Assembly: GCA_900143615.1 (NCBI GenBank)
Contig: FREU01000004.1
Coordinates: forward strand, 1-64,000
DNA from: Rhodobacteraceae bacterium Alg231-30
Lineage (GTDB): Bacteria > Pseudomonadota > Alphaproteobacteria > Rhodobacterales > Rhodobacteraceae
Length of the DNA stretch: 64,000 nt
Direction of reading: 5' to 3'
In this document: one piece after another, positions 1-64,000 of the stretch
Position numbering within the stretch: position 1 is the stretch's first letter
How the letters are laid out: every line of letters begins with the position of its first letter
The notes under the pieces: generated by a model
Databases searched by the model: none
Told to the model about the DNA's origin: nothing
What the model saw: the letters and a program-made list of their open reading frames with translations, nothing else
Made by a program: the position numbers and the translations under genes

Positions 1-217
1 ATCTAATCTAACGCGGGCCAATCTCTCGGCGATAAATCTTTCCCCCGAAGGGCGTATAAGGTATTACTCTCCGTTTCCAGAGGCTATTCCTTACCAAAAG
101 GTATGTTCCCACGCGTTACTAACCCGTCCGCCGCTCACTCCGAAGAGTGCGCTCGACTTGCATGTGTTAGGCCTGCCGCCAGCGTTCGTTCTGAGCCAGG
201 ATCAAACTCTCAAGTTG
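1..217 (-). rRNA. rrs: 16S ribosomal RNA, 5' end (partial)
   Basis: Reading the minus strand, positions 210 down to 191 are the universal bacterial 16S 5' primer site (AGAGTTTGATCCTGGCTCAG). It is followed by the conserved AACGAACGCTGGCGGCAGGC block and the V1 region with GCGCACTCTTCGGAGTGAGC, typical of Rhodobacterales. Only about the first 217 nt are inside the window; the rest of the gene and operon lie to the left of position 1. The mature 5' end is placed near 217 by analogy with other 16S genes. Confidence 0.97.
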
Positions 218-677
218 AAAAGCAATTACTTGCTTATCCTTGACGTTCGAACCTCTGCACATATCGTCCCAACCGGCTGGTCGGGACATCACATCTTGGC
301 CTTACTGAAACCAAGATGCGGTTTCTCTGTTTGTTGTGCTTCTGGTTACCAAAGTAACCGGAAAGCCGTCCAAACAGTGAAGCTGACTATCCATCATCGC
401 TCAGCTCCGAAAAGCCTCGCTAGGTAGTTGAAATATGTGCAGTTGTTTGTTCATCGAAATGAACCAAACCGCCCACATATCTCTTCAGTATTATCACAAT
501 GTCAAATAGCGTCGGGATCCATCTAAGAACCCCAGAGACAAAATCAACCGGAAGCGCCAAATCTTTCTGGCGCAACCCGCTTCAGATACCTCAAAATCTC
601 TCTGCCACCTTCGCTGTCCGAACTCTCGTCCGCCGCTCCGTATGGCGTCCCGTTGTGCGCCTCAGCGCCGCCGGTGA
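218..677 (-). other. rRNA operon leader (5' external transcribed spacer)
   Basis: This stretch has no credible gene. On the minus strand it runs from the rrn promoter to the 16S 5' end and should be transcribed as the pre-16S leader. It contains the block ACTGAAGAGATATGTGGGCG (about 469-488), which resembles rRNA leader/spacer sequence seen in Rhodobacteraceae. Short open frames on the plus strand (158-427, 499-774) are antisense to rRNA or leader and are not genes. The transcription start is estimated from the promoter position only. Confidence 0.7.
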
Positions 678-683
678 AGGGGG

Positions 684-711
684 TTCTAAGGTTATTACCA
701 AACACCCGCAA
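684..711 (-). promoter_or_regulatory. rRNA operon promoter (-35/-10)
   Basis: On the minus strand TTGCGG (plus 706-711) and TTAGAA (plus 684-689) are separated by 16 bp. They sit about 470 bp upstream of the 16S start and just downstream of an A/T-rich tract (about 717-770) that could act as an UP element. The arrangement resembles known alphaproteobacterial rrn promoters. It is inferred from sequence only. Confidence 0.55.
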
Positions 712-1089
712 GCGCTTTTTTCAAAAAACACACCGTTTTTACAAATAATCTTCATACACAAACAAAATCAATGACTTACACTAACATGAATTCCCCAAAA
801 TCCGCCGTTTTCCCACAAAACAAAGCCAAATCTACACCACAGAACATATATCCACAGTGATACCCACAGACTCAGACACAAAACCCCTTAACACAGCCAG
901 CAAATTCCCCCTAGTCACACCCGAGTCACCCCAAAAACGAGTCGCAAACCACGGCGCGCAACGGAATCGTTAATCAAAAAATCACCACACTGTATCGCGT
1001 CGGTATGACGTCGGTATCACGACAGTGCAATTTGAGCAGATCCCAAACCCTTAACCAACCGAAACGCGACGGTGCCTTAACCGCAACGG
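712..1089. other. Gene-free A/T-rich intergenic region upstream of rrn
   Basis: No credible coding frame is seen between the rrn promoter and the stop of the peroxidase gene. The region is A/T-rich from about 717 to 980, has a few weak DnaA-box-like 9-mers (848-856, 860-868), and carries the 11-bp tandem motif at 993-1025 listed separately. Confidence 0.6.
993..1025 (+). repeat. 11-bp tandem motif, copy 1 (3 units)
   Basis: Three consecutive 11-bp units: TATCGCGTCGG (993-1003), TATGACGTCGG (1004-1014) and a diverged TATCACGACAG (1015-1025). The same motif in the opposite orientation is present in an unrelated intergenic region at 20043-20086. The 11-bp period is close to one helical turn, so the units would face the same side of the DNA. 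Confidence 0.75.
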
Positions 1090-2361
1090 TTAACGCCTAC
1101 CCTGATCGACCTTAAGACCACTGGGCACAGACGCAGGGATTCCCATGCGGCCCGAAAGAGCCGTTGGATCGCTGAGCGTATTGAGGAAAGCAATGATATC
1201 GGCGACATCACGATCAGACAGGGGCGGCAATGAGATATCCACGAAGCGGGAGCGCCGCGCCGTCTCGCGTGCATTGGACAGGATCAGAAAGTCGACCTTC
1301 TTCAGATGTGCCACCTCAGGCAGCAGGGGCATGTCACGCGACCATGTGGCCGCGCCCAAAACAGGATCGCGGTGATGGCCAATCATGTCTTCCAAAGTCC
1401 GGTACGACCCATTGTGACCATAAGGGCCAGTATGGGCCACGTTGCGCAGCATGGGCGTGCGAAAGCGATAGGCATCCTCAAGCGCGTCGCTTTCCCCCAT
1501 GCGCCCCACGTCCCGCGCCATCAGATCAAACTTGCGCGTCCGACCCGGACCAAAAGCCGGAAGGCCCAGCGCATGGAACTGCTGATCACTCAGCAGGGTG
1601 CCTGCATGACAGGTGCTACAGCCAACCTCTCCCATAAACAGCTGCATGCCACGCATGGCCTGAGGCGGCAGCTCGGCAATCTCGCCGCGCAGATAACGAT
1701 CAAATGCACTGTCGATGCTTTGAAACTCATGGGCCATAAAGGCTGCCAGCGCATTGGCGATCTCGACAATGCTCACATCCTCAGGACGGTCGATATGGTC
1801 AAAGGCCGCCACAAAGCGCGCACCGTACTCTGGAATGATCCGCACCCGTTTGGCCAGAATGGGCCAGCCGTTATCAATCCGGTCGTTCACAGCCCCCGCG
1901 ATTTCGTTTTCCTCAACATCACCCGCCATCTCGGTCTCTGATGTCATCGGGAACAGCGCCTGCGCGGCCAGCACCGAATCCAAACCCTGTGGCAGCCATT
2001 CTTCGGCAGGGGTGTTAAAGCGGGTGCCATACATATCGTCTTCGCTGATGCGCCCGTCATGCATCACCTTATCAATCGAGCGCGCGCCGAGGTTCCAAAG
2101 TGCGGGTGCGTTGCGTGGCACACGACGTTTGATGTGGTCTGCCGGACGGCGATCCGGCCCCAGACCTTCGCCGCCCTCACCCAATCCAAGCGACAGGCCG
2201 TCAGATGTGCCAAAATCGGGATGATGACAGGTGCCACAGCTAATATTGCGGTTGCCTGAAAGAATCTTGTCGTAGAACAATAGCTGACCCAATTCGGCCT
2301 GTTTCATATCCACAGGCGGGAAGTCCGCCGCCGTCAGTGGCGCGGGTAACTCTTGCGCCAT
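1090..2361 (-). CDS. Di-haem cytochrome c peroxidase family protein
   Basis: Periplasmic MauG/CcpA-type protein of 423 residues from the ATG at 2361. Two c-type haem motifs are visible, CGTCH (residues 42-46) and CSTCH (248-252), the layout of bacterial di-haem peroxidases, which reduce hydrogen peroxide with electrons from cytochrome c. The C-terminal half also has the family-typical FRTPMLRNVAHTGPYGHNG segment. The start is uncertain: the 17 codons before ATG 2361 encode a signal-peptide-like hydrophobic stretch ending PLMAQE, but no ATG, GTG or TTG precedes it until deep inside the antisense of the divergent Sel1 gene. The open frame to 2841 is therefore mostly antisense noise. The family call is secure; the true N-terminus is not. 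Confidence 0.85.
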   Translation of the reverse strand: MAQELPAPLTAADFPPVDMKQAELGQLLFYDKILSGNRNISCGTCHHPDFGTSDGLSLGLGEGGEGLGPDRRPADHIKRRVPRNAPALWNLGARSIDKVMHDGRISEDDMYGTRFNTPAEEWLPQGLDSVLAAQALFPMTSETEMAGDVEENEIAGAVNDRIDNGWPILAKRVRIIPEYGARFVAAFDHIDRPEDVSIVEIANALAAFMAHEFQSIDSAFDRYLRGEIAELPPQAMRGMQLFMGEVGCSTCHAGTLLSDQQFHALGLPAFGPGRTRKFDLMARDVGRMGESDALEDAYRFRTPMLRNVAHTGPYGHNGSYRTLEDMIGHHRDPVLGAATWSRDMPLLPEVAHLKKVDFLILSNARETARRSRFVDISLPPLSDRDVADIIAFLNTLSDPTALSGRMGIPASVPSGLKVDQGRR

Positions 2362-2409
2362 CAGCGGTGCGGCGAAAACGATGGGGAGCAGAGACAGAGG
2401 GAGGGATCT

Positions 2410-2886
2410 GTGAGACGACTTATGGGAGCAGCCGCATTCATTATGCTGGCCAGCGGCGCGATGGCCGAAATAGAAGCAGCGCGTGATCTGATGGACGCAG
2501 GCCGCTTTGAAGAGGCGCGCGAGGCGCTGATGCCTGCGGCGATTTCCGGCAATGCCGACGCCGAAGAGCTGATTGGTGTGATGTATGCGATGGGGCTGGG
2601 GGTGGAGCGCGACGATGTGCGCGCCTTTGAATGGTATCTGCGCAGCTCGCTCAAAGGACATCCCGGCGCGCAATCCGGCATCGGTTGGTACTACGAGGTT
2701 GGCCGCGGCATGCCCGCGCCGGACCTGACGCGGGCCTATATGTGGTACACATTGTCCGCCATCGGCGGTGACCCTGATGCGGCGATCAGCCTTGAGGAAG
2801 TGGTCAAGAAGATGACGCCGGAGCAGATCGAAAAGGCCCATATATTAGTCGCCGATTACAAGAGCTGGATGTATCCGTTCCGTTGA
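2410..2886 (+). CDS. Sel1-repeat (TPR-like) exported protein
   Basis: 158-residue protein. The start is the GTG at 2410, preceded by a good ribosome site (GGGAGGG about 5 nt upstream), and it gives a signal peptide (RRLMGAAAFIMLASGAMA, then EIEAARDL). The mature part has Sel1-like repeats with the characteristic A..GN..AEELIGVMYAMGLGV, AFEWYLRSS, GHPGAQSGIGWYY and AYMWYTLSA helices, so it is probably a periplasmic protein-interaction scaffold. No specific partner can be named. It is divergent from the peroxidase gene, and the two starts nearly abut. An upstream in-frame ATG at 2353 would destroy the signal peptide and was rejected. Confidence 0.8.
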   Translation: MRRLMGAAAFIMLASGAMAEIEAARDLMDAGRFEEAREALMPAAISGNADAEELIGVMYAMGLGVERDDVRAFEWYLRSSLKGHPGAQSGIGWYYEVGRGMPAPDLTRAYMWYTLSAIGGDPDAAISLEEVVKKMTPEQIEKAHILVADYKSWMYPFR

Positions 2887-2911
2887 ACGGGCTGAAAAAT
2901 GTAGTTTGACG

Positions 2912-2944
2912 TAAAAAGGGCGTCGGGATCAAACCCGACGCCCC
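2912..2944 (-). terminator. Intrinsic terminator of the TRAP/monooxygenase operon
   Basis: Perfect 10-bp stem (2918-2927 GGGCGTCGGG with 2934-2943 CCCGACGCCC), 6-nt loop. On the minus strand the stem is followed by TTTTT (plus 2913-2917). It lies just after the dctP stop and would end the minus-strand operon. Confidence 0.85.
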
Positions 2945-2950
2945 AATTGT

Positions 2951-4012
2951 TTATTGAACGTCCGCGCCGCGTGCGGCCGCAATATCAGCTTCGGCAGCCG
3001 CAACCGCATCAGTCAGGGCTGTGAAGATCTCATCCCCACGGGTCACGTTGCCTTTGAACCAGTCATAGACAGGCGCCGCTGCTTCTTTGAAAGCGGCCTT
3101 CTCGTCTGGTGTTGGCACATAAAGGTCACCACCACCGGCAACAAAGTCTTCATAAGCCTGGATCGACTTACGCTTGGGCGAGGCAAATGTGGCCTGCTGC
3201 AAGGCGTAGAAGCCATCGACAACCACGCGACGCATGTCTTCCGGCATCGCCATGAAGTTCTGGTTGCTCATCCACCACAGCGCACCCATGTAGGCGTGAC
3301 CGTCCAGCGTGACATACTGCAGACCGGCATCCGGGAATTTCATGCCCATGATGTCGGTGATGCCGTTTTTAGAACCTTCCACAACACCGGTCTGGAACGA
3401 TGTGAACAACTCAGGCCATGGGATCGGCGTTGGAGATGCACCCAGCGCCTTGACCAGTTCCTGTGGCAGGTCGGCAACCACGGTGCGGATCTTCAGACCT
3501 TCCATATCAGCCGGTGCTGCCACACGGCGTTTGGTGTTGGCAAAGTTGCGCCAGCCGCCGGTGTTGCCGATGGTCATCAGACGAATGCTATCGCCGCTGT
3601 CTTCCAGCGCCATCGCCCGCATCTGACGGGTAAAGTCGCCGGACAAAACATGCTCGGCCACGCGGTCGTCGGCCATCAGATACGGCAGATCAAGCACCTG
3701 CACATATGGGAACAGACCCGAAGCACCGCCCGAAGTCGAGATGTAGACGTCGATTGAGCCATCCGCGACACCTTGCAGACATTCCGCACCGTTTGAGCAC
3801 AGCTGGGTGCCGATGAAGAGTTCGACTTCGATGGCGCCGTTTGAAGCGGCTTCGACGTAGTTTTTGAAAACCACCAGACCATCATAGTCTTCGTCATTTT
3901 CGTTCGAGTTGGCAGTGGCGCGAATTTTGTAATCTGCGGCCACGGCGCTTGTCGCCAAGCTCCCCGCCACCAGCGCGGCGGCCGTTGCGGTTTTGATGAA
4001 CTCCTTGAACAT
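2951..4012 (-). CDS. dctP: TRAP transporter substrate-binding protein (DctP family)
   Basis: Periplasmic solute receptor of a tripartite TRAP importer, 353 residues. A Sec signal peptide is clear (MFKEFIKTATAAALVAGS, cleavage after VAA). The DctP core has the conserved ADMEGLKIRT segment around the ligand-coordinating arginine and the FTSFQTGVVEGSKNGITD motif. AGGAGG lies directly upstream of the ATG. Its partners dctM and dctQ lie immediately upstream in the same operon, and a strong terminator follows it. The ligand cannot be read from sequence. The neighbours (a two-component FMN monooxygenase and an AKR) suggest an organosulfonate or sugar-sulfonate, possibly sulfoquinovose or its glycoside; this is inference. 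Confidence 0.93.
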   Translation of the reverse strand: MFKEFIKTATAAALVAGSLATSAVAADYKIRATANSNENDEDYDGLVVFKNYVEAASNGAIEVELFIGTQLCSNGAECLQGVADGSIDVYISTSGGASGLFPYVQVLDLPYLMADDRVAEHVLSGDFTRQMRAMALEDSGDSIRLMTIGNTGGWRNFANTKRRVAAPADMEGLKIRTVVADLPQELVKALGASPTPIPWPELFTSFQTGVVEGSKNGITDIMGMKFPDAGLQYVTLDGHAYMGALWWMSNQNFMAMPEDMRRVVVDGFYALQQATFASPKRKSIQAYEDFVAGGGDLYVPTPDEKAAFKEAAAPVYDWFKGNVTRGDEIFTALTDAVAAAEADIAAARGADVQ

Positions 4013-4050
4013 GCTTTATCCTCCTGTTGCGCAGTTCGTTGTTTTCTTGG

Positions 4051-5343
4051 TTATTCAGCGAACCCAGTTAGTCTGGGTACGGTCATGGATATTTCGGGGA
4101 TGAAGGTGATTAAGAATATCACGATCACCTCAACCATCAGGAATGGCAGAATGGCGCGGGCGATGGTGGACACGCGTTCGCCCGACACGGCCGCCGCCAC
4201 AAACAGCACCAGCCCCATCGGCGGCGTGGCCAGACCCACGGTCAGGTTCACACACATGATGATGGCAAAATGGATCGGATCAATGCCGAGGCTGATAAAG
4301 ATCGGCCCCAAGATGGGTCCGAGAATGATAATCGCGGGGCCAGCGTCCAGAAACATACCCACCAGAAACAGCAGCAGGTTGATCAGGAACAACAGCACCA
4401 GCGGGTTTTGCGTCAGCGACAGCACAAACTCGGCCATATGCTCGGGCGCATGACTTAGGCTGACGACGGTTTTAAACGACATCGCCGCGCCTACCAGCAA
4501 TAGCACCACAGCCGAGGTCAGCCCCGCGCGGGTCAGAACATCGGGCAGCTCGCTCATCTTCAGGGTCTTGATGACAAACAACCCGATGAACAGCGCATAA
4601 GCCACAGCAATCGCGGCGGCCTCAGTGGGGGTAAAGACCCCGCCCAAAATACCGCCCAGAATGATGACTGGTGTGAGCAACGGAAAGAACGCGCGCAGGC
4701 TGGCCTTGCCTCGTTCGGGCCATGTGTATTTGCGCGACGCAACGGGGAAATCATAACGATCCGCCATGACCTTGATCATCAGCATCAGACCCACGCCAAC
4801 CATGATACCCGGCACAATGCCTGCGAGGAACAAGGCCGCAACGCTTTCGCCCATGACATAGGCATAGATAATCATGATGCCCGAGGGCGGGATGATCGGG
4901 CCGATGACCGAACTGGCGGCGGTAATGGCGGCGGCAAACTTGCGGGAATAGCCCTGTTTCTCCATCGCGGGGATCAACATCGAGCCCAGCGCCGAGGTAT
5001 CCGCCACAGCCGAGCCTGACAGCCCAGCAAACAGGATCGAGGAGAGCACATTCACATGTGCCAACCCGCCGCGCAGATGGCCGATCAACGCTTGGGAAAA
5101 CTCCACCAGACGGATGGTGATGCCACCGCGGTTCATCAACTCGCCCGCCAGCATGAAGAACGGGATCGCCATCAAGGGGAAGCTGTCCATGCCGTTATAG
5201 AGGTTGCGATAAAGCAGCGTGATGTCACGCTCTTGTCCGCCCAGCCACAGAATGGCACCCGGCGCGGCAAGCAGCGCAAAGAACACCGGCAGGCCAACCA
5301 TCAACAGAACGAGAAAGAGCGGAAGGAACCAAATCAACATCAC
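4051..5343 (-). CDS. dctM: TRAP transporter large permease (DctM family)
   Basis: 430-residue polytopic inner-membrane protein, the ion-coupled transport subunit of a TRAP system. Family signatures include IPFFMLAGELMNRGGI, GLSGSAVADTSALGSMLIPAM and IIPPSGIMIIYAYV. Length and the dozen or so hydrophobic segments fit the DctM/SiaM family. Its start overlaps the dctQ stop by 4 bp (ATGA), so the two subunits are translationally coupled. The order dctQ-dctM-dctP is complete, so this is a functional-looking importer. Confidence 0.94.
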   Translation of the reverse strand: MMLIWFLPLFLVLLMVGLPVFFALLAAPGAILWLGGQERDITLLYRNLYNGMDSFPLMAIPFFMLAGELMNRGGITIRLVEFSQALIGHLRGGLAHVNVLSSILFAGLSGSAVADTSALGSMLIPAMEKQGYSRKFAAAITAASSVIGPIIPPSGIMIIYAYVMGESVAALFLAGIVPGIMVGVGLMLMIKVMADRYDFPVASRKYTWPERGKASLRAFFPLLTPVIILGGILGGVFTPTEAAAIAVAYALFIGLFVIKTLKMSELPDVLTRAGLTSAVVLLLVGAAMSFKTVVSLSHAPEHMAEFVLSLTQNPLVLLFLINLLLFLVGMFLDAGPAIIILGPILGPIFISLGIDPIHFAIIMCVNLTVGLATPPMGLVLFVAAAVSGERVSTIARAILPFLMVEVIVIFLITFIPEISMTVPRLTGFAE

Positions 5344-5930
5344 TCACTCCTCGCCGAATTTGCATAGTCGGGACTTGGCAGCAATTCATCGCGGCCAGAA
5401 TAGCTCAGCAGATTGCGGATGATTAGCTCAACATTCACCAAGATCAGCAACCAGACCCCCACCAACAACGACATCATCATCCAGCTGCGCGGGATACGGT
5501 ACCAGCTATCAAAGCTAAAAGAGGTCGGCAGATACAGCGACGCCGTGGTGAAGCGCCCGCCAATACCGGTCACTTCTTTAAAGCCGATCTGTGCTGCCAT
5601 CAGCAGCACGACCAGACCAATAATCATCAGAAACAACTGCAACACACGAAGAATGTTAGACGGCAGCAGGGTCTCGACTGTGTCGATGGCAACAAAGCTG
5701 CCATTGCGCAGCGCTGTGGGCGCCATCAATCCGGTCATCCAGAGCATGCAGAACCGCGCTGCCTCATCCGGCCACGGTAGGGCCGAGTTAAGCACATAAC
5801 GAAAGAACACCTGAATCAGGATTGCCGCCACCATAATAGCTATGGCAACGACCCCAATGGCGCGTCCAACACGAAGCAGGCGTGAATTGATCCAATCCAG
5901 CACCCTTGCGAGCGCAAGCAATGCGTCCAA
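5340..5930 (-). CDS. dctQ: TRAP transporter small permease (DctQ family)
   Basis: 196-residue inner-membrane protein with four predicted helices, the small subunit that scaffolds DctM. The family motif around LPWPDEAARFCMLWMTGL and the following GSFVAIDTVETLLP are typical of DctQ. It is encoded between the flavin reductase (39-bp gap) and dctM (4-bp overlap) on the same strand, so the importer and the catabolic enzymes are probably one transcript. Confidence 0.92.
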   Translation of the reverse strand: MDALLALARVLDWINSRLLRVGRAIGVVAIAIMVAAILIQVFFRYVLNSALPWPDEAARFCMLWMTGLMAPTALRNGSFVAIDTVETLLPSNILRVLQLFLMIIGLVVLLMAAQIGFKEVTGIGGRFTTASLYLPTSFSFDSWYRIPRSWMMMSLLVGVWLLILVNVELIIRNLLSYSGRDELLPSPDYANSARSE

Positions 5931-5968
5931 ACGTTATCCTCCCTAAACGCCCCTCCCAGAGCGTCCTC

Positions 5969-6490
5969 CTAGTTTACGGCGATGGTCCCCATCTGGCCTT
6001 TAAAAAACGCCAAGGCGTCGCCGTCCTCTTTCACCTCTGCGCGCATCACTTCGCCCAGCACGATCGCATGATCTCCTCCATCATAGACCGCGCGGCGACT
6101 GCATTCGAAACGCGCCAGACACTCTCGCAGGATTGGCACGCCCTCGTTATTGATCTCCAGCGGCAGCTCGCGCAGCCCATAGGCATCTTTGCTGATCTGA
6201 AAACACAGATCGCTCTGATCGGCGCCCAACACGTGGATGGCGTAATGCTGCGCGCCCTCAAAATGCGGAAAACGGCGCGAGTTGCGATCCGGCGACCACA
6301 ACACCAGCGGTGGCGTCAGCGAAACAGATGAAAAGCTGCTGGCCGTGATGGCGATTGGTCCCTGCTCGGACGCTGCGGTGACAATGGTCACACCCGTGGC
6401 AAAGCGTCCAAAGGCATCGCGCAACAGACGGGTGTTGTCTGCATCCGGCACAAAGCTGCGCCGCGTGGGGGCAAATTCATGCAACGACAT
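5969..6490 (-). CDS. FMN reductase component of a two-component monooxygenase
   Basis: 173-residue flavin reductase of the HpaC/RutF/DIM6-NTAB type. It uses NAD(P)H to make reduced FMN and hands it to a partner oxygenase. Signatures are RLLRDAFGRFATGVTIVTA, ITASSFSSVSLTPPLVLWS and HYAIHVLGADQ. The start is the ATG at 6490, which overlaps the AKR stop as TAATG; an upstream in-frame ATG at 6535 lies inside the AKR gene and was rejected. The obvious partner is the SsuD-like monooxygenase two genes upstream. In the known sulfo-SMO pathway SmoA has this role; that equivalence is inferred from context. Confidence 0.88.
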   Translation of the reverse strand: MSLHEFAPTRRSFVPDADNTRLLRDAFGRFATGVTIVTAASEQGPIAITASSFSSVSLTPPLVLWSPDRNSRRFPHFEGAQHYAIHVLGADQSDLCFQISKDAYGLRELPLEINNEGVPILRECLARFECSRRAVYDGGDHAIVLGEVMRAEVKEDGDALAFFKGQMGTIAVN

Positions 6491-7380
6491 TACGCAACCT
6501 CCTGACCTAACGCGGCCTCGTACAATTTGAACCAAGTGGGCCGATCCAGAGAAACCTTCAGGGCATCACTGATCCGCGCGATCCGCTCGATGTTGTTGGT
6601 GCCCATCACCGGCAGGATTTTGGCCGGATGGCGCAACAGGAACGCCACGGCAACCGCCGCGCGGTCAACACCCTGATCGGCTGCAATCGCATCTAAGCGA
6701 TCCGCCAATATGCCGGATGCGGTCATCAACCCGCCGCCACCCAGCGGCGACCACGCCATCAGCGCATCGCCCTGTTGCTGGTGAAACGCCAGATCGCCAT
6801 TGGTAAACGGCGAAATCTCCGAGAGCGAAATCTCGATCTGGTTGGTCACCAGCTTGTTCTTCATCGCCGACTGCAGCAGCTTCCAATCCCACGGACGGAA
6901 GTTGGACACACCCACAGCGCGCACCTTGCCCGAGGCCACCAGATCATCCAGCGCAGCACCCGTTTCGTGATGGTCCATCAACGGATCAGGGCGGTGAATG
7001 AGCAGCAGATCGATATGATCAATCGCCATATCCCGCAGCGAGTGTTCAACCGAGGCTTCGATATGCGCGCGCGAGGTGTCGTAGTATTTGACGGTTGCAT
7101 CCGCATAACGTCCGGCGGGCGCAACGATGTCACATTTGGTGACAATTTCCATCTGGTTGCGCAGAGCCGCATTGCCGCGCAGCGCGTTGCCCAGAATGGC
7201 CTCGGCTGTATAGCCGCCATAAATGTCGGCCTGATCAAAGGTGGTGATCCCCTGATCCAGCGCGGTCTGAATTTTGCGGGTGACATGTTCTGGGGAGGTG
7301 TCAGTATCGTCACCCACGCGCCACATCCCGTAGATGAGGCGGCTGAAACTTAGGTCGTTATTTAGGTCTACGCGGTTCAT
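6490..7380 (-). CDS. Aldo-keto reductase, YdhF-like
   Basis: 296-residue NAD(P)H-dependent aldo-keto reductase. The catalytic tetrad is visible: Asp and Tyr in FDQADIYGGY, Lys in VTKCDI, His in LLLIHRPDP. It resembles E. coli YdhF along its whole length (HRPDPLMD, GVSNF, TNQIEISL, PIMGTNNIERI equivalents). It is coupled by TAATG overlaps to both neighbours: its start overlaps the monooxygenase stop and its stop overlaps the flavin reductase start. In the oxygenolytic sulfoquinovose pathway an AKR (SmoB) reduces 6-oxo-glucose to glucose; this gene sits where such an enzyme would. The family is certain; the substrate is inferred. Confidence 0.88.
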   Translation of the reverse strand: MNRVDLNNDLSFSRLIYGMWRVGDDTDTSPEHVTRKIQTALDQGITTFDQADIYGGYTAEAILGNALRGNAALRNQMEIVTKCDIVAPAGRYADATVKYYDTSRAHIEASVEHSLRDMAIDHIDLLLIHRPDPLMDHHETGAALDDLVASGKVRAVGVSNFRPWDWKLLQSAMKNKLVTNQIEISLSEISPFTNGDLAFHQQQGDALMAWSPLGGGGLMTASGILADRLDAIAADQGVDRAAVAVAFLLRHPAKILPVMGTNNIERIARISDALKVSLDRPTWFKLYEAALGQEVA

Positions 7381-8534
7381 TAGCGGCGAACTCCGGCGGC
7401 AAGTGGGGTTGCAGGCGCTGCAGCAGGCACACGGCCATAGGCCTGCGGCAGCGAGCAGGTTTTCATCTGAGGCAGCACGCGGCTGCCAAAATGTTTGGCT
7501 TCGTCAATGTGCGGATAGCCTGACAGGATAAAGGCGCGGATACCCATCTTCTGATAGTTTTCCAACTTGCTCAGCACCTGATCGGTTGAACCAACCAGCG
7601 CCGCGCCACAGCCCGAGCGTGCACGGCCGACGCCAGTCCAAAGGTTGGGTTCGATATAGCCGAGATCATCGGCCACATCACGGTTCTTGGCCTGATGGCT
7701 GACGCCCAACGATGTCGCATCCAGTGCCCGTTCACGGATCGCGCGGCCCTGCTCGTCATCCAGTTTGGAGACAATATAGTCTGCATATTCGCGCGCCTCA
7801 GCCTCGGTATCGCGCACAATGACATGCACCCGCAAACCATAATCCAATGTGCGATTGTACCGTTCTGCCACCGCATTCACGGCTTTCATCCGGCCAGCCA
7901 GTTCTTCAACCTTTTCCGGCCACATCAGGTAAACATCACAATGCTCGCCACATAGCTCCAGCGCCGATGGGCTGTAGCCGCCAAAATACAGCAGCGGACC
8001 GCCAGTTTGATAGGGGCGCACCGGATCGGTAGTGAGGCCTGCAAAATTATAAACCTGTCCCGCGTGATTGATTTCATCGCGCGTCCACGCCTGCTTGAGG
8101 ATCTCAACCACTTCGCGCGAGCGCTGATAGCGGTATTCGCTGTCCGCCTTCTCGCCCGGAAAGTCGGACGAGATGATGTTGACGGTCAAACGCCCTTCGA
8201 GCATGTGGTCCAGCGTGGCAATGGTGCGCGCCAGCATAATCGGCTGCATTTCCCCGCACCGCACAGCGGCAAGCATGTTGATCTTGTCGGTGATCGGTGC
8301 ACAGCCTGCCACAAAGGACAGCGTGTCTTGGCCAACCTGATAAGACGACGGGCACAGGATATTGCGAAACCCCTGATCCTCGGCGGTTTTCACAATGTCG
8401 GAACAATGCTTCCAGGAAGAGCGCAGATCCCCATCCGGCATGCCCAGAAACTGATAGTCATCCGAGCAGAGCGCGGAAAACCAGGACACTTCGGCCGCGT
8501 CCAGATCCGGTGATGTGATGGGAACAACGCTCAT
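7380..8534 (-). CDS. LLM-class FMN-dependent monooxygenase, SsuD-like
   Basis: 384-residue TIM-barrel flavin monooxygenase of the alkanesulfonate monooxygenase group. SsuD-type signatures are TLDHMLEGRLTVNIISSD, EVVEILKQAWT, GGPLLYFGGYSPSALEL and the C-terminal ILSGYPHIDEAKHFG. Such enzymes take FMNH2 from a separate reductase and cleave C-S bonds, releasing sulfite and an aldehyde. The start is the ATG at 8534, with GGGAGG 6 nt upstream; an earlier in-frame ATG at 8597 falls in the regulatory region. It is the first gene of the minus-strand operon. With the reductase, YdhF-like AKR and Gfo-fold protein beside it, it is a candidate sulfoquinovose monooxygenase; other sulfonates remain possible. 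Confidence 0.85.
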   Translation of the reverse strand: MSVVPITSPDLDAAEVSWFSALCSDDYQFLGMPDGDLRSSWKHCSDIVKTAEDQGFRNILCPSSYQVGQDTLSFVAGCAPITDKINMLAAVRCGEMQPIMLARTIATLDHMLEGRLTVNIISSDFPGEKADSEYRYQRSREVVEILKQAWTRDEINHAGQVYNFAGLTTDPVRPYQTGGPLLYFGGYSPSALELCGEHCDVYLMWPEKVEELAGRMKAVNAVAERYNRTLDYGLRVHVIVRDTEAEAREYADYIVSKLDDEQGRAIRERALDATSLGVSHQAKNRDVADDLGYIEPNLWTGVGRARSGCGAALVGSTDQVLSKLENYQKMGIRAFILSGYPHIDEAKHFGSRVLPQMKTCSLPQAYGRVPAAAPATPLAAGVRR

Positions 8535-8583
8535 AAATTTCCTCCCAGAAAGCGTTCCAATTTCCACTTGCGTAGCAGCCGCT

Positions 8584-8608
8584 TTGATGTAAATCAATGG
8601 TGCATCAA
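8584..8608. promoter_or_regulatory. Nested palindromes between monooxygenase and GntR genes
   Basis: TTGAT-GTAA-ATCAA (8584-8597) is an exact match to the FNR/FnrL consensus TTGAT-N4-ATCAA. It is nested with a wider repeat TTGATG (8584-8589)-N13-CATCAA (8603-8608). It lies 50 bp upstream of the monooxygenase start and 28-52 bp upstream of the GntR start. It could be an oxygen-responsive FnrL site or the operator of the adjacent GntR protein; sequence alone cannot decide. Confidence 0.5.
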
Positions 8609-8635
8609 TTTTTTCCGCGACAAGGCGTCACACCT

Positions 8636-9346
8636 ATGAAGCCCCCCAAAGACACGCCCACGGCCCTGCCAATTTACTTGCAGATCAGCGAGACGCTGAG
8701 CCGCGAGATTGCCGCTGGCCGTCTGGCAGACGGTGAACGCCTTCCACCCGAACGCGAACTGGCCAAACAATATGGCACCACCGTGCGCACCCTGCGCAAA
8801 TCCCTTGATAAGCTCGCAAACGAAGGTTTTCTGAAACGCATTCAGGGCTCGGGCAACTATGTGCAGCACAAGCCTGACGCCAAGAGCATCTATTCGATGT
8901 TTCGCCTTGAACTGCACGGCGGCGGCGGCCTGCCCCATGCTGACATTCTGGACGTGACCGAGTTGGACAAACCCGCAGACCTGCCAGAATTTGGCACATC
9001 AGACCGCGGTACCCGCATCCGGCGGCTGCGCTATCTGGATCAAACGGTGATCGCGGTCGAGGAAATCTGGCTTGATCGCAACAGCGGCGCCATCGCGCCT
9101 GAAGCGCTGTCTGATTCGCTCTATCGCTTCTATCAGATGAAGCTGGGCTTCTGGATCACACGGGCCGAGGATCGCGTGTCGATTGACACGGTTCCGGACT
9201 GGGCGCCCGACGCCTTTGGCAAGGCTGCGGGCACAACCACCGCCTATATCGAACGCTTTAGCTGGGCGCAGGAGGCCGCTCCGGTCGAGTTTTCACGCAC
9301 ATGGTATGACACGGACAAGGCGCTGTATATTCAGCGTCTGATTTAG
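8636..9346 (+). CDS. GntR/HutC-family transcriptional regulator
   Basis: 236-residue repressor-type protein. The N-terminal winged helix-turn-helix (LPIYLQISETLSREIAAGR, LPPERELAKQYG, TVRTLRKSLDKLANEGFLKR) is followed by a UTRA effector domain (about residues 80-235). I place the start at ATG 8636, giving the usual short lead into the wHTH; ATG 8597 would put the start inside the palindrome. The gene is divergent from the monooxygenase operon and 9 bp upstream of the Gfo-fold gene, so it probably senses a pathway sugar or sulfonate and controls both transcripts. Confidence 0.9.
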   Translation: MKPPKDTPTALPIYLQISETLSREIAAGRLADGERLPPERELAKQYGTTVRTLRKSLDKLANEGFLKRIQGSGNYVQHKPDAKSIYSMFRLELHGGGGLPHADILDVTELDKPADLPEFGTSDRGTRIRRLRYLDQTVIAVEEIWLDRNSGAIAPEALSDSLYRFYQMKLGFWITRAEDRVSIDTVPDWAPDAFGKAAGTTTAYIERFSWAQEAAPVEFSRTWYDTDKALYIQRLI

Positions 9347-9355
9347 GGAGCGAAA

Positions 9356-10465
9356 ATGGCACAGACCATTCACTATGGCATCATCGGCTGCGGCATGATG
9401 GGGCAGGAACATCTGCGTAATATCGCGCTGCTGGACGGCGCAAAAGTCAGCGCGATTTTTGAACCAGACGGCGAAATGGCCGCGCGCAGCCAGACGATTG
9501 CGCCAGAGGCCACTCTGGTGGACAGTATCGACAGCTTGCTGACAATCGACACACTGGATTGTTTGCTGATCGTCAGCCCGAACTACCTGCATGTCGATCA
9601 GTTCGCCCAGATCGCCGCGACCCGCCCCCTGCCGTTGCTGATCGAAAAGCCGCTGTTCACCAACGCGGATGACGCAACACGGCTGGACGATATTCTGGCG
9701 ACCTATCCCGCCCCCGTCTGGGTGGCGATGGAATACCGCTATATGCCGCCGGTCGCTGCGTTTTTGAAAGACGCCCAAGCGGTCACAGGCGGCATTCGCA
9801 TGCTCAGCATCCGCGAGCACCGTTTTCCCTTCCTTGAAAAGGTCGGCGACTGGAACCGCTTTAATGATCAGACCGGCGGCACCTTTGTGGAAAAATGCTG
9901 CCACTTCTTTGATTTGATGCGCCTGACATTGGGATCAGAGCCGGTTCAGGTCATGGCCAGCGGCGGGCAGGATGTGAACCATCTGGATGAGGCTTACGGT
10001 GGACGCCCCAGCGACATCTTGGACAACGGCTATGTGATTGTGGATTTCGAAAACGGCGCACGCGCGATGTTAGAGCTGTGCATGTTTGCCGAGGGCGCGC
10101 AGTATCAGGAAGAGATCACCGCCGTTGGCGCACAGGGCAAGATCGAATGCCTTGTACCCGGACCGGGACGGTTCTGGCCGGATCATTTGGGCGCCGCGCC
10201 AACCCCGCAGCTGATCGTCAGTCCGCGCAATCCAAAAGGCCCTGAAAAACGCGACATTCCGGTGGACCCCACCCTGCTGGAAGCGGGCGACCACAACGGA
10301 TCAACCTTCTATCAACACCAAGGTTTTCTGGAACTGGTGCGCGGGCAACGCGCTGCACCCGATGTCTCTGCCCAAGACGGCAAAATTGCAGTCCTCATGG
10401 GCATGGCCGCGCAGCGGTCCATTGCAGAAAAACGCGCCGTCGCCATGTCCGAGATGACAGGATAA
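9356..10465 (+). CDS. Gfo/Idh/MocA-fold NAD(P)-dependent enzyme (possible sulfoquinovosidase)
   Basis: 369-residue protein with an N-terminal Rossmann fold (YGIIGCGMMGQEHLRN) and the family LIEKPLF motif near residue 100. The C-terminal Gfo domain includes MLSIREHRFPFLEKVGDWN and GGTFVEKCCHFFDLMR. Members are sugar dehydrogenases, but some, such as GH109 and the NAD-dependent sulfoquinovosidases (GH188), use bound NAD to hydrolyse glycosides. Beside a candidate sulfoquinovose monooxygenase, a role in releasing sulfoquinovose from its glycerol glycoside is attractive, but I cannot tell glycosidase from dehydrogenase by sequence. AGGGAG lies before the ATG. It is cotranscribed with the GntR gene. 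Confidence 0.85.
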   Translation: MAQTIHYGIIGCGMMGQEHLRNIALLDGAKVSAIFEPDGEMAARSQTIAPEATLVDSIDSLLTIDTLDCLLIVSPNYLHVDQFAQIAATRPLPLLIEKPLFTNADDATRLDDILATYPAPVWVAMEYRYMPPVAAFLKDAQAVTGGIRMLSIREHRFPFLEKVGDWNRFNDQTGGTFVEKCCHFFDLMRLTLGSEPVQVMASGGQDVNHLDEAYGGRPSDILDNGYVIVDFENGARAMLELCMFAEGAQYQEEITAVGAQGKIECLVPGPGRFWPDHLGAAPTPQLIVSPRNPKGPEKRDIPVDPTLLEAGDHNGSTFYQHQGFLELVRGQRAAPDVSAQDGKIAVLMGMAAQRSIAEKRAVAMSEMTG

Positions 10466-10480
10466 ACAGCTCCCTCGCGG

Positions 10481-11443
10481 TCACAGCACCGCGAGGTTCT
10501 CCATCGCCCAGTTGGCGCGCCACACGGCGTCACTTGGCAGATCTTCGTCGGCTGCGATCAAATCATCCACCGCCTTGATGCGCGGAAACATCCCGCGCCC
10601 GTTGGCGACCTGAATGGCCAGACCGGGGCGCGCGTTCAGCTCAAGAACCTGTGGCCCCGCTACGCGATCCAACACCACATCAACACCCATATAGCCCAGC
10701 CCGCTGGCGGATTGGCAATGCGCGGCGAGTTCCATCAGTTCGGCCCATTTCGGCACAGCGATCTGGCTGAGGTCCGCGCCGGTGTCAGGGTGCTGCTCCA
10801 CGGGACGGTCATATTGCACCGCGCGCATCGCTTTGCCCGTTGCGATATCCAAACCAACCCCAACCGCACCTTGGTGCAGGTTGGCTTTGCCGTCCGAAGA
10901 CGCCGTGGACAGCCGCGTCATCGCCATAACCGGAAAGCCTTTGTAGACGATGACGCGAATGTCAGGCACGCCCTCAAAGGTATAGCCGTCAAAGACCGGA
11001 TCGAATTCGATCATCTCTTCGATCATCGCCACATCGTTTTTGCCACCCAGCGAAAACAACCCGCTGAGCGTGTTGTTGATGTGACGCGCCACTTCTTCAA
11101 ACGCCACGACCGCGCCGGAAGGCTTCAGATAGGCATCGCCTTCGCGCCCCGAGATCACCAAAATACCTTTGCCGCCACTGCCCTGCGCGGGCTTGATGAC
11201 GAACTTGGGATGGTCTTTCAAAAACGCAGCCAACTGGCGGATTTGCCCCGTCTGTCGCACCACCCCGATCAACTTAGGCGAGGCCAGCCCATGTTTGCGG
11301 GCCAGCTCTTTGGTCTTCAGCTTGTCATCCACCAACGGATAGAGCGCGCGCGGATTGTTCTGCGCGATCAGCTCGACATTGCGCCGGTTCATCCCGACGA
11401 TGCCGGCACGTCGCAGCGCAAAAGGAGACGCCCAGCGCAACAT
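10481..11443 (-). CDS. ATP-grasp alpha-L-glutamate ligase-like protein (RimK-related)
   Basis: 320-residue ATP-grasp amide ligase. Signatures are NPRALYPLVDDKLKTKELA, FVIKPAQGSGGKGILVI (ATP-binding lysine and glycine-rich loop), DIRVIVYKGFPVMAMTRLS and VLELNARPGLAIQVAN (Mg-binding Glu/Asn). The family attaches an amino acid, usually glutamate, to a carboxylate of a peptide or metabolite. Start: ATG 11443 overlaps the upstream stop as TGATG with CGGAG before it; a GTG at 11446 is the alternative. It is the last gene of a three-gene minus-strand operon with the 7TM transglutaminase-like and retropepsin-like proteins. The acceptor is unknown. Confidence 0.87.
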   Translation of the reverse strand: MLRWASPFALRRAGIVGMNRRNVELIAQNNPRALYPLVDDKLKTKELARKHGLASPKLIGVVRQTGQIRQLAAFLKDHPKFVIKPAQGSGGKGILVISGREGDAYLKPSGAVVAFEEVARHINNTLSGLFSLGGKNDVAMIEEMIEFDPVFDGYTFEGVPDIRVIVYKGFPVMAMTRLSTASSDGKANLHQGAVGVGLDIATGKAMRAVQYDRPVEQHPDTGADLSQIAVPKWAELMELAAHCQSASGLGYMGVDVVLDRVAGPQVLELNARPGLAIQVANGRGMFPRIKAVDDLIAADEDLPSDAVWRANWAMENLAVL

Positions 11444-12972
11444 CACTTAACTCCGCTCAGCGGCTCAAAGCGGCGCAACTCGCTCAGCCGGAAGCCGGTG
11501 TATTGGCCGATCATCAGGATCACAGCCAGCACCACCAACAGCAGTTCGGGGAAGGCGAAAGTCAGATAAGCCACCTGATTGTTTGTCATCACCAGATAGG
11601 CAATCACCGCCGTAAACAGGCTGCCGCCGCCCTGCATCAACACATCGCGCATGCCTTCCTCTTCAGCCAGAACCGACATCCGCTCAATCGTCCATGCGAT
11701 GATGATCATCGGGAAGAAGGTCACCGACAGCGCCGCCTCAAGCCCAAGCCGGAAACCGATCACCGACATCGCGAGATAGAGACAGATCACCACAATCAGC
11801 ACCGCCGCTATGCGCGGCACCAGCAACAGGTTGAGCGAGGACAGATACCCCCGGATCACCAGGCCCACGCCCACAATGGTCACAAACAACATCAATCCGG
11901 TGATCAGCTCGGTCTGGGTAAACACCAGCGCGATCAGGATCGGCATGAATGTCCCCGAAGTCTGCAAGCCCACAAGGTTGCGCAAAACCACTACCACCAG
12001 CGCGCCAATCGGGATCAGCAACAGCACCGCAAATGTGTTTTGCACATCCACCGGCAGCGAGAAAACCGACAGATACAAAGCCGACGAGCCATTGTTGCGC
12101 GCGGACTGAATCGCCAGAGAGCGCGCCGAAATCTGGTCTTCGATCACCGAGAACGACAGCTTGGAATTGCGCGCACCTTCGACCTCGTAAAGGAACTCGT
12201 CACCGCTCTGCCATGGCAGAAACTGTGCGGGCATTCCCGCCACGCGGGTGCGCGGGTCGATCACAACCCAGTTGTCGCCATCCCAAAGCTCGACCAGCGT
12301 TTCCAGATCCATCGCACGTTTGCTTTGGCCCAAGGTAAAACCACGCAGCGTGTGCGCAGGGATTTCCGCCGCGCGCAGCAGGCTCACAATCATTTCCGCG
12401 CGCAGTTTGTTGGTTGAGACTTCGCCCAACAGCGTGCGCACATTGGCGTCTTCTTTGGCGTGCATAATTGTGTCGCTCAGACGCAGCGCAAATCCAACCG
12501 CATCTGCCGAATAGCGATAGGCCTCTTCCAGCAACTCATCCGCCGCATCCGCGCCAACGCTGTCAAACGTAGGGGGCACGGGCAGCCCTTCTGGCTCTGG
12601 TCGTTTCGGGGGAAGCCCCCCACCTTTGTAAATGCGCGCACTGTAAATCAGGCGCACATCCCCCATCGGCCCGCGCGATTCCCAGACGCCCAAACGGTCG
12701 GTGCCGCTGGTCTCAACGTGAAAGCCAAAACCACGCGGAGCCGAGCCCTGATCCACCACATAGAGCGATTTGGTCATATCGGGCATATTGAGCTTCACCC
12801 GCGTCGGCTCGCCGGTGGTGCGCATTTGCACCTGTGCCTGCACGGTCCAGACCTGCTCTTGCTCGCCTGGGTTCAAAGGAAAGCCCAACAGCAGGTTTTT
12901 ATAGGCTGCAAAGCCAAGCCCAAGAACAAACAGAACGGTCACAATGACCCGCAGTTGAAGCTTCGGTGACAT
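11443..12972 (-). CDS. Inactive transglutaminase fused to a seven-helix membrane domain
   Basis: 509-residue membrane protein. One N-terminal helix (about residues 8-28) is followed by a periplasmic region with a transglutaminase-like fold (about 130-270, including LRAAEIPAHTLRGFTLG and LWDGDNWVVIDPRTRVAG). The position of the catalytic Cys before the AEIPAHTLRG strand carries no cysteine, so the domain is probably a binding module. The C-terminal half (about 300-500) has seven hydrophobic helices. This matches the described family of inactive transglutaminase plus 7TM proteins that occur beside RimK-like ATP-grasp ligases. It overlaps the ligase start and lies 1 bp after the protease gene, so it is strongly coupled to both. 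It could present or transport the ligase product. Confidence 0.87.
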   Translation of the reverse strand: MSPKLQLRVIVTVLFVLGLGFAAYKNLLLGFPLNPGEQEQVWTVQAQVQMRTTGEPTRVKLNMPDMTKSLYVVDQGSAPRGFGFHVETSGTDRLGVWESRGPMGDVRLIYSARIYKGGGLPPKRPEPEGLPVPPTFDSVGADAADELLEEAYRYSADAVGFALRLSDTIMHAKEDANVRTLLGEVSTNKLRAEMIVSLLRAAEIPAHTLRGFTLGQSKRAMDLETLVELWDGDNWVVIDPRTRVAGMPAQFLPWQSGDEFLYEVEGARNSKLSFSVIEDQISARSLAIQSARNNGSSALYLSVFSLPVDVQNTFAVLLLIPIGALVVVVLRNLVGLQTSGTFMPILIALVFTQTELITGLMLFVTIVGVGLVIRGYLSSLNLLLVPRIAAVLIVVICLYLAMSVIGFRLGLEAALSVTFFPMIIIAWTIERMSVLAEEEGMRDVLMQGGGSLFTAVIAYLVMTNNQVAYLTFAFPELLLVVLAVILMIGQYTGFRLSELRRFEPLSGVK

Positions 12973-12973
12973 A

Positions 12974-13522
12974 TTACCGTTCCTCGTCGGGTGAGCCGTG
13001 TAAATAGGTGCGGCTCACGTCAATCAACGTGATGCCTTCGAGATAGTTTCTCCCGATCAACACCGGAAAATCATAGTTTTCCCGATCATTGAGGTTCACC
13101 TCAATCAGCCGTGACACACCGCCGATAGCAACCTCCATTCTGATCACCGGGCGACGCGTGCTCTCTCCCTCTTCGCCGCGAATACGCACGTATCGGCTAA
13201 GCGGTTTTTCCATCTCAACGCTCGCGTCCAGCTCGTCGTTGCGCGCGACAAAACGCACCCATTTGGCGCCGTCACGCTCGAACTCTTCCACATCTTTGGC
13301 ATAGATCGAGGTTGTGTTGGCCCCGCTATCAATCCGCCCACGCCAAACTACATCCAGATCAGGCAATGCGACCATCTCCGCCTCGCCGACAACGAGATAA
13401 CTGCCAATTTGCAGCTTCTCTTCCAGACGCAGGACTTTGGGCACATCTTGAGCAAAACTGGGCGGCGCTATCACAAAAGCAGCACCAAGGGTAATGGCCA
13501 AACAGTTATAGCGAAAATTCAC
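12974..13522 (-). CDS. Exported retropepsin-like protease (annotated as 'ATP-dependent zinc protease' family)
   Basis: 182-residue protein with a signal peptide (NCLAITLGAAFVIAPPSFA, about residues 6-24). The mature part contains the aspartyl-protease motif RIDSGANTTSIYA (catalytic Asp about residue 65, D-S-G-A) and a later VLIGRNYLEG strand, as in single-domain retropepsins (PF05618). Despite the historical family name I see no zinc or ATP site. It is the first gene of the operon with the 7TM protein and ATP-grasp ligase. A periplasmic protease paired with a cytoplasmic amide ligase suggests that a peptide or amino-acyl bond is made on one side of the membrane and cut on the other; that is inference. 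Confidence 0.83.
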   Translation of the reverse strand: MNFRYNCLAITLGAAFVIAPPSFAQDVPKVLRLEEKLQIGSYLVVGEAEMVALPDLDVVWRGRIDSGANTTSIYAKDVEEFERDGAKWVRFVARNDELDASVEMEKPLSRYVRIRGEEGESTRRPVIRMEVAIGGVSRLIEVNLNDRENYDFPVLIGRNYLEGITLIDVSRTYLHGSPDEER

Positions 13523-13782
13523 GACACGCCTCCAGAAACGCTAAGGAACAAGAATGGGAATTTGACGGACACCCCCATCCAAGGGCCTGCGTCAAAGCAT
13601 GAGAGGTTCAGCTTATCAGATACGAACAGTAAGTCACAAAATGCATTGTTAACAATAAGTGTCCGCGCCAATGAGCATTTGAGCGTGTGTTACACCCGCT
13701 ATCCATATTCTGCAAAGCAAAAGAAAAATCGGGACGAAACCCGCGCATAGCCATCATAAACTTCTGTAATATAGAAATTTTT

Positions 13783-14403
13783 CTATTTTCCGCCGTAGCG
13801 CGCCATAAACGTCTCAACCGCCCCGTTGACCACTCGCTCAATCTCTTGGTCGGACACTTCGGTATCAATACCAAACAACAGCCGGAAATGAATCCCTGCT
13901 TTGCAGAGTTCAGGGAACTGATCCGCCGCCAGCTCCAAATCTTCGATCTGCAACTCGCCGCGTTGTGCCGCACAGCCCAGAAATTCAACCATCCGAGCAT
14001 GCATCACACCGGGGCCACTCTCAAAAAACTGCCGCCCCAACTCGGGAAAACGCTCTCCCTCAGCCACACAGACGCGAAACATATTGCGACCGAACTCTGA
14101 CAGGATAATCCGCAAAAACCCCCGACCAACGCCCCGCAGCACCTCATCAATCGGGCGCGTTTCATCAACCTCGGCCTCAAGTCGCGCAGCATGGCGGGCA
14201 CATTCAATGCGGGCCACTTCCATGAACAAAATGCGTTTGTCGGGAAAATAACTATACAGCGTCGCCTTGGACACCTCGGCTTTGCGCGCGATGTCATCCA
14301 CGCCAATGCTTTCAAACCCATGGCTCAAAAATAGCACACGCGCGCTCTCAAGCACTTGCTCATACTTTCGCCCCTTGCGAATTATGGGTCGAACGTCATT
14401 CAT
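13783..14403 (-). CDS. TetR-family transcriptional regulator
   Basis: 206 residues. The N-terminal helix-turn-helix is clear (YEQVLESARVLFLSHGFESI, VDDIARKAEVSKATLYSYFPDK) and is followed by a helical ligand-binding domain with a TetR_C-like region. It is divergent from the AEC-family transporter gene (137-bp gap), which is the likeliest target. I see no convincing palindrome in that gap. The effector is unknown. About 260 bp between this gene and the retropepsin gene hold nothing recognisable. Confidence 0.9.
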   Translation of the reverse strand: MNDVRPIIRKGRKYEQVLESARVLFLSHGFESIGVDDIARKAEVSKATLYSYFPDKRILFMEVARIECARHAARLEAEVDETRPIDEVLRGVGRGFLRIILSEFGRNMFRVCVAEGERFPELGRQFFESGPGVMHARMVEFLGCAAQRGELQIEDLELAADQFPELCKAGIHFRLLFGIDTEVSDQEIERVVNGAVETFMARYGGK

Positions 14404-14540
14404 TCATCACTCGCCATCCTAGAGCGGAACCATAGCCTGCTGTCGTCACTTGCGGCAAGACATAGTGTGTTTCGAATATTTGACAGCCAGCCGTGATGCT
14501 ACGGCGTTGACCTGCCCCGCAAAACTGCTAACACATTCGC

Positions 14541-15470
14541 ATGCTCGCGATCTTTCTGAAAACTCTACCGTTTTTTGCCATCATCGGCCTTGGCTATTGG
14601 GCTGGGCGCACGCGATTTTTCAGCCAGGAAGCCACCGCCTACCTCACCAAATTTGTGTTCTACTTCGCGCTCTCCGCGATGTTGTTCAGCTTTTCGGCCA
14701 ATCTATCACTGCATGAGGTGCTGAACTGGACGTTGGTTTGGGCTTATCTTTTCGGCACGGCGGCGGTCTATATCATCGCCACCATTGTGGCTCTGATCCG
14801 CAAGCTCGATATCCCCACCGCCGCCATGGAAGCGCAATGCGCTGTCATCGGAAACGTTGGTTTTCTGGGTGTTCCGATGCTCGTGCTGTTGCTGGGAGAG
14901 GACGCGATTGGGCCGGTCATGCTGGTGTTGGCCGTGGACTTGATTGTTTTCTCCAGCCTGATCGTGATCCTGATCACCGGCGCACGGGATGGCCGTATGA
15001 GCCTTGGTATCCTGCGCACCGTTGGTCTCGGGCTTCTGCGCAACCCGATGATCATGGCGATCAGTGCTGGCCTGATCTGGTCGGCTCTGGAAATCCCGAT
15101 CCCTGCCCCAATGAACGAATTCCTCACCATCCTTGGTGCTGCCGCCACACCTGGCGCGCTATTTGCCATTGGTGCGTCCTTGGCCAGCAAAACCGCCGAA
15201 CGTGTGCAAATCGCGCTCTGGCTTAGCTCCTGCAAGCTGGTGCTGCACCCGATTTTCGTCGCCATTGGCGCGCTGCTGCTGTTCCCTATCGACACCTATT
15301 CCGCCGGTGTGATTATCGCCGCAGCCGCCCTGCCCGTGGCCGGAAATGTCTTTATTCTGGCACAGCATTACGGCGTTGCGCCACATCGCGCCTCGGCGGC
15401 GATCCTCTTCTCCACACTGTTCAGCGTCGGCACGGTTTCAGTGGTGATTGCATGGGTCACACAACTCTGA
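14541..15470 (+). CDS. AEC-family transporter (auxin efflux carrier-like)
   Basis: 309-residue inner-membrane protein with ten hydrophobic segments, opening with the family-typical LAIFLKTLPFFAIIGLGYWA. The internal AQCAVIGNVGFLGVPMLVLL segment and the C-terminal AAALPVAGNVFILAQHYGV, with its conserved Pro and Asn, are characteristic AEC signatures. Members move organic acids such as malate or malonate. The substrate is not predictable here. Probably under the divergent TetR regulator. Confidence 0.88.
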   Translation: MLAIFLKTLPFFAIIGLGYWAGRTRFFSQEATAYLTKFVFYFALSAMLFSFSANLSLHEVLNWTLVWAYLFGTAAVYIIATIVALIRKLDIPTAAMEAQCAVIGNVGFLGVPMLVLLLGEDAIGPVMLVLAVDLIVFSSLIVILITGARDGRMSLGILRTVGLGLLRNPMIMAISAGLIWSALEIPIPAPMNEFLTILGAAATPGALFAIGASLASKTAERVQIALWLSSCKLVLHPIFVAIGALLLFPIDTYSAGVIIAAAALPVAGNVFILAQHYGVAPHRASAAILFSTLFSVGTVSVVIAWVTQL

Positions 15471-15509
15471 CATCGTGAGCAGGTTCCAATTACGGAGTCG
15501 GAGGTCCCC

Positions 15510-16343
15510 ATGGAAATTATCTCACAAAACCGCGCCTTTGGCGGCACGCAAAGTGTCATCAGCCATCGCTCGTTCAGCTGTCATTGCGACATGACCTTTG
15601 GCCTGTTTCTGCCCGAAGAGGCACAATTCGGCGATGTTCCTGTGCTCTGGTATCTCTCCGGCCTGACCTGCACCCATGAAAACGCCATGGTCAAAGCGGG
15701 TGCGCAGCAGTGGGCAGCGGAACAAGGCATTGCCTTGGTTTTCCCCGACACCTCACCGCGCGGCGAAGACGTGGCAGATGACGAGGCATATGATCTTGGC
15801 AAAGGGGCTGGTTTCTATGTGAACGCCACCCAAGACCCTTGGGCCAAACATTTCAACATGTGGGATTATATCGCCGAAGACCTGCCGTCGCTTCTGCAGG
15901 AAGAATACCCGTTGGACATGACCCGCCAAGCCATCACCGGCCATTCTATGGGCGGCCACGGCGCGCTGACTTTGGCGATGTCGCTTCCGGGCCGGTTCCG
16001 CTCGGTGTCAGCTTTTGCACCGATCTCCAACCCCACTGCGTCGGATTGGGGCCGCAAACAACTGGCCTCCTATCTGGGCAATGACGAGTCAAAATGGACG
16101 GCCCATGATGCCACGCTGTTGATGGCCGAGCGCGGCTTTGGTGGTCCGGTTCTGGTGGACACCGGCACCAGCGATCAGTTCATCGACCTGCTTAGGCCCG
16201 AAGCCTTGGCAGCCGCCAGCAATGCGCGGCGCCAAGAGGCCACGTTGCGCCTGCAAAAAGGCTATGACCACAGCTACTTCTTTGTGTCCTCCTTTATGGA
16301 AGAGCACATCGCGTTCCACGCCGAAGCGCTGTATGCGGATTAA
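15510..16343 (+). CDS. fghA: S-formylglutathione hydrolase
   Basis: 277-residue esterase-D-type alpha/beta hydrolase that converts S-formylglutathione to glutathione and formate, the last step of glutathione-dependent formaldehyde oxidation. The nucleophile motif GHSMGGHGAL (about residues 147-156), the oxyanion region WYLSGLTCTHENAMVKAG and the C-terminal GYDHSYFFVSSFMEEHIAFH with the catalytic His are intact. GGAGG lies about 6 nt before the ATG. Its usual partner, glutathione-dependent formaldehyde dehydrogenase, is not in the window. The DUF188 gene starts 3 bp downstream. Confidence 0.95.
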   Translation: MEIISQNRAFGGTQSVISHRSFSCHCDMTFGLFLPEEAQFGDVPVLWYLSGLTCTHENAMVKAGAQQWAAEQGIALVFPDTSPRGEDVADDEAYDLGKGAGFYVNATQDPWAKHFNMWDYIAEDLPSLLQEEYPLDMTRQAITGHSMGGHGALTLAMSLPGRFRSVSAFAPISNPTASDWGRKQLASYLGNDESKWTAHDATLLMAERGFGGPVLVDTGTSDQFIDLLRPEALAAASNARRQEATLRLQKGYDHSYFFVSSFMEEHIAFHAEALYAD

Positions 16344-16346
16344 GCC

Positions 16347-16799
16347 ATGACTGCGATCTATGTGGATGCCGATGCCTGCCCTGTAAAAGCCGAAGTGGAA
16401 CGTGTCGGCACCCGTCACAAGGTGCCAATCTATGTGGTGTCCAACGGCGGGCTGCGCCCGTCGCAAAACCCGCTGGTGGAAAACGTGATTGTCCCTGAAG
16501 GGCCGGACATTGCCGACATGTGGATCGCGGATCGCGCCAAAACCGGCGATGTGGTCATCACTGGCGATATCCCTCTGGCCGCCAAATGTGTTGAGGCCGG
16601 TGCGCGCGTGCTCAAACACAACGGCGAGGCGCTGACGGCGGCCAATATCGGCAACGTGCTAGCCACCCGCGATCTGATGGCCGACCTGCGCGCTGCCGAT
16701 CCGTTTCGCCAAGGCGGCGGCAAAGGCTTCACCAAAGCCGATCGTTCGAGATTTCTGGAAGCGCTCGAGCGCGAGTTGCGCGCCGCCAGCCGCCTCTAA
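16347..16799 (+). CDS. YaiI/YqxD family protein (DUF188)
   Basis: 150-residue cytosolic protein, conserved in many bacteria, with a predicted PIN-like fold. It opens with the diagnostic [16 protein letters not shown] and has [23 protein letters not shown] and the C-terminal [18 protein letters not shown]. The biochemical function is not established. It is coupled to fghA by a 3-bp gap and its stop overlaps the stop of the convergent csaA gene by 4 bp. Confidence 0.92.
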
Positions 16800-17152
16800 C
16801 CTGCCCGCGCGCCATTGGGCATGTCCCGCTCTGGCATGGCCAGCGCAGGCAGCAATCCGTCCGCATAGCCGATGTCAAACAACATCGCCTCAGACAGCAC
16901 GCCGGCCATTTTGCGTGGCGCAAGGTTGACCACAAACAAAGCCTGCTTCCCGATGACCTCTGTCGGATCGTCACGCTCCTGTTTCATACCGACAACCACC
17001 TGACGCACCGCAAATCCAAGATCCACGCGCAGCCGAACCAATTTGCGTGAGCCCTCCACGTCCTGAACCTCCAGAATTGTCCCGACACGAATGTCGATCT
17101 TTTCCAAATCGTCAAAAGACATTTCGGGTTTGGGATCTGCGATCTGTTCCAT
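16796..17152 (-). CDS. csaA: CsaA-type tRNA-binding domain protein
   Basis: 118 residues forming a single EMAP/Trbp111-like OB fold. [19 protein letters not shown] and [23 protein letters not shown] are the family signatures, and the C-terminal [16 protein letters not shown] fits CsaA. Homologues bind tRNA or act as secretion chaperones. The start is ATG 17152, with a GGAAAGG ribosome site; the open frame upstream to 17326 runs through the inverted repeat and is not coding. An internal ATG at 17122 (MSFDD) is a shorter alternative. Confidence 0.88.
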
Positions 17153-17249
17153 CGTTTCTGACCTTTCCAAAACAGGGATCTCCCCAAGAGAGCAAGGTGA
17201 ACATCGACAAAATGCACCCCATGCGCAACCAGTTCCCGACTCCCCCAAG

Positions 17250-17296
17250 CCCCCTTGGGCCACGGGGGTAGGCGGGCGGGCCGTGGACCAAGGGGG
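17250..17296. repeat. 16-bp inverted repeat between csaA and DMT gene
   Basis: Left arm CCCCCTTGGGCCACGG (17250-17265) pairs with right arm CCGTGGACCAAGGGGG (17281-17296) with one mismatch and a 15-nt G-rich loop. A smaller competing hairpin, CCCAAG-CCCC-CTTGGG, occupies 17244-17259. There is no T-run on either strand. It lies in the divergent intergenic region, upstream of both csaA and the DMT gene. Confidence 0.75.
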
Positions 17297-17385
17297 CGGA
17301 TGGCGCTGGCCCCGAAACACGCACAATTTAAATCAACGTCGTTTTCAGACTAGACCTACGCCCGCCTCCCGCGCCACATGGCGCG

Positions 17386-18339
17386 ATGAGCACACGCCTT
17401 CCCCTCGGCCCGCTATCGGCCCTCGTTGCAACGTTTTTCTTCTCGATCAACGATGCGGCAATCAAATTCCTGTCTGGCGATTATGCCCTGCATCAGATCG
17501 TCCTGACCCGCTCGCTGATCGGGCTGGCGGTGCTGGCCGTGATCATCCTGCCGTTTCAAGGCGGGTTGCGCGTGTTGCACACCCAACGTCTGCCCATGCA
17601 TATGCTGCGCGGCTTTTGTGTGGTGGCTGCCAATACCACCTTTTTCCTTGGCCTCGCCGTGCTGCCACTAGCCGACGCTATGGCAGTGTTCTTCATCTCC
17701 CCACTGCTGATCACTGCCTTCTCAGCCCTACTTTTGGGCGAACACATCGGCCCACGCCGCCAAATGGCGGTGGCCGCAGGCATGGTAGGCGTGTTGATCA
17801 TGATCCGCCCAGGTGCTGGCGATTTCAACATCGCTCTGCTGCTGCCGCTCTTGGCCGCTTTTGCCTATGCCATGCTGCATGTACTGACCCGTAAAATCGG
17901 CGGCACCGAAAGCGCGGCCACCATGTCGATCTACATTCAGGTGACCTTTATTCTGGTGTCCAGCCTCGTCGGACTTGGGCTCGGACACGGACATTTCGCC
18001 GGACGCGGCCCCGAGCTGTTTGATTTCCTTCTGCGCCCCTGGGGCTGGCCCGCAGCCAGCGACTGGCCGCTGCTGGTCTTGCTGGGCGTGGCCAGCGCGG
18101 GGGGCGGCTTTTTCATCTCGCAAGCCTATCGTCTGTCCGAAGCCAGTCTGATCGCACCGCTGGAATATATCGCCCTGCCCATCGCCGTGGCGCTCGGCAT
18201 CATTATCTTTGACGAATGGCCCGCCCCGACCACATGGATTGGCATGGCGCTGATTATCGGCGCTGGCTTGTTTGTCTTCTGGCGGGAAAGCGTCACTGAT
18301 GCCGACACCGGCCCCGATCGCCCGCGCACCCGCCGCTGA
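17386..18339 (+). CDS. DMT-superfamily (EamA) exporter
   Basis: 317-residue inner-membrane protein with ten helices in two EamA repeats. The N-terminal FFFSINDAAIKFLSGDYALH and the paired internal repeats around LADAMAVFFISPLLITAFSALLLGE and LSEASLIAPLEYIALPIAVALG are characteristic. Members export amino acids, metabolites or nucleotides. The substrate is not predictable. It is divergent from csaA and 75 bp upstream of the HAD phosphatase. Confidence 0.88.
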   Translation: MSTRLPLGPLSALVATFFFSINDAAIKFLSGDYALHQIVLTRSLIGLAVLAVIILPFQGGLRVLHTQRLPMHMLRGFCVVAANTTFFLGLAVLPLADAMAVFFISPLLITAFSALLLGEHIGPRRQMAVAAGMVGVLIMIRPGAGDFNIALLLPLLAAFAYAMLHVLTRKIGGTESAATMSIYIQVTFILVSSLVGLGLGHGHFAGRGPELFDFLLRPWGWPAASDWPLLVLLGVASAGGGFFISQAYRLSEASLIAPLEYIALPIAVALGIIIFDEWPAPTTWIGMALIIGAGLFVFWRESVTDADTGPDRPRTRR

Positions 18340-18414
18340 TCCGGAAATTGTTTCTTCCCCGCAAGCCTGACCCGCACTAGGGTCGCGGCAAGACTTCAAT
18401 TGCGGAAAACCACC

Positions 18415-19038
18415 ATGCCCAATATCGACGCCGTCATCTTTGACATCGGCAATGTGCTGATCCAATGGCAACCGGAAAACTTCTATGACCGCACCATCGG
18501 CGAAGACCGCCGCCGTGCGTTTTTTGCACAAGTGCCCCTGCACGAAGAACACCAGAAAGTGGACGAAGGCGTGCCCTTGCGCGATGTGATCTATCCGCTG
18601 GCGGACCGCTTCCCCCAATGGGGCGATGAGATCCGCATGTGGCACGACAACTGGAACGCGCTGGCGTCGCCCGACATCCCACATTCGGTGCGCCTGCTGG
18701 CAGCTCTGAAAGCCCGCGGCGTGGCAGTGTTCACCTTAACCAACTTTGGCTGGGACAACTTCCCACGCTCCCAAGAGGCGTTCCCCTTCCTGAAAACCTT
18801 TGATCGCGAATATGTCTCGGGACGTCTGAAGCTGATCAAACCCGACCCCGCGATCTATGCCCATGTCGAAGATGACTGCGGCATCGCCCCCGAAAAGCTG
18901 CTGTTTGCCGATGACCGCGCCGAAAACATCGCCGCCGCCGCCGCACGCGGCTGGCAAACCCATCACTTCCTGCACCCCCAAGGTTGGGCTGACCGTTTGG
19001 TCACCGAAGGGCTGTTGAGTCCCGAGGAGGCCGCATGA
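18415..19038 (+). CDS. HAD-superfamily phosphatase (YihX-like)
   Basis: 207-residue HAD hydrolase. Motif I is DAVIFDIGNVLIQW, where the second position of the usual DxD reads Asp-Ile-Gly, as in the YihX/epoxide-hydrolase-N-like branch. Motif II is VFTLTNFGWDNF, and motif III/IV spans SGRLKLIKPDPAIYAHV and LLFADDRAENIAAA. It probably dephosphorylates a small sugar phosphate. The start is ATG 18415. The stop overlaps the next start by 4 bp (ATGA), so it is coupled to the ornithine cyclodeaminase-like gene. Confidence 0.85.
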   Translation: MPNIDAVIFDIGNVLIQWQPENFYDRTIGEDRRRAFFAQVPLHEEHQKVDEGVPLRDVIYPLADRFPQWGDEIRMWHDNWNALASPDIPHSVRLLAALKARGVAVFTLTNFGWDNFPRSQEAFPFLKTFDREYVSGRLKLIKPDPAIYAHVEDDCGIAPEKLLFADDRAENIAAAAARGWQTHHFLHPQGWADRLVTEGLLSPEEAA

Positions 19039-19949
19039 CCACCATCATCCCCTTTGCCGAAGGTCAGGCCAACCTCGACTGGATCGAGCTCACCGAAGCT
19101 TTGGCCGCAGGCCACGCCCTGCCCCGCGCTGAAATCTCTGACAACTTTCTCTACCGTGGCAAAGATACGCTGTTGCAGCGCCAAGCCTGGATCGACGGGC
19201 TGGGCATCGCGGTCAAATCCGCCACCGTCTTTCCCGACAATCCGTCCCAAGACGTGCCGATGATCCACGGCGCCGTGACGCTGTTTGATGACGCCCACGG
19301 CATTCTCGCCGCGCTTTTGGATTTCCACCTTGTCACCAAATGGAAAACCGCAGGTGACAGCCTACTGGCGGCGCGCCGGCTGGCGCGCCCCGACAGCGAA
19401 AACATCCTGATCGTTGGCGCGGGCACCGTTGGGCGCAATCTGCACGCCGCCTATTCGGCAGCCTTCCCCAACGCGCGCTTTACCGTCTGGAACCGCAGCC
19501 CAGTGAACGCCGAAAAGATGGCGGCAGAAATTGCGGGCCTGAACGTGGCCACCGACCTAGAGGCTGCTGTCGGTCAGGCCGACATCATCACCTGCGCCAC
19601 CATGTCGACCGAGCCGACCCTGCGCGGCGAGTGGCTCAAGCCGGGCCAGCACGTTGATCTGATCGGCGCCTATCGCCCTGACATGCGCGAAACGGATGAT
19701 GTGGCCCTGCAACGCGCCCGCGTGTTTGTCGACAGCTTTGCCACCACGCTCGATCATATTGGCGAGCTCAAAATCCCGCTCGCGTCCGGTGCCATCCCTC
19801 GCGATCATGTGCTGGCCGATTATTATGACCTCGACAAATTTGTCCGCCACTCGGATCAGGACATTACGCTGTTTAAAAACGGCGGCGGTGCGCATCTGGA
19901 TTTGATGACGGCCAACTACATCCTCAGTCGCTGGAAAACCGCACACTGA
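19035..19949 (+). CDS. Ornithine cyclodeaminase / mu-crystallin family protein
   Basis: 304 residues. The Rossmann NAD site is ENILIVGAGTVGRNLHAAYS, followed by FTVWNRSPVNAEKMAAEI and ADIITCATMSTEPTLRGEWL, with LDFHLVTKWKTAGDSLLAAR for the substrate lysine/arginine region. Members include ornithine cyclodeaminase, alanine dehydrogenase and ketimine reductases. The substrate cannot be assigned here. It is translationally coupled to the HAD phosphatase upstream. Confidence 0.87.
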   Translation: MTTIIPFAEGQANLDWIELTEALAAGHALPRAEISDNFLYRGKDTLLQRQAWIDGLGIAVKSATVFPDNPSQDVPMIHGAVTLFDDAHGILAALLDFHLVTKWKTAGDSLLAARRLARPDSENILIVGAGTVGRNLHAAYSAAFPNARFTVWNRSPVNAEKMAAEIAGLNVATDLEAAVGQADIITCATMSTEPTLRGEWLKPGQHVDLIGAYRPDMRETDDVALQRARVFVDSFATTLDHIGELKIPLASGAIPRDHVLADYYDLDKFVRHSDQDITLFKNGGGAHLDLMTANYILSRWKTAH

Positions 19950-20042
19950 GACGGGCGCAGCCGGAACGCTCCGCGTTCCGGACAATTTTCGGCGCGCGCA
20001 ACGCCCGTTGTGTTTACAAACCCACTGACCACAAAAACCGCA

Positions 20043-20086
20043 CCGTCGCGTTGCCGACGTAATACCGACGCGATACCGACGTTCTA
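20043..20086 (-). repeat. 11-bp tandem motif, copy 2 (4 units)
   Basis: Four consecutive 11-bp units on the plus strand: CCGTCGCGTTG, CCGACGTAATA, CCGACGCGATA, CCGACGTTCTA. On the minus strand they read as the same TATnnCGTCGG motif found at 993-1025. They lie in the gap between the convergent ornithine cyclodeaminase-like gene and the MFS gene. Confidence 0.8.
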
Positions 20087-20109
20087 TTTCGTCAAATCAT
20101 CAAATTAAC

Positions 20110-21342
20110 CTATGCCGCAACGGGAACGCGGTTCTCTCGGATCGGCAGATGCACAATCGCGCTAAAGGCCCCGACACCAACTCCGATCCACCACACCGCC
20201 GTATAATCGCCATAGCTGTCATACATCCGCCCGCCCAGCCAGACGCCCAGAAAGCTGCCAAGCTGATGAGAGAAAAAGACAATTCCATAGAGTGTGCCCA
20301 TGTAACGCACCCCATAAAGATGCGCGACAAGACCCGAGGTCAGCGGCACAGTCGCCAACCAGAGCGACCCCATCACGACTGAGAAGACAACCACGCTCAT
20401 CGGGGTGATCGGCATCAGGATAAACACCGCCGCTGCAATCGTGCGCCCCGTGTAAACCGCTGCCAGCAAATACTTTTTTGAATACCGCGCGCCCAGCCAA
20501 CCAGCCAATAAAGTGCCGCCAATATTGGACACGCCAATCAACGCGATGGCCACCGCCCCAAGCGCTGAGGTTGTCGCCACACCAACGCTGGCTAGCATCG
20601 AGCTTGGATCAATCGCGGCGCACATCTCGGTGATCATCGCCGGAAAATGCGCGGTGATAAATCCCAACTGATAGCCGCAGCTGAAAAAACCCACAAAAAT
20701 CAACGTGTAAGACGGATCGCGGAACGCTCTTTTCAGGGTGTCACCCATGCTCTCTTGCAACGCGACTTTGCTCGCCGCAGGCGCGCGCATCATTGGCAAC
20801 AACAGCAGGATCATCAAAATCGCCGCAGCAAATATCAGGAATGTATTCTGCCAACTCATAAAGCTCAGCATCCACTCAGCCGTCGGCGGCCCAACAATCT
20901 GCCCACCAGACCCTGCCGCCGTGGCAATCGCCAGAGACATCGAGCGGTTTTCCTCGGAACTGGCGCGCCCGACAACCGCCAGGATTACGCCAAAACCCGT
21001 GCCCGCAATGCCAAATCCCACCAATATTTCATAGACTTGATGCGCCTCTGGGCTGACTGCATATGACGACAGAACCAGCCCCGTCGCATAAAACAACGCG
21101 CCCAGCACAATAGCTTTTCGATCCCCGATTTTTTCGGCAATTGCGCCAAAAAATGGCTGTCCAAATCCCCAAGCAAGGTTCTGAATGGCAATCGCCAGAG
21201 AAAACTCGGACCGCAGCCAGCCAAATTCCTGCGCAATCGGAATCTGAAATACCCCAAAGCTCGCCCGAATGGAAAAACTCACCAAAATGATGGCACAGCC
21301 GACCAGCAAGACCGGCGTGAACAGCGGGGGTTTTTGAACCAT
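20110..21342 (-). CDS. MFS transporter (oxalate/formate or monocarboxylate-like)
   Basis: 410-residue, 12-helix major facilitator. N-terminal SFSIRASFGVFQIPIAQEFGW, GFGQPFFGAIAEKIGDRKAI (motif A region) and the C-terminal YGVRYMGTLYGIVFFSHQLGSFLGVWLGG resemble the oxalate:formate/monocarboxylate branch that is common in proteobacteria. The start is ATG 21342, with AGGAGG 6 nt upstream; an earlier in-frame ATG at 21396 is less likely. The substrate is unknown. Confidence 0.88.
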   Translation of the reverse strand: MVQKPPLFTPVLLVGCAIILVSFSIRASFGVFQIPIAQEFGWLRSEFSLAIAIQNLAWGFGQPFFGAIAEKIGDRKAIVLGALFYATGLVLSSYAVSPEAHQVYEILVGFGIAGTGFGVILAVVGRASSEENRSMSLAIATAAGSGGQIVGPPTAEWMLSFMSWQNTFLIFAAAILMILLLLPMMRAPAASKVALQESMGDTLKRAFRDPSYTLIFVGFFSCGYQLGFITAHFPAMITEMCAAIDPSSMLASVGVATTSALGAVAIALIGVSNIGGTLLAGWLGARYSKKYLLAAVYTGRTIAAAVFILMPITPMSVVVFSVVMGSLWLATVPLTSGLVAHLYGVRYMGTLYGIVFFSHQLGSFLGVWLGGRMYDSYGDYTAVWWIGVGVGAFSAIVHLPIRENRVPVAA

Positions 21343-21484
21343 GTCGGCCTCCTGTTGCGCGGACCTTAGATTGGATTGTGCAGCGCCTTCGGTCAATTCA
21401 GCATTTGTTTAGATGCACATCACATACTGTTATCAATGCAACCACTCTCTTTCCCTTCCTCGCGTCATTAGCTAATGGGGGAAT

Positions 21485-22549
21485 ATGACCACGTTGCCAC
21501 AAATATATGCCGCCCGCGTCGCCTCTGGCGATTTAGTCGCAGATGACGCCCAAGAAGCGGTGTTGCCAGAGTTCGAACGCATTCGTGCAGAGTTAAGCGT
21601 GCCCGCCAAGAAAAGCTGGTTTCGCAAATCCACCCCTGCGCCTGTGCGCGGGCTGTACCTTTGGGGTGGCGTTGGGCGCGGCAAATCCATGTTGATGGAT
21701 TTGTTTGTGGAACATTTGGATGTGCCCGTGCGACGTGTGCATTTTCACGCCTTTATGCAGGAAATCCACGAGGCGATGCACACAGCGCGCAAAGACGGTG
21801 TTGAGGACGCCCTGCACCCTGTCGCCAAGTCCGTCTCAGACACTGTACGTGTTCTGGCGTTTGACGAGATGCAGATCACCGATATTACCGATGCCATGAT
21901 CGTCGGACGCTTGTTTGAAAAGCTGTTTGAGGCGGGTACGGTTGTCGTCACCACCTCAAACCGCGTGCCGGACGATCTCTACAAAGACGGTCTAAATCGC
22001 CAGCTTTTCCTCCCCTTTATCAGCCTCATCAAAGAGCAGATGCGGGTCTGGGAATTGGTGAGCCCGAATGACTATCGCCAAAACCGGCTTGCGGGCAATC
22101 AGGTCTATTTTGTCCAAGCCGGCACCGAAGCCCGCAGCGAAATTCGCGCGATCTGGGAAGACCTATCCGGAGGTCATGCGGAGCCACTTGCGTTGACCGT
22201 AAAGGGTCGTCAGGTCACCCTCCCCGCGTTTCGCAACGGCGTCGCGCGGGCGTCTTTCTTTGATCTCTGCGGCAAGATGTTGGGGCCGGGGGATTACTTG
22301 GAAATCGCCAAAACGGTTAAAGTATTGATCCTGGAAGACATTCCAGCATTGTCGCGAACAAATTTCAACGAAGCCAAGCGCTTTGTAACCTTGATCGACG
22401 CGCTCTATGAGGCCCAAGTCCGTCTGATCTGTTCCGCAGCAGCACAGCCGGAAATGCTCTATCTCGAAGGCGAAGGCACATTTGAATTTGAACGCACTGC
22501 CTCGCGCTTGCGGGAGATGCAAGATGCCGATTGGGGGCAGAAGACCTAG
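21485..22549 (+). CDS. zapE: Cell division protein ZapE (AFG1-like ATPase)
   Basis: 354-residue P-loop ATPase of the AFG1/ZapE family. Walker A is GVGRGKSML (about residues 60-68), Walker B lies in VLAFDEMQITD, and VVTTSNRVPDDLYKDGLNRQLFLPFI is the family sensor region. ZapE associates with the division ring in E. coli and may link to membrane protein turnover. In alphaproteobacteria this gene is often near mdh. It is divergent from the MFS gene. Confidence 0.93.
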   Translation: MTTLPQIYAARVASGDLVADDAQEAVLPEFERIRAELSVPAKKSWFRKSTPAPVRGLYLWGGVGRGKSMLMDLFVEHLDVPVRRVHFHAFMQEIHEAMHTARKDGVEDALHPVAKSVSDTVRVLAFDEMQITDITDAMIVGRLFEKLFEAGTVVVTTSNRVPDDLYKDGLNRQLFLPFISLIKEQMRVWELVSPNDYRQNRLAGNQVYFVQAGTEARSEIRAIWEDLSGGHAEPLALTVKGRQVTLPAFRNGVARASFFDLCGKMLGPGDYLEIAKTVKVLILEDIPALSRTNFNEAKRFVTLIDALYEAQVRLICSAAAQPEMLYLEGEGTFEFERTASRLREMQDADWGQKT

Positions 22550-22626
22550 CCCTAAGAGATCCCTGACACCAAAAAACGCATCGCTGCCCATCTCCCTACC
22601 GGCCCATCCAGCTACGCAGAAAGCTT

Positions 22627-22669
22627 GGAGTCCGTCGCTTAAAAATAAAATTTTTCTTCGACGGACTCC
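22627..22669. repeat. Perfect 11-bp inverted repeat with A/T inner stem
   Basis: GGAGTCCGTCG (22627-22637) pairs exactly with CGACGGACTCC (22659-22669). Inside the loop AAAAAT (22641-22646) can pair with ATTTTT (22650-22655), extending the structure. It lies between zapE and the flavocytochrome gene and could terminate zapE, though the T-rich part is within the loop rather than after the stem. Confidence 0.75.
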
Positions 22670-22746
22670 GCCCCCATCCTTGTTTAACCCTCTGAAAAGC
22701 AAGCATTCAATTCGTGATGCGCGCATCTGAGAGAAAGAGGGACACC

Positions 22747-24090
22747 ATGAAAAATATCAAAATTGCACTCTGGGGTACCATCGTCGGCTTGACCGCATTA
22801 TGGCTGGCCGCCAACCCGATCATGACCGAAGAGTTGAGCTTTAAAGCAGTGCGGGACTTTGCGGTTCAGTATTCCGGCGTTCTCAGCATTGGGGCGATGA
22901 GCATTATCATGGTGCTGGCCACACGCGCCAAATGGATCGAGCCTTGGGTGAACGGCTTGGATAAATCTTATCGCTTGCACAAGTGGTTGGGCATCACAGC
23001 CGTGATCGCCGCAGTTCTGCACTGGATCGCCGCAATGGGACCTAAATGGCTTGTCTCTGCGGGTCTTATGACACGCCCCGAACACGGACCAAGAGGGACA
23101 GGAACCGCAGTTGACCTTCCCACCCTCCAGCAGTTCTTTCGGGAGCAACGCGGGTTGGCTGAGCATGTTGGCGAATGGGCGTTCTACGTAATCGTCGCTC
23201 TGGTCATTCTCGCATTGATCAAACGCCTACCTTATAAATTATTTGTCTCGACCCACACAGCGATGGCGATCGCCTTTTTAGCTCTGGCTGCGCACTCTGT
23301 GGTTCTTTTGGGCTATGAGATGTGGACTCAGCCTGTCGGGGTCGTATCGGGGACCCTCTTGATCGCAGGTGTTGTTTCAACGGTAATGTCGCTGGCGGGT
23401 TTGATTGGAAAACGTCACCGCGTAGCAGGACGCATCGACAACATCCGCACTTTCTCGGAGACCAGAACCACCGAAGTCGACATCGCAATGAACAAAAGTT
23501 GGGAGCCGCATCGCGCGGGCCAGTTCGCCTTTGTGACCTTTGACGAGAAAGAGGGCAAACACCCGTTTACCATTGCATCCGCTTGGGATCCCACCACAGC
23601 AAAGGTTACCTTTATGATCAAGGAGCTCGGCGACTACACCAACACGCTTGCCAGCACACTTAAATTGGGCGCAGACGCTCAGGTTGAAGGGCCTTACGGC
23701 CGCTTCACATTCCAAGACCAAAAGGACCATCAAATCTGGATTGGGGCTGGCATCGGAATCGCACCTTTTGTGGCTCGCATGAAAGAACTGGCTCTCGCTG
23801 GCGGCACCAAAACCGTTGATTTTATCCACAGCACCAAAGACATTTCCAAAGAGGCCATGGACAGTTTGATGGCAGACGCCGAAGCCGCTGGCATTCAACT
23901 GCACGTATTGGTTGACGACCGTGATGGATATTTGTCTGGCGAGCGGTTGCGTGCCATGGTGCCACAATGGAAAGCTTCTAGCGTTTGGTTTTGCGGACCC
24001 AGCAAGTTTGGTCAAACACTCAAAAATGACCTGACGACACGCGGCTTGGCAAAATCAGACTTCCATCAGGAAGCTTTTGGAATGCGCTAA
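22747..24090 (+). CDS. Ferric-reductase-like transmembrane flavocytochrome
   Basis: 447-residue inner-membrane oxidoreductase. The N-terminal half has six or so helices with paired haem-ligand histidines in RLHKWLGITAVIAAVLHW and STHTAMAIAFLALAAHS. The C-terminal half is a ferredoxin-NADP reductase-like module with the FAD motif HPFTIAS, IGAGIGIAPFVARM (NAD(P) site) and VWFCGPSKFGQTL. It should carry electrons from NAD(P)H across the membrane via FAD and haem to iron or another acceptor. ATG 22747 is preceded by AGAGGGA. Confidence 0.88.
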   Translation: MKNIKIALWGTIVGLTALWLAANPIMTEELSFKAVRDFAVQYSGVLSIGAMSIIMVLATRAKWIEPWVNGLDKSYRLHKWLGITAVIAAVLHWIAAMGPKWLVSAGLMTRPEHGPRGTGTAVDLPTLQQFFREQRGLAEHVGEWAFYVIVALVILALIKRLPYKLFVSTHTAMAIAFLALAAHSVVLLGYEMWTQPVGVVSGTLLIAGVVSTVMSLAGLIGKRHRVAGRIDNIRTFSETRTTEVDIAMNKSWEPHRAGQFAFVTFDEKEGKHPFTIASAWDPTTAKVTFMIKELGDYTNTLASTLKLGADAQVEGPYGRFTFQDQKDHQIWIGAGIGIAPFVARMKELALAGGTKTVDFIHSTKDISKEAMDSLMADAEAAGIQLHVLVDDRDGYLSGERLRAMVPQWKASSVWFCGPSKFGQTLKNDLTTRGLAKSDFHQEAFGMR

Positions 24091-24109
24091 TTGGTATCGC
24101 CTCTGACTA

Positions 24110-24159
24110 CTGTCCGGGATGCCAAGCAGGCTTCGTTTGGCCCCAAGCATCTCGGACAG
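24110..24159. terminator. Hairpin after flavocytochrome gene (possible terminator)
   Basis: CTGTCCGGGATGC (24110-24122) pairs with GCATCTCGGACAG (24147-24159) over 13 bp with one G-U wobble. It is 20 bp after the flavocytochrome stop. There is no T-run, so any termination role would be weak or Rho-assisted. Confidence 0.45.
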
Positions 24160-24266
24160 GCCTCTGAGAGACACAGCCCCAAGATCATGCTGAGAATATT
24201 CGTGAAATAATAGTAGTCAGCAATATACCATTTGCTTAGGTTTGAGAAAACCGAGCGGGCACCCTA

Positions 24267-25157
24267 ATGATTTCAGACGATCTCTCAGTTATTTTCATTG
24301 TAGAGGGAGAAAATCTACAGGCGCAATCTGTCCTTCTGGCAGCGACTCTCAAGACGCATCTAGCGCAGGGCACTCGGAAAATTGCCTATGTTCCTGAACA
24401 CTATATCGACAAGCTCTACCCAGAGGTTCTGCAAGTTTATCAAAGGTGTGGAGTGGAGGTGGCCCCCCTTCCAAAACTCTCTCAGGAATGGCGTAAGCCT
24501 TACCCCCATGGCAACAAAATAATTGCCTGCACAGCCCCTCGAACCACATCCGCAACCGTCTTTTTAGACACCGATATCGTTCTCGCAAAGACACCCGACT
24601 TTGAAGAACTCCTCAAGGATGTGACTGTTGCCTTGGTCCCCGAAGGCACTCCAACATGGAGCAAGGATCAAGAGCGCTGGGAGCGGGCATATGCTTTCTT
24701 TGATCTCCCTTATCCTAAAGAGCGTGTGCAGCTGGTTCGACGCAGGCGCATTGAGTTTGTACCCTATTTCAATGCTGGCATGGTGGCCTTTAAGGACGTC
24801 GAAATCCAAGATGGCAAACACTTTGGGCATCTTTGGTTGGAAACCGCGATGGAATTTGATCATAGAGCGCCCATCGGCGGCAAAAGACCCTGGCTGGACC
24901 AAATTACGCTTCCTCTCACGCTCAAGCGATTTGATGTTCCGTATCGCGTTGCTTCGGAACTTTATAATTTCTCGATATCCAGCCGCATCTTTCAAGACGG
25001 TTTGGAACCAAGTATCGTCCACTATCACCGCTGGGGATACCTGCGCGCATGGCCGCATTATTTAGCGACGCATCAAGCATTGCTGGAGGTTTGCGGGCCG
25101 GTTTTGGCGATGGAGCTGCGCGCGCGATTTGACGCCATTTGGAGTGCGAGCGTCTAG
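24267..25157 (+). CDS. Glycosyltransferase, GT-A fold (GT8-like)
   Basis: 296 residues. TTSATVFLDTDIVLAKTPDF contains a DxD-type metal/nucleotide-sugar site (about residues 96-100), followed by FVPYFNAGMVAF, RPWLDQITLPLTL and IVHYHRWGYLRAW, the arrangement seen in GT8-like enzymes. There is no signal peptide or membrane segment, so it is cytoplasmic. The donor and acceptor are unknown. The DNA here looks less GC-rich than the flanks and has no strong ribosome site, which might indicate transfer. It lies 365 bp upstream of the GT2/GT39 cluster and may belong with it. Confidence 0.7.
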   Translation: MISDDLSVIFIVEGENLQAQSVLLAATLKTHLAQGTRKIAYVPEHYIDKLYPEVLQVYQRCGVEVAPLPKLSQEWRKPYPHGNKIIACTAPRTTSATVFLDTDIVLAKTPDFEELLKDVTVALVPEGTPTWSKDQERWERAYAFFDLPYPKERVQLVRRRRIEFVPYFNAGMVAFKDVEIQDGKHFGHLWLETAMEFDHRAPIGGKRPWLDQITLPLTLKRFDVPYRVASELYNFSISSRIFQDGLEPSIVHYHRWGYLRAWPHYLATHQALLEVCGPVLAMELRARFDAIWSASV

Positions 25158-25521
25158 TTGGGAAACCGACGTCAACAAATGACCATTTTCCGATGATTCA
25201 CCGCAAGACCATGCTCATGTGGCCTCTCGATAATCAGAACCCGATGATCAACTGCCAAGTGACACCGCCATAAACATGCTGTGCAGTAATCCCTTGAGGG
25301 CCTCCGCACTAAAACAGCTGCACCAAATATTGAGAGCAGGTCTCGTGCGCACTCCAAATAAGTCAAATCTTCGGCGAAACCCAAACTTACATACTGGTGT
25401 TCTTTGGCGTCGCCGCGCCACATTGGACGACTGCCCTTGACGCCACTTCAATATCGCGGAAGAAGGGGCAGACTGACTATTAGTGCTACATTGCCTAATA
25501 ATTGCCCTGAACAGGTGCCCT
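25158..25521. other. Gene-free intergenic stretch
   Basis: No credible gene. Two overlapping minus-strand open frames (25172-25423, 25248-25670) have no recognisable domain, no ribosome site and partly lie antisense to the GT2 gene. The stretch could be decayed coding DNA, but nothing in it is identifiable. Confidence 0.5.
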
Positions 25522-26280
25522 ATGCACGAACCCGATATCTCTGTTGTTGTTCCCGCCAAAAATGAGGAACTCAATCTTCCAACGCTGATCAACGGCATCG
25601 CCGATGCTTTTGAAAACAGCGCTGAGTCCATCGAAATCATCATCGTGGATGATGCGTCAGACGATGGCACTTTGACTACGCTGGAAGAGATGCAGAAAGA
25701 AATGCCGATCCTGCGTGTTTTGCGTCACCCTGTGTCTGGGGGTCAAAGTGCCGCTGTGAATTCAGGAGCACGGGCTGCTAAGGGGCGTTTTATCTGCACA
25801 TTGGATGGAGACGGGCAAAACCCGCCTTCCGAGTTGCCCAAGCTGGTTGCGCCACTGCTTGCGCCTGACGCGCCTGAAACTCTTGGCTTGGTCGCTGGGC
25901 AGCGCGTGAACAGACAGGACACAATGTCCAAAAAGCTGGCCTCTAAATTTGCCAATGGCATTCGCTCATTTGTGCTCAAGGACAAGACACGCGACACGGG
26001 TTGCGGTCTCAAGGCGTTTCGCCGCGCAGCTTATCTTGAACTGCCCTATTTTGATCACATGCACCGTTATCTGCCTGCATTGTTCTCCATGAACGGCTGG
26101 GATGTGGCGCATGTGGATGTGTCACATAAGGCTCGTGAGGCTGGGGATTCGAAGTATTCAAACCTGCAACGCGGATTGGTCGGCTTGGTTGATTTGTTTG
26201 GCGTGGCCTGGCTCATCCGGCGGCGCAAAAAGGCGCAACCAACCGAAATTGAGCACTCACAACGGAATGGATCGCTCTGA
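25522..26280 (+). CDS. Family 2 glycosyltransferase (ArnC / dolichyl-phosphate mannosyltransferase-like)
   Basis: 252-residue GT2 enzyme. DISVVVPAKNEELNLP and IIIVDDASDDGTL form the nucleotide-sugar site, TLDGDGQNPP holds the DxD motif, and RDTGCGLKAFRR with YLPALFSMNGWDVAHVDVSH matches the polyprenyl-phosphate glycosyltransferase branch. It probably charges undecaprenyl phosphate with a sugar. The start is ATG 25522; the ATG at 25483 lacks support. The stop overlaps the LAB_N start as TGATGG. Three following genes complete a plausible lipid-sugar transfer system. Confidence 0.87.
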   Translation: MHEPDISVVVPAKNEELNLPTLINGIADAFENSAESIEIIIVDDASDDGTLTTLEEMQKEMPILRVLRHPVSGGQSAAVNSGARAAKGRFICTLDGDGQNPPSELPKLVAPLLAPDAPETLGLVAGQRVNRQDTMSKKLASKFANGIRSFVLKDKTRDTGCGLKAFRRAAYLELPYFDHMHRYLPALFSMNGWDVAHVDVSHKAREAGDSKYSNLQRGLVGLVDLFGVAWLIRRRKKAQPTEIEHSQRNGSL

Positions 26281-26591
26281 TGGAATGGCTGCTGTCCTTT
26301 CTTCGCGTGGAAAACTGGGTTGAGTTCTGGTGGGTCATCTTTGGTCTGTTCGGCCAGCTGATGTTTACCGGACGGTTTCTGGTGCAATGGATCGCCTCGG
26401 AACGCGCGCGCCGATCAACCATTCCTTTGGCTTTCTGGTATTTCTCTCTGGCGGGGGGGATCATTCTGTTCACCTATGCGCTTTACCGCCAAGATCCGGT
26501 TTTCATCCTTGGTCAATCGATGGGGCTGTTTATATACTCGCGTAACCTGTACCTAATTTACCAAGAGCGCCGGGAAAATGGCTCCAACTAA
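26280..26591 (+). CDS. LAB_N domain small membrane protein
   Basis: 103 residues with three hydrophobic helices, matching the lipid-A-disaccharide-synthase N-terminal-like domain (LAB_N, PF07578): WWVIFGLFGQLMFTGRFLVQW, IASERARRSTIPLAFWYFS and GQSMGLFIYSRNLYLIY are diagnostic. Stand-alone LAB_N proteins commonly sit between a GT2 and a GT39 gene, and a role in moving the lipid-linked sugar across the membrane, in place of ArnE/ArnF, has been suggested. The gene overlaps its upstream neighbour by 1 bp and its downstream neighbour by 14 bp. Confidence 0.88.
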   Translation: MEWLLSFLRVENWVEFWWVIFGLFGQLMFTGRFLVQWIASERARRSTIPLAFWYFSLAGGIILFTYALYRQDPVFILGQSMGLFIYSRNLYLIYQERRENGSN

Positions 26592-28032
26592 AACCAGCCT
26601 TTGGTTCATGCCCGCGCTGATTGGCGTCGGTTTGATCACGCTGACCCGCATTCTTGTGCTTTGGGTCAGCCCAACCGATCTCTATGTCGACGAGTCCCAA
26701 TATTGGCTTTGGGGCCAAGATATGGATTTTGGATACTATTCCAAACCTCCAATGATTGGGTGGGTTCTGCGGGCCTTTGACGAGATGGCAGCCCAACGCA
26801 GCGCCTTTACTGTCCGCCTCCCCGCACCGCTGTTTCACGGCGCGACCGCGCTAATCCTTGGCGCCTGGGCGCAGCGCTTTCTGCCAGAGAGGCCCTGGGC
26901 CGGTTTTTGGGTCGCGATGACCTATCTCAGCTTGCCGATTGTGGCTGTGGGCAGTTTCCTGATCTCGACCGACACAATTATGGCCCCCTTTCTTTCGGGG
27001 GCTTTGCTGTTCTATTGGCGGATTTGCGAAGGCGGCTCGGCACGACACGCCGTCGCGGGCGGCGTTTTGTTGGGACTAGGTTTCCTGTCAAAATACGCCG
27101 CAGTTTATTTCCTGCCCGGTGCGATTATCGCCTATATCCTGTTCCCATCCATGCGCCCCAATGCGCGGCTGTTGGGCCTATATGCGCTGGCCTTTTTGCT
27201 GGCAGCTTCGCCAAACATCATCTGGAACATCGCCAACGATCTCACAACCGTCAGCCACACAATGGACAACATTGGTTGGGTCAAAGAAGAGAGCGTCGGG
27301 CCAACGCTTAACTTTGCTGGTTTCTTTGAATTCACCCTCTCGCAATTTGCCGTCTTTGGTCCTGTCTTCATGGGCATTTGGCTGATCGCGCTGTTTTCCG
27401 CAGCCCCTGGTCGGCGTCGCGCTCTGCTTTGGTTTTCAATTCCTGTCTGGTCGATCGTTCTGCTGCAAGCCCTGTTGTCGCGCGCCTATGCAAACTGGGC
27501 GTTTGCGGCCATTTTGCCCGCCACGTTAATCGTTGTTTTGTGGGCTCTTGAGCGGCGGCGGTTGCGCCTGCTGTGGTCCGGCCTAGCCATCAACCTCGCG
27601 ATTTGCCTGATCATTCCCGCGCTCGTGGTCTTTCCGATGGCTTTTAAGTCCGGTGACGGACAGCCCGTCGCCAAACGGTATATCAACGTCGCCGCCATCA
27701 GCCATGCAGCCTTTGATCTTGCGCACGAAAACGGCCTGAAAACTGTGGTTGCATCCAATCGTGGTATCTTGGCTGATTTCTTCTTTACCGGCGCTGAGAG
27801 TGATCTAAATCTCCATTCCACACCGCCCAAAGGCCCGCCGCGCCACTATTATGAACAAGAAAAATTCCTACCTGCCGATTTGTCTGGGGACGTGCTCTAT
27901 GTCAGCTATGGCGGCTCGCTAAGCTGTGACGGCCAGACAATTGAGCCTGTGGCAGATCTGGCTCAGGGTATTGGAACCTGGTCAAATCGCGCCCTACCCG
28001 CCTATATCGTTGACGCCGAGTGTTTGAGATGA
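26578..28032 (+). CDS. Family 39 glycosyltransferase (ArnT-like)
   Basis: 484-residue polytopic membrane glycosyltransferase. The first periplasmic loop carries the catalytic acidic motif DLYVDESQYW and FGYYSKPPMIGW, as in ArnT/PMT enzymes that transfer a sugar from a polyprenyl phosphate to lipid A or protein. About eleven helices follow, then a C-terminal soluble domain (about residues 370-484). It should act on the periplasmic face. Translational coupling to LAB_N and PAP2 genes (14-bp and 4-bp overlaps) supports a single pathway. The acceptor, lipid A or another envelope molecule, is not established. Confidence 0.87.
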   Translation: MAPTKTSLWFMPALIGVGLITLTRILVLWVSPTDLYVDESQYWLWGQDMDFGYYSKPPMIGWVLRAFDEMAAQRSAFTVRLPAPLFHGATALILGAWAQRFLPERPWAGFWVAMTYLSLPIVAVGSFLISTDTIMAPFLSGALLFYWRICEGGSARHAVAGGVLLGLGFLSKYAAVYFLPGAIIAYILFPSMRPNARLLGLYALAFLLAASPNIIWNIANDLTTVSHTMDNIGWVKEESVGPTLNFAGFFEFTLSQFAVFGPVFMGIWLIALFSAAPGRRRALLWFSIPVWSIVLLQALLSRAYANWAFAAILPATLIVVLWALERRRLRLLWSGLAINLAICLIIPALVVFPMAFKSGDGQPVAKRYINVAAISHAAFDLAHENGLKTVVASNRGILADFFFTGAESDLNLHSTPPKGPPRHYYEQEKFLPADLSGDVLYVSYGGSLSCDGQTIEPVADLAQGIGTWSNRALPAYIVDAECLR

Positions 28033-28718
28033 GCGCGAACCGGAAAGCCTTGCGAGACTGCGTGGTCTTGCTGGCCATTATGATGATGATCTTCACCGCT
28101 TGGCCCAGCCTGGATATTTGGGCTTCCAGCCTGTTTTTCTCATCTTCTGATGGTTTCTGGCTCGCGCGCCTGCACTGGATCGACGTGTTGCGAGAAACAA
28201 TTTGGCTGCTGATCATCCTAGGCTTTGTCGGGGCCTTGGGCATGCTTGTCTTCACCAAGGTTTTTCGCTCGACAGCCCCAGTTCTGGACAAGGTTTGGGA
28301 AGTGATCGTGCTGACATATCTGGCAGGACCGATCATCCTCGTTGACGCGATCCTAAAGCGTTACTGGGGCCGCGCACGCCCATCAACTGTCGAAGAGTTT
28401 GGCGGACCGTTGGACTTCACTCCAGCCTTTATGATTTCGGACCAATGCCCCAAAAACTGTTCGTTTGTGTCTGGCGAGGGATCGGGCGTCACCGCGTTAT
28501 TGATCGCGGTCCTACTGGTCACCCGCAACATGGTGCCAAGCAAATATTCACGTTTGATAACCATTGGCGCGTTCGCTGTGGCGGCAACAGGGCTGAGTCT
28601 GCGCATCGTGATGGGACGGCATTTCCTGTCAGACACCGTGTTTGCGGTGTTGTTTGTCACGCTGATCGCTTTGGGATTGCTACAACTCAAACGCTACAAA
28701 AATCTCAGGCTATTCTAA
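28029..28718 (+). CDS. PAP2-family membrane phosphatase
   Basis: 229-residue membrane phosphatase with five or six helices. Motif 1 is KRYWGRARP and motif 3 is RIVMGRHFLSD. Motif 2 reads CSFVSGEGSG, with Glu where most PAP2 enzymes have His (SGH); this occurs in some LpxE/LpxF-like relatives. Likely substrates are lipid A phosphates, undecaprenyl pyrophosphate or a lipid phosphate released by the GT39 step. The start is ATG 28029, overlapping the GT39 stop by 4 bp. It is convergent with rppH (3-bp gap). Confidence 0.85.
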   Translation: MSANRKALRDCVVLLAIMMMIFTAWPSLDIWASSLFFSSSDGFWLARLHWIDVLRETIWLLIILGFVGALGMLVFTKVFRSTAPVLDKVWEVIVLTYLAGPIILVDAILKRYWGRARPSTVEEFGGPLDFTPAFMISDQCPKNCSFVSGEGSGVTALLIAVLLVTRNMVPSKYSRLITIGAFAVAATGLSLRIVMGRHFLSDTVFAVLFVTLIALGLLQLKRYKNLRLF

Positions 28719-28721
28719 CGC

Positions 28722-29204
28722 TTAAAGACACTCAGAGAATTCCGCGAGCACCTGTTCGTACACAGCGCGTTTGAACGGCACGATGGCGCCCACCAATTGA
28801 TCAACGGGCAGCCAGCACCATTCGGAAAACTCTTGATGGTCAACCTCGATATTGACCTGAGAGTCTGTGCCATGAAAACGCATCAAGAACCACTTCTGCT
28901 CTTGGCCGCGATAGCGCCCTTTCCAAATTCGCGGCACGATGTCATGTGGCAAATCATACGCGACCCAGCCATCTGTTTCGGCGATCATCGTTACCAGATC
29001 AGGTGAAACGCCTGTCTCTTCCTCAAGCTCACGTAAGGCTGCGTCTTGCGGGCTCTCGCCTTTGTCGATCCCACCCTGCGGCATCTGCCATGCCGGTGTT
29101 TCACTGTCCAATCTTTGGCCAACAAAAACGCGGCCGTCCGCGTTGATCAACATCACACCAACATTGCGACGGTACGGCAATTTTGCGATTTCTTCAGGGG
29201 TCAT
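28722..29204 (-). CDS. rppH: RNA pyrophosphohydrolase
   Basis: 160-residue Nudix hydrolase that removes pyrophosphate from triphosphorylated RNA 5' ends and starts mRNA decay. The Nudix box is intact ([22 protein letters not shown], in two parts around residues 43-64), with the RppH-type N-terminus [20 protein letters not shown] and the C-terminal [21 protein letters not shown]. It is the last gene of the minus-strand gpmI-envC-ctpA-rppH order that is common in this group, separated from ctpA by a terminator. Confidence 0.95.
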
Positions 29205-29285
29205 GGATTTACCTCATGTCTTGGCACTTCTGTCCTAGCCAAACGACACTACTGGTGCAATCACATCACTTGTAAACCGCGCATA

Positions 29286-29313
29286 AAAAAAGCGCCCCTA
29301 GGGGCGCTTTTCT
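29286..29313 (-). terminator. Intrinsic terminator after ctpA
   Basis: AAGCGCCCC (29290-29298) pairs with GGGGCGCTT (29301-29309) around a 2-nt centre. On the minus strand a run of T (plus A at 29285-29291) follows the stem. It ends the gpmI-envC-ctpA transcript. Confidence 0.88.
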
Positions 29314-29332
29314 CAAAGTTTGTGAGGATATC

Positions 29333-30670
29333 TTACTCGGCGGTCGCGATGGCGGACAACCCTTTCAGGATATCGATCGCATAAGCCAACTGATAGTCTT
29401 GCTCGCGCAGCTCTGCAGCCGCTTGTGCCTTGGCGCGATCTTCTTCGATCTGACGCACCTCGTCTTCGGTCAGGCTGTCGTTGTTCAGGCTTCCACGCAA
29501 ATCAGCTTCGCCATTAAAGCGGCGGCTCGTGTTTTCGTCTTCCTCTTCCTCATCGACGCGGCGGCGCGGTTGTTCAACAACGATATCGGGGCTCACGCCC
29601 AGCGCCTGAATAGAACGGCCAGATGGTGTGTAGTAGCGCGCTGTGGTCAGGCGCATCGCACCTTCGCCACGCAGAGGCATCACAGTTTGAACAGAGCCTT
29701 TGCCAAAGCTCTTGGTCCCCACAACAATCGCACGACGGTGATCTTGCAAAGCGCCTGCAACAATCTCAGACGCAGACGCAGAACCGCCGTTGATGAGAAC
29801 CACGATAGGCTTACCCTCAGCCAAGTCACCGGGTGCAGCATTGTAGCGCTCGCCATCTTCAGGGTTGCGGCCGCGGGTCGAGACGATTTCGCCTTTTTCA
29901 AGGAAGCTGTCGGACACCGAAATCGCCTGCGTCAGCAAACCACCTGGGTTATTGCGCAAGTCCAGAACAATACCGTTCACATTCTCCATGCCGCCCAGCT
30001 CTTCGACCTCTTTGGCAAAGTTGGCTTCCAGATTGGATGTGGTTTGGTCGTTAAAGGTTGTAACACGCATCACCACTGTGTTGCCTTCGGTGCGAGAACG
30101 CACGGCGGTCAATTTGATCGTGTCGCGGACGATGGTCACATCAAACGGCTCAGTTTCGCCATCGCGCACAATTGTGATGACAATTTCAGACCCGACAGGC
30201 CCGCGCATTTTCTCGACAGCCTGATCAAGCGTCAGGCCCAGCACGCTTTCACCATCGACATGTGTGATGAAATCACCTGCTTCAACCCCAGCTTCATCGG
30301 CAGGTGTCTCATCAATCGGCGACACGACTTTGACAAAACCTTCCTCTTGGGTGACTTCGATACCCAGACCACCAAACTCTCCGCGCGTCTGCACGCGCAT
30401 GTCTTCGGCATCGTCGGGAGATAGATATGATGAATGTGGATCTAGCGACGTCAGCATTCCGTTGATCGCAGCTTCGATCAGATCAGCCTCATCGACATCT
30501 TCGACATATTGCACACGGATGCGCTCAAAAATATCGCCAAACAGGTCTAGCTGCTCATAGACATTTGTCTTGCGCGCGCTTTCCTCGGCCAACAGTGGCC
30601 CCGCCACCTGGGTTGTCACCACCAATCCGGCCAGTACACCACCTGCGGCCGCCGCGAAGAACTTCTTCAT
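29333..30670 (-). CDS. ctpA: Carboxy-terminal processing peptidase (S41)
   Basis: 445-residue periplasmic serine protease. After an N-terminal signal or anchor helix comes a PDZ domain (about residues 85-170, FGGLGIEVTQEEGFVKVVSP), then the S41 catalytic domain with GGSASASEIVAGAL (Ser nucleophile) and GTKSFGKGSVQTV (Lys general base). The C-terminal region is acidic and charged (EEEEDENTSRRFN). CtpA enzymes trim C-termini and regulate peptidoglycan hydrolases. It lies 3 bp downstream of envC, consistent with joint control of cell-wall cutting. Confidence 0.95.
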   Translation of the reverse strand: MKKFFAAAAGGVLAGLVVTTQVAGPLLAEESARKTNVYEQLDLFGDIFERIRVQYVEDVDEADLIEAAINGMLTSLDPHSSYLSPDDAEDMRVQTRGEFGGLGIEVTQEEGFVKVVSPIDETPADEAGVEAGDFITHVDGESVLGLTLDQAVEKMRGPVGSEIVITIVRDGETEPFDVTIVRDTIKLTAVRSRTEGNTVVMRVTTFNDQTTSNLEANFAKEVEELGGMENVNGIVLDLRNNPGGLLTQAISVSDSFLEKGEIVSTRGRNPEDGERYNAAPGDLAEGKPIVVLINGGSASASEIVAGALQDHRRAIVVGTKSFGKGSVQTVMPLRGEGAMRLTTARYYTPSGRSIQALGVSPDIVVEQPRRRVDEEEEDENTSRRFNGEADLRGSLNNDSLTEDEVRQIEEDRAKAQAAAELREQDYQLAYAIDILKGLSAIATAE

Positions 30671-30673
30671 CGT

Positions 30674-31822
30674 TTATCCATCCTTGTTCGTTCGGAACCA
30701 CTTTTCCGGGTCCACAGGCGCTTTGCCTTCTCTGACTTCTATATAGAGCGTTTCTGTGCGGCCATGACCAGAGCCATCACTTGACTGTGACAGGATTGTA
30801 CCGATTTCGGGATCGTTTCCGCCCATCAAACCAACTGGCGCGCCCTCTGGCAGCACCTGCCCTGCCTCACCAAACACCTGTTCCATTCCGGCCAAGACAA
30901 AAAGCAGCCCCGGTTGTGGCTCGAGAATCATCACATTGCCAAAATCCAACAGTGGTCCACGATACCGTATCGTTGCTGCGGTTGGACTTACCACCAATGC
31001 GTTTGCCCGCGTCGCCAGCACCAATCCTGGGCGGCGAATACCGGCAGCGTCGGCCTCATTCGCTACGCGTAGAATTTGGGCTTCGACGGGTAAATCAATC
31101 TCGCCTTTGCGTTGCATGACATCTGGCAAGTCAATTTCACGCATGCCTTCGACCTGCAAATCAACCAATGCGCTGGCGAAACCTTCCAGTGTTTCCGTGG
31201 AAGCTATCAATAGGGCGGTCTGAACCGCGTCTTCCTCAAACCGTTTCGGCAGGTCTGTTCGATCCGAGATCGCTTTGCTTAGTCTGGTGCGCGCATCTTG
31301 CACACCAGCCAGCCCGTCTTGAAGAGTTTCCGCGGCACCCTCCTGAAGACTGCGCAGAATTGTAACTTCTTCTAAATCCCGACGCAAATTTGCAGCTTCT
31401 GCTTCCAGCGCGGGCGTCACATCAGCCAAAATCATACCAGATCGCGCGGTTCCTGTTGGACCACCCGGATGCAACAGCAACACCGGCGGAGGACCCGCCC
31501 CCATGGATTGCAGCGCCCCCAGCAGTTTAGCGATCTCCACCTCCTGCGCCTTTAGTTGCTTTGAAAGTTGTGCCTCACGAATAGCCGCACGTCTTAGTCC
31601 TGCACGTAAGGCCGTAAGCCCTGCTTCGTAAGCATGGACAACTTCGGTCAGAGCAGACACTCGATCCCGCGATTTTTGGGCCTTGGACAAGCTAACAGTG
31701 GCAGCCTCAAGTTGAGAGGCCGCTTCACGCGCCGCAGTTGCCGGGTCAACTTCTGCCCAAACCGGCGTACCGCCGAGCGTAAGCACCAGACATGCCGACA
31801 GAAGCTGGGCGCGCAAACTCAT
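30674..31822 (-). CDS. envC: EnvC-type murein hydrolase activator (degenerate LytM)
   Basis: 382 residues: signal peptide (LLSACLVLTLGGTPVWA), long coiled coil (about residues 25-200) and a C-terminal M23/LytM domain. The HxxxD and HxH zinc ligands of active M23 enzymes are not seen, as in E. coli EnvC, which activates amidases at the septum rather than cutting itself. The start overlaps the gpmI stop as TAATG. Confidence 0.88.
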   Translation of the reverse strand: MSLRAQLLSACLVLTLGGTPVWAEVDPATAAREAASQLEAATVSLSKAQKSRDRVSALTEVVHAYEAGLTALRAGLRRAAIREAQLSKQLKAQEVEIAKLLGALQSMGAGPPPVLLLHPGGPTGTARSGMILADVTPALEAEAANLRRDLEEVTILRSLQEGAAETLQDGLAGVQDARTRLSKAISDRTDLPKRFEEDAVQTALLIASTETLEGFASALVDLQVEGMREIDLPDVMQRKGEIDLPVEAQILRVANEADAAGIRRPGLVLATRANALVVSPTAATIRYRGPLLDFGNVMILEPQPGLLFVLAGMEQVFGEAGQVLPEGAPVGLMGGNDPEIGTILSQSSDGSGHGRTETLYIEVREGKAPVDPEKWFRTNKDG

Positions 31823-33342
31823 TAACCTATCAAACTCTTGCCGGTCATCTCGGCTGGCGGCTCAATATCCATAAGTTTAAGCAGTGTCGGCGCCAGGTCA
31901 GCCAAGCGTCCTTTGTGCAAAACCGCCCCTTCTGGCCCGTTCACAAGGATCACAGGCACCGGATTGGTGGTGTGCGCCGTATGTGGTCCCCCTGTTTGGG
32001 GATCCACCATGGTTTCGCAATTGCCATGGTCGGCGGTGACAATCATCGCCCCACCCACTTTTTCCAGTGCGGCACGTACTTTGCCAAGCCCTTGATCTAC
32101 TGCAGAACATGCAGCCATTGCAGCTTTAAGGCTACCGGTGTGGCCAACCATGTCAGGATTTGCGTAATTGGTCACGATCAGGTCATAGCCCGCTTCAATT
32201 GCCGCAACGAACTTCTCTGTGACCTCAGTGGACGACATCTCGGGTTGCAAATCATAAGTCGCCACTTTGGGCGATTTGGGCATAAAGCGATCTTCGCCGT
32301 CTGACGGGGTTTCCTCGCCGCCATTTAGAAAGAACGTTACATGAGGGTATTTTTCGGTCTCGGCCAAACGAAACTGAGTCTTGCCGTGTTTGGCCACCCA
32401 TTCACCCAAAGTGTTTACGATTTCCTGCTTGGGATAGGCTGTGGTCATGTAGGCGTTATGCGCAACCGAATAGTCGACCATTCCCAAAAGCGCCGCCAGC
32501 TTTGGCCGCGCTCCTATGTCAAACTCTGCAAACGTCGGATCGCCAATTGCGGCAAGAATTTCGCGTGCACGATCAGCACGGAAATTCACAAAAAACACAC
32601 CATCGCCTTCTGCGATTCCGCTGTAGTCTCCGACAACAAACGGTTGGATGAATTCGTCGGTTTTCCCAGCATCATAATTCGCCTTGATACCGTCCAGCGT
32701 GGAAGGCTGGCTGTCTGCTTTGCCTAAAACAGACGCATCATAGGCCTGAGAAACACGCTCCCATCGGGTGTCGCGATCCATCGCATAGTACCGACCGGAT
32801 ACCGACACGATACTGGCACCTTGAGGTAAGGATTTTTCAAAGACCGCAACCTGATCCAAGGCTGAATCAGGTGCCACGTCGCGCCCATCAGTGATGACAT
32901 GCATGGCAACCTTGAGGCCTTGGTCCGTCAACGCCTGACAGGCCGCCAAAAGATGATCGCTATGCGCATGCACGCCTCCATCCGAGGTCAGCCCCATAAC
33001 ATGTGCCACCCCACCGGAGGCTTTCATTTTTTTGACAAAATCAAGCAGGGCGGCATTGTCAAAAAACGATCCGTCTTCAATCGCCAGATCAATCTGGCCC
33101 AAATCCATTGCCACCACACGCCCTGCGCCGATGTTGGTGTGGCCAACCTCGGAATTTCCCATTTGGCCGCTTGGCAAACCAACATCCGGCCCGTGCGTGA
33201 TAAGCGTGGCATTCGGGCACCCTGCCATCATTGCATCAAAGTTTGGCGTGTCTGCTTGGTATGGTGCATTGGACTCTGTCTCCTCAGACAGACCCCAGCC
33301 GTCCAGAATGCATAAAACGACAGGTTTGGGCGTGATCATCAA
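31822..33342 (-). CDS. gpmI: 2,3-bisphosphoglycerate-independent phosphoglycerate mutase
   Basis: 506-residue glycolytic enzyme that interconverts 3- and 2-phosphoglycerate using manganese. PVVLCILDGWGLSEETESNA, the phosphoserine loop GQMGNSEVGHTNIGAGRVV, SDGGVHAHSDHLLA, HVITDGRDV and the C-terminal VTADHGNCETMVD are all intact, so it should be active. It is the first gene of the gpmI-envC-ctpA operon. Confidence 0.97.
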   Translation of the reverse strand: MMITPKPVVLCILDGWGLSEETESNAPYQADTPNFDAMMAGCPNATLITHGPDVGLPSGQMGNSEVGHTNIGAGRVVAMDLGQIDLAIEDGSFFDNAALLDFVKKMKASGGVAHVMGLTSDGGVHAHSDHLLAACQALTDQGLKVAMHVITDGRDVAPDSALDQVAVFEKSLPQGASIVSVSGRYYAMDRDTRWERVSQAYDASVLGKADSQPSTLDGIKANYDAGKTDEFIQPFVVGDYSGIAEGDGVFFVNFRADRAREILAAIGDPTFAEFDIGARPKLAALLGMVDYSVAHNAYMTTAYPKQEIVNTLGEWVAKHGKTQFRLAETEKYPHVTFFLNGGEETPSDGEDRFMPKSPKVATYDLQPEMSSTEVTEKFVAAIEAGYDLIVTNYANPDMVGHTGSLKAAMAACSAVDQGLGKVRAALEKVGGAMIVTADHGNCETMVDPQTGGPHTAHTTNPVPVILVNGPEGAVLHKGRLADLAPTLLKLMDIEPPAEMTGKSLIG

Positions 33343-33436
33343 AAGCTCTCCGTAGATGTCGCAAGACTTCTAGCCTGCGCACCCAAACGGGGGAACCGCC
33401 TTTTTGCGGCAAACGTCCATATAGTGCGATCAAGTC

Positions 33437-35479
33437 TCAGCGGCGCCCCTCTCGCAACCACCCAGCGAGGATCAATCCCGAGGTGAGAAGTAGTACAATC
33501 CACGCGGGCAACAGCGGCGCACGCGCAACATCCAGTGTTTCAAATGCTTCCCGTGGCATCACACCAATCCAACCACGTCCCACCGCGGGGCGACCCTCGC
33601 GCACCGCGCGAATAGACGGCAGCCCATCCTCAATGGCAAAAGCTCCGCCTTTGGTTGCCTCCAGCAAAGGCGCCAGTGCGTCACCCGATGCAATCGTTTT
33701 CTCAAACTCACGTGGCGCTGCAGGCCCCAACCCAATAACGGACTCTTTGTCCCCGTTTTTGAGCCTGTACAAACCTATTTCGCCGCCAAGATAATTTGCT
33801 TCAAACCGGCCCGGTAGGGTTTCCACCAGTTGTCTTTGAACCTGCTCTCCGGTTGGCGTAGTAATAGAAACCTCGCCAGCGTCCTCTTTCAGAGTGCGGC
33901 GAATGATGCGCATGTCTTGGCCGTTTGCCTCAGCCCACAGGGCTTCTTCCTCAAGTTCAGGCTCGCCCATCATCCAATGCGCCAACCGTCTTAACAACTC
34001 TAGCTGCGGCCCACCTCCGTCATACCCGCGCGCCCACAACCATGCGTGATCTGACGCCAACAAAGCGACGCGGCCTTCTTCGACGCGATTTAAAACCAAC
34101 AACGGTCGGTCCTCGACACCTGTCATCAAAACATCACCCGCATCCGGTGTCACTTCGATTTGACGCAGCCAACGCCCCCAGCTTGCCTGTTCTGGCAGAC
34201 CTGCGGTCACCGGATGACGATTGCCAAGATCAGACACTGTTGGCACAAACTCCTGATCCACCACACGTGCCGTCGGGCTTGCCGGCAAGACCTGCGCCAA
34301 AGGTGATCGGTAAATGCTCTCTGCGGCAGCATAATCAGGTCCGGCCGCGACCAAAACCGCGCCGCCCTTTCGGACATAGTCCGCGACGTTTTCGAGGTAG
34401 ATAGACGGCAAAATTCCGCGTCTCTGATAGCGATCAAAAATAATAAGATCAAAGTCTTCCACCTTCTCTAGAAACAGCTCACGTGTCGGGAAGGCGATCA
34501 ATGACAGCTCACTGACCGGGACGCCATCTTGCTTCTCCGGCGGCCTCAGAATGGTGAAATGAACAAGGTCGACTGAGGCATCAGACTTTAACAAGTTGCG
34601 CCATGTACGACCGCCGGGATGAGGTTCGCCGGACACCAAGAGAACACGCAACCGATCGCGCACACCATTGATTTGCACTAAGGCCGCGTTGTTTCGGTCG
34701 GTTAATTCACCTTCTTCCGTCGGAACCGAAAACTGAATCACATTCCGCCCGCTGTGCGGCAGGGTCACAGGCAATTCAATATCGCGACCAAGCGGAACGA
34801 CGAAGGTTTCCGGCTCAGATCCGTCGACAGAAATGTCCAAGGTCGCCTGTCCGCTGCCTTCCGGCGCTGCCCCCATGTCTTCGATGCGCAGCGTTAAGGT
34901 GATTGGCTCGCCAATGATGGCAAAAGCTGGCGCATTTCGCACGCTTAGGCGACGATCCCAATCACTGGACAGCCCACTATGAATCAAATGAAACGGCGCA
35001 GGCAGGTCCGGCGCGGACGGAAGGTCGTGCACAATGCCGTCGCTGAGAGCGACCACCCCGGCAATGCGGCCTCGCGGCTCTTGCGCCAAAGCTTGATTGA
35101 GCGCCGCCATCATCTCTGTGCCCGCGTCCCCTGCGCCATCGAGCACGTTGATACGCCGCACTTCGGTATTGTCGCGCGCACCAATGCGTGCCGCCATTGC
35201 CTCTGCGGCGGCCTCGGTACGCTCTGCACGGTCTCCCAGCCGCTGGCTGGCACTTTGATCAACCAACATCAGAACAATATCACTTAGAGGTGCGCGGCTC
35301 TCGGTTTGCAGTACGGGTCCCGCAAGGGCTGCCAACAGAACCAAGCCCGCCAGCCCGCGAAACCCCCAGCCAGCCAAACCGCGCCACAGCGCAACAGACA
35401 TCGCCAAGGCGCATAAAAGCGCAAGGCTAATCAAAAGCCACAATGGGACAATTGGATCAAAAAGGACTTGCCCGCTCAT
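33437..35479 (-). CDS. Membrane-anchored protein of the MoxR/BatA cluster (glutamine-amidotransferase-like fold)
   Basis: 680 residues. Two N-terminal helices (about 12-60) lead into a large periplasmic region and one C-terminal helix (about 655-675). SDIVLMLVDQSASQRLGD near residue 85 resembles a von Willebrand A motif start, and DFDLIIFDRYQRRG with GGAVLVAAGPDYAA resembles a class I glutamine amidotransferase fold, but no catalytic Cys was seen. The start overlaps the DUF4159 stop by 4 bp. It belongs to a four-gene set with MoxR and DUF58. The function is unknown; an envelope or stress role is inferred. Confidence 0.75.
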   Translation of the reverse strand: MSGQVLFDPIVPLWLLISLALLCALAMSVALWRGLAGWGFRGLAGLVLLAALAGPVLQTESRAPLSDIVLMLVDQSASQRLGDRAERTEAAAEAMAARIGARDNTEVRRINVLDGAGDAGTEMMAALNQALAQEPRGRIAGVVALSDGIVHDLPSAPDLPAPFHLIHSGLSSDWDRRLSVRNAPAFAIIGEPITLTLRIEDMGAAPEGSGQATLDISVDGSEPETFVVPLGRDIELPVTLPHSGRNVIQFSVPTEEGELTDRNNAALVQINGVRDRLRVLLVSGEPHPGGRTWRNLLKSDASVDLVHFTILRPPEKQDGVPVSELSLIAFPTRELFLEKVEDFDLIIFDRYQRRGILPSIYLENVADYVRKGGAVLVAAGPDYAAAESIYRSPLAQVLPASPTARVVDQEFVPTVSDLGNRHPVTAGLPEQASWGRWLRQIEVTPDAGDVLMTGVEDRPLLVLNRVEEGRVALLASDHAWLWARGYDGGGPQLELLRRLAHWMMGEPELEEEALWAEANGQDMRIIRRTLKEDAGEVSITTPTGEQVQRQLVETLPGRFEANYLGGEIGLYRLKNGDKESVIGLGPAAPREFEKTIASGDALAPLLEATKGGAFAIEDGLPSIRAVREGRPAVGRGWIGVMPREAFETLDVARAPLLPAWIVLLLTSGLILAGWLREGRR

Positions 35480-38235
35480 TGGCCCAACCTGTCCAGCAAC
35501 GCAGGCACATGAACCTGATCGCTTTTGTAGTTTCCGGTCAAAACATGCATCAACACATTGACACCAAATCGATATGACAGCTCGCGTTGCCTTTCGCCCG
35601 CACGCCCGCGCCCTACAGGATAGAGCGGTGTTCCCCGTTCATCTGTGGCCCAAGCAGCAGCCCAGTCATTGCCACCAATGACAACCGGCGTAACACCGTC
35701 GTTGAGATTGCGAAACGGCATGCCGTCGATGCGTTCGGCGTCTACAGGGGCCGCTTCGACCCAAACGTCACGGCTGACATAACGCCCAGGAAAGTCTTGC
35801 AAAAGGTAGAAAGTGCGAGTCAAAACGTGGTCTTCAGGCAATGGGTCCAACGGAGGTATGTCCAAGCCTGCTGCCAGTTTCTGGAGTTTCCGACCGTTCG
35901 GGCTAGAAGCGCCAAAGCCTGCGACATCGGCATCGCGGGTGTCAAACAGGATCATTCCGCCAGACCGCAGATAGGTGTTTAACTTGCAATAGGCTTCTCT
36001 AGAAGGCGTGGGCTGGTCCGGCGTGATCGGCCAATACAAAATCGGGAAAAACGCCAATTCGTCCCGTTCAAGATCAACAGACACTGGCGCGGCAGGTTCT
36101 ATTGATGTGCGAAAGTAAAGTACATCTGACAATCCACGCATTCCGGCAAGCGCGGTCTCATCTATCAAACGATCCCCCGTAATTACATGCGCAAGCACAA
36201 CTTCACGCGCATGCTCCAGATCTTCCAACGCGGATGATTGCGCCAATAGTGGAGCTTCTGGCAATACCATCAACATGACGGCCAAGACTGTTGCAACCCC
36301 GCGTGCGCGCCACAGTCTGCCAGAAACAGCAAGCGAGGCAAGCACATCTACGGCCAACAGGACCAGCGCCACAGCCAACAAAATTCCTGACAAATCACGA
36401 CTGATTGCCCCACGTAACCCTTCAACCGGCACGTCCGAGGGCCACCGTACGGCTTCAAGCACTGTATCGGGGCGCATCACATTAAGTGCCAGCAATCTAT
36501 CACTTCCGCGATACAGACCAGGCTGCATGTCGGCTCCCAGTGGGTTCTCCAACACTTGCTCACCGGCGATCCCTTGCAAAGTTTGCCCATCTTGCAAACG
36601 TCCAAATCCGTCGAGCACTTTGACGGGTTGCCAAGTCGTTCCAGCGAGGCGCTCGGCATTGTCCATCTCGGTCGCACTTAACACAGCCAATCGATCAAGC
36701 ATCTGCACAAACAGGCCCGAGAGCGGCAGACCTGACCATTCGGCATTTGCCGTCACATGCACCAACACAACCTGCCCTTCCCCTACTGCTTTGCGTGTCA
36801 CCAAAGGTGTCCCGTCGCTCAGGCTGGCGATCACCCGATCCGCCAATGTTGGATCTGGCTGCGCCACGACCTGCGCCGTCACCGTCACTTCATCAGGCAC
36901 CTGCAAACCGTAAAAAGGACTATCTACAGGGAAGGGGGCAAGAGACTTAGGTTCACCCCAGCTCATCGCCCCGCCCACGCTGCGTCCACCGGCGCGTAGT
37001 CGCACAGGCAGCAGTGGATCTTCTTCACTTCGGCTAATTTCACTGGCGGCAAGGCGCGGTCCGGCAAAACGCAAAAGCAAGCCACCTTGATTCAACCAGT
37101 CTATGACCGCAGATTGTTCGCCCTCCGACAGCACAGCAACATCAGCCAACACGATCACATCTGGATTGGCCGGCAATACATCCCCGAGAGAGCCGTCAAA
37201 AATATCGGCGCTCGGCTCCAATGCCTGACGCAAATAGTGCAGGGGAGACAACAATTGCAGGCCTTCCCGATCCTCACGTCCGGCAATCAGAGCAACTTCT
37301 CGTCGGCGCAAGCTGTCATCGCTTAGGCTGACAGCCCCCGCGGAGCGTACCCCTTGGACCTCAAAGCGTGACAAGCGCGCACGGAGCTCTGATGGCAGCA
37401 CCAGTGCATTCTCCGCCCGCGATTGGCCTGCTTCAAATTGCAATGGAAGCGTGGCCAAAACCCGCTCAGCCCCAGCCGGATCCGGACCAATGGCATGCAC
37501 CATCACATCTCTTGCCAACCCGGCTTGAGTGCGCTGTGCTGCCAAAACAATTTGGCCGTCATCATAGCGTGCGGCCTCAAGCCCGATGACACCAAGACCG
37601 GTCTGAACTACGCGCAATTCGCCACGGGCTTGGAATGCCTTGACCAGAGCCTCGCGACCGGACCGTTCCACCCCGTCGGATAGCCAAATCGTGTCAAATC
37701 GAGTGTCTCCCAAGCTATCAGAAAACTGTACCGCCGTTTCAGCATCCATGACCCAGGGCATTGGCACAACACCGGCCAAGCCCGCCTTCCAAGTATCCGC
37801 TTGCCGAAATTGCAGCTCCTGCATCGCGGTCAGACGTTGCAGCGCAACTGGCCGGCCTTCTCGCGCAGCCTCATCCAGCAAAGCCGAAACCATTGTACGT
37901 CGGGCTTCCCAATCTGATGCGGACGCCCAAGTGGCGTCCATTACAATCAAAAGCGGGCCATTGCCCGATTGCTTTTGTTCAGGATTTAGAACCGGCCCTG
38001 CAAGTCCGAATATTACGGCAGCCAACGCGAACATGCGCAGCAAAAGCAACCACCAAGGGGTGCGGTCCGTAACACTGTCTTCGTCTTGCAAACCCAACAA
38101 CAAGATCACGCCTGGGAACATCCGGCGCACCGGGGCGGGCGGTATTGCACGCAAGATGAACCACAGAACGGGTAAAAGCCCGAGGGCCAACAACACCCAA
38201 GGTGCCGTAAATCCAATTGGCAGACCAGCGATCAT
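35476..38235 (-). CDS. BatA-N / DUF4159 large membrane protein
   Basis: 919 residues. The N-terminus (GFTAPWVLLALGLLPVLWF, about residues 8-26) with a second helix near 60-80 is the BatA/aerotolerance-type membrane module. The middle (about 90-640) is periplasmic and VWA-like, followed by helices near 645-700. The C-terminal part (about 710-919) matches DUF4159 (RDELAFFPILYWPITPDQ, LNTYLRSGGMILFDTRDAD, LTRTFYLLQDFPGRY). The start is ATG 38235, overlapping the DUF58 stop (ATGA); the frame upstream to 38331 is antisense-like. The function is not established. Confidence 0.85.
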   Translation of the reverse strand: MIAGLPIGFTAPWVLLALGLLPVLWFILRAIPPAPVRRMFPGVILLLGLQDEDSVTDRTPWWLLLLRMFALAAVIFGLAGPVLNPEQKQSGNGPLLIVMDATWASASDWEARRTMVSALLDEAAREGRPVALQRLTAMQELQFRQADTWKAGLAGVVPMPWVMDAETAVQFSDSLGDTRFDTIWLSDGVERSGREALVKAFQARGELRVVQTGLGVIGLEAARYDDGQIVLAAQRTQAGLARDVMVHAIGPDPAGAERVLATLPLQFEAGQSRAENALVLPSELRARLSRFEVQGVRSAGAVSLSDDSLRRREVALIAGREDREGLQLLSPLHYLRQALEPSADIFDGSLGDVLPANPDVIVLADVAVLSEGEQSAVIDWLNQGGLLLRFAGPRLAASEISRSEEDPLLPVRLRAGGRSVGGAMSWGEPKSLAPFPVDSPFYGLQVPDEVTVTAQVVAQPDPTLADRVIASLSDGTPLVTRKAVGEGQVVLVHVTANAEWSGLPLSGLFVQMLDRLAVLSATEMDNAERLAGTTWQPVKVLDGFGRLQDGQTLQGIAGEQVLENPLGADMQPGLYRGSDRLLALNVMRPDTVLEAVRWPSDVPVEGLRGAISRDLSGILLAVALVLLAVDVLASLAVSGRLWRARGVATVLAVMLMVLPEAPLLAQSSALEDLEHAREVVLAHVITGDRLIDETALAGMRGLSDVLYFRTSIEPAAPVSVDLERDELAFFPILYWPITPDQPTPSREAYCKLNTYLRSGGMILFDTRDADVAGFGASSPNGRKLQKLAAGLDIPPLDPLPEDHVLTRTFYLLQDFPGRYVSRDVWVEAAPVDAERIDGMPFRNLNDGVTPVVIGGNDWAAAWATDERGTPLYPVGRGRAGERQRELSYRFGVNVLMHVLTGNYKSDQVHVPALLDRLGQ

Positions 38236-39104
38236 GCGCGATGCTCCAATGCTCTGTGCAACCACAACAGCGCGGATTGTGCGCTTTCGCCGGTATGATG
38301 TTGCCCGTATTGCCAACCTGTCGCGCGACATAGAGCTCGCAAGCGCTCTTTGCGCTCCGACAAGCGCTCGATGTAGCGTGCGCGCAGGTCTCCGGCCTTC
38401 TTGGTTTCGTGACTGACGCTCCCCCCCATGCTTTCAAAGATTGCCCGTCCTTTGAACGGAAAATCCTCTTCAGCAGGGTCTAGAACCTGATAACACACAC
38501 CTTGAACGCCCCGATCTGCGGCTTTGGCCAACGCCTCTTGAAAAGAGTCAAAGTCGCCCATGAAGTCTGACACAAAAAGCGCTCTCGCATGCGGCAACAT
38601 CGCGCGCGCTTCCGGCGCGCCATAGTCACCGTCTTCCTCAAGCAAAAACATTTCGGTGAGGCGTAATATTTGCCCTTCTCCGCGCCGCGGCGGCAAAAGT
38701 GTTCCGGTCAGCCCAACGCGTTCGCCATTGCGGATCAATAAAATTGCGACCGCCAAAGCCAATACCCGCGCGCGATCTCCCTTAGTCGGCTGCCCATCTT
38801 CACTGGAAAATCCCATTGAAGGTGATTGATCGAGCCAAAGCATCACGGATTGGGCAACTTGCCACTCACGCTGGCGTACAAATTGCGCGTCGGTTTTGGC
38901 CGACCGACGCCAGTCTATCAAGCGCAGACTGTCTCCGGGTTGCACTGGACGATATTGCCAAAAATCGTCACCAAGACCTGATCGACGCCGCCCGTGCTCT
39001 CCCAACAGAACCGTACCGGCCAGATGCTCGGCCTGCGCCAATAATGGCGGCAGGCTCGCGGCTTCGGTTTCAGCCTTGGCTCTGAGTTGGGAATAAGTGC
39101 TCAC
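38232..39104 (-). CDS. DUF58 domain protein
   Basis: 290-residue cytosolic protein. LLGEHGRRRSGLGDDFWQYR and PGDSLRLIDWRRSAKTDAQF are the DUF58 core (about residues 30-80). Such proteins work with a MoxR ATPase and membrane VWA proteins, probably as an adaptor. It overlaps the MoxR stop and the DUF4159 start by 4 bp each, so the four genes are translated as a chain. Confidence 0.92.
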   Translation of the reverse strand: MSTYSQLRAKAETEAASLPPLLAQAEHLAGTVLLGEHGRRRSGLGDDFWQYRPVQPGDSLRLIDWRRSAKTDAQFVRQREWQVAQSVMLWLDQSPSMGFSSEDGQPTKGDRARVLALAVAILLIRNGERVGLTGTLLPPRRGEGQILRLTEMFLLEEDGDYGAPEARAMLPHARALFVSDFMGDFDSFQEALAKAADRGVQGVCYQVLDPAEEDFPFKGRAIFESMGGSVSHETKKAGDLRARYIERLSERKERLRALCRATGWQYGQHHTGESAQSALLWLHRALEHRA

Positions 39105-40108
39105 GCAGCAACTCCAGCCTTATCCAGTTGCTTCGTGGCTTGAGAAATCAATGAGGCCAGCGACTCGCCCCGTGCACGCGCCGCGAACGTCAGGGCCATT
39201 CGATGGCTTAAGACAGGCAAAGCCATATCCAAAACATCCTGAGCGCTTGGCGCCAGTCGACCATGCAACAACGCCTGCGCGCGCACGGTCATCATCAATG
39301 CCTGCGCTGCTCGCGGACCTGGGCCCCAAGCCACATGATCCCTTACAGCGTCCGATGCGGTTTCGTCATCCGGTCGACACGCCCGAACGAGATCCAAAAT
39401 CAACTCCATCACACTGTCTCCGACCGGCATACGTCGCAGAAGTGTCTGAGCCGCTATCAATTCCTCAGCGCTAAAGACCGCATGGGCATCGTCTTCGCTG
39501 ACCCCTGTTGTTGCCAAAAGGATGTCGCGTTCGGTATCGCGATCCGGATAAGGCACATCAATTTGCACAAGAAATCTGTCCAACTGGGCTTCGGGCAATG
39601 GGTATGTGCCCTCCTGCTCGATCGGGTTCTGGGTGGCCAAAACATGAAACGGTGCCGCCAAATCGCGGTCTTCTCCAGCGACTGTGACCTTTTTCTCCTG
39701 CATTGCTTGCAGTAGAGCGGATTGCGTACGCGGGCTGGCGCGGTTGATTTCATCGGCCATCAAAAGCTGGCAAAAAATTGGCCCAGGGACGAATTTGAAC
39801 GTCCGCGCACCGTCTTTGCCTTTTTCAAGGATTTCAGAGCCTAAAATGTCGGCGGGCATCAAATCCGGCGTGAATTGTACGCGATTGCCGTGTAACCCCA
39901 TAACCGTCGACAACGTATCCACCAAACGGGTCTTTCCCAACCCGGGTAGCCCGATCAGCAAGGCATGTCCGCCACACAAAAGCGCCGACAAAGTTAGATC
40001 GACCACTCGTTCTTGTCCAATGAACCGTCGGGTAATCGCCGCCTTGGCCTCGGCCAGTTTACCGCCCAAGATTTCGATGTCCGCAACAAGATCCACGTCT
40101 TCGGCCAT
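39101..40108 (-). CDS. MoxR-family AAA+ ATPase
   Basis: 335-residue AAA+ ATPase. Walker A is GLPGLGKT (residues 53-60), Walker B LLMADEINRA, followed by SALLQAMQEKKV, sensor 1 VLATQNPIEQEGTYPLPEAQLD and the arginine-finger region DRFLVQIDVPYP. MoxR proteins act as chaperones that assemble or activate metal- or VWA-containing complexes. I chose ATG 40108 because GGGGA lies 9 nt before it; ATG 40129 would add 7 residues without a ribosome site. It is the first gene of the MoxR-DUF58-DUF4159-membrane protein operon. Confidence 0.93.
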   Translation of the reverse strand: MAEDVDLVADIEILGGKLAEAKAAITRRFIGQERVVDLTLSALLCGGHALLIGLPGLGKTRLVDTLSTVMGLHGNRVQFTPDLMPADILGSEILEKGKDGARTFKFVPGPIFCQLLMADEINRASPRTQSALLQAMQEKKVTVAGEDRDLAAPFHVLATQNPIEQEGTYPLPEAQLDRFLVQIDVPYPDRDTERDILLATTGVSEDDAHAVFSAEELIAAQTLLRRMPVGDSVMELILDLVRACRPDDETASDAVRDHVAWGPGPRAAQALMMTVRAQALLHGRLAPSAQDVLDMALPVLSHRMALTFAARARGESLASLISQATKQLDKAGVAA

Positions 40109-40164
40109 GACAAATTTCCCCGTTTTCATTTATGCTTATGAGAACCTTAGCGCGCAGATATGAA

Positions 40165-40767
40165 ATGGCAAAAGCAATGAACGGACAATTTCCCGTGAAA
40201 CCCGATTTAGATGGCCTCGCCGCTGCCGCCAATGCGGCCCCTAAAGGCCAAGGCGCAGCGCCTGTTCACCTATGGAATCCTCCCTTTAGTGGCAATTTGG
40301 ACATTCGGATCGCCCGAAATGGCACCTGGTATTACCAAGAGTCTGCGATCACGCGCCCCGCTATGGTGCGGCTTTTTTCATCCATTTTGCGCAAAGATGG
40401 GGACAAGTTTTTTCTGGTGACCCCCGCCGAAAGGGTGGGAATCACTGTCGATGACGCTCCTTTTGTGGCGGTTGATGTGGATATTGAGAGCTCTGGGGCA
40501 GGCCAAATTCTCACGTTTGAAACCCAAGTCGGTGACCGAATTTGCGCCAGCGCAGAAAATCCAATTCGTATCGAGCACAGCACAGACCGCGCAGAACCAG
40601 CGCCCTACATTTTAGTCCGCTCCAACTTGGAAGCCCTGATTGATAGAAAGACTTTTTACAGAATGATTGAGATGGCAGAACATGCTCCATTCAACGGAGA
40701 AGATTGGTTTGGGCTGCACAGTTGCGGGCACTTTTTCCCGATTATGCGATCAGATGCGTTGCGCTAA
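40165..40767 (+). CDS. DUF1285 domain protein
   Basis: 200-residue cytosolic protein of the DUF1285 family. WNPPFSGNLDIRIARNGTWYYQ, KFFLVTPAERVGITVDDAPFVAVDV and YILVRSNLEALIDRKTFYRM are the conserved blocks. The biochemical role is unknown; proteins of this kind are widespread in alpha- and gammaproteobacteria. The start is uncertain between ATG 40132, 40165 and 40177; I prefer 40165. It is divergent from moxR, in an arrangement common in the group. Confidence 0.85.
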   Translation: MAKAMNGQFPVKPDLDGLAAAANAAPKGQGAAPVHLWNPPFSGNLDIRIARNGTWYYQESAITRPAMVRLFSSILRKDGDKFFLVTPAERVGITVDDAPFVAVDVDIESSGAGQILTFETQVGDRICASAENPIRIEHSTDRAEPAPYILVRSNLEALIDRKTFYRMIEMAEHAPFNGEDWFGLHSCGHFFPIMRSDALR

Positions 40768-40826
40768 CATGTTTTGACAATGTAAAATAAGCTGCTGTAC
40801 TCCTTGTGCTTGGGAGAAACGAAAAC

Positions 40827-41588
40827 ATGCCAAAATTTGCCGCGAACTTAAGCATGCTCTTTGCGGAGCTGCCGTTCCTTGAACGATTTGAAGCCGCGCG
40901 GATGGCTGGCTTTGACACCGTCGAAATCTTGTTCCCCTACGACGTACCGGCGCGCGAAATCCTTGAGGCGCTGTCGCACAATAACCTTGGTCTGGCTCTG
41001 ATCAACAATCCGCCCCCCAATTACGCAGGCGGACAGCGCGGTTTCGCCGCGGTACCGGACGGACAAGAGCGCTTTCGCTATGACTTCAAGCGCGCTCTTC
41101 GCTACGTTGAGGTTCTTGGCGCGGATTTGTTACACATCATGTCCGGCGCAGCCTCCGGACCACAAGCACGCGCAACGTTTCTCGAAAATCTCAATTGGGC
41201 CACGCAATACGCCCCCAAGCAGCGCCTCACAATCGAGCCCATTAACAATGTCGATATGCCGGGGTATTTCCTAAACTCCTTTGACCTTGCCGCTGAGATT
41301 TTGGACGAGGTCGCGGCACCAAATCTTGCCCTGCAATTTGACACCTATCACGCCTATCGCATCGATGGTGACGTGTCGGCGTGCTGGGGGCGACATAGCG
41401 AGCGCGTTGGGCACATTCAAATCGGCGGTCTCCCAGATCGTCATGAACCAGCTGGCGGCCCATTTGACTATCCGAATTTTTTTCGCCAACTCGACGCCTC
41501 AGGCTATGCCGGCTACGTCAGTGCCGAATATAACCCCGTGGGCAGAACTGCCGCGGGCCTAGGCTGGCTAAGCCCACGCCCGCTCTGA
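40827..41588 (+). CDS. hyi: Hydroxypyruvate isomerase family protein
   Basis: 253-residue TIM barrel of the xylose-isomerase-like superfamily. PKFAANLSMLFAELPFLERF, LTIEPINNVDMPGYFLN (metal-binding Glu), LQFDTYHAYRIDGD, HIQIGGLPDRHEPAGG and GYVSAEYNP match Hyi/OtnI. Hyi interconverts hydroxypyruvate and tartronate semialdehyde in glyoxylate metabolism; OtnI acts on 2-oxotetronates, and the two are hard to separate by sequence. ATG 40827 is preceded by GGGAGA. It is convergent with polA. Confidence 0.87.
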   Translation: MPKFAANLSMLFAELPFLERFEAARMAGFDTVEILFPYDVPAREILEALSHNNLGLALINNPPPNYAGGQRGFAAVPDGQERFRYDFKRALRYVEVLGADLLHIMSGAASGPQARATFLENLNWATQYAPKQRLTIEPINNVDMPGYFLNSFDLAAEILDEVAAPNLALQFDTYHAYRIDGDVSACWGRHSERVGHIQIGGLPDRHEPAGGPFDYPNFFRQLDASGYAGYVSAEYNPVGRTAAGLGWLSPRPL

Positions 41589-41605
41589 AAAAAGCTGGGT
41601 AAGGC

Positions 41606-44404
41606 TTAGTGGGCTTCTGCCCAGTTGGCACCCTGTCCAGCATCGACAATCAGCGGCACATCCAGTTTTACCGCAGGTTCACAAGCACGTTCCATCACAC
41701 CACGCGCCGCCGCGATTGTGTCCTCGATGGCAGCATTATCGACCTCAAAGATCAATTCATCATGCACCTGCAGAAGCATTTTCGCTGGCAGGTTTTCAAT
41801 CGCCGCCGGCATCCGCACCATCGCACGGCGAATGATGTCTGCTGCTGTGCCCTGGATCGGCGCATTTATCGCGGCGCGATAGGCAAAACTCGCCCGCGGC
41901 CCTTTGGCATTGATTTCCGGCGTATGGATTTTTCGGCCAAACAACGTCTGCACATAGCCGTGCTCTTTGGCGAATTCCTTGGTCTTGTCCATATAGGTAC
42001 GAATACCCGGGAAACGCTCAAAATACCGGTTGATGAAATCCTGCGCTTCACCGCGTGGAATACGCAAATTGCGCGCCAAACCAAAACCTGAAATCCCGTA
42101 AATCACACCAAAGTTGATCGCCTTTGCGCGACTACGCACGTCTGGAGTCATCTCCTGCATGGGCACGCCAAACACTTCTGATGCCGTCATCGCGTGAATA
42201 TCATGCCCGTCGCGGAAAGCTTGTTTAAGTGCGTCAATTTCCGCGATGTGAGCTAGAATACGCAATTCCACCTGCGAATAGTCGAGGCTAATGAGCGTTT
42301 TACCCTCTTCGGCAACAAAGGCTTCGCGAATACGGCGACCTTCTTCTGAACGGATCGGGATGTTCTGCAGGTTTGGATCGCTGGAGGCGAGACGCCCAGT
42401 GTTGGCACCCGTCTGCACATAAGACGTGTGAACGCGGCCGGTGTCCGAATTGATGTGTTCCTGTAAGGCGTCGGTGTAGGTGCTCTTCAGCTTTTGCAAC
42501 TGGCGGTATTCCAGAACCCGTGCGGCAAAATCATGCTCGGTTGCAAGGTCTTCCAAAACGTCAGCTGGCGTGGACCATTGTCCGGTTTTGGTCTTCTTAC
42601 CACCTTCCAGTGCCATTTCTTCAAACAGGATCGCGCCAACCTGTGCTGGGCTTTGTACGTTAAACTCATGGCCCGCCAGCTCATATAGTTCGGCCTCAAA
42701 ACCGGCCATTTTCTGAGCAAAGGCATTGGACATGCGACTAAGCGTGTCACGGTCCACTTTGACGCCGTGTCGCTCCATCTGCGCCAATACTGGAACCAAC
42801 GGGCGTTCCAGCGTTTCATAGACCGTGGTGACCTGTTTGCTATGAAGGCGTGGTTTGAACAGCTTCCACAAACGCAAAGTAACGTCCGCATCTTCAGCTG
42901 CATATTTAACGGCATCCTCAATTGCGACTTTGTCAAAGGTGATCGCGCTTTTGCCGGTTCCCAGAAGGGTCTTGATCGAAATCGGCTTGTGATCCAGATA
43001 CCGTTCGGACAGGGCGTCCATGCCGTGATTGTGCTCACCCGCGTGCAAAGCATAACTCAGCAGCATGGTGTCATCTATTGGCGCCACTGCGACGCCGTAG
43101 TTGGCGAATACTTTGCTATCGTATTTGGCGTTCTGAAAGATTTTCAAAACCGACCCGTCTTCCAAGACTGGTTTCAAAACCTCCAACACCTCGGTCAACG
43201 GCATCTGATCCGGCTGCAGCTCATCTCCGCCAAACAAGTCGTCGCTCGCGCCTTTTTTATGACCCACTGGAATATAACAGGCCTCACCAGGCTCAACGCT
43301 CAAACAAATCCCGGCCAGCTCGGCCACCATTTCATTGAGCGAGTTGGTCTCGGTATCCACCGCCACATAGCCGCGTCTGTAAATTTCCTCGACCCAACGA
43401 TCCAACGCCGCGCGATCGCGCACGCATTCGTATTTCTCCGCATCAAACGGCAATGCCTCTTGGACGATGCCGGATAGCTCGGCCCCCACAGATGGCTCTG
43501 CAATCGCAGGCGGTTCAACCCCCATCTGCTCCGCGACACGTTTTGAAAGTGTGCGAAGTTCCATCTCGCTCAAGAAACCCAACAAGGCCTCAGGTTCAGC
43601 GTCTTGCACCTCTAAGGCCTCAATCGTGAAATCCAACTCCATTTCACAATCCAGCTGCACCAAACGCTTGCTCAACTCGATCTGATCGCGGTTGTCGATC
43701 AGAGTTTGGCGGCGTTTGGGTTGCTTGATTTCTTCAGCGCGATCCAGCAACTCCTCTAGCGAGCCATATTCGTTGATCAGCAGTGCCGCTGTTTTGATAC
43801 CAATGCCCGGCGCGCCGGGCACGTTATCGACACTGTCACCCGCCAAAGCCTGAACATCCACAACACGCTCGGGTCCAACACCGAATTTCTCATGCACACC
43901 GTCGCGATCAATGCGCTTGTTTTTCATCGCGTCCAGCATTTCAACGCCATCGCCAACAAGCTGCATCAAGTCCTTGTCCGAACTGATGATCGTGCAGCGC
44001 CCACCGGCATCGCGCGCCTGGCAGGCCAGTGTGGCGATAATGTCATCAGCTTCAAAGCCTTCGACTTCCTTGCAAGCGATGTTGAAGGCCCGCGTCGCAT
44101 CCCGCGTCAGAGGAAACTGCGGCACAAGGTCTTCGGGGGCAGGTGGGCGGTTGGCCTTATACTGATCGTACATCTCGTTGCGAAACGACTTGCCAGAGTA
44201 GTCAAAAATGACGGCAACGTGGGTTGGCGCATTGGGGCCTGTGTTGCTCTCGACATAACGGTGCAGCATGTTGCAAAACCCAGCGACGGCCCCCATGGGC
44301 AATCCGTCTGACTTGCGCGTCAGCGGCGGCAGCGCGTGATACGCTCGGAAAATGAAAGCCGATCCGTCGATCAGATGAAGATGGCATCCTTTGCCGAAAC
44401 CCAT
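41606..44404 (-). CDS. polA: DNA polymerase I
   Basis: 932 residues with all three domains: 5' flap nuclease (LIDGSAFIFRAYHALPPL, about residues 8-300), 3'-5' exonuclease (YVAVDTETNSLNEMVAELAG, about 345-540, with DxE and later YAAEDADVTLRLW) and family A polymerase (about 560-932). The polymerase motifs are intact: A in LDYSQVELRILAHIAE, B in RAKAINFGVIYGISGFGLA, C in LLQVHDELIFEV. It fills repair gaps and removes RNA primers. The start is ATG 44404, with AAAGGAG 8 nt upstream; the ATG at 44440 is less likely. Confidence 0.97.
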   Translation of the reverse strand: MGFGKGCHLHLIDGSAFIFRAYHALPPLTRKSDGLPMGAVAGFCNMLHRYVESNTGPNAPTHVAVIFDYSGKSFRNEMYDQYKANRPPAPEDLVPQFPLTRDATRAFNIACKEVEGFEADDIIATLACQARDAGGRCTIISSDKDLMQLVGDGVEMLDAMKNKRIDRDGVHEKFGVGPERVVDVQALAGDSVDNVPGAPGIGIKTAALLINEYGSLEELLDRAEEIKQPKRRQTLIDNRDQIELSKRLVQLDCEMELDFTIEALEVQDAEPEALLGFLSEMELRTLSKRVAEQMGVEPPAIAEPSVGAELSGIVQEALPFDAEKYECVRDRAALDRWVEEIYRRGYVAVDTETNSLNEMVAELAGICLSVEPGEACYIPVGHKKGASDDLFGGDELQPDQMPLTEVLEVLKPVLEDGSVLKIFQNAKYDSKVFANYGVAVAPIDDTMLLSYALHAGEHNHGMDALSERYLDHKPISIKTLLGTGKSAITFDKVAIEDAVKYAAEDADVTLRLWKLFKPRLHSKQVTTVYETLERPLVPVLAQMERHGVKVDRDTLSRMSNAFAQKMAGFEAELYELAGHEFNVQSPAQVGAILFEEMALEGGKKTKTGQWSTPADVLEDLATEHDFAARVLEYRQLQKLKSTYTDALQEHINSDTGRVHTSYVQTGANTGRLASSDPNLQNIPIRSEEGRRIREAFVAEEGKTLISLDYSQVELRILAHIAEIDALKQAFRDGHDIHAMTASEVFGVPMQEMTPDVRSRAKAINFGVIYGISGFGLARNLRIPRGEAQDFINRYFERFPGIRTYMDKTKEFAKEHGYVQTLFGRKIHTPEINAKGPRASFAYRAAINAPIQGTAADIIRRAMVRMPAAIENLPAKMLLQVHDELIFEVDNAAIEDTIAAARGVMERACEPAVKLDVPLIVDAGQGANWAEAH

Positions 44405-44712
44405 GGCGCGCTCCTTTACTGGTTTTATACGTTTTGCCACGCAAGCGCGGGTTCCACCACCCAGAAAGCAGTAGAAATTGCCGCATCAATCGGCAGCTTC
44501 CAACATCTGCGATCAACGCCTTAAGCCACGCAGTATTTTCACATCAAACCTTTGTTTCTTGAACCAATTAGGCTCAGCTTGCTGAGCCATGCCCAACGGG
44601 AGGCGCTGGCCCGAATAGGGTCAGCAACGACGGGCGGGAGCATTTGTGCGCAAGCTCTTGCCAAGAAGGAAAATGGCTGGTCTATGGAAAAGCGGTTTTG
44701 AGGGGATCAAAA
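44405..44712. other. Intergenic region between polA and lysine-degradation genes
   Basis: No gene. It separates divergent polA and the saccharopine dehydrogenase pair. It holds the two-hairpin repeat at 44571-44645 and probably both promoters. The region between 44645 and 44713 would be the 5' untranslated part of the saccharopine dehydrogenase mRNA. Confidence 0.55.
44571..44645 (+). repeat. Two-hairpin repeat element, copy A
   Basis: Hairpin 1 GGCTCAGC-TT-GCTGAGCC (44571-44588), then linker ATGCCCAAC (44589-44597), then hairpin 2 around GCTGGCCC-GAATA-GGGTCAGC, ending GGGCGGGAGCATTT. Copy B at 50839-50915 has the same linkers but different stem sequences that still pair. Orientation could also be read on the minus strand. 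Confidence 0.7.
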
Positions 44713-45768
44713 ATGACACATATTTGGGTAAGGGCTGAACAGCGCCTCAATGAAGAACGCGTGGGGCTGACGCCCGAAGGTGCGCGCAACCTTTTAAGCA
44801 AAGGTATTCGCGTCACGATTGAAGAAAGCTCGGTACGCGCGATCCCGCTCCAAGGCTACGTAGACGCTGGATGTGACATCGCACCAGAAAACAGCTGGCC
44901 TGACGCCCCCGCTGATGCCATCATATTTGGCCTCAAAGAACTCCCCGAGGATGGCTCCCCCCTGCCCCATCGCCACATCATGTTTGGGCACGCATTCAAA
45001 GGCCAGCATTCTGGCAAAGCGCTGCTCAAAAGATTCAAGGCAGGTGGCGGCACGCTGTATGACCTGGAATATCTGGTGCATGAAAACGGCCGTCGCGTCG
45101 CTGCATTCGGCTATTGGGCGGGATACGCTGGCGCCGCCGTAACCCTTAAATCATGGGCCGCTCAACAACGTGGTGAAATTTGCCCACCCGTCGGCGTCTA
45201 CGCTGGCAAAGATGCTTTGTTGGCAGAGCTTGGCGACGAATTGGATACACTCACCACAAACCGACCCAATGCCATTGTGATTGGCGCGCTTGGTCGTGTT
45301 GGAACCGGCGCAGCGGATCTCTTAGAGGCAATGGGCTGTACCGTGACCAAATGGGATATGGCAGAAACCGCAAGCGGTGGACCGTTTCCGCAAATCTTGG
45401 ACCACGACCTGTTCCTCAACTGCATCTTTGCCCGCCCTGGCACACCGGTTTTTGTTCCCCAGACGGCTCTGAATACTCAACGCCAGCTCACCGCGATTGG
45501 TGATGTCGCTTGCGATCCTGACAGTGACTATAATCCCGTGCCCGTTTATGACCGCGCAACAACTTGGGATGCGCCCGCGTTGCGCGTCGCTGATGATCCG
45601 GTTTTGGATGTGATGGCAATCGACAATCTGCCATCCATGTTACCGGTGGAAAGCTCACAAGATTATGCCGAACAGCTGTTGCCAACACTCTTGACTTTGG
45701 ATGATCTCTCGGGCGGCGTTTGGACGCGCGCGAAAGCGGATTTCATCACACATTCTAAAGACCTCTGA
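44713..45768 (+). CDS. Saccharopine dehydrogenase (NAD+, L-lysine-forming type, LYS1-like)
   Basis: 351-residue member of the alanine dehydrogenase/saccharopine dehydrogenase N-terminal superfamily. THIWVRAEQRLNEERVGLTP, RHIMFGHAFKGQHSGKALL, FGYWAGYAGAAVTLKSWA and VIGALGRVGTGAADLLEAMG (NAD site) match LYS1-type enzymes. With the next gene it would interconvert lysine plus 2-oxoglutarate, saccharopine and aminoadipate semialdehyde; in marine alphaproteobacteria this pair is generally catabolic. The start is ATG 44713, with GAGGGG upstream; the ATG at 44644 was rejected. Confidence 0.9.
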   Translation: MTHIWVRAEQRLNEERVGLTPEGARNLLSKGIRVTIEESSVRAIPLQGYVDAGCDIAPENSWPDAPADAIIFGLKELPEDGSPLPHRHIMFGHAFKGQHSGKALLKRFKAGGGTLYDLEYLVHENGRRVAAFGYWAGYAGAAVTLKSWAAQQRGEICPPVGVYAGKDALLAELGDELDTLTTNRPNAIVIGALGRVGTGAADLLEAMGCTVTKWDMAETASGGPFPQILDHDLFLNCIFARPGTPVFVPQTALNTQRQLTAIGDVACDPDSDYNPVPVYDRATTWDAPALRVADDPVLDVMAIDNLPSMLPVESSQDYAEQLLPTLLTLDDLSGGVWTRAKADFITHSKDL

Positions 45769-45781
45769 GGGGAGACAAGAC

Positions 45782-46924
45782 ATGACAATTCATTGGTGTG
45801 GTACCGGCCTGTCGGCCATTCCCGGTCTACGTCGTCTGATTGAAGGCGGATATGACGTGGTTGTTTGGAACCGAACCGTCGATAAAGCCACAGAGGCTGT
45901 CGGCGACATTGCCAAAGACATTCGTGCCTTTGGCATCGAAGCTCTTGAAGCAGAACTCGCCCCAAAAGACATCGTTGTCTCCATGCTGCCCGGCGATTGG
46001 CATGTACCTTTAGCTGAACTTTGCATTGCCAAGCAGGCCAACTTTGTCAGCTCTTCCTATATAGCGCCGGAAATGAAAGCGCTTGCGACCAAGGCCGAAG
46101 CAGCCGGTGTGGTGTGCGTAAACGAAGTCGGTCTGGACCCCGGCATCGACCACCTGATGGCGCACGCGCTGATCGCAGATTACCGCACCTCTGAGGCTTA
46201 TGACGCGGGGAACGCGTTGTCGTTCATTTCCTACTGTGGTGGCATTCCCAAGACGCCGAACCCGTTTCGCTATAAATTCAGCTGGTCGCCGTTGGGCGTG
46301 CTGAAAGCACTGCGCTCGCCATCACGCTCAATCCGCGACTTTGCGCCACTGGACGTCAACCGACCGTGGGATGCGATCTCAAGCTACGAGGCCCCTTTAC
46401 CCACGCCAGAGAGCTTTGAAGTCTATCCAAACCGCGACTCGCTGCCGTTTATGGAAGACTACAAATTCGACCCTGCGTGGCAGGTAAAAGAATTTGTGCG
46501 TGGCACCTTGCGGCTTAATGGTTGGGCCAATGCATGGGCAGATGTTTTCAGCGAGATTGAGACTCTTTCTGGCCCTGAAGGCGACGCGCGCCTTAAAGAG
46601 ATGTCGGACCAGTTCTGGGCGGACAATTCCTATGACGAAGGCGAGCCGGACCGCGTTGTACTTTGTGTGGGCCTAAAGGCCGAGAAAGATGACACCACTG
46701 TATGGCATAAGACATACGTCATGGATGCTTGGGGCGATGAGAAGGGAACCGCTATGGCGCGTCTTGTATCCGTGCCTGTGTCATTGGCCATCGAAGCGGT
46801 TCTGGAAGGTAAAATTGCACCTGGCGTACACGCTGCCCCATCCGACCCCGCCCTGTTTTCTGCTTGGCTGGATCACATCGGCACTCTGGCGCAGCACTTG
46901 CAGGTGGTTGATCAACGCGCCTAA
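45782..46924 (+). CDS. Saccharopine dehydrogenase-like reductase (LYS9-like)
   Basis: 380 residues. An N-terminal Rossmann segment (TIHWCGTGLSAIPGLRRLIEG), VSMLPGDWHVPLAELCIAKQ, VNEVGLDPGIDHLMAHALI and YCGGIPKTPNPFRYKFSWSP match the glutamate-forming saccharopine reductase family. It should use NAD(P) and act on the product of the preceding gene. AGGGGAGA lies before ATG 45782. The spacing of 13 bp shows a two-gene operon. A stable hairpin follows it. Confidence 0.9.
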   Translation: MTIHWCGTGLSAIPGLRRLIEGGYDVVVWNRTVDKATEAVGDIAKDIRAFGIEALEAELAPKDIVVSMLPGDWHVPLAELCIAKQANFVSSSYIAPEMKALATKAEAAGVVCVNEVGLDPGIDHLMAHALIADYRTSEAYDAGNALSFISYCGGIPKTPNPFRYKFSWSPLGVLKALRSPSRSIRDFAPLDVNRPWDAISSYEAPLPTPESFEVYPNRDSLPFMEDYKFDPAWQVKEFVRGTLRLNGWANAWADVFSEIETLSGPEGDARLKEMSDQFWADNSYDEGEPDRVVLCVGLKAEKDDTTVWHKTYVMDAWGDEKGTAMARLVSVPVSLAIEAVLEGKIAPGVHAAPSDPALFSAWLDHIGTLAQHLQVVDQRA

Positions 46925-46930
46925 CCATTT

Positions 46931-46965
46931 TTGTGCCCGCCACTTACCTTTTGGGGCGGGCACAA
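46931..46965. terminator. Shared hairpin between convergent genes
   Basis: TTGTGCCCGCC (46931-46941) pairs perfectly with GGCGGGCACAA (46955-46965), loop 13 nt. It lies between the saccharopine reductase stop and the stop of the convergent flavoprotein gene. There is no clear T-run on either side, so bidirectional termination is likely but not certain. Confidence 0.55.
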
Positions 46966-46975
46966 GTCGCTGACC

Positions 46976-47566
46976 TTATGCGCCTTGCGCGCCGAAACGC
47001 GCGGCGGTTTTCATCCATTTTCTGACTTGTTCAGGCTTGGGGTGGCTTGCACCATTAAAGTGGCTGAACTTTAAAGGTTTGATGCCGACGAACCCCAAAA
47101 TTTGCCCTCTTAGCTGAACCATCAAAGCGTTCCGGTAAAACAGCCGGAAAAACCACTTTGGTGTATCAGACATCAGAAGCACTCTTCCGGTGCGCCCTGT
47201 TAACAAAGGTGCCGGCAACCCCATCTTGGTTGTGCGTGTGTCAAACGTCCGCCCTGGAAGAAATGCGCGATCAAAAACGCCCTTCAGCTTTGCCGGCACA
47301 CCGCCCCACCACATTGGCGTCGCAAGAACCACATGCTCTGACCATTCAATGTCTTGCAGGATTTTTTCCAACGAAGGCTCAAGAGGTTTGACATTCACGT
47401 AACCCCCAATGCCGTAGTCTGGGTCAAAATCCAGATCATGAAGATTGGTCATACGCACCTGATGGCCTGCTTGTCTTGCAGCCGCCGCATAACTTTCAAC
47501 AACACTGCCCGTCAGAGATGTCTGAGCGGGATGTCCATTCAAAATGTAGATTCGTTTCTGAGCCAC
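46976..47566 (-). CDS. NAD(P)H-dependent quinone-reductase-like flavoprotein
   Basis: 196-residue flavodoxin-like protein of the NQO1/KefF/MdaB group. RIYILNGHPAQTSL is the FMN/FAD phosphate loop, and ATPMWWGGVPAKLKGVFDRAFLPG is the diagnostic family segment. It probably reduces quinones by two electrons. I prefer the GTG at 47566 because GGAGGGG lies 5 nt before it; the ATG at 47578 has no ribosome site and is crowded by an operator. It is divergent from a TetR gene, with three shared palindromes, so it is almost surely its target. Confidence 0.87.
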   Translation of the reverse strand: MAQKRIYILNGHPAQTSLTGSVVESYAAAARQAGHQVRMTNLHDLDFDPDYGIGGYVNVKPLEPSLEKILQDIEWSEHVVLATPMWWGGVPAKLKGVFDRAFLPGRTFDTRTTKMGLPAPLLTGRTGRVLLMSDTPKWFFRLFYRNALMVQLRGQILGFVGIKPLKFSHFNGASHPKPEQVRKWMKTAARFGAQGA

Positions 47567-47582
47567 GGGCCCCTCCATTAAT

Positions 47583-47646
47583 TGACCGTGGTCACTTTAA
47601 TTTACTAAAAAATGACCGCGGTCAATATTAAATTTGACCGCGGTCA
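47583..47646. promoter_or_regulatory. Three 12-bp palindromic operators
   Basis: TGACCGTGGTCA (47583-47594), TGACCGCGGTCA (47613-47624) and TGACCGCGGTCA (47635-47646). The latter two are perfect 12-bp palindromes, and the first differs at one position. Centres are 30 and 22 bp apart. All lie between the divergent flavoprotein and TetR genes and are very likely the binding sites of that TetR protein. Confidence 0.85.
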
Positions 47647-47667
47647 GCTAAAGTGCCAAAACGAGAC

Positions 47668-48246
47668 ATGGCAAGAGCGATCCAAAAACGAACACTCCAA
47701 ACGCGGGCTAAACTTGTTAAAGCAGCCCAGACCGTCATCGACACGCAAGGCTATGAAGCCCTGCGCGTCGAGCAAGTTGTCCAGCTTGCTGGCGTGGCCA
47801 AGGGGACGTTTTTCGCGCATTTCTCTGACAAAGATGCGCTGATGGACCAATTGATTGGAGCAAGAATCGATGCTCTGCTGGATGACATCGCCGCTCAAAC
47901 TTCTCCACAAGACATCTCAGGTATGGTCGACGCTCTAATGCCGTTGATGAACTTCATGACATGTGAGCGGTATGTATTTGATCTCATAATTCGCCACTCA
48001 GGGGCGGCAGCCCGAGAAGAAATCGGGCCAATCGCCACAACGTTTGGACGCCATGGTGAGGTCGTGTCCCATTGGCTTGAAGGCGGGCCATTCCGCCAAG
48101 ACTTGAGTGTCGAGCTTCTCGCCGAGGGCGTTCAAGCTTTCTCGATTCAAGCTATATCACTCGTCTTTTGTGCACTTCACAACGAGATTTCCCTGCGCGA
48201 CAGGCTGACGCTGTATTTAACGGCTTGGCTTTTACCCAAGCCCTGA
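47668..48246 (+). CDS. TetR-family regulator of the adjacent quinone reductase
   Basis: 192 residues from ATG 47668. The N-terminal HTH is clear (KLVKAAQTVIDTQGYEALR, VVQLAGVAKGTFFAHFSDKD), followed by a helical effector domain. A GTG at 47653 would start 6 nt after the last operator and is a less likely alternative. Three palindromes upstream suggest autorepression together with repression of the divergent flavoprotein gene, probably relieved by a quinone or other electrophile (inference). Confidence 0.88.
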   Translation: MARAIQKRTLQTRAKLVKAAQTVIDTQGYEALRVEQVVQLAGVAKGTFFAHFSDKDALMDQLIGARIDALLDDIAAQTSPQDISGMVDALMPLMNFMTCERYVFDLIIRHSGAAAREEIGPIATTFGRHGEVVSHWLEGGPFRQDLSVELLAEGVQAFSIQAISLVFCALHNEISLRDRLTLYLTAWLLPKP

Positions 48247-48274
48247 ATTCGAAGAAAACATGAGCGACGCGACC

Positions 48275-48601
48275 TTAACCGCGCCGGATCAGATCGTCCT
48301 CGGCATCACTCAGCGACATGCCCAGCTCTTCCATACCGTTTTCAAGATGATCTGAAAGGTGGGGGGACCCTAAAAGATAGTCGGCCGTTGGCACGCTGGC
48401 ATCGCGCTTGGCTGTGAGGATCGCTTCTCCCAGCTCTTCAGCCGCAAAAGACTCTCGCCCAACCCACATGACCGCCACCAGGCTGGCCTGTTCATCCTCG
48501 TTCAGCCGGTCAATAAAGCCGCGCAATTCACCTTCGGCCCGATCCAATTCGCGGGACATCAGAACCACTTGCGCTACCTTCCACGGTGTAATCTGCAACA
48601 T
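48275..48601 (-). CDS. DUF3775 domain protein
   Basis: 108-residue cytosolic acidic protein. LQITPWKVAQVVLMSRELD, RGFIDRLNEDEQASLVAVMW and TADYLLGSPHLSDHLENGMEEL fit DUF3775. The function is unknown. The start is ATG 48601, with AAAGGAGG before it, an excellent ribosome site; the frame upstream to 48676 is not coding. It lies 100 bp from the stop of sulP on the same strand. Confidence 0.85.
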   Translation of the reverse strand: MLQITPWKVAQVVLMSRELDRAEGELRGFIDRLNEDEQASLVAVMWVGRESFAAEELGEAILTAKRDASVPTADYLLGSPHLSDHLENGMEELGMSLSDAEDDLIRRG

Positions 48602-48700
48602 GACGCGCCTCCTTTTTGTCTGGTGTCGCGCTTCATCACACACCGCATCATGCACCCAGTCCTTGATTTCGCGCAAATGGTTTTGTGGCGCAATCTTGTG

Positions 48701-50470
48701 TCATGCCACAGACTCAGCACTAGCATCATCTCCACTTAATGCAGCCCATGCGTCATACTGAGACAAAAATACCGTGCCATTTAAATCGGTTAGGAACTCG
48801 CTTCGCTCCAAACGATCCATTACCGGACCTTTGACCTCTGACAGATTCAGCGAGATTTTCATTTCGCCCAAACGCCTGTTTATTTCTTCAAGGCTTTCCA
48901 GCGCGCTCATGTCGATCTCGTTCACCGCCGAGCACATCAAGACAACATGCGATATCGGAGCGTCACAGACCACTCGGTCATAAATCAGATCTTCAAGGTA
49001 GCGTGCGTTGGCAAAATACAGGCTTTCGTCAATCCGCAACGTGACCAAAGACGAAATGGTCTTTACATCATGCCTATGGATATTTCGAAAATGCTGCGTG
49101 TCTGGCACCAAGCCCACTTCGGCGACATGTGGTCGGGACGTTTTATATAGAAACAGACCAATCGACAGGATCACGCCAGCCGAAACGCCAACTTCCACAC
49201 CAAAGCCCAGCGTTAAAACAACAGTTCCCGCCACGGCGGCAAAATCCACCTTAGAGTACGCCCATGTTTTGCGCAGGATCGAAAAATCAACCAGCGACAG
49301 AACAGCCACGATTATGGTTGCCGCCAGCGTCGCTTTCGGCAGAAAAAACAGTAAAGGTGTTAGGAAAGCTGCCGCAAGCGCGATGCCAACAGCAGTGAAA
49401 GCCCCTGCTGCTGGTGTTTCCGCACCAGCATCGAAATTGACCACTGATCTGGCGAACCCGCCCGTCACCGGATAACCACCGGAAAGAGCCGACGCAATAT
49501 TGGAAGTTCCCAAGCCTACCAGTTCTTGGTCCGGATCAATCCGCTGCCGCTTTTTGGCGGCCAACGTCTGGGCCACAGAGACAGACTCGACAAATCCAAT
49601 CACGGAAATCAGAACCGCAGACACAAACAAAGACGACCAAACCTCGCCCGAAAAACTGGGCAAACTTAAAGGGGGCAGACCTGTAGGTATCTCGCCTACA
49701 ATTCGCACGCCAAGCGTTCCCAAATTAAATAGCCAAACCACAATAGTCGTCAGCGCCACAGCCGCAACCGGCCCCGCTTTGGTCAGGATGTCAGCAAGCC
49801 GCGGCGGCACATTGGTTGCCAGCAACAATGGCTTTAAGCCCTTTCGAACCCAAAACAGAAAGGCCAGTGTCGGGATACCTATGGCAACGGTCAACAAATT
49901 CACTTGGTTTAGATGGCTGCCAAGTGACATGAAAAGCTCCGGCAAGCTATGCCCATGCGCATCGATACCCAAAATGTGCTTGAGCTGGGATGCCGCAATT
50001 AAAATGCCTGACGCTGTAATGAAACCTGCGATCACTGGATGCGACAGGAAATTTGCCAAGAACCCTAGGCGCAAAAGCCCCATAACGGTTAGGATCAGCC
50101 CGGATATAAACGCTAGTGTAATTGCCGCCATCGCATATTCCGCGCTACCTTGCAGCGCCAAATTTCCCACTGCTGCAGCAGTCATAAGAGACACTACCGC
50201 AACCGGCCCGACAGCTAACACGCGTGACGTGCCTAAGATCGCATAGGCCACAAGTGGCAGAATAGAGGCATACAATCCCATTTCTGGCGGTAAACCAGCC
50301 AACAGCGCATACGCTAAAGATTGAGGAATGAGCATGATCGTCACAATGACAGCCGCGACCAAATCCGACGCTAGCGTTTCATGGTTGTAACGGCGTCCCC
50401 ACGACAAGATAGGAAAGTGGCGTTCTATTGAACGGCGTTGGGAATTATTTGGCATTAGAATCTCGCTCAT
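48701..50470 (-). CDS. SulP-family anion transporter with STAS domain
   Basis: 589 residues. The transport domain (about 20-430, with VTIMLIPQSLAYALLAGLPPEMGLYAS as the SulP signature in its first helices and VGPVAVVSLMTA) is followed by a STAS domain (about 460-575, SHVVLMCSAVNEIDMSALESL). SulP proteins move sulfate, bicarbonate or dicarboxylates across the inner membrane. Starts at ATG 50470 or 50455 are both plausible; I prefer 50470. Confidence 0.92.
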   Translation of the reverse strand: MSEILMPNNSQRRSIERHFPILSWGRRYNHETLASDLVAAVIVTIMLIPQSLAYALLAGLPPEMGLYASILPLVAYAILGTSRVLAVGPVAVVSLMTAAAVGNLALQGSAEYAMAAITLAFISGLILTVMGLLRLGFLANFLSHPVIAGFITASGILIAASQLKHILGIDAHGHSLPELFMSLGSHLNQVNLLTVAIGIPTLAFLFWVRKGLKPLLLATNVPPRLADILTKAGPVAAVALTTIVVWLFNLGTLGVRIVGEIPTGLPPLSLPSFSGEVWSSLFVSAVLISVIGFVESVSVAQTLAAKKRQRIDPDQELVGLGTSNIASALSGGYPVTGGFARSVVNFDAGAETPAAGAFTAVGIALAAAFLTPLLFFLPKATLAATIIVAVLSLVDFSILRKTWAYSKVDFAAVAGTVVLTLGFGVEVGVSAGVILSIGLFLYKTSRPHVAEVGLVPDTQHFRNIHRHDVKTISSLVTLRIDESLYFANARYLEDLIYDRVVCDAPISHVVLMCSAVNEIDMSALESLEEINRRLGEMKISLNLSEVKGPVMDRLERSEFLTDLNGTVFLSQYDAWAALSGDDASAESVA

Positions 50471-50917
50471 CACTCTCGCAACCATACATATTCATTTTTT
50501 TGAATAAATAAACCTCTGATTTCCCGATTGTCGCTATTGCGCCACGCATATGGATACGCTGACATCCCTGAAAATCGCTGCAAGCCCTGTGCACGACTTT
50601 TAGGAAAGAGCATGTCATTAGCGGCGCATGGGAATTCTGGATCGGTCGTGGCGAAACATTCACCGGCATCGTCGCGCACCAACCCGATAGGCATGTGAAG
50701 ACCCACTAGCTTTTCAGGCGGACACGCAAAACGTTGTGCCGATGCCGCGGTCCAAGGCATTGGCGAGTTGATGGCAGTCCAGATTTCGAGTTCCCAGGTC
50801 GATTTGAAAACTCGTGGAAGCGTCGAAGCTTTCAATCTGGCTCAAGGCACAGCCTTGAGCCATGCCCAACCCGACCAGATGCTCGCAAGCATCGCAGTCG
50901 GGGCGGGAGGATTTTGG
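50471..50917. other. Intergenic region holding repeat copy B and a doubtful frame
   Basis: A 447-bp gap between sulP and the aminotransferase gene. A minus-strand open frame (50470-50835, 121 codons) has no recognisable domain, ends inside the sulP start and lacks a ribosome site, so I do not call it a gene. The right part carries the two-hairpin repeat at 50839-50915. Confidence 0.5.
50839..50915 (+). repeat. Two-hairpin repeat element, copy B
   Basis: Hairpin 1 GGCTCAAGG-CACAG-CCTTGAGCC (50839-50861), linker ATGCCCAAC (50862-50870), hairpin 2 CCGAC...GTCGG (about 50871-50899) enclosing GATGCT-CGCA-AGCATC, then GGCGGGAGGATTT. Linkers match copy A at 44571-44645, while stems differ but remain paired. 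It sits just after the aminotransferase stop, on the other strand. Confidence 0.7.
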
Positions 50918-52270
50918 TCATGCAGCAGCGAACCCCGCATCCAATGACGCTAAAATAACGTCCACTTCCGCTTCGGTAATCGTCAGCGGTGGAGACATCA
51001 GCACGTTGTGCGCCCCCAAACGCACCATTGTGCCCGCCTTATAGGCGTTCTCGTGAATACGCTTCATTGTGGGCATGTCCATCGGCGTCTTGGCGGCCTT
51101 GTCAGACACAATTTCGATGCCTGTCATCAAGCCGTGCCCGCCGCGTACATCGCCGATTATATCGTATTTCTCGGCCAGCTTTTGCACTCCATCAAACAAT
51201 TGTGTGCCGCGTGCTGCCGCATTTGACTTCAGATCCAATCGCCGCGTTTCGGCCAATGTTGCAACCACAGCTGCTGCTCCTACTGGATGAGCAGAATAGG
51301 TATAGCCGTGGAAAATTCCTGCCTCACCGGAATTGTCCTTCTCGAAAACTTCCGCGATTTTGTCGTTCACCATCAATGCCCCTACAGGGAAATATCCCGA
51401 GGTGATGCCTTTCGCCGTGGTCATCATATCCGGTTTCACCCCCCAGTGACGCGCCCCAGACCAATCACCGCTCCGACCAAATCCGGTAATAACCTCGTCA
51501 GAGATCATCAGAATGCCATGGCGATCACAAATATCACGCATCAATCCCATAAACGACGCATCCGGCACAATGACCCCGCCTGCACCTTGAATGGGCTCCA
51601 TGATAAACGCAGCGATAGTACCCGCGCCTTGAAACTCGATCTCATCCTCAAAAGCGGCGGCAATGTTTTGCGCCAATTGTACTGGATCGGTTTCGTGGAA
51701 TGGATTGCGATAGCTGTATGGCGACGGCAAATGGAAACAGCCGGGCAAAAGCGGTTCATAGTTTACCCGGAACCGATTGTTGCCGTTCACGGATGCCCCC
51801 CCAAAATGCGTACCGTGATACCCTTTTTTAAGCGAGATATATTTGGTCCGCGTCGGCTCCCCCCGTAAGCGATGATACTGGCGCGCCAAGCGCAGCGCCG
51901 TTTCCACGCTGTCGCTGCCGCCAGAGGTAAAAAACACCCGCTCCATACCATCTTCGGCAAACAGTTCTTGCACTGCATGTGCAGCTTCGATCGCTGGCGG
52001 GTTCGAGGTGCCGGCAAAAGCCGAATAATACGGCAACTCGTAAAGCTGTTTTGCGATTGCCTCTTTGACCACGTCGTTTGAATACCCAAGGTTCACACAC
52101 CACAGTCCCCCAACGGCATCCACAGTAGAGTGACCATCCAGATCCGTGATGCGCACTCCTTCAGCGCGGGTAATCACCTTGGGCGCATTGGCTTGCATGT
52201 CGCCAGGCGCGCCCATGGGGTGCCACAGTTGACGGGCATTGTTTTCACGCAAAAAGCTTTCGTCTTTCAT
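50918..52270 (-). CDS. Class III aminotransferase (omega-amino acid type)
   Basis: 450-residue PLP enzyme. The PLP lysine is in MMTTAKGITSGYFPVGALM, and ISDEVITGFGRSGDW with the preceding FTSGGSDSVETALRLARQYH and IMEPIQGAGGVIVPD are the fold-I class III motifs. Homologues use beta-alanine, taurine, putrescine or other omega-amines with pyruvate. The substrate is not predictable here. The start is ATG 52270; the ATG at 52321 is less likely. Confidence 0.92.
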   Translation of the reverse strand: MKDESFLRENNARQLWHPMGAPGDMQANAPKVITRAEGVRITDLDGHSTVDAVGGLWCVNLGYSNDVVKEAIAKQLYELPYYSAFAGTSNPPAIEAAHAVQELFAEDGMERVFFTSGGSDSVETALRLARQYHRLRGEPTRTKYISLKKGYHGTHFGGASVNGNNRFRVNYEPLLPGCFHLPSPYSYRNPFHETDPVQLAQNIAAAFEDEIEFQGAGTIAAFIMEPIQGAGGVIVPDASFMGLMRDICDRHGILMISDEVITGFGRSGDWSGARHWGVKPDMMTTAKGITSGYFPVGALMVNDKIAEVFEKDNSGEAGIFHGYTYSAHPVGAAAVVATLAETRRLDLKSNAAARGTQLFDGVQKLAEKYDIIGDVRGGHGLMTGIEIVSDKAAKTPMDMPTMKRIHENAYKAGTMVRLGAHNVLMSPPLTITEAEVDVILASLDAGFAAA

Positions 52271-52295
52271 GGGAGCCTCGAATCTCAAATCAATA

Positions 52296-52307
52296 ATTTG
52301 ATCAAAT
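52296..52307. promoter_or_regulatory. 12-bp palindrome upstream of aminotransferase
   Basis: ATTTGATCAAAT is a perfect 12-bp palindrome located 26 bp before the aminotransferase start, flanked on the left by ATCAATAATTTGAT. It is a candidate operator; no regulator gene is adjacent. Confidence 0.45.
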
Positions 52308-52455
52308 AATGCGACCATCAATGTGCCCTGTCCAGTCGTGTATTCTAAGTTGAAGGCGCGACCGGAGTTCTACGGTATTCAATGTCGTAGTTTCAGTCGC
52401 TCACAAGGTCGACGGCGCTGGCAGAATCAAGGCGCTCCATGCTAGATTTGGCCCC

Positions 52456-54339
52456 ATGCCTGTGGATAACCCCAACATAAGCCAACCTCGCCCCGTCATT
52501 CGGCAGCTCGACGATGCCGCAATCAATCGCATTGCCGCAGGTGAAGTTGTGGAGCGCCCGGCCTCTGCGGTCAAAGAACTCGTGGAAAATGCCATCGATG
52601 CTGGCGCGCGCCGGATCGAAATAGCCTATGGGGACGGCGGCAAAACTCTTATCCGTGTCACCGATGACGGCTGTGGCATCGAAGCCCAAGCTTTACCGCT
52701 TGCTCTGTCGCGCCACGCCACGTCAAAAATTGACGGCAGTGACCTGCTAGACATCCACACCTTTGGATTTCGCGGGGAAGCCTTGCCCAGTTTGGGTGCT
52801 GTTGGCCGCTTGAGCATCACATCCCGGGTCGGCCGCAGCGAGGCAGCATCCATCTCCGTCGAAGGCGGCGAAATGAGCGCCATCAAACCCGCTGCACTTT
52901 CAAGTGGCACGATCGTCGAGTTGCGCGATTTGTTCTACGCCACGCCCGCGCGCCTGAAATTCATGCGCTCTGATCGTGCCGAAGCGCAAGCCATCACCGA
53001 TGTCGTCAAGCGTTTGGCGATGGCCGAACCTTTTGTCAGTTTCACACTGCGTGACGTCAGTGGGGGGGGCGATGGCCGCGTTTCTTTTCGCGCCGAAGCG
53101 GAAAACGGCGATCTGTTTGATGCGCTGCATGGACGTCTGGCGCGCATTCTGGGGGCAGAATTTGCCGAAAACGCATTGCGCATTGATGCCGAGCGCGAGG
53201 GCCTGCGCCTGATCGGCTATGCCGCCCTGCCGACCTATTCTCGTGGCTCCAGCGTCGCGCAGTATCTGTTTGTGAATGGCCGACCGGTCAAAGACAAACT
53301 GCTGGTCGGAGCCTTGCGTGGTGCCTATTTTGACTTCCTGAGCCGCGATCGGCATCCGGCGGCTGCGCTGTTTATCGATTGTGATCCTCACTTGGTGGAT
53401 GTGAACGTCCATCCGGCGAAATCCGAAGTGCGTTTTCGCGACCCGGGCCAAGCGCGCGGATTGATTGTTAGCGCACTGCGCCATGCTTTGGCGGAGGCTG
53501 GCCACCGCGCGTCGACCACTGTCGCGGGTGCCACATTGGGCGCATTTCGCCCTGAGCCAACTGGCGGGCCTGCACGCATCTATCAAATGGATCGCCCGTC
53601 CCTTGGGGCAAGGTCGGCGTCGTATGCTGCACAGGCGCCAATGGCCGCGCCTGGATTTAGCGATTTGAACGATACCTACAGCGCACGCGTCGAGCCGGTC
53701 TTTGACCAAGACCTGCAACAAGCTGCGCAACCCAACGACAACACGCCGGTGCCAGAAGCTTTGCCGCTTGGCGCCGCGCGCGCTCAGGTGCATGAGAACT
53801 ATATTATTGCTCAGACCCAAACCGGCATGGTCATCGTCGATCAACATGCCGCGCACGAACGACTGGTTTATGAAAAACTAAAACGTCAGATGGCCGAAAA
53901 CGGCGTCGCCGCCCAAGCTTTGTTGATACCGGAGATCGTGGAGTTATCAGAAGGTGATTGCGCGCGTCTATTGGCGGTTGCGGATGAGTTGACCAAATTC
54001 GGTCTCACACTAGAAGCTTTCGGCGGCGGTGCCGTGGCGATCCGCGAAACCCCAGCTATTTTAGGCGAAGTAAACGCACGCTCGATGGTTCTCGATATCC
54101 TTGATGAATTAGATGATCAGGGAGAGAGCATGTTGGTGCAGGCCAAGATCGAAGCGATCCTAAGCCGTGTCGCATGTCACGGATCAATCCGGTCAGGCCG
54201 TTGGATGCGCGGCGAGGAAATGAACGCTTTGCTGCGCGAAATGGAAGCAACCCCCCATTCAGGACAATGCAACCATGGTCGCCCGACCTATGTCGAGTTG
54301 AAGCTGGCCGACATCGAGCGGCTGTTTGGAAGAACATGA
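52456..54339 (+). CDS. mutL: DNA mismatch repair protein MutL
   Basis: 627 residues. The N-terminal GHKL ATPase has [28 protein letters not shown] and [11 protein letters not shown]. The C-terminal domain keeps the endonuclease motif [13 protein letters not shown] (DQHA-x2-E-x4-E), ACHGSIRSG and the [10 protein letters not shown] zinc segment, so it is the nicking form of MutL expected in bacteria without MutH. A proline- and glutamine-rich linker lies about residues 340-430. It is divergent from the aminotransferase gene, and rmuC follows 81 bp downstream. Confidence 0.97.
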
Positions 54340-54420
54340 CAAAACGCGTCCCCCGCCCCCGCGGAGGGGCCGGACAACGCGGTCCGACAGCAGTCGGACG
54401 GAACAGAAAGACAGGCTAAG

Positions 54421-55572
54421 ATGATTACGATAGGGCAGACACAGATCAGCGCCATTGAATTCACTGGGCTGTGCCTTGCCGTGCTGGTGATTGCACTACT
54501 GATCATGGCTGTGCGCGCTGCGGGGCGTTCCGCACGCATGGCTGAGCCTTTGGCGCATCAAATTGGTGCCTTGGGCGGTCGTGTTCAGGCACTGTCAGAT
54601 GGGCAACAACAATTGTCAGGCGGATTAACGCAAGTTGCCGAAGGTCAAGCCGCGGCGCAAGCCAATCTGCTGCAGCACATGGAAAAACGCCTCTCGCAGG
54701 TGAACTTGCAGATGACAGAAAACCTGCAAGGCTCCGCCCGACGCACGGCGCATTCTTTGGGCGAGTTGCAAGAGCGGCTTAAAACAATCGACAAAGCACA
54801 GGAGAACATCACGCGTCTTTCTGGAGATGTTCTGAGCCTTCAGGACATTCTGTCCAACAAACAAACGCGTGGTGCCTTTGGCGAAATTCAACTGAACGAC
54901 ATTGTCACCAAAGCGCTGCCTGCTGACAGTTTCAAGCTGCAGCACACCCTGTCTAATGGCAAACGGGCTGACTGTTTGATCCATCTTCCCAACCCTCCAG
55001 GTCCCATTGTGATCGACAGTAAATTCCCTTTGGAAGCTTATGAAATGCTGCGCAATGCGGACACAAAAGCGCAAGCACAAGAGGCCGCGCGTCTGTTGCG
55101 CAATTCGGTTAAGAAACACATCAAAGACATCTCTGAACGCTATATCATCGAAGGCGAAACCGCCGATGGCGCTCTTATGTTTTTACCTTCAGAGGCGGTT
55201 TATGCCGAACTCCACGCCAATTTCCCCGAGTTGGTCCGCGAAGGCTTTGCTGCGCGGGTTTGGATCGTGTCACCGACAACCTGTATGGCGACGCTCAACA
55301 CCATGCGCGCAATATTGAAGGATGCGCGTATGCGCGAACAAGCAGGTGCCATTCGCAAAGAGTTGGGCATGTTGTATTCTGACGTCGAGCGGTTGGGCAC
55401 ACGGGTCGAAAACCTTGATCGTCACTTTGGGCAGGCCGCCAAAGATATTGCCGACATCAAAATCAGCGCCGACAAAGCTGGACGACGTGCGCGCCGGTTG
55501 GACAATTTCGACTTTGAAGAACTGGCTGCGGATGATGACAAGGTTGTGCCGCTCGCCAAGCCAGATATCTAA
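54421..55572 (+). CDS. rmuC: DNA recombination protein RmuC
   Basis: 383 residues: one N-terminal helix (about 12-35), a coiled coil (about 40-140) and a C-terminal RmuC nuclease-like domain (about 145-340). LSNKQTRGAFGEIQLNDIV, PGPIVIDSKFPLEAYEML, GALMFLPSEAVYAELHANFPE and VWIVSPTTCMATLNTMRAIL are the signature segments. RmuC limits inversions at short repeats in E. coli. It probably shares a transcript with mutL. Confidence 0.95.
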   Translation: MITIGQTQISAIEFTGLCLAVLVIALLIMAVRAAGRSARMAEPLAHQIGALGGRVQALSDGQQQLSGGLTQVAEGQAAAQANLLQHMEKRLSQVNLQMTENLQGSARRTAHSLGELQERLKTIDKAQENITRLSGDVLSLQDILSNKQTRGAFGEIQLNDIVTKALPADSFKLQHTLSNGKRADCLIHLPNPPGPIVIDSKFPLEAYEMLRNADTKAQAQEAARLLRNSVKKHIKDISERYIIEGETADGALMFLPSEAVYAELHANFPELVREGFAARVWIVSPTTCMATLNTMRAILKDARMREQAGAIRKELGMLYSDVERLGTRVENLDRHFGQAAKDIADIKISADKAGRRARRLDNFDFEELAADDDKVVPLAKPDI

Positions 55573-55601
55573 GTGTTTTTACGCCAAACGAAGATCTGAG
55601 G

Positions 55602-55620
55602 CCTCCGGCGGAGGTATTTT
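55602..55620 (+). terminator. Short hairpin with TATTTT after rmuC
   Basis: CCTCCG (55602-55607) and CGGAGG (55609-55614) form a compact stem followed by TATTTT, 30 bp after the rmuC stop. The 10-mer GAGGTATTTT recurs on the minus strand at 63501-63510, also downstream of a gene. Confidence 0.6.
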
Positions 55621-55635
55621 CGGCCCCCAAAAGGC

Positions 55636-56562
55636 TTAAGTCGATGGCGCACCAAGGCGGGTGCGGCAAGGACCGAAAATCGCTGTAAGGGCTAAAATAA
55701 CACCCGAAACGGTGGCAATCATGCCTGCGGCACTAACGGCGTTTTGGCTGCCCAGCCAAAGCGGACCGTATCCTGCCAGCACATAGCCAAGCACAGCGGA
55801 CACAATGGCAAACAGGACACTCCAGGCAATTTGACGCTCCAGCTGGTTGGTCATCAGACGGGCCGCAGCCGGCGGACAGATAAACATGGCAATCACGATG
55901 ATTGACCCAACCGCGTCAAAGGCCGCCACCGCTGCGACCGCTGCCACAATGACCAAGGCAAGGCCAATCAATCCTGTCGGCAAGCCCATTGTTTGCGCAA
56001 AGCCTTCATCAAAGGTCGACAGTTTTAGTGGCCGCCAGAACACCCATGTGAACAGGCTTACACAAATCAATGTGATCGCAATGCGCGGCAATTCGGAAGG
56101 AAGCCCCGACAGAGCCGCAGGATCAAACAAGCTGTGCCATCCCATAGCATCCAGCCAAATCAAACTTTCGAGGTTGCCATAAAGCGCGTGTTCCACGTCT
56201 AGATGGACGCTGGAAGTATCGGTTTGCTCAAGCACCAAAACACCCGCAGCAAACATGGTTGTGAACACCAACCCCATAGCGGCGCCGGGTTCGATACGTC
56301 CCAATCGGCGCACGGCTTCTATCAGGACAACAGCCACAACAGAGGCAGCGGCGGCCCCAATCATCATCGGCCAGGCAGCCACGACACCGGTCAACAAAAA
56401 TGCGACAACAATACCGGGTAAAACAACGTGCGAAATCGCATCGCCAATAAGCGCCTGTTTGCGCAGAACCAAGAAATTTCCGGGCAAGGCGCAGGCAATC
56501 GCGGAAAAAACACCAATCAACAGTGGCGTCAGCGAAAGTGCGACAAATTCCTCACCGATCAT
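55636..56562 (-). CDS. sitD: Manganese/zinc ABC transporter permease (SitD-like)
   Basis: 308-residue membrane permease of the ABC-3 family (about eight helices): LVLRKQALIGDAISHVVLPG and AFDAVGSIIVIAMFICPPAAARLMT are the family signatures. It is the last gene of a four-gene minus-strand operon with another permease, an ATPase and a binding protein. The start overlaps the sitC-like stop by 4 bp. The symbol rests on operon order; zinc (Znu) or manganese (Sit/Mnt) cannot be separated by this gene alone. Confidence 0.88.
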   Translation of the reverse strand: MIGEEFVALSLTPLLIGVFSAIACALPGNFLVLRKQALIGDAISHVVLPGIVVAFLLTGVVAAWPMMIGAAAASVVAVVLIEAVRRLGRIEPGAAMGLVFTTMFAAGVLVLEQTDTSSVHLDVEHALYGNLESLIWLDAMGWHSLFDPAALSGLPSELPRIAITLICVSLFTWVFWRPLKLSTFDEGFAQTMGLPTGLIGLALVIVAAVAAVAAFDAVGSIIVIAMFICPPAAARLMTNQLERQIAWSVLFAIVSAVLGYVLAGYGPLWLGSQNAVSAAGMIATVSGVILALTAIFGPCRTRLGAPST

Positions 56563-57764
56563 ACCAACGCCCCCTTTGGGCCACCGATACGTTGATCGAT
56601 CTCGGCAATCTGGTCTTGAGTCAGCACCGTTTCGATTTCGCGTAGCCCATCATACAGTGCGGCCGCGCTTTCAAAGGCTTGGTCCGCACGTACCAACTCC
56701 CAGCGTTTTTCATCCCGCAGCGCCTTGGCGGCCCGTGCGCGCCCCGCCGTAGTGGCGACCCCATCCGCATGCGCCAGCCCGGCGCGTCGAAGCAGCTTTA
56801 GGGTGAAACGTTCGTAAATTGGTTGGCTTTGCGCCAAGGCTAACAACCCCTGACGCATGTGAACGCGTCTCTGGAAACGAAGCTGCCTAAGCACTGCCGC
56901 CATAACTCCGCGGTTGGGCGCAAAAAACAGTGACACAGCAAATAGTGCAAAGCTCGCCAAAACAATGACCGGACCGGTGGGCAACGCGGGTGCTGTCGCA
57001 CTAAGAGCGGCACCAACCCACGCGGACAGCCCTCCGCATAAACCGGAAATCAGCGCCATATGATCTGTGCGGTCGGTCCAAAACCGCGCGGTTACCGGCG
57101 GGATAATCAACATTGCCACAATCAGGATAAGGCCTACGATCTTTAACCCGACAACCGTGACCGCCATCGCCAGTCCCATGATGGCCAAGTCAATACGCTG
57201 GACGTTCACGCCACTTGCGGCTGCAAATTCGGCGTCAAACGCGACCAACCCCATAGGGCGGCGCAACAGCACAACCAACGCCAGTGTCAGCGCCCCCCCA
57301 ACAGCGATCACCAATGCATCGTTCCGCAACATACCCGCCGTTGAGCCAAGCAAGAAACCTTCTAACCCCGCAGCACGCCCCGCGCTCATGGTCTGAATGA
57401 TGGTAAGCAGCACAATACCGAAGCCGAAAAACACGGACAAAACAGCGCCAATCGCGGCGTCTTCGGCCAGTCGCGTGCGTCGTGTCAGCCAACTCACGCA
57501 CAGCAAGCCAATGCCAGCCGAAATCGCCGAGCCTAACAACAAACCCGGAAGCGAGCGGCCGTCTCCGCCCAGCGCCACCATCAACATGAAGGCAAGGCCC
57601 ACACCGGGCAGTGTGGCGTGCGAAATCGCATCGCTGACCAAGGCACGTTTTCGCAAGAATAGAAAAGTGCCGGTAACACCCGCTGCCACGCCTAAAAACG
57701 TGGCTCCGATGGTGACAAGCGTGGCGTTATAGCCCAACTGAAGCAGAAGCGCGTCGCGGATCAT
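56559..57764 (-). CDS. sitC: Manganese/zinc ABC permease with C-terminal wHTH-like extension (SitC-like)
   Basis: 401 residues. Residues about 1-285 are an ABC-3 permease (LFLRKRALVSDAISHATLPG, LKIVGLILIVAMLIIPPVTARF). About 110 further residues follow (FQRRVHMRQGLLALAQSQPI, FTLKLLRRAGLAHADGVATT, ARAAKALRDEKRWELVRADQ), resembling the winged-helix and dimer regions of DtxR/MntR-type regulators. The extension would lie on the cytoplasmic side. It starts 3 bp after the ATPase gene. Confidence 0.87.
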   Translation of the reverse strand: MIRDALLLQLGYNATLVTIGATFLGVAAGVTGTFLFLRKRALVSDAISHATLPGVGLAFMLMVALGGDGRSLPGLLLGSAISAGIGLLCVSWLTRRTRLAEDAAIGAVLSVFFGFGIVLLTIIQTMSAGRAAGLEGFLLGSTAGMLRNDALVIAVGGALTLALVVLLRRPMGLVAFDAEFAAASGVNVQRIDLAIMGLAMAVTVVGLKIVGLILIVAMLIIPPVTARFWTDRTDHMALISGLCGGLSAWVGAALSATAPALPTGPVIVLASFALFAVSLFFAPNRGVMAAVLRQLRFQRRVHMRQGLLALAQSQPIYERFTLKLLRRAGLAHADGVATTAGRARAAKALRDEKRWELVRADQAFESAAALYDGLREIETVLTQDQIAEIDQRIGGPKGALV

Positions 57765-57767
57765 GTC

Positions 57768-58574
57768 TTAGACCGCCGCCAGATCCAGCTGGTCTATCTG
57801 GCCTGTCGCCAACCGCCCGCCATAGGCTTTACTAAGGTTTTCAGAGGTAAAGGCCTCCTCAACACTGCCCTCTGCGATCTTACGGGTGTTAATCATAAAG
57901 ACGCGATCAAAGTATTCCGCGACCGTGGTCAGATCGTGATGTACAGCCACGACGGTTTTTCCCTCGGCCTTCAGCCCTTTAAGCACGTTGATAATCGCCT
58001 TTTCTGTGGCGGCATCGACGCCTGCAAACGGCTCATCTAGAAGGTAAAGGTCTGCCCCTTGTGCCAGCGCACGTGCGAGAAAAACCCGCTGTTGCTGGCC
58101 GCCAGAGAGTTGCCCGATCTGGCGATCCGCAAAATCAACCATACCGACCCGCTCAAGACAGGCAATTGCTTTGGCTTCGTGGCTTTTACGCACACGGCCC
58201 AACAGTCCCAATTCGCGGTAAAGTCCCATTAACACAACATCAATGACGCGCGTCGGAAAGTCCCAATCCACGCTGGCCCGCTGTGGCACGTAAGCGATGC
58301 GATGGCGTTGCTTTGCAAGGCTGTTTCCATAAACGAATGTCCGCCCTGCCAAAGGTTTCACGATCCCCAATGCCGCCTTAAGCAAAGTCGACTTGCCTGC
58401 TCCGTTCGGGCCGATTATCGCCGTCATCGACTCTTGGTGCACGGTCAAATCAACCGAAAAAACCACAGGCTTTTGACCATAAGACACCGTCATGCCACGC
58501 ACCATTAGTGGGCAATCTTCCGGCTTTAAATCTATTTGGCTAGCGCCTTGCTCTGTGATCAATTCAATTGTCAT
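57768..58574 (-). CDS. sitB: Manganese/zinc ABC transporter ATP-binding protein (SitB-like)
   Basis: 268 residues. Walker A is GPNGAGKSTLLKAALG, signature motif LSGGQQQRVFLARALAQ, Walker B DLYLLDEPFAGVD and the switch histidine in TVVAVHHDLTTV are all present. RIAYVPQRASVDWDFPTRVIDVVLMG is the Q-loop segment typical of Mn/Zn importers. It energises the two permeases and lies 3 bp after the binding-protein gene. Confidence 0.93.
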   Translation of the reverse strand: MTIELITEQGASQIDLKPEDCPLMVRGMTVSYGQKPVVFSVDLTVHQESMTAIIGPNGAGKSTLLKAALGIVKPLAGRTFVYGNSLAKQRHRIAYVPQRASVDWDFPTRVIDVVLMGLYRELGLLGRVRKSHEAKAIACLERVGMVDFADRQIGQLSGGQQQRVFLARALAQGADLYLLDEPFAGVDAATEKAIINVLKGLKAEGKTVVAVHHDLTTVAEYFDRVFMINTRKIAEGSVEEAFTSENLSKAYGGRLATGQIDQLDLAAV

Positions 58575-58577
58575 ATT

Positions 58578-59549
58578 TTAAAATCCCGCCGAGAGCTTAC
58601 CACTCATGCCACGCGATGGCACCGTGCCACCAAGCGCTGCGGCAATCACTGTGACATTGTGATCAATCATACCCACATAAGTCCCCTCATAGGTGCCTGC
58701 CGCCCCCATGGCATCTGAAAACAACTCGCCGCCGATGCTCACATCATGTCCTTTGGCCGCGGCTCCTTCACTGAGGGCGCGGATGCTACGATCAGACACG
58801 GAACTTTCAACAAAGACAGCTCCAATTTGGCGCTCCACCAGCATATCAACCAAGACGCCAATCCGGTTTAATCCAGCTTCGGATTGCGTAGAGATGCCCT
58901 GAATACCCATCACTTCAAACCCATAGGCCTCGCCGAAATAACCAAATGCGTCATGCGCTGTCAGCAAGACCCGAGACTCTTGAGGCACAGTCGCAAGCGT
59001 TTCACGCGCATAAGCCGACAGCGCATCGAGTTCTGCCAACAGCTGCTCTGTGTTGCCTTCAAAAACCACGGCTTGATCAGGGCGCTGCGCACTCAAAGCA
59101 TCTCGAATACTCAGCGCGACAGGTTTCCAGAGCTCGGGGTTCATCCAAACATGCGGATCAAATTTGTCGGCATAGTCGTCATTTCCCCGCAGAAGATCCC
59201 GCGGCAAAGTATCTGTAACCGCGACCACTGTATTGCGGTCGTTCAACTTGTGGAAAAAGTCTTCCATCTGCGCTTCAAGATACAGCCCATGCCACAACAC
59301 TAAATCGGCGCGGGTCATCGCAACGATATCCGTACGAGTCTGGCGATAAGCATGCGGATCCACACCCGGGCCCATCAAGCCCTGCACCTCAACCACATTT
59401 CCGCCAATGCGCTCTGCTGTGTCCGCAATCATCCCAGTGGTCGCGACCACGCTGAGCTTGTCCTGCGCCATAGCAGGTGCAGCGCCAATCATTAGCCCCG
59501 CTACAGCCGAAAAAAGAAGTCCGGAAAAGCTTCGTCGAGAGATTCGCAT
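58578..59549 (-). CDS. sitA: Manganese/zinc-binding periplasmic protein (SitA/TroA-like)
   Basis: 323-residue cluster A-I metal receptor. Ligand positions expected for the family are visible: His in GVDPHAYRQ, His in FDPHVWMNPE, a Glu/Asp-rich C-terminal lobe with GELFSDAMG. There is no His-rich loop, which favours manganese over zinc. The signal peptide opens MRISRRSFSGLLFSAVAGLM, a twin-arginine-like SRRSF motif. It is the first gene of the operon; a candidate metal-regulator site lies upstream. Confidence 0.92.
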   Translation of the reverse strand: MRISRRSFSGLLFSAVAGLMIGAAPAMAQDKLSVVATTGMIADTAERIGGNVVEVQGLMGPGVDPHAYRQTRTDIVAMTRADLVLWHGLYLEAQMEDFFHKLNDRNTVVAVTDTLPRDLLRGNDDYADKFDPHVWMNPELWKPVALSIRDALSAQRPDQAVVFEGNTEQLLAELDALSAYARETLATVPQESRVLLTAHDAFGYFGEAYGFEVMGIQGISTQSEAGLNRIGVLVDMLVERQIGAVFVESSVSDRSIRALSEGAAAKGHDVSIGGELFSDAMGAAGTYEGTYVGMIDHNVTVIAAALGGTVPSRGMSGKLSAGF

Positions 59550-59573
59550 GTTTCACCTGTTGTTCGCTTTTGA

Positions 59574-59619
59574 AATGAATATGAGAACCATTCGCAGGTT
59601 TGTCAATGCAATTGCGAAT
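59574..59619 (-). promoter_or_regulatory. Candidate Mur/Fur-type site upstream of sitA
   Basis: The region AATGAATATGAGAACCATTC (59574-59593) resembles a Fur/Mur box. ATTCGCA (59590-59596) and TGCGAAT (59613-59619) form a 7-bp inverted repeat with a 16-nt spacer. It lies 25-70 bp before the sitA start, where manganese control by Mur is known in related bacteria. The exact operator is not proven. Confidence 0.45.
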
Positions 59620-59738
59620 GACTTGCAAAAACTTCCTGACCAAACGATCAAAAAAACGGCATTTTCTATGTTCAACAACTTGCCAAAACCCCACAGGACA
59701 TGACACGGTGGGGCCTGCCTTTGAACAGGAAAGACGTG

Positions 59739-60731
59739 ATGGAAACGCCAACCATGACACAAGCCAAACACCAGCTGCCCCAAACTTTAGAACCGCGCAA
59801 TCCGGGGATGGACCTTGATCTTGATTGGGTGCGCAGTGCGCAGGCCAATACCTCCGCTATTGAACGTCGCGCAAAAACTCTGCCTGGTCGCCGCTCGGTC
59901 AAGAAAGATTATCAAGCTGCATGGCTGTGCCGTGCGATTTCTTGCATCGATCTGACCACACTTTCTGGCGACGACACAGAGGGCCGTGTACGTCGACTTT
60001 GCGCCAAAGCAGCTCAACCGGTACGCGCAGATGTACTGGATCAGCTTGGCATGGGCGGACTTACGACTGGCGCGGTCTGCGTCTATCACGATATGATTGA
60101 AACTGCCGTTGATGCGCTTCAAGGCACGGGCATTCCCGTCGCCGCCGTCTCAACCGGCTTTCCGGCGGGCCTGTCTCCCTATCATCTGCGTATTGCCGAA
60201 ATCGGTGAGAGCGTCAAAGCAGGCGCGGAAGAAATAGACATCGTCATTACCCGCCGCCACGTTTTACAAGGCAACTGGCAAGCGCTTTACGACGAAATGA
60301 AAGAGATGCGCACCGCCTGCGGAGACGCCCACGTCAAAGCGATTTTGGCAACTGGCGAACTTGGCACCTTGCGAAACGTTGCCCGCGCTTCGCTGGTCTG
60401 CATGATGGCCGGCGCAGATTTCATCAAAACGTCGACAGGTAAGGAGGGCGTTAACGCAACACTCCCCGTGAGCCTCGTAATGATCCGAGCCATCCGCGAC
60501 TATTATGATCGCACCGGATATCGCGTCGGCTACAAACCGGCGGGTGGCATCTCCAAAGCCAAAGACTCGCTCGTATACCTCAGCCTTATCAAAGACGAGC
60601 TGGGCGACCGTTGGCTACAACCCGACCTCTTTCGATTTGGCGCATCTTCGCTATTAGGCGACATTGAACGCCAACTAGAGCACCATGTCACAGGCCACTA
60701 TTCGGCCTCCTACCGCCACGCCATGGCCTAG
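59739..60731 (+). CDS. deoC: Deoxyribose-phosphate aldolase
   Basis: 330-residue DERA of the longer proteobacterial/animal type. The Schiff-base lysine lies in DFIKTSTGKEGVNATLP, the second lysine in GYRVGYKPAGGISKAKDSL, with ISCIDLTTLSGDDT near the start. It splits 2-deoxyribose 5-phosphate into acetaldehyde and glyceraldehyde 3-phosphate. The start is ATG 59739, with AGGAAAG upstream. It is divergent from sitA. The ALDH16 gene downstream probably oxidises the aldehyde product. Confidence 0.95.
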   Translation: METPTMTQAKHQLPQTLEPRNPGMDLDLDWVRSAQANTSAIERRAKTLPGRRSVKKDYQAAWLCRAISCIDLTTLSGDDTEGRVRRLCAKAAQPVRADVLDQLGMGGLTTGAVCVYHDMIETAVDALQGTGIPVAAVSTGFPAGLSPYHLRIAEIGESVKAGAEEIDIVITRRHVLQGNWQALYDEMKEMRTACGDAHVKAILATGELGTLRNVARASLVCMMAGADFIKTSTGKEGVNATLPVSLVMIRAIRDYYDRTGYRVGYKPAGGISKAKDSLVYLSLIKDELGDRWLQPDLFRFGASSLLGDIERQLEHHVTGHYSASYRHAMA

Positions 60732-60747
60732 AAGCGGGACCCAGCAG

Positions 60748-61116
60748 ATGCTGATCAAAACCATGCTTGCGGCCGTTATGATTGTTGGGCTGCTCCATAG
60801 CGCCAGTGCCAAAGACTACACCTGCCAAGACTGGGCGCACAACGACATGGCTGTGCCTGCGCTCAAGCAGTTTTCCGTCATGAAACGGATGATTGTCTAC
60901 AAAGACACAGGTGCCAGTGAAACGGTACGCCTGTCGTTTGGCACTTTGCGGCAAAACACTTATCTCGAAGAACACTCCGCTTTTATCGTTTACGGAAATA
61001 CTCAAAAACGCGGTGACGGTACGCCAGAGTTTGGCCCGAATATCACTGTTCAGAGAGTGTTCTACGATCCCGAGAAGCCAGAAATGGTTTCCACGACTTG
61101 CGAGGCAACACAATGA
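60748..61116 (+). CDS. Small exported protein of unknown function
   Basis: 122 residues. A clear signal peptide (MLIKTMLAAVMIVGLLHSAS, cleavage after SAKD or ASA) precedes a short mature domain of about 100 residues with two cysteines (CQDW near its start, TTCEATQ at its end) that could form a disulfide. I do not recognise the family. The start is ATG 60748, 16 bp after deoC. The stop overlaps the ALDH16 start by 4 bp (ATGA), so it is translated as part of the deoC-ALDH16 operon. Confidence 0.75.
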   Translation: MLIKTMLAAVMIVGLLHSASAKDYTCQDWAHNDMAVPALKQFSVMKRMIVYKDTGASETVRLSFGTLRQNTYLEEHSAFIVYGNTQKRGDGTPEFGPNITVQRVFYDPEKPEMVSTTCEATQ

Positions 61117-63455
61117 CCGTCAAAGAGATTTTTGAGACCATGGATTATGGCCCTGCCCCCGAGGACGCCAGCGACGCGCTGGCATGGATTGTCGACCAAG
61201 GCGCCGCATTTGGCCATTTCATCAACGGTGCATTCACCGACCCGCGCAAGGATTTTCAGTCCAAGAACCCGGCCAATGGAGAAACGCTGGCCGATCTGAC
61301 CCAAGCCTCGCAGGAAGAAGTCACCGCTGCCGTCAAGGCCGCCCGTAAAGCGCAGCCAAAATGGGAAGGACTTGGCGGCCATGGCCGTGCCAAATATCTT
61401 TACGCAATTGCGCGCCTCCTCCAGAAACACGCCCGTCTGTTTGCTGTTCTGGAAACGTTAGACAACGGCAAGCCGATCCGGGAAGCACGCGACATCGACA
61501 TTCCATTGGCACAGCGCCACTTCTATTATCACGTGGGCATGGCCCAACTGATGGCAAGTGAGATGCCAAACGCTCAAGCATTGGGTGTTTGCGGCCAGAT
61601 TATTCCTTGGAACTTCCCGCTGTTGATGCTCGCATGGAAGATTGCGCCCGCGCTTGCCACGGGCAACACCGTGGTGCTCAAACCTGCCGAATATACCTCG
61701 TTGACGGCGCTTTTGTTCGCCGACATCTGTCAGCAGGCCGGCTTGCCTGAAGGCGTGGTCAACATCCTCACAGGTGATGGCGCTGTTGGCGAAATGATTA
61801 CTGCGGCTGACGTGGATAAAATTGCTTTCACCGGCTCATCCGACGTGGGCAAACGCATCCGCACGGCCACCGCAGGAACAAGCAAGTCGCTCACCCTCGA
61901 ACTCGGTGGAAAATCTCCCTACATCGTATTTGACGACGCAGACATCGATTCAGCCATCGAAGGACTGGTGGACGCCATCTGGTTCAACCAAGGCCAAGTC
62001 TGCTGTGCAGGCTCGCGCCTCTTGGTGCAAGAAGGTATTGCCGAGCGATTTCATACCAAGCTCAAAGCACGCATGGATGGGCTGCGGATTGGCAACCCGC
62101 TCGACAAATGCATCGACGTCGGCGCGGTTGTAGATCCAGTGCAACTGCAAACCATCACCGACATGGTCGCAGCCAATACCGAAGGCGAAACTTACCAGCC
62201 CACACTCGACATGCCCGTCGAAGGTTGCTTCTACCCACCAACCCTGATCACTGGCCTCGCCCCCTCTGCGCGCCTGATGCAAGAAGAAATCTTCGGCCCC
62301 GTGTTGGTCTCCACCACCTTCCGCACCCCATCTGAGGCGGTGCAATTGGCAAATAACACGCGCTACGGCCTGGCCGCGACCCTGTGGTCAGAAAACGTAA
62401 ATCTCGCACTGGATATTGCCCCCAAATTGGTGGCAGGCGTGGTCTGGATCAACGCCACAAATCTGTTTGATGCCGCCGCAGGCTTTGGCGGCATGCGCGA
62501 GAGCGGCTATGGCCGTGAAGGCGGCTGGGAAGGGCTATCCGCTTACACCAAACCCAAAACCAGCAGCAAGCCGCTCAAACCTATCGAAGCTTTCCGCGGC
62601 GACAATGGTCCGGCCGATCCACTCGATCGAACGGCAAAGCTATATATCGGCGGCAAACAAACCCGCCCCGATGGCGGCTATTCGCAAAACGTCTACAGCA
62701 AATCCGGCGACTTGCTTGGCCAGGTGCCAATTGCCAACCGCAAAGATCTGCGCAACGCGGTCGAGGCCACCCAAGCCGCTAAGGGCTGGTCTAAAACCAC
62801 AGGCCACCTGCGCGCACAAATTTTGTATTACATCGCTGAAAACCTATCCGCGCGAGCTGACGAATTTGCCGCCCGCATCAACGCTCTCACAGGCGCGCGC
62901 AATGGGGCAAAAGAAGTTGAAGCCTCCATCAGCCGCCTTTTCACCTATGCGGCTTGGGCTGATAAATATGACGGGCAGGTGCACGGTGTGCCTATTCGCG
63001 GCGTAGCCTTGGCTATGAAGGAACCCTTGGGTGTGATCGGCGCAATTTGCCCAGACGAGGCCCCCCTCTTGGGACTCGTTTCAACCATGGCACCCGCCAT
63101 CGCCATGGGTAATCGGGTCATTCTGATAGCTTCCGAAGCTTTCCCGCTCGCGGCCACCGATTTCTATCAAGTGCTGGAAACGTCTGATGTCCCTGCCGGC
63201 GTGGTGAACATTTTGACTGGCACACATGCCGAGCTGGCCAAACCTTTGGCTGGTCACATGGATGTAGATGCGGTCTGGTCGTTCTCCTCCACCGATCTTG
63301 CGAAAGACATAGAAGCAAACAGCGCTGGAAATCTCAAACGCACTTGGGTCAACAACGCGCAGTCCCGCGATTGGGCCTCCACAGACGGCGAAACCCACAC
63401 CTTCCTACAAGCCGCAACCGACATCAAAAATATCTGGGTGCCCTACGGAGAATAA
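61113..63455 (+). CDS. Two-domain aldehyde dehydrogenase (ALDH16 type)
   Basis: 780 residues made of two ALDH units. Domain 1 (about 30-490) keeps [20 protein letters not shown], the [18 protein letters not shown] glutamate and the nucleophile in [18 protein letters not shown]. Domain 2 (about 500-780) starts [15 protein letters not shown], keeps [20 protein letters not shown] and ends NIWVPYGE, but has no catalytic cysteine and is truncated, so it is structural. This is the layout of bacterial ALDH16, whose structure is known from a Loktanella enzyme. It probably oxidises acetaldehyde or glyceraldehyde from deoxyribose breakdown. Confidence 0.92.
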
Positions 63456-63500
63456 TCCCTGCGCGGACGACAAAACTGACCCCGCGACTTTTTGGTGCTC

Positions 63501-63551
63501 AAAATACCTCGGGGGAATCACAAGCTTGCTTGGGATGGGGGCAGCGCCCCC
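63501..63551 (-). repeat. Hairpin plus GAGGTATTTT motif downstream of DUF1674 gene
   Basis: GGGGGC (63537-63542) and GCCCCC (63546-63551) form a short perfect stem. On the minus strand it is followed about 25 nt later by CCCCCGAGGTATTTT (63501-63515). It lies between the stops of ALDH16 (plus) and the DUF1674 gene (minus). A related motif follows rmuC. It may act as a terminator or be a REP-type repeat. Confidence 0.55.
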
Positions 63552-63570
63552 GCCCTCTCACCTCTTCTCC

Positions 63571-63762
63571 TCAAAAATCAATGGCGATACCTTTTTTCTC
63601 CCAATCGCCATAACGCACGGGCTCCGGTCCGTCGCGCCCGCCCAATTCTGTGGGCATATCAACTGCCTTGGCGGTACGTCGCCGTTCTTCGGCTTCCGCC
63701 AGTGCGCGCTGCGCCGCAGGTGGCAGATCAGAAATGTCGTCTTTGGATGTTTGATCGCTCAT
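63571..63762 (-). CDS. DUF1674 protein (SDHAF4-like)
   Basis: 63-residue protein. The C-terminal EPVRYGDWEKKGIAIDF is the diagnostic motif of DUF1674/SDHAF4, whose mitochondrial members help assemble flavinylated succinate dehydrogenase. The N-terminal half is charged and probably disordered. No succinate dehydrogenase gene is in the window. It is divergent from rsmB, as in many Rhodobacterales genomes. Confidence 0.9.
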   Translation of the reverse strand: MSDQTSKDDISDLPPAAQRALAEAEERRRTAKAVDMPTELGGRDGPEPVRYGDWEKKGIAIDF

Positions 63763-63854
63763 AGCGGTTTTTCTCCGGTCGGGGTTCCTTTCGGGGGTCC
63801 CCCTTGATATACGCGCCCGTCCACCATCGGCAAGCCATCAAGGAGCCGCAGGCA

Positions 63855-64000
63855 ATGTCCAAGCCAACACAGCACAAAAACAAAGCCAATGCTGGCCCCA
63901 AAACCACGGCCAGCGCGGGAATGCAACCCCGACGTACTGCGGTCTATTTGCTGGATCAGATTCTAGGCGAAGGCCGTATGCTCTCCGAATTGATTGGATC
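63855..64000 (+). CDS. rsmB: 16S rRNA (cytosine-5) methyltransferase RsmB, N-terminus (partial)
   Basis: Only the first 48 codons are in the window; the gene runs off the right edge. After a charged lead, QPRRTAVYLLDQILGEGRML starts the NusB-like N-terminal domain of RsmB/Fmu proteins (R..A...L..VL..G..L). The product methylates C967 of 16S rRNA. Identification rests on this segment and on the adjacent DUF1674 gene. Confidence 0.75.
   Translation, partial: MSKPTQHKNKANAGPKTTASAGMQPRRTAVYLLDQILGEGRMLSELIG

Follow-up and report, generated by a model that had tools for sequence, protein, structure and literature searches.

The stretch of DNA analysed here (the window, 64,000 nucleotides) carries near its beginning a gene cluster that we propose to serve the use of sulfoquinovose (SQ), a sulfur-containing sugar found in the membrane lipids of plants and algae. 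On the minus strand, smoC, smoB, smoA, dctQ, dctM and dctP follow one another in this order, divergent from a GntR-type regulator gene and a gene for a Gfo-fold enzyme on the plus strand. All eight ORFs lie where the first-pass annotation had placed them, with the overlaps, the terminator and the divergent GntR and Gfo-fold genes that it described, and in a Pfam search each product matched its expected family above the cut-off. The features are the following.

1090 to 2841, minus strand: MauG/CCP-like di-haem protein with two CxxCH motifs (Pfam CCP_MauG, 119.7 bits)
2917 to 2944, minus strand: terminator-like stem-loop 3' of dctP, an 11-pair stem and then a T run
2951 to 4012, minus strand: dctP, TRAP solute-binding protein, proposed receptor of SQ or sulfoquinovosyl glycerol (Pfam DctP, 172 bits; dctP clade)
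4051 to 5343, minus strand: dctM, TRAP large permease (TIGR00786, 427 bits, above cut-off)
5340 to 5930, minus strand: dctQ, TRAP small permease (Pfam DctQ, 78.8 bits)
5969 to 6490, minus strand: smoA, flavin reductase for FMNH2 supply (Pfam Flavin_Reduct, 115 bits)
6490 to 7380, minus strand: smoB, aldo-keto reductase (AKR), proposed 6-oxo-glucose (6-dehydroglucose) reductase (PDB matches 7bby/7bbz)
7380 to 8534, minus strand: smoC, FMNH2-dependent SQ monooxygenase of the LLM type (PDB matches 7olf/7oh2)
8535 to 8635, no strand: stretch between the two divergent gene sets, taken up to the ATG at 8636 and containing a short inverted repeat TTGATG/CATCAA at 8584-8608
8597 to 9346, plus strand: GntR-UTRA regulator, with its ATG at 8597 or 8636 (Pfam GntR and UTRA)
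9356 to 10465, plus strand: sqgA-like gene for a predicted NAD-dependent sulfoquinovosidase (GH188) of the Gfo/Idh/MocA fold (PDB 8zn9, 8qc2/8qc3; contact residues)

TAATG overlaps occur at both the smoC/smoB and the smoB/smoA junctions, dctQ and dctM share 4 bases, and 9 bases separate the GntR gene from the Gfo-fold gene. The ATG of smoA at 6490 agrees with the overlap; the mechanical ORF begins at TTG 6535. The inverted repeat is a possible GntR operator, with 6-base arms that can be due to chance. In the available part of PMC13372026, a sulfo-SMO cluster is one in which SmoB and SmoC are encoded together within 10 ORFs; here, smoC (7380-8534) overlaps smoB (6490-7380). The TRAP transporter (DctPQM) is encoded in full, with its receptor and its small and large membrane subunits, and the genes predicted from 1090 to 11446 include no ABC family of the kind that a SmoEFGH-type importer would bring.

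Monooxygenase, reductases and predicted sulfoquinovosidase

Against the PDB, the SmoC product gave 695 and 683 bits with 7olf and 7oh2, and the next entry gave 188. The titles of these two entries name SQ monooxygenases, one of them from A. tumefaciens, and their identity to SmoC is 70-74%. Identity to MsuD/SsuD entries is 19-32% (32% for E. coli SsuD), and to RutA it is 21%; by this measure, SmoC is nearer to the SQ monooxygenases than to SsuD, MsuD or RutA. Identities were used here in place of trees of the LLM enzymes, which contained few sequences, placed SsuD and RutA on very long branches and did not separate the groups. The predicted SmoC model is of low confidence (pLDDT 64.3). A grouping of the monooxygenase with non-sulfonate LLM enzymes, named beforehand as a result that would speak against SQ degradation, finds no support in the identities. 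The SmoB product gave 420 bits with 7bby/7bbz, which we take to be SmoB structures, followed by 7twz (214 bits) and YdhF (203 bits).

The operon might instead serve the scavenging of alkanesulfonates or organosulfur compounds by an enzyme of the SsuD/MsuD/SfnG type. The top NCBIfam family of the monooxygenase is in fact FMNH2-dependent alkanesulfonate monooxygenase, but the match is below the cut-off (242 of 518 bits). We rejected alkanesulfonate scavenging on the identities above, and the cluster also encodes an AKR resembling SmoB and a protein resembling GH188; scavenging is close to refuted, and we give it almost no chance.

The Gfo-fold product gave 546 bits with 8zn9 and about 380 with 8qc2/8qc3 (SqgA). 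Seven indexed SQ-contact residues are kept: K98, Y127, R156, L160, K162, E179 and H183 (window protein numbering), whose counterparts in ArSqgA are, in order, K107, Y136, R166, L170, K172, E189 and H193. They include the sulfonate-binding Arg166, Leu170 and Lys172 (here R156, L160 and K162), and the SQ contacts Lys107, Tyr136, Glu189, His193 and His321 are all present, the last being assigned to H313 by the printed match line only. The comparison, which leaves Glu163 aside, follows the residue numbering in the available part of PMC10755693; residue numbers in the PDB chain are shifted by 13 relative to it. The gene matches GH188 and is predicted to encode an NAD-dependent sulfoquinovosidase, as the first-pass annotation had supposed for this fold; together with SmoC, SmoB and SmoA, the kept contact residues support its reading of the locus as an SQ degradation pathway. 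Since a profile search of the host genome found no match to PF01055 (GH31), the GH188 gene is the only visible sulfoquinovosidase of this genome.

With SmoC closest to the two solved SQ monooxygenases, and with a SmoB-like AKR and a flavin reductase in one operon, the cluster resembles the sulfo-SMO (sulfo-ASMO) system of A. tumefaciens, whose sulfoquinovosidase belongs to GH31. It differs from that system in having a TRAP transporter (dctQMP), not an ABC importer, and GH188, not GH31. The A. tumefaciens ABC importer and sulfoquinovosidase are named in the available part of PMC9594981. It also resembles the roseobacter sulfo-SMO clusters, in which SmoABC is found with a GH188 sulfoquinovosidase (Kaur et al. 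2023, PMC10755693); the portions of that paper available describe GH188 as near-universal in them. The enzymes of the window are of known kind, the combination of SMO and GH188 in roseobacters being already published there, and any novelty of the cluster would lie in the TRAP importer, which the available portions of that paper do not mention, and not in the enzymes.

The TRAP transporter and its proposed cargo

Among the top 80 out of at least 569 close SmoC loci, the full TRAP set lies downstream in 60, part of it in 4 and none in 16. With the complete set retained in 60 of 80 loci, a chance arrangement need not be considered. Ruegeria sp. TM1040, a laboratory strain of the roseobacters, has this cluster too. 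We also sampled 295 genomes of the host's family, a set in which our Fisher tests ignore relatedness; it holds 102 close dctP homologues and 124 genomes with SmoC. Of the 102 homologues, 72 have smoC within 8 kb, 88 have a GH188 gene within 12 kb and 92 have either of the two nearby. Seen from the other side, 72 of the 124 SmoC genomes have dctP within 8 kb of smoC, so that the arrangement, thought at first to be a rarity, is found in most SmoC genomes of this family; 48 of the 124 lack such a dctP, and the TRAP transporter is therefore not needed for the pathway.

The linkage extends beyond SmoC. In 20 genomes, dctP lies near GH188 with no SmoC at E 1e-100, and 18 of these 20 loci have an SQ-isomerase homologue, 16 having isomerase, kinase and aldolase homologues together (queries supplied by L099, itself one of the 20). 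These loci resemble the sulfo-EMP clusters with GH188: their dctP is of the same clade and their GH188 is 43-53% identical to that of the window (L099, L103, L104, L124 and others), but they have SQ isomerase, kinase and aldolase homologues, not SmoABC, and a DeoR-type regulator in L099. The label "sulfo-EMP" denotes a likeness, because the SQ isomerase of L099 is below the NCBIfam cut-off (252 of 700 bits). Another class is represented by L150, which combines a TauD-type dioxygenase, SmoB, GH188 and GntR-UTRA with the same TRAP genes; it recalls sulfo-SDO, the SqoD pathway in the available part of PMC12890257, and has the dioxygenase where the window has SmoC/SmoA. In the dctP tree, SMO, EMP-like and SDO-like loci fall with the window into one 60-row clade (support 100/100). 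Over the tree, no fewer than 5 changes are required to explain the SMO label, and no fewer than 7 to explain the EMP label. These changes suggest that the transporter was kept while catabolic genes were exchanged. Because the clade also occurs at GH188 loci without SmoC, the cargo is most likely SQ or its glycoside, and this linkage independent of the pathway supports the role in SQ or SQ-glycoside import first proposed from the window.

The structure of the receptor is less telling. The AlphaFold model of DctP, whose mature form is predicted to begin near residue 26, has the TRAP-receptor fold (pLDDT 92.7). By E-value, IseP is its top Foldseek match (E 2.0e-26, rmsd 1.9); this isethionate receptor shares the fold at 22% identity but carries a C2 sulfonate in place of a sulfosugar. 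Ligands of the best fold matches include isethionate, sialic acid, sugar acids and ectoine, among others, and the sugar-acid receptor 7bbr ranks high. The conserved anchors R155, R176 and N216 are equally present, with the TRAP fold, in six distant receptors of 37-41% identity, whose surroundings yielded no homologue of SmoABC, GH188 or the SQ isomerase. Since distant receptors share both fold and anchors, structure alone cannot name the ligand, and our attempt to do so failed.

The enzymes could degrade SQ that enters otherwise, with the TRAP transporter importing a co-occurring compound such as a sugar acid, DHPS or a short sulfonate. The ranks of IseP and 7bbr would fit this, as would the fact that TRAP receptors mostly bind carboxylates, and four SMO loci (L160-L163) have no adjacent TRAP or L022-type ABC gene that we could find. 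However, the same dctP clade follows GH188 across differing downstream chemistry, where SQ or its glycoside is the common compound, and we consider another cargo very unlikely. Of the 16 close SmoC loci without TRAP genes, 6 have in the TRAP slot an ABC binding protein of the type of L022 (L022 included; L028 has a fragment only), a replacement that speaks for SQ import by the TRAP transporter. As a PDB search at E 1e-10 found nothing related to the L022 protein, this slot could not be tied to the characterised SmoF importer; the ABC receptor of pMaD9 matches two other sugar receptors in the PDB.

In a variant of the preferred reading, the TRAP transporter would import free SQ only, and GH188 would serve glycosides arriving otherwise. 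Roseobacters had earlier been regarded as limited to SQ in its free form, according to the available part of PMC10755693. Against this stands the closeness of GH188 to dctP in 88 of 102 genomes; moreover, the GH188 protein, by eye, begins with the Rossmann motif and has no signal peptide, so that its glycoside must enter the cell. We therefore regard this variant as unlikely.

Proposed route and a di-haem neighbour

We conclude, with a probability of roughly 0.86, that the cluster is an operon for the use of SQ, in which sulfo-SMO enzymes are joined by a TRAP importer dedicated to this task. The genes, their order and the SQ-contact residues of GH188 can be read in the DNA itself; the route in the host would run as follows. 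In the periplasm, DctP would bind SQ or, more likely, sulfoquinovosyl glycerol, which DctQM would import on an ion gradient. GH188 would remove the aglycone via NAD+-dependent transient oxidation at C3. SmoA would supply FMNH2, with which SmoC would cleave the C-S bond with O2, giving sulfite and 6-oxo-glucose, and SmoB would convert the latter to glucose. As to the sulfite, a search of the host genome limited to PF03601 found no exporter of that family. The divergent GntR regulator probably senses an SQ compound.

We found no description of a TRAP-type SQ importer among the papers that our literature searches listed, judged by title and abstract start. According to the available part of PMC10755693, an estimated 10 billion tons of SQ or so are made and degraded per year, and roseobacters are named as its marine users. 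The uptake route decides at what concentration and in what form, free sugar or SQ-glycerol, they use it. If our proposal is right, TRAP transport would extend to sulfosugar glycosides, and the dctP clade could serve as a pathway-independent marker of SQ uptake in marine genomes and metagenomes.

The MauG-like gene at 1090-2841 (part matching relatives about 1090-2355; annotated start uncertain) recurs beside the transporter. It lies near dctP in 51 of the 58 SMO-TRAP loci with room for it, compared with 0 of 16 loci without TRAP, some of them short stretches, and it accompanies the same TRAP genes in 64 of the 83 genomes with a close homologue. Of the 48 SMO genomes that lack this dctP, 4 also have it within 3.1 kb of smoC; in L160 and L161 it comes directly after smoA, a gene that is not labelled in L162 and L163. 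These four rule it out as a partner of the TRAP transporter only, and link it to SQ clusters more widely. It may, for example, process some form of the sulfolipid head group ahead of uptake, or modify a partner protein; its recurrence points to a periplasmic step absent from the published pathway descriptions in the portions available. A tentative idea, which we would not yet favour although it has a real chance of being right, is that dctQMP, with a receptor clade dedicated to SQ or its glycosides, and GH188 form a portable uptake module, combined again and again with varied catabolic cores (monooxygenase, isomerase-kinase-aldolase or dioxygenase), and that the MauG-like protein is a working periplasmic part of SQ utilisation that has so far gone unrecognised. 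Homologues at 45-49% identity occur in 12 of 22 genomes; five of their places were examined, and genes at two (L155 and L159) are of sugar-uptake and xylose-type Pfam families. At L165, where no SmoC, GH188 or TRAP match lies near the MauG homologue (53%), a flavin-reductase homologue stands beside it.

The sulfo-SMO cluster and its enzymes

The first-pass annotation proposed a cluster of eight genes for the degradation of sulfoquinovose (SQ) or another sulfonate, with a TRAP importer; all eight are present in 2951-10465, and the Pfam family of each was confirmed. The cluster and the features after it are as follows.

9356-10465, plus strand: Gfo/Idh/MocA-fold gene
upstream of it, plus strand: GntR-UTRA gene
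7380-8534, minus strand: smoC, FMNH2-dependent monooxygenase
6490-7380, minus strand: smoB, aldo-keto reductase (AKR)
5969-6490, minus strand: smoA
5340-5930, minus strand: dctQ
4051-5343, minus strand: dctM
2951-4012, minus strand: dctP
2944-2917, minus strand: terminator-like stem-loop after dctP
1090-2841, minus strand: MauG/CCP-like di-haem gene (CCP_MauG), distant kin of solved peroxidases and MauG

The smoC/smoB and smoB/smoA overlaps are both TAATG, dctQ and dctM overlap by 4 bases, and 9 bases separate the GntR-UTRA gene from the Gfo/Idh/MocA-fold gene. An alpha-L-glutamate-ligase-like gene borders the cluster at one end; at the opposite end lie the MauG-like gene and a Sel1-repeat gene.

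Among solved structures, the window SmoC matched 7olf (695 bits) and 7oh2 (683 bits) at 70-74% identity, with the next entry at 188 bits; their titles, obtained via a fold search with a weak SmoC model (pLDDT 64.3), name FMNH2-dependent monooxygenases for oxidative desulfurization of sulfoquinovose. Identity to MsuD and SsuD entries was 19-32%; in a separate comparison it was 32% to E. coli SsuD and 21% to RutA. W205, R235, H237, R306, Y340 and H342 are common to the SsuD and SmoC rows and absent from RutA; some of these are presumably active-site residues. The window AKR scored 420 bits against 7bby/7bbz, which we take to be SmoB, with the next entry at 214 and YdhF at 203. The Gfo-fold protein, likened to the NAD-dependent sulfoquinovosidases of family GH188, scored 546 bits against 8zn9 and about 380 against the SqgA structures 8qc2/8qc3. 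Of the SQ-contact residues that PMC10755693 gives for ArSqgA, seven were matched by index in the window protein; His321 agreed in the printed match line, and Glu163 could not be placed by number. PF01055 (GH31) had no match in the host genome, which is 100% complete by its record.

The window holds a real, conserved sulfo-SMO cluster, and the earlier proposal of SQ breakdown by this route is supported by the nearness of SmoC to SQ monooxygenases and by the matched GH188 contact residues. Its enzymes are already known and its arrangement is common; SMO with GH188 in roseobacters is described in PMC10755693. Of more interest are the importer, which appears to be portable, and the di-haem gene beside it.

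Linkage of the importer to SQ genes

In the best 80 of at least 569 SmoC relatives, a biased and close set, dctQ, dctM and dctP all lie downstream of smoC in 60 loci, in part in 4 and not at all in 16. An ABC binding protein of the type in L022, one of these 16 TRAP-less loci, occupies the TRAP slot in six of them, L022 included and L028 by a fragment; in the L022 cassette this binding protein is joined by two permeases, one ATPase and an exporter of family PF03601. In L048 (Rhodobacteraceae HIMB11) and its relative L072, the TRAP position is taken by a pair of ABC permease genes and a gene of the alpha-amylase family, with a third ABC component, an ATPase, assigned by similarity (Pfam was used for L048 and blastp clusters for L072). 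Of additional note, dctM varies in length: the short form, as in the window, has 430 aa, whereas the long form of L099 (6453-7952), L109 (12211-13686) and others reaches about 490-500 aa through additional sequence in its middle.

We also searched 295 evenly drawn Rhodobacteraceae genomes, finding dctP in 102 (E 1e-100 or better), SmoC in 124 (E 1e-100) and GH188 in 146 (E 1e-60). Of the 102 dctP genes, 72 are at most 8 kb from smoC, 88 at most 12 kb from GH188, and 92 near one or the other. dctP and GH188 occur together in 97 genomes (dctP only, 5; GH188 only, 49; neither, 144) and dctP and SmoC in 76 (dctP only, 26; SmoC only, 48; neither, 145), Fisher values for both co-occurrences ignoring relatedness. 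Among the ten genomes with dctP near neither gene, six loci were examined with flanks: SmoA and/or SmoB adjoin dctP in L143, L145 and L147, a MauG-like gene is present in L146 and L148, and L144 (dctP 49%) had no match for any tested gene. In the remaining four, dctP is on a different contig from both.

From this genomic linkage, the window TRAP importer very probably carries SQ or SQ-glycerol. The accessible parts of PMC12890257, PMC13372026 and PMC9594981 contain neither "TRAP" nor "tripartite", and our literature searches found, by title and abstract start, no paper on a TRAP-type SQ importer, which may already be described.

The same receptor beside other catabolic cores

The pathway INDEPENDENCE set comprised 20 genomes with dctP near GH188 and without SmoC at E 1e-100. 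With queries from L099, a locus of the window's own genus and itself one of the 20, an SQ-isomerase homologue was found in 18 loci, and isomerase, kinase and aldolase homologues together in 16. L126 and L132 have no aldolase homologue; L130 and L136 have none of the three, and L130 has SmoA and SmoB. L099 encodes a DeoR regulator, dctQMP, the MauG-like protein, a PfkB kinase, a LacD-like aldolase, a putative SQ isomerase (NF048012 at 252 bits, where the cut-off is 700 bits), GH188 and an epimerase. L150, from another class, combines dctP (68%) with a TauD-type dioxygenase (PDB 9yut, 535 bits), SmoB, GH188 and GntR-UTRA, a set consistent with the SqoD pathway in PMC12890257. Judged by its gene content, L149 (G505 C21), with a divergent dctP (49%), a GH188-like gene (32%), a TauE exporter and an IlvD/Edd dehydratase, may be a sulfo-ED locus with the same kind of importer.

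In the dctP tree, 60 of 70 rows form one clade (support 100/100, stem 1.79). By its starred branches, the whole tree holds at least 5 changes for SMO and at least 7 for the EMP-like type, with 3 of the 22 EMP rows outside the 60-row clade and some rows labelled unknown taken without flanks. Taking these changes together with the EMP-like and dioxygenase loci, the receptor appears to have been retained through exchanges of the catabolic core; SQ or its glycoside would be the simplest cargo for all of them to share. We did not count two loci as SQ loci: L107 (dctP 43%), where no tested SQ gene was found, and L108 (dctP 38%), where homologues of the aldolase (65%) and the kinase (40%) occur with a dehydratase-like gene of the enolase superfamily but neither SQ isomerase nor GH188 was found.

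The di-haem neighbour and export genes

The open frame of the MauG-like gene continues into the divergent Sel1-repeat gene, which leaves its true start uncertain. Among the best 80 of at least 569 SmoC relatives, 58 SMO-TRAP loci extend far enough to show the gene and 51 of these have it near dctP (2 further loci being too short), whereas none of the 16 TRAP-less loci has it in the stretches covered, some of them short. Close homologues (E 1e-125) are present in 83 of the 295 family genomes, within 8.5 kb of dctP in 64; it is near dctP in 44 of 72 SMO-TRAP genomes and in 18 of 26 dctP genomes without SmoC. It also lies at most 3.1 kb from smoC in 4 of 48 SMO genomes without such a dctP, directly after smoA in two, and three of the 83 genomes (G889, G835, G1021) have it without dctP or SmoC. 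By these counts, the link to SQ clusters is strong but not exclusive. A search on SQ and cytochrome c peroxidase found no related paper, by title and abstract start.

The gene recurs beside SQ-TRAP genes in both SMO and EMP-like loci, and in L099 it shares 4 bases with the start of the kinase gene. The SMO loci L160-L163 have it with no adjacent TRAP or L022-type ABC match, which suggests an importer elsewhere or of another type. Distant homologues adjoin xylose-type sugar-uptake genes: in L155 and L159 a related gene (45-49%) sits among sugar ABC transport, ROK repressor, FGGY kinase or aldose-epimerase genes, and an FG-GAP/ASPIC-UnbV protein is also encoded in L155-L157 and L159. PF03601 had no match in the window's genome; a putative sulfate exporter of this type (YeiH) is found in or near several other clusters (L022 17476-18456, L109 17079-18104, L170 13926-14885).
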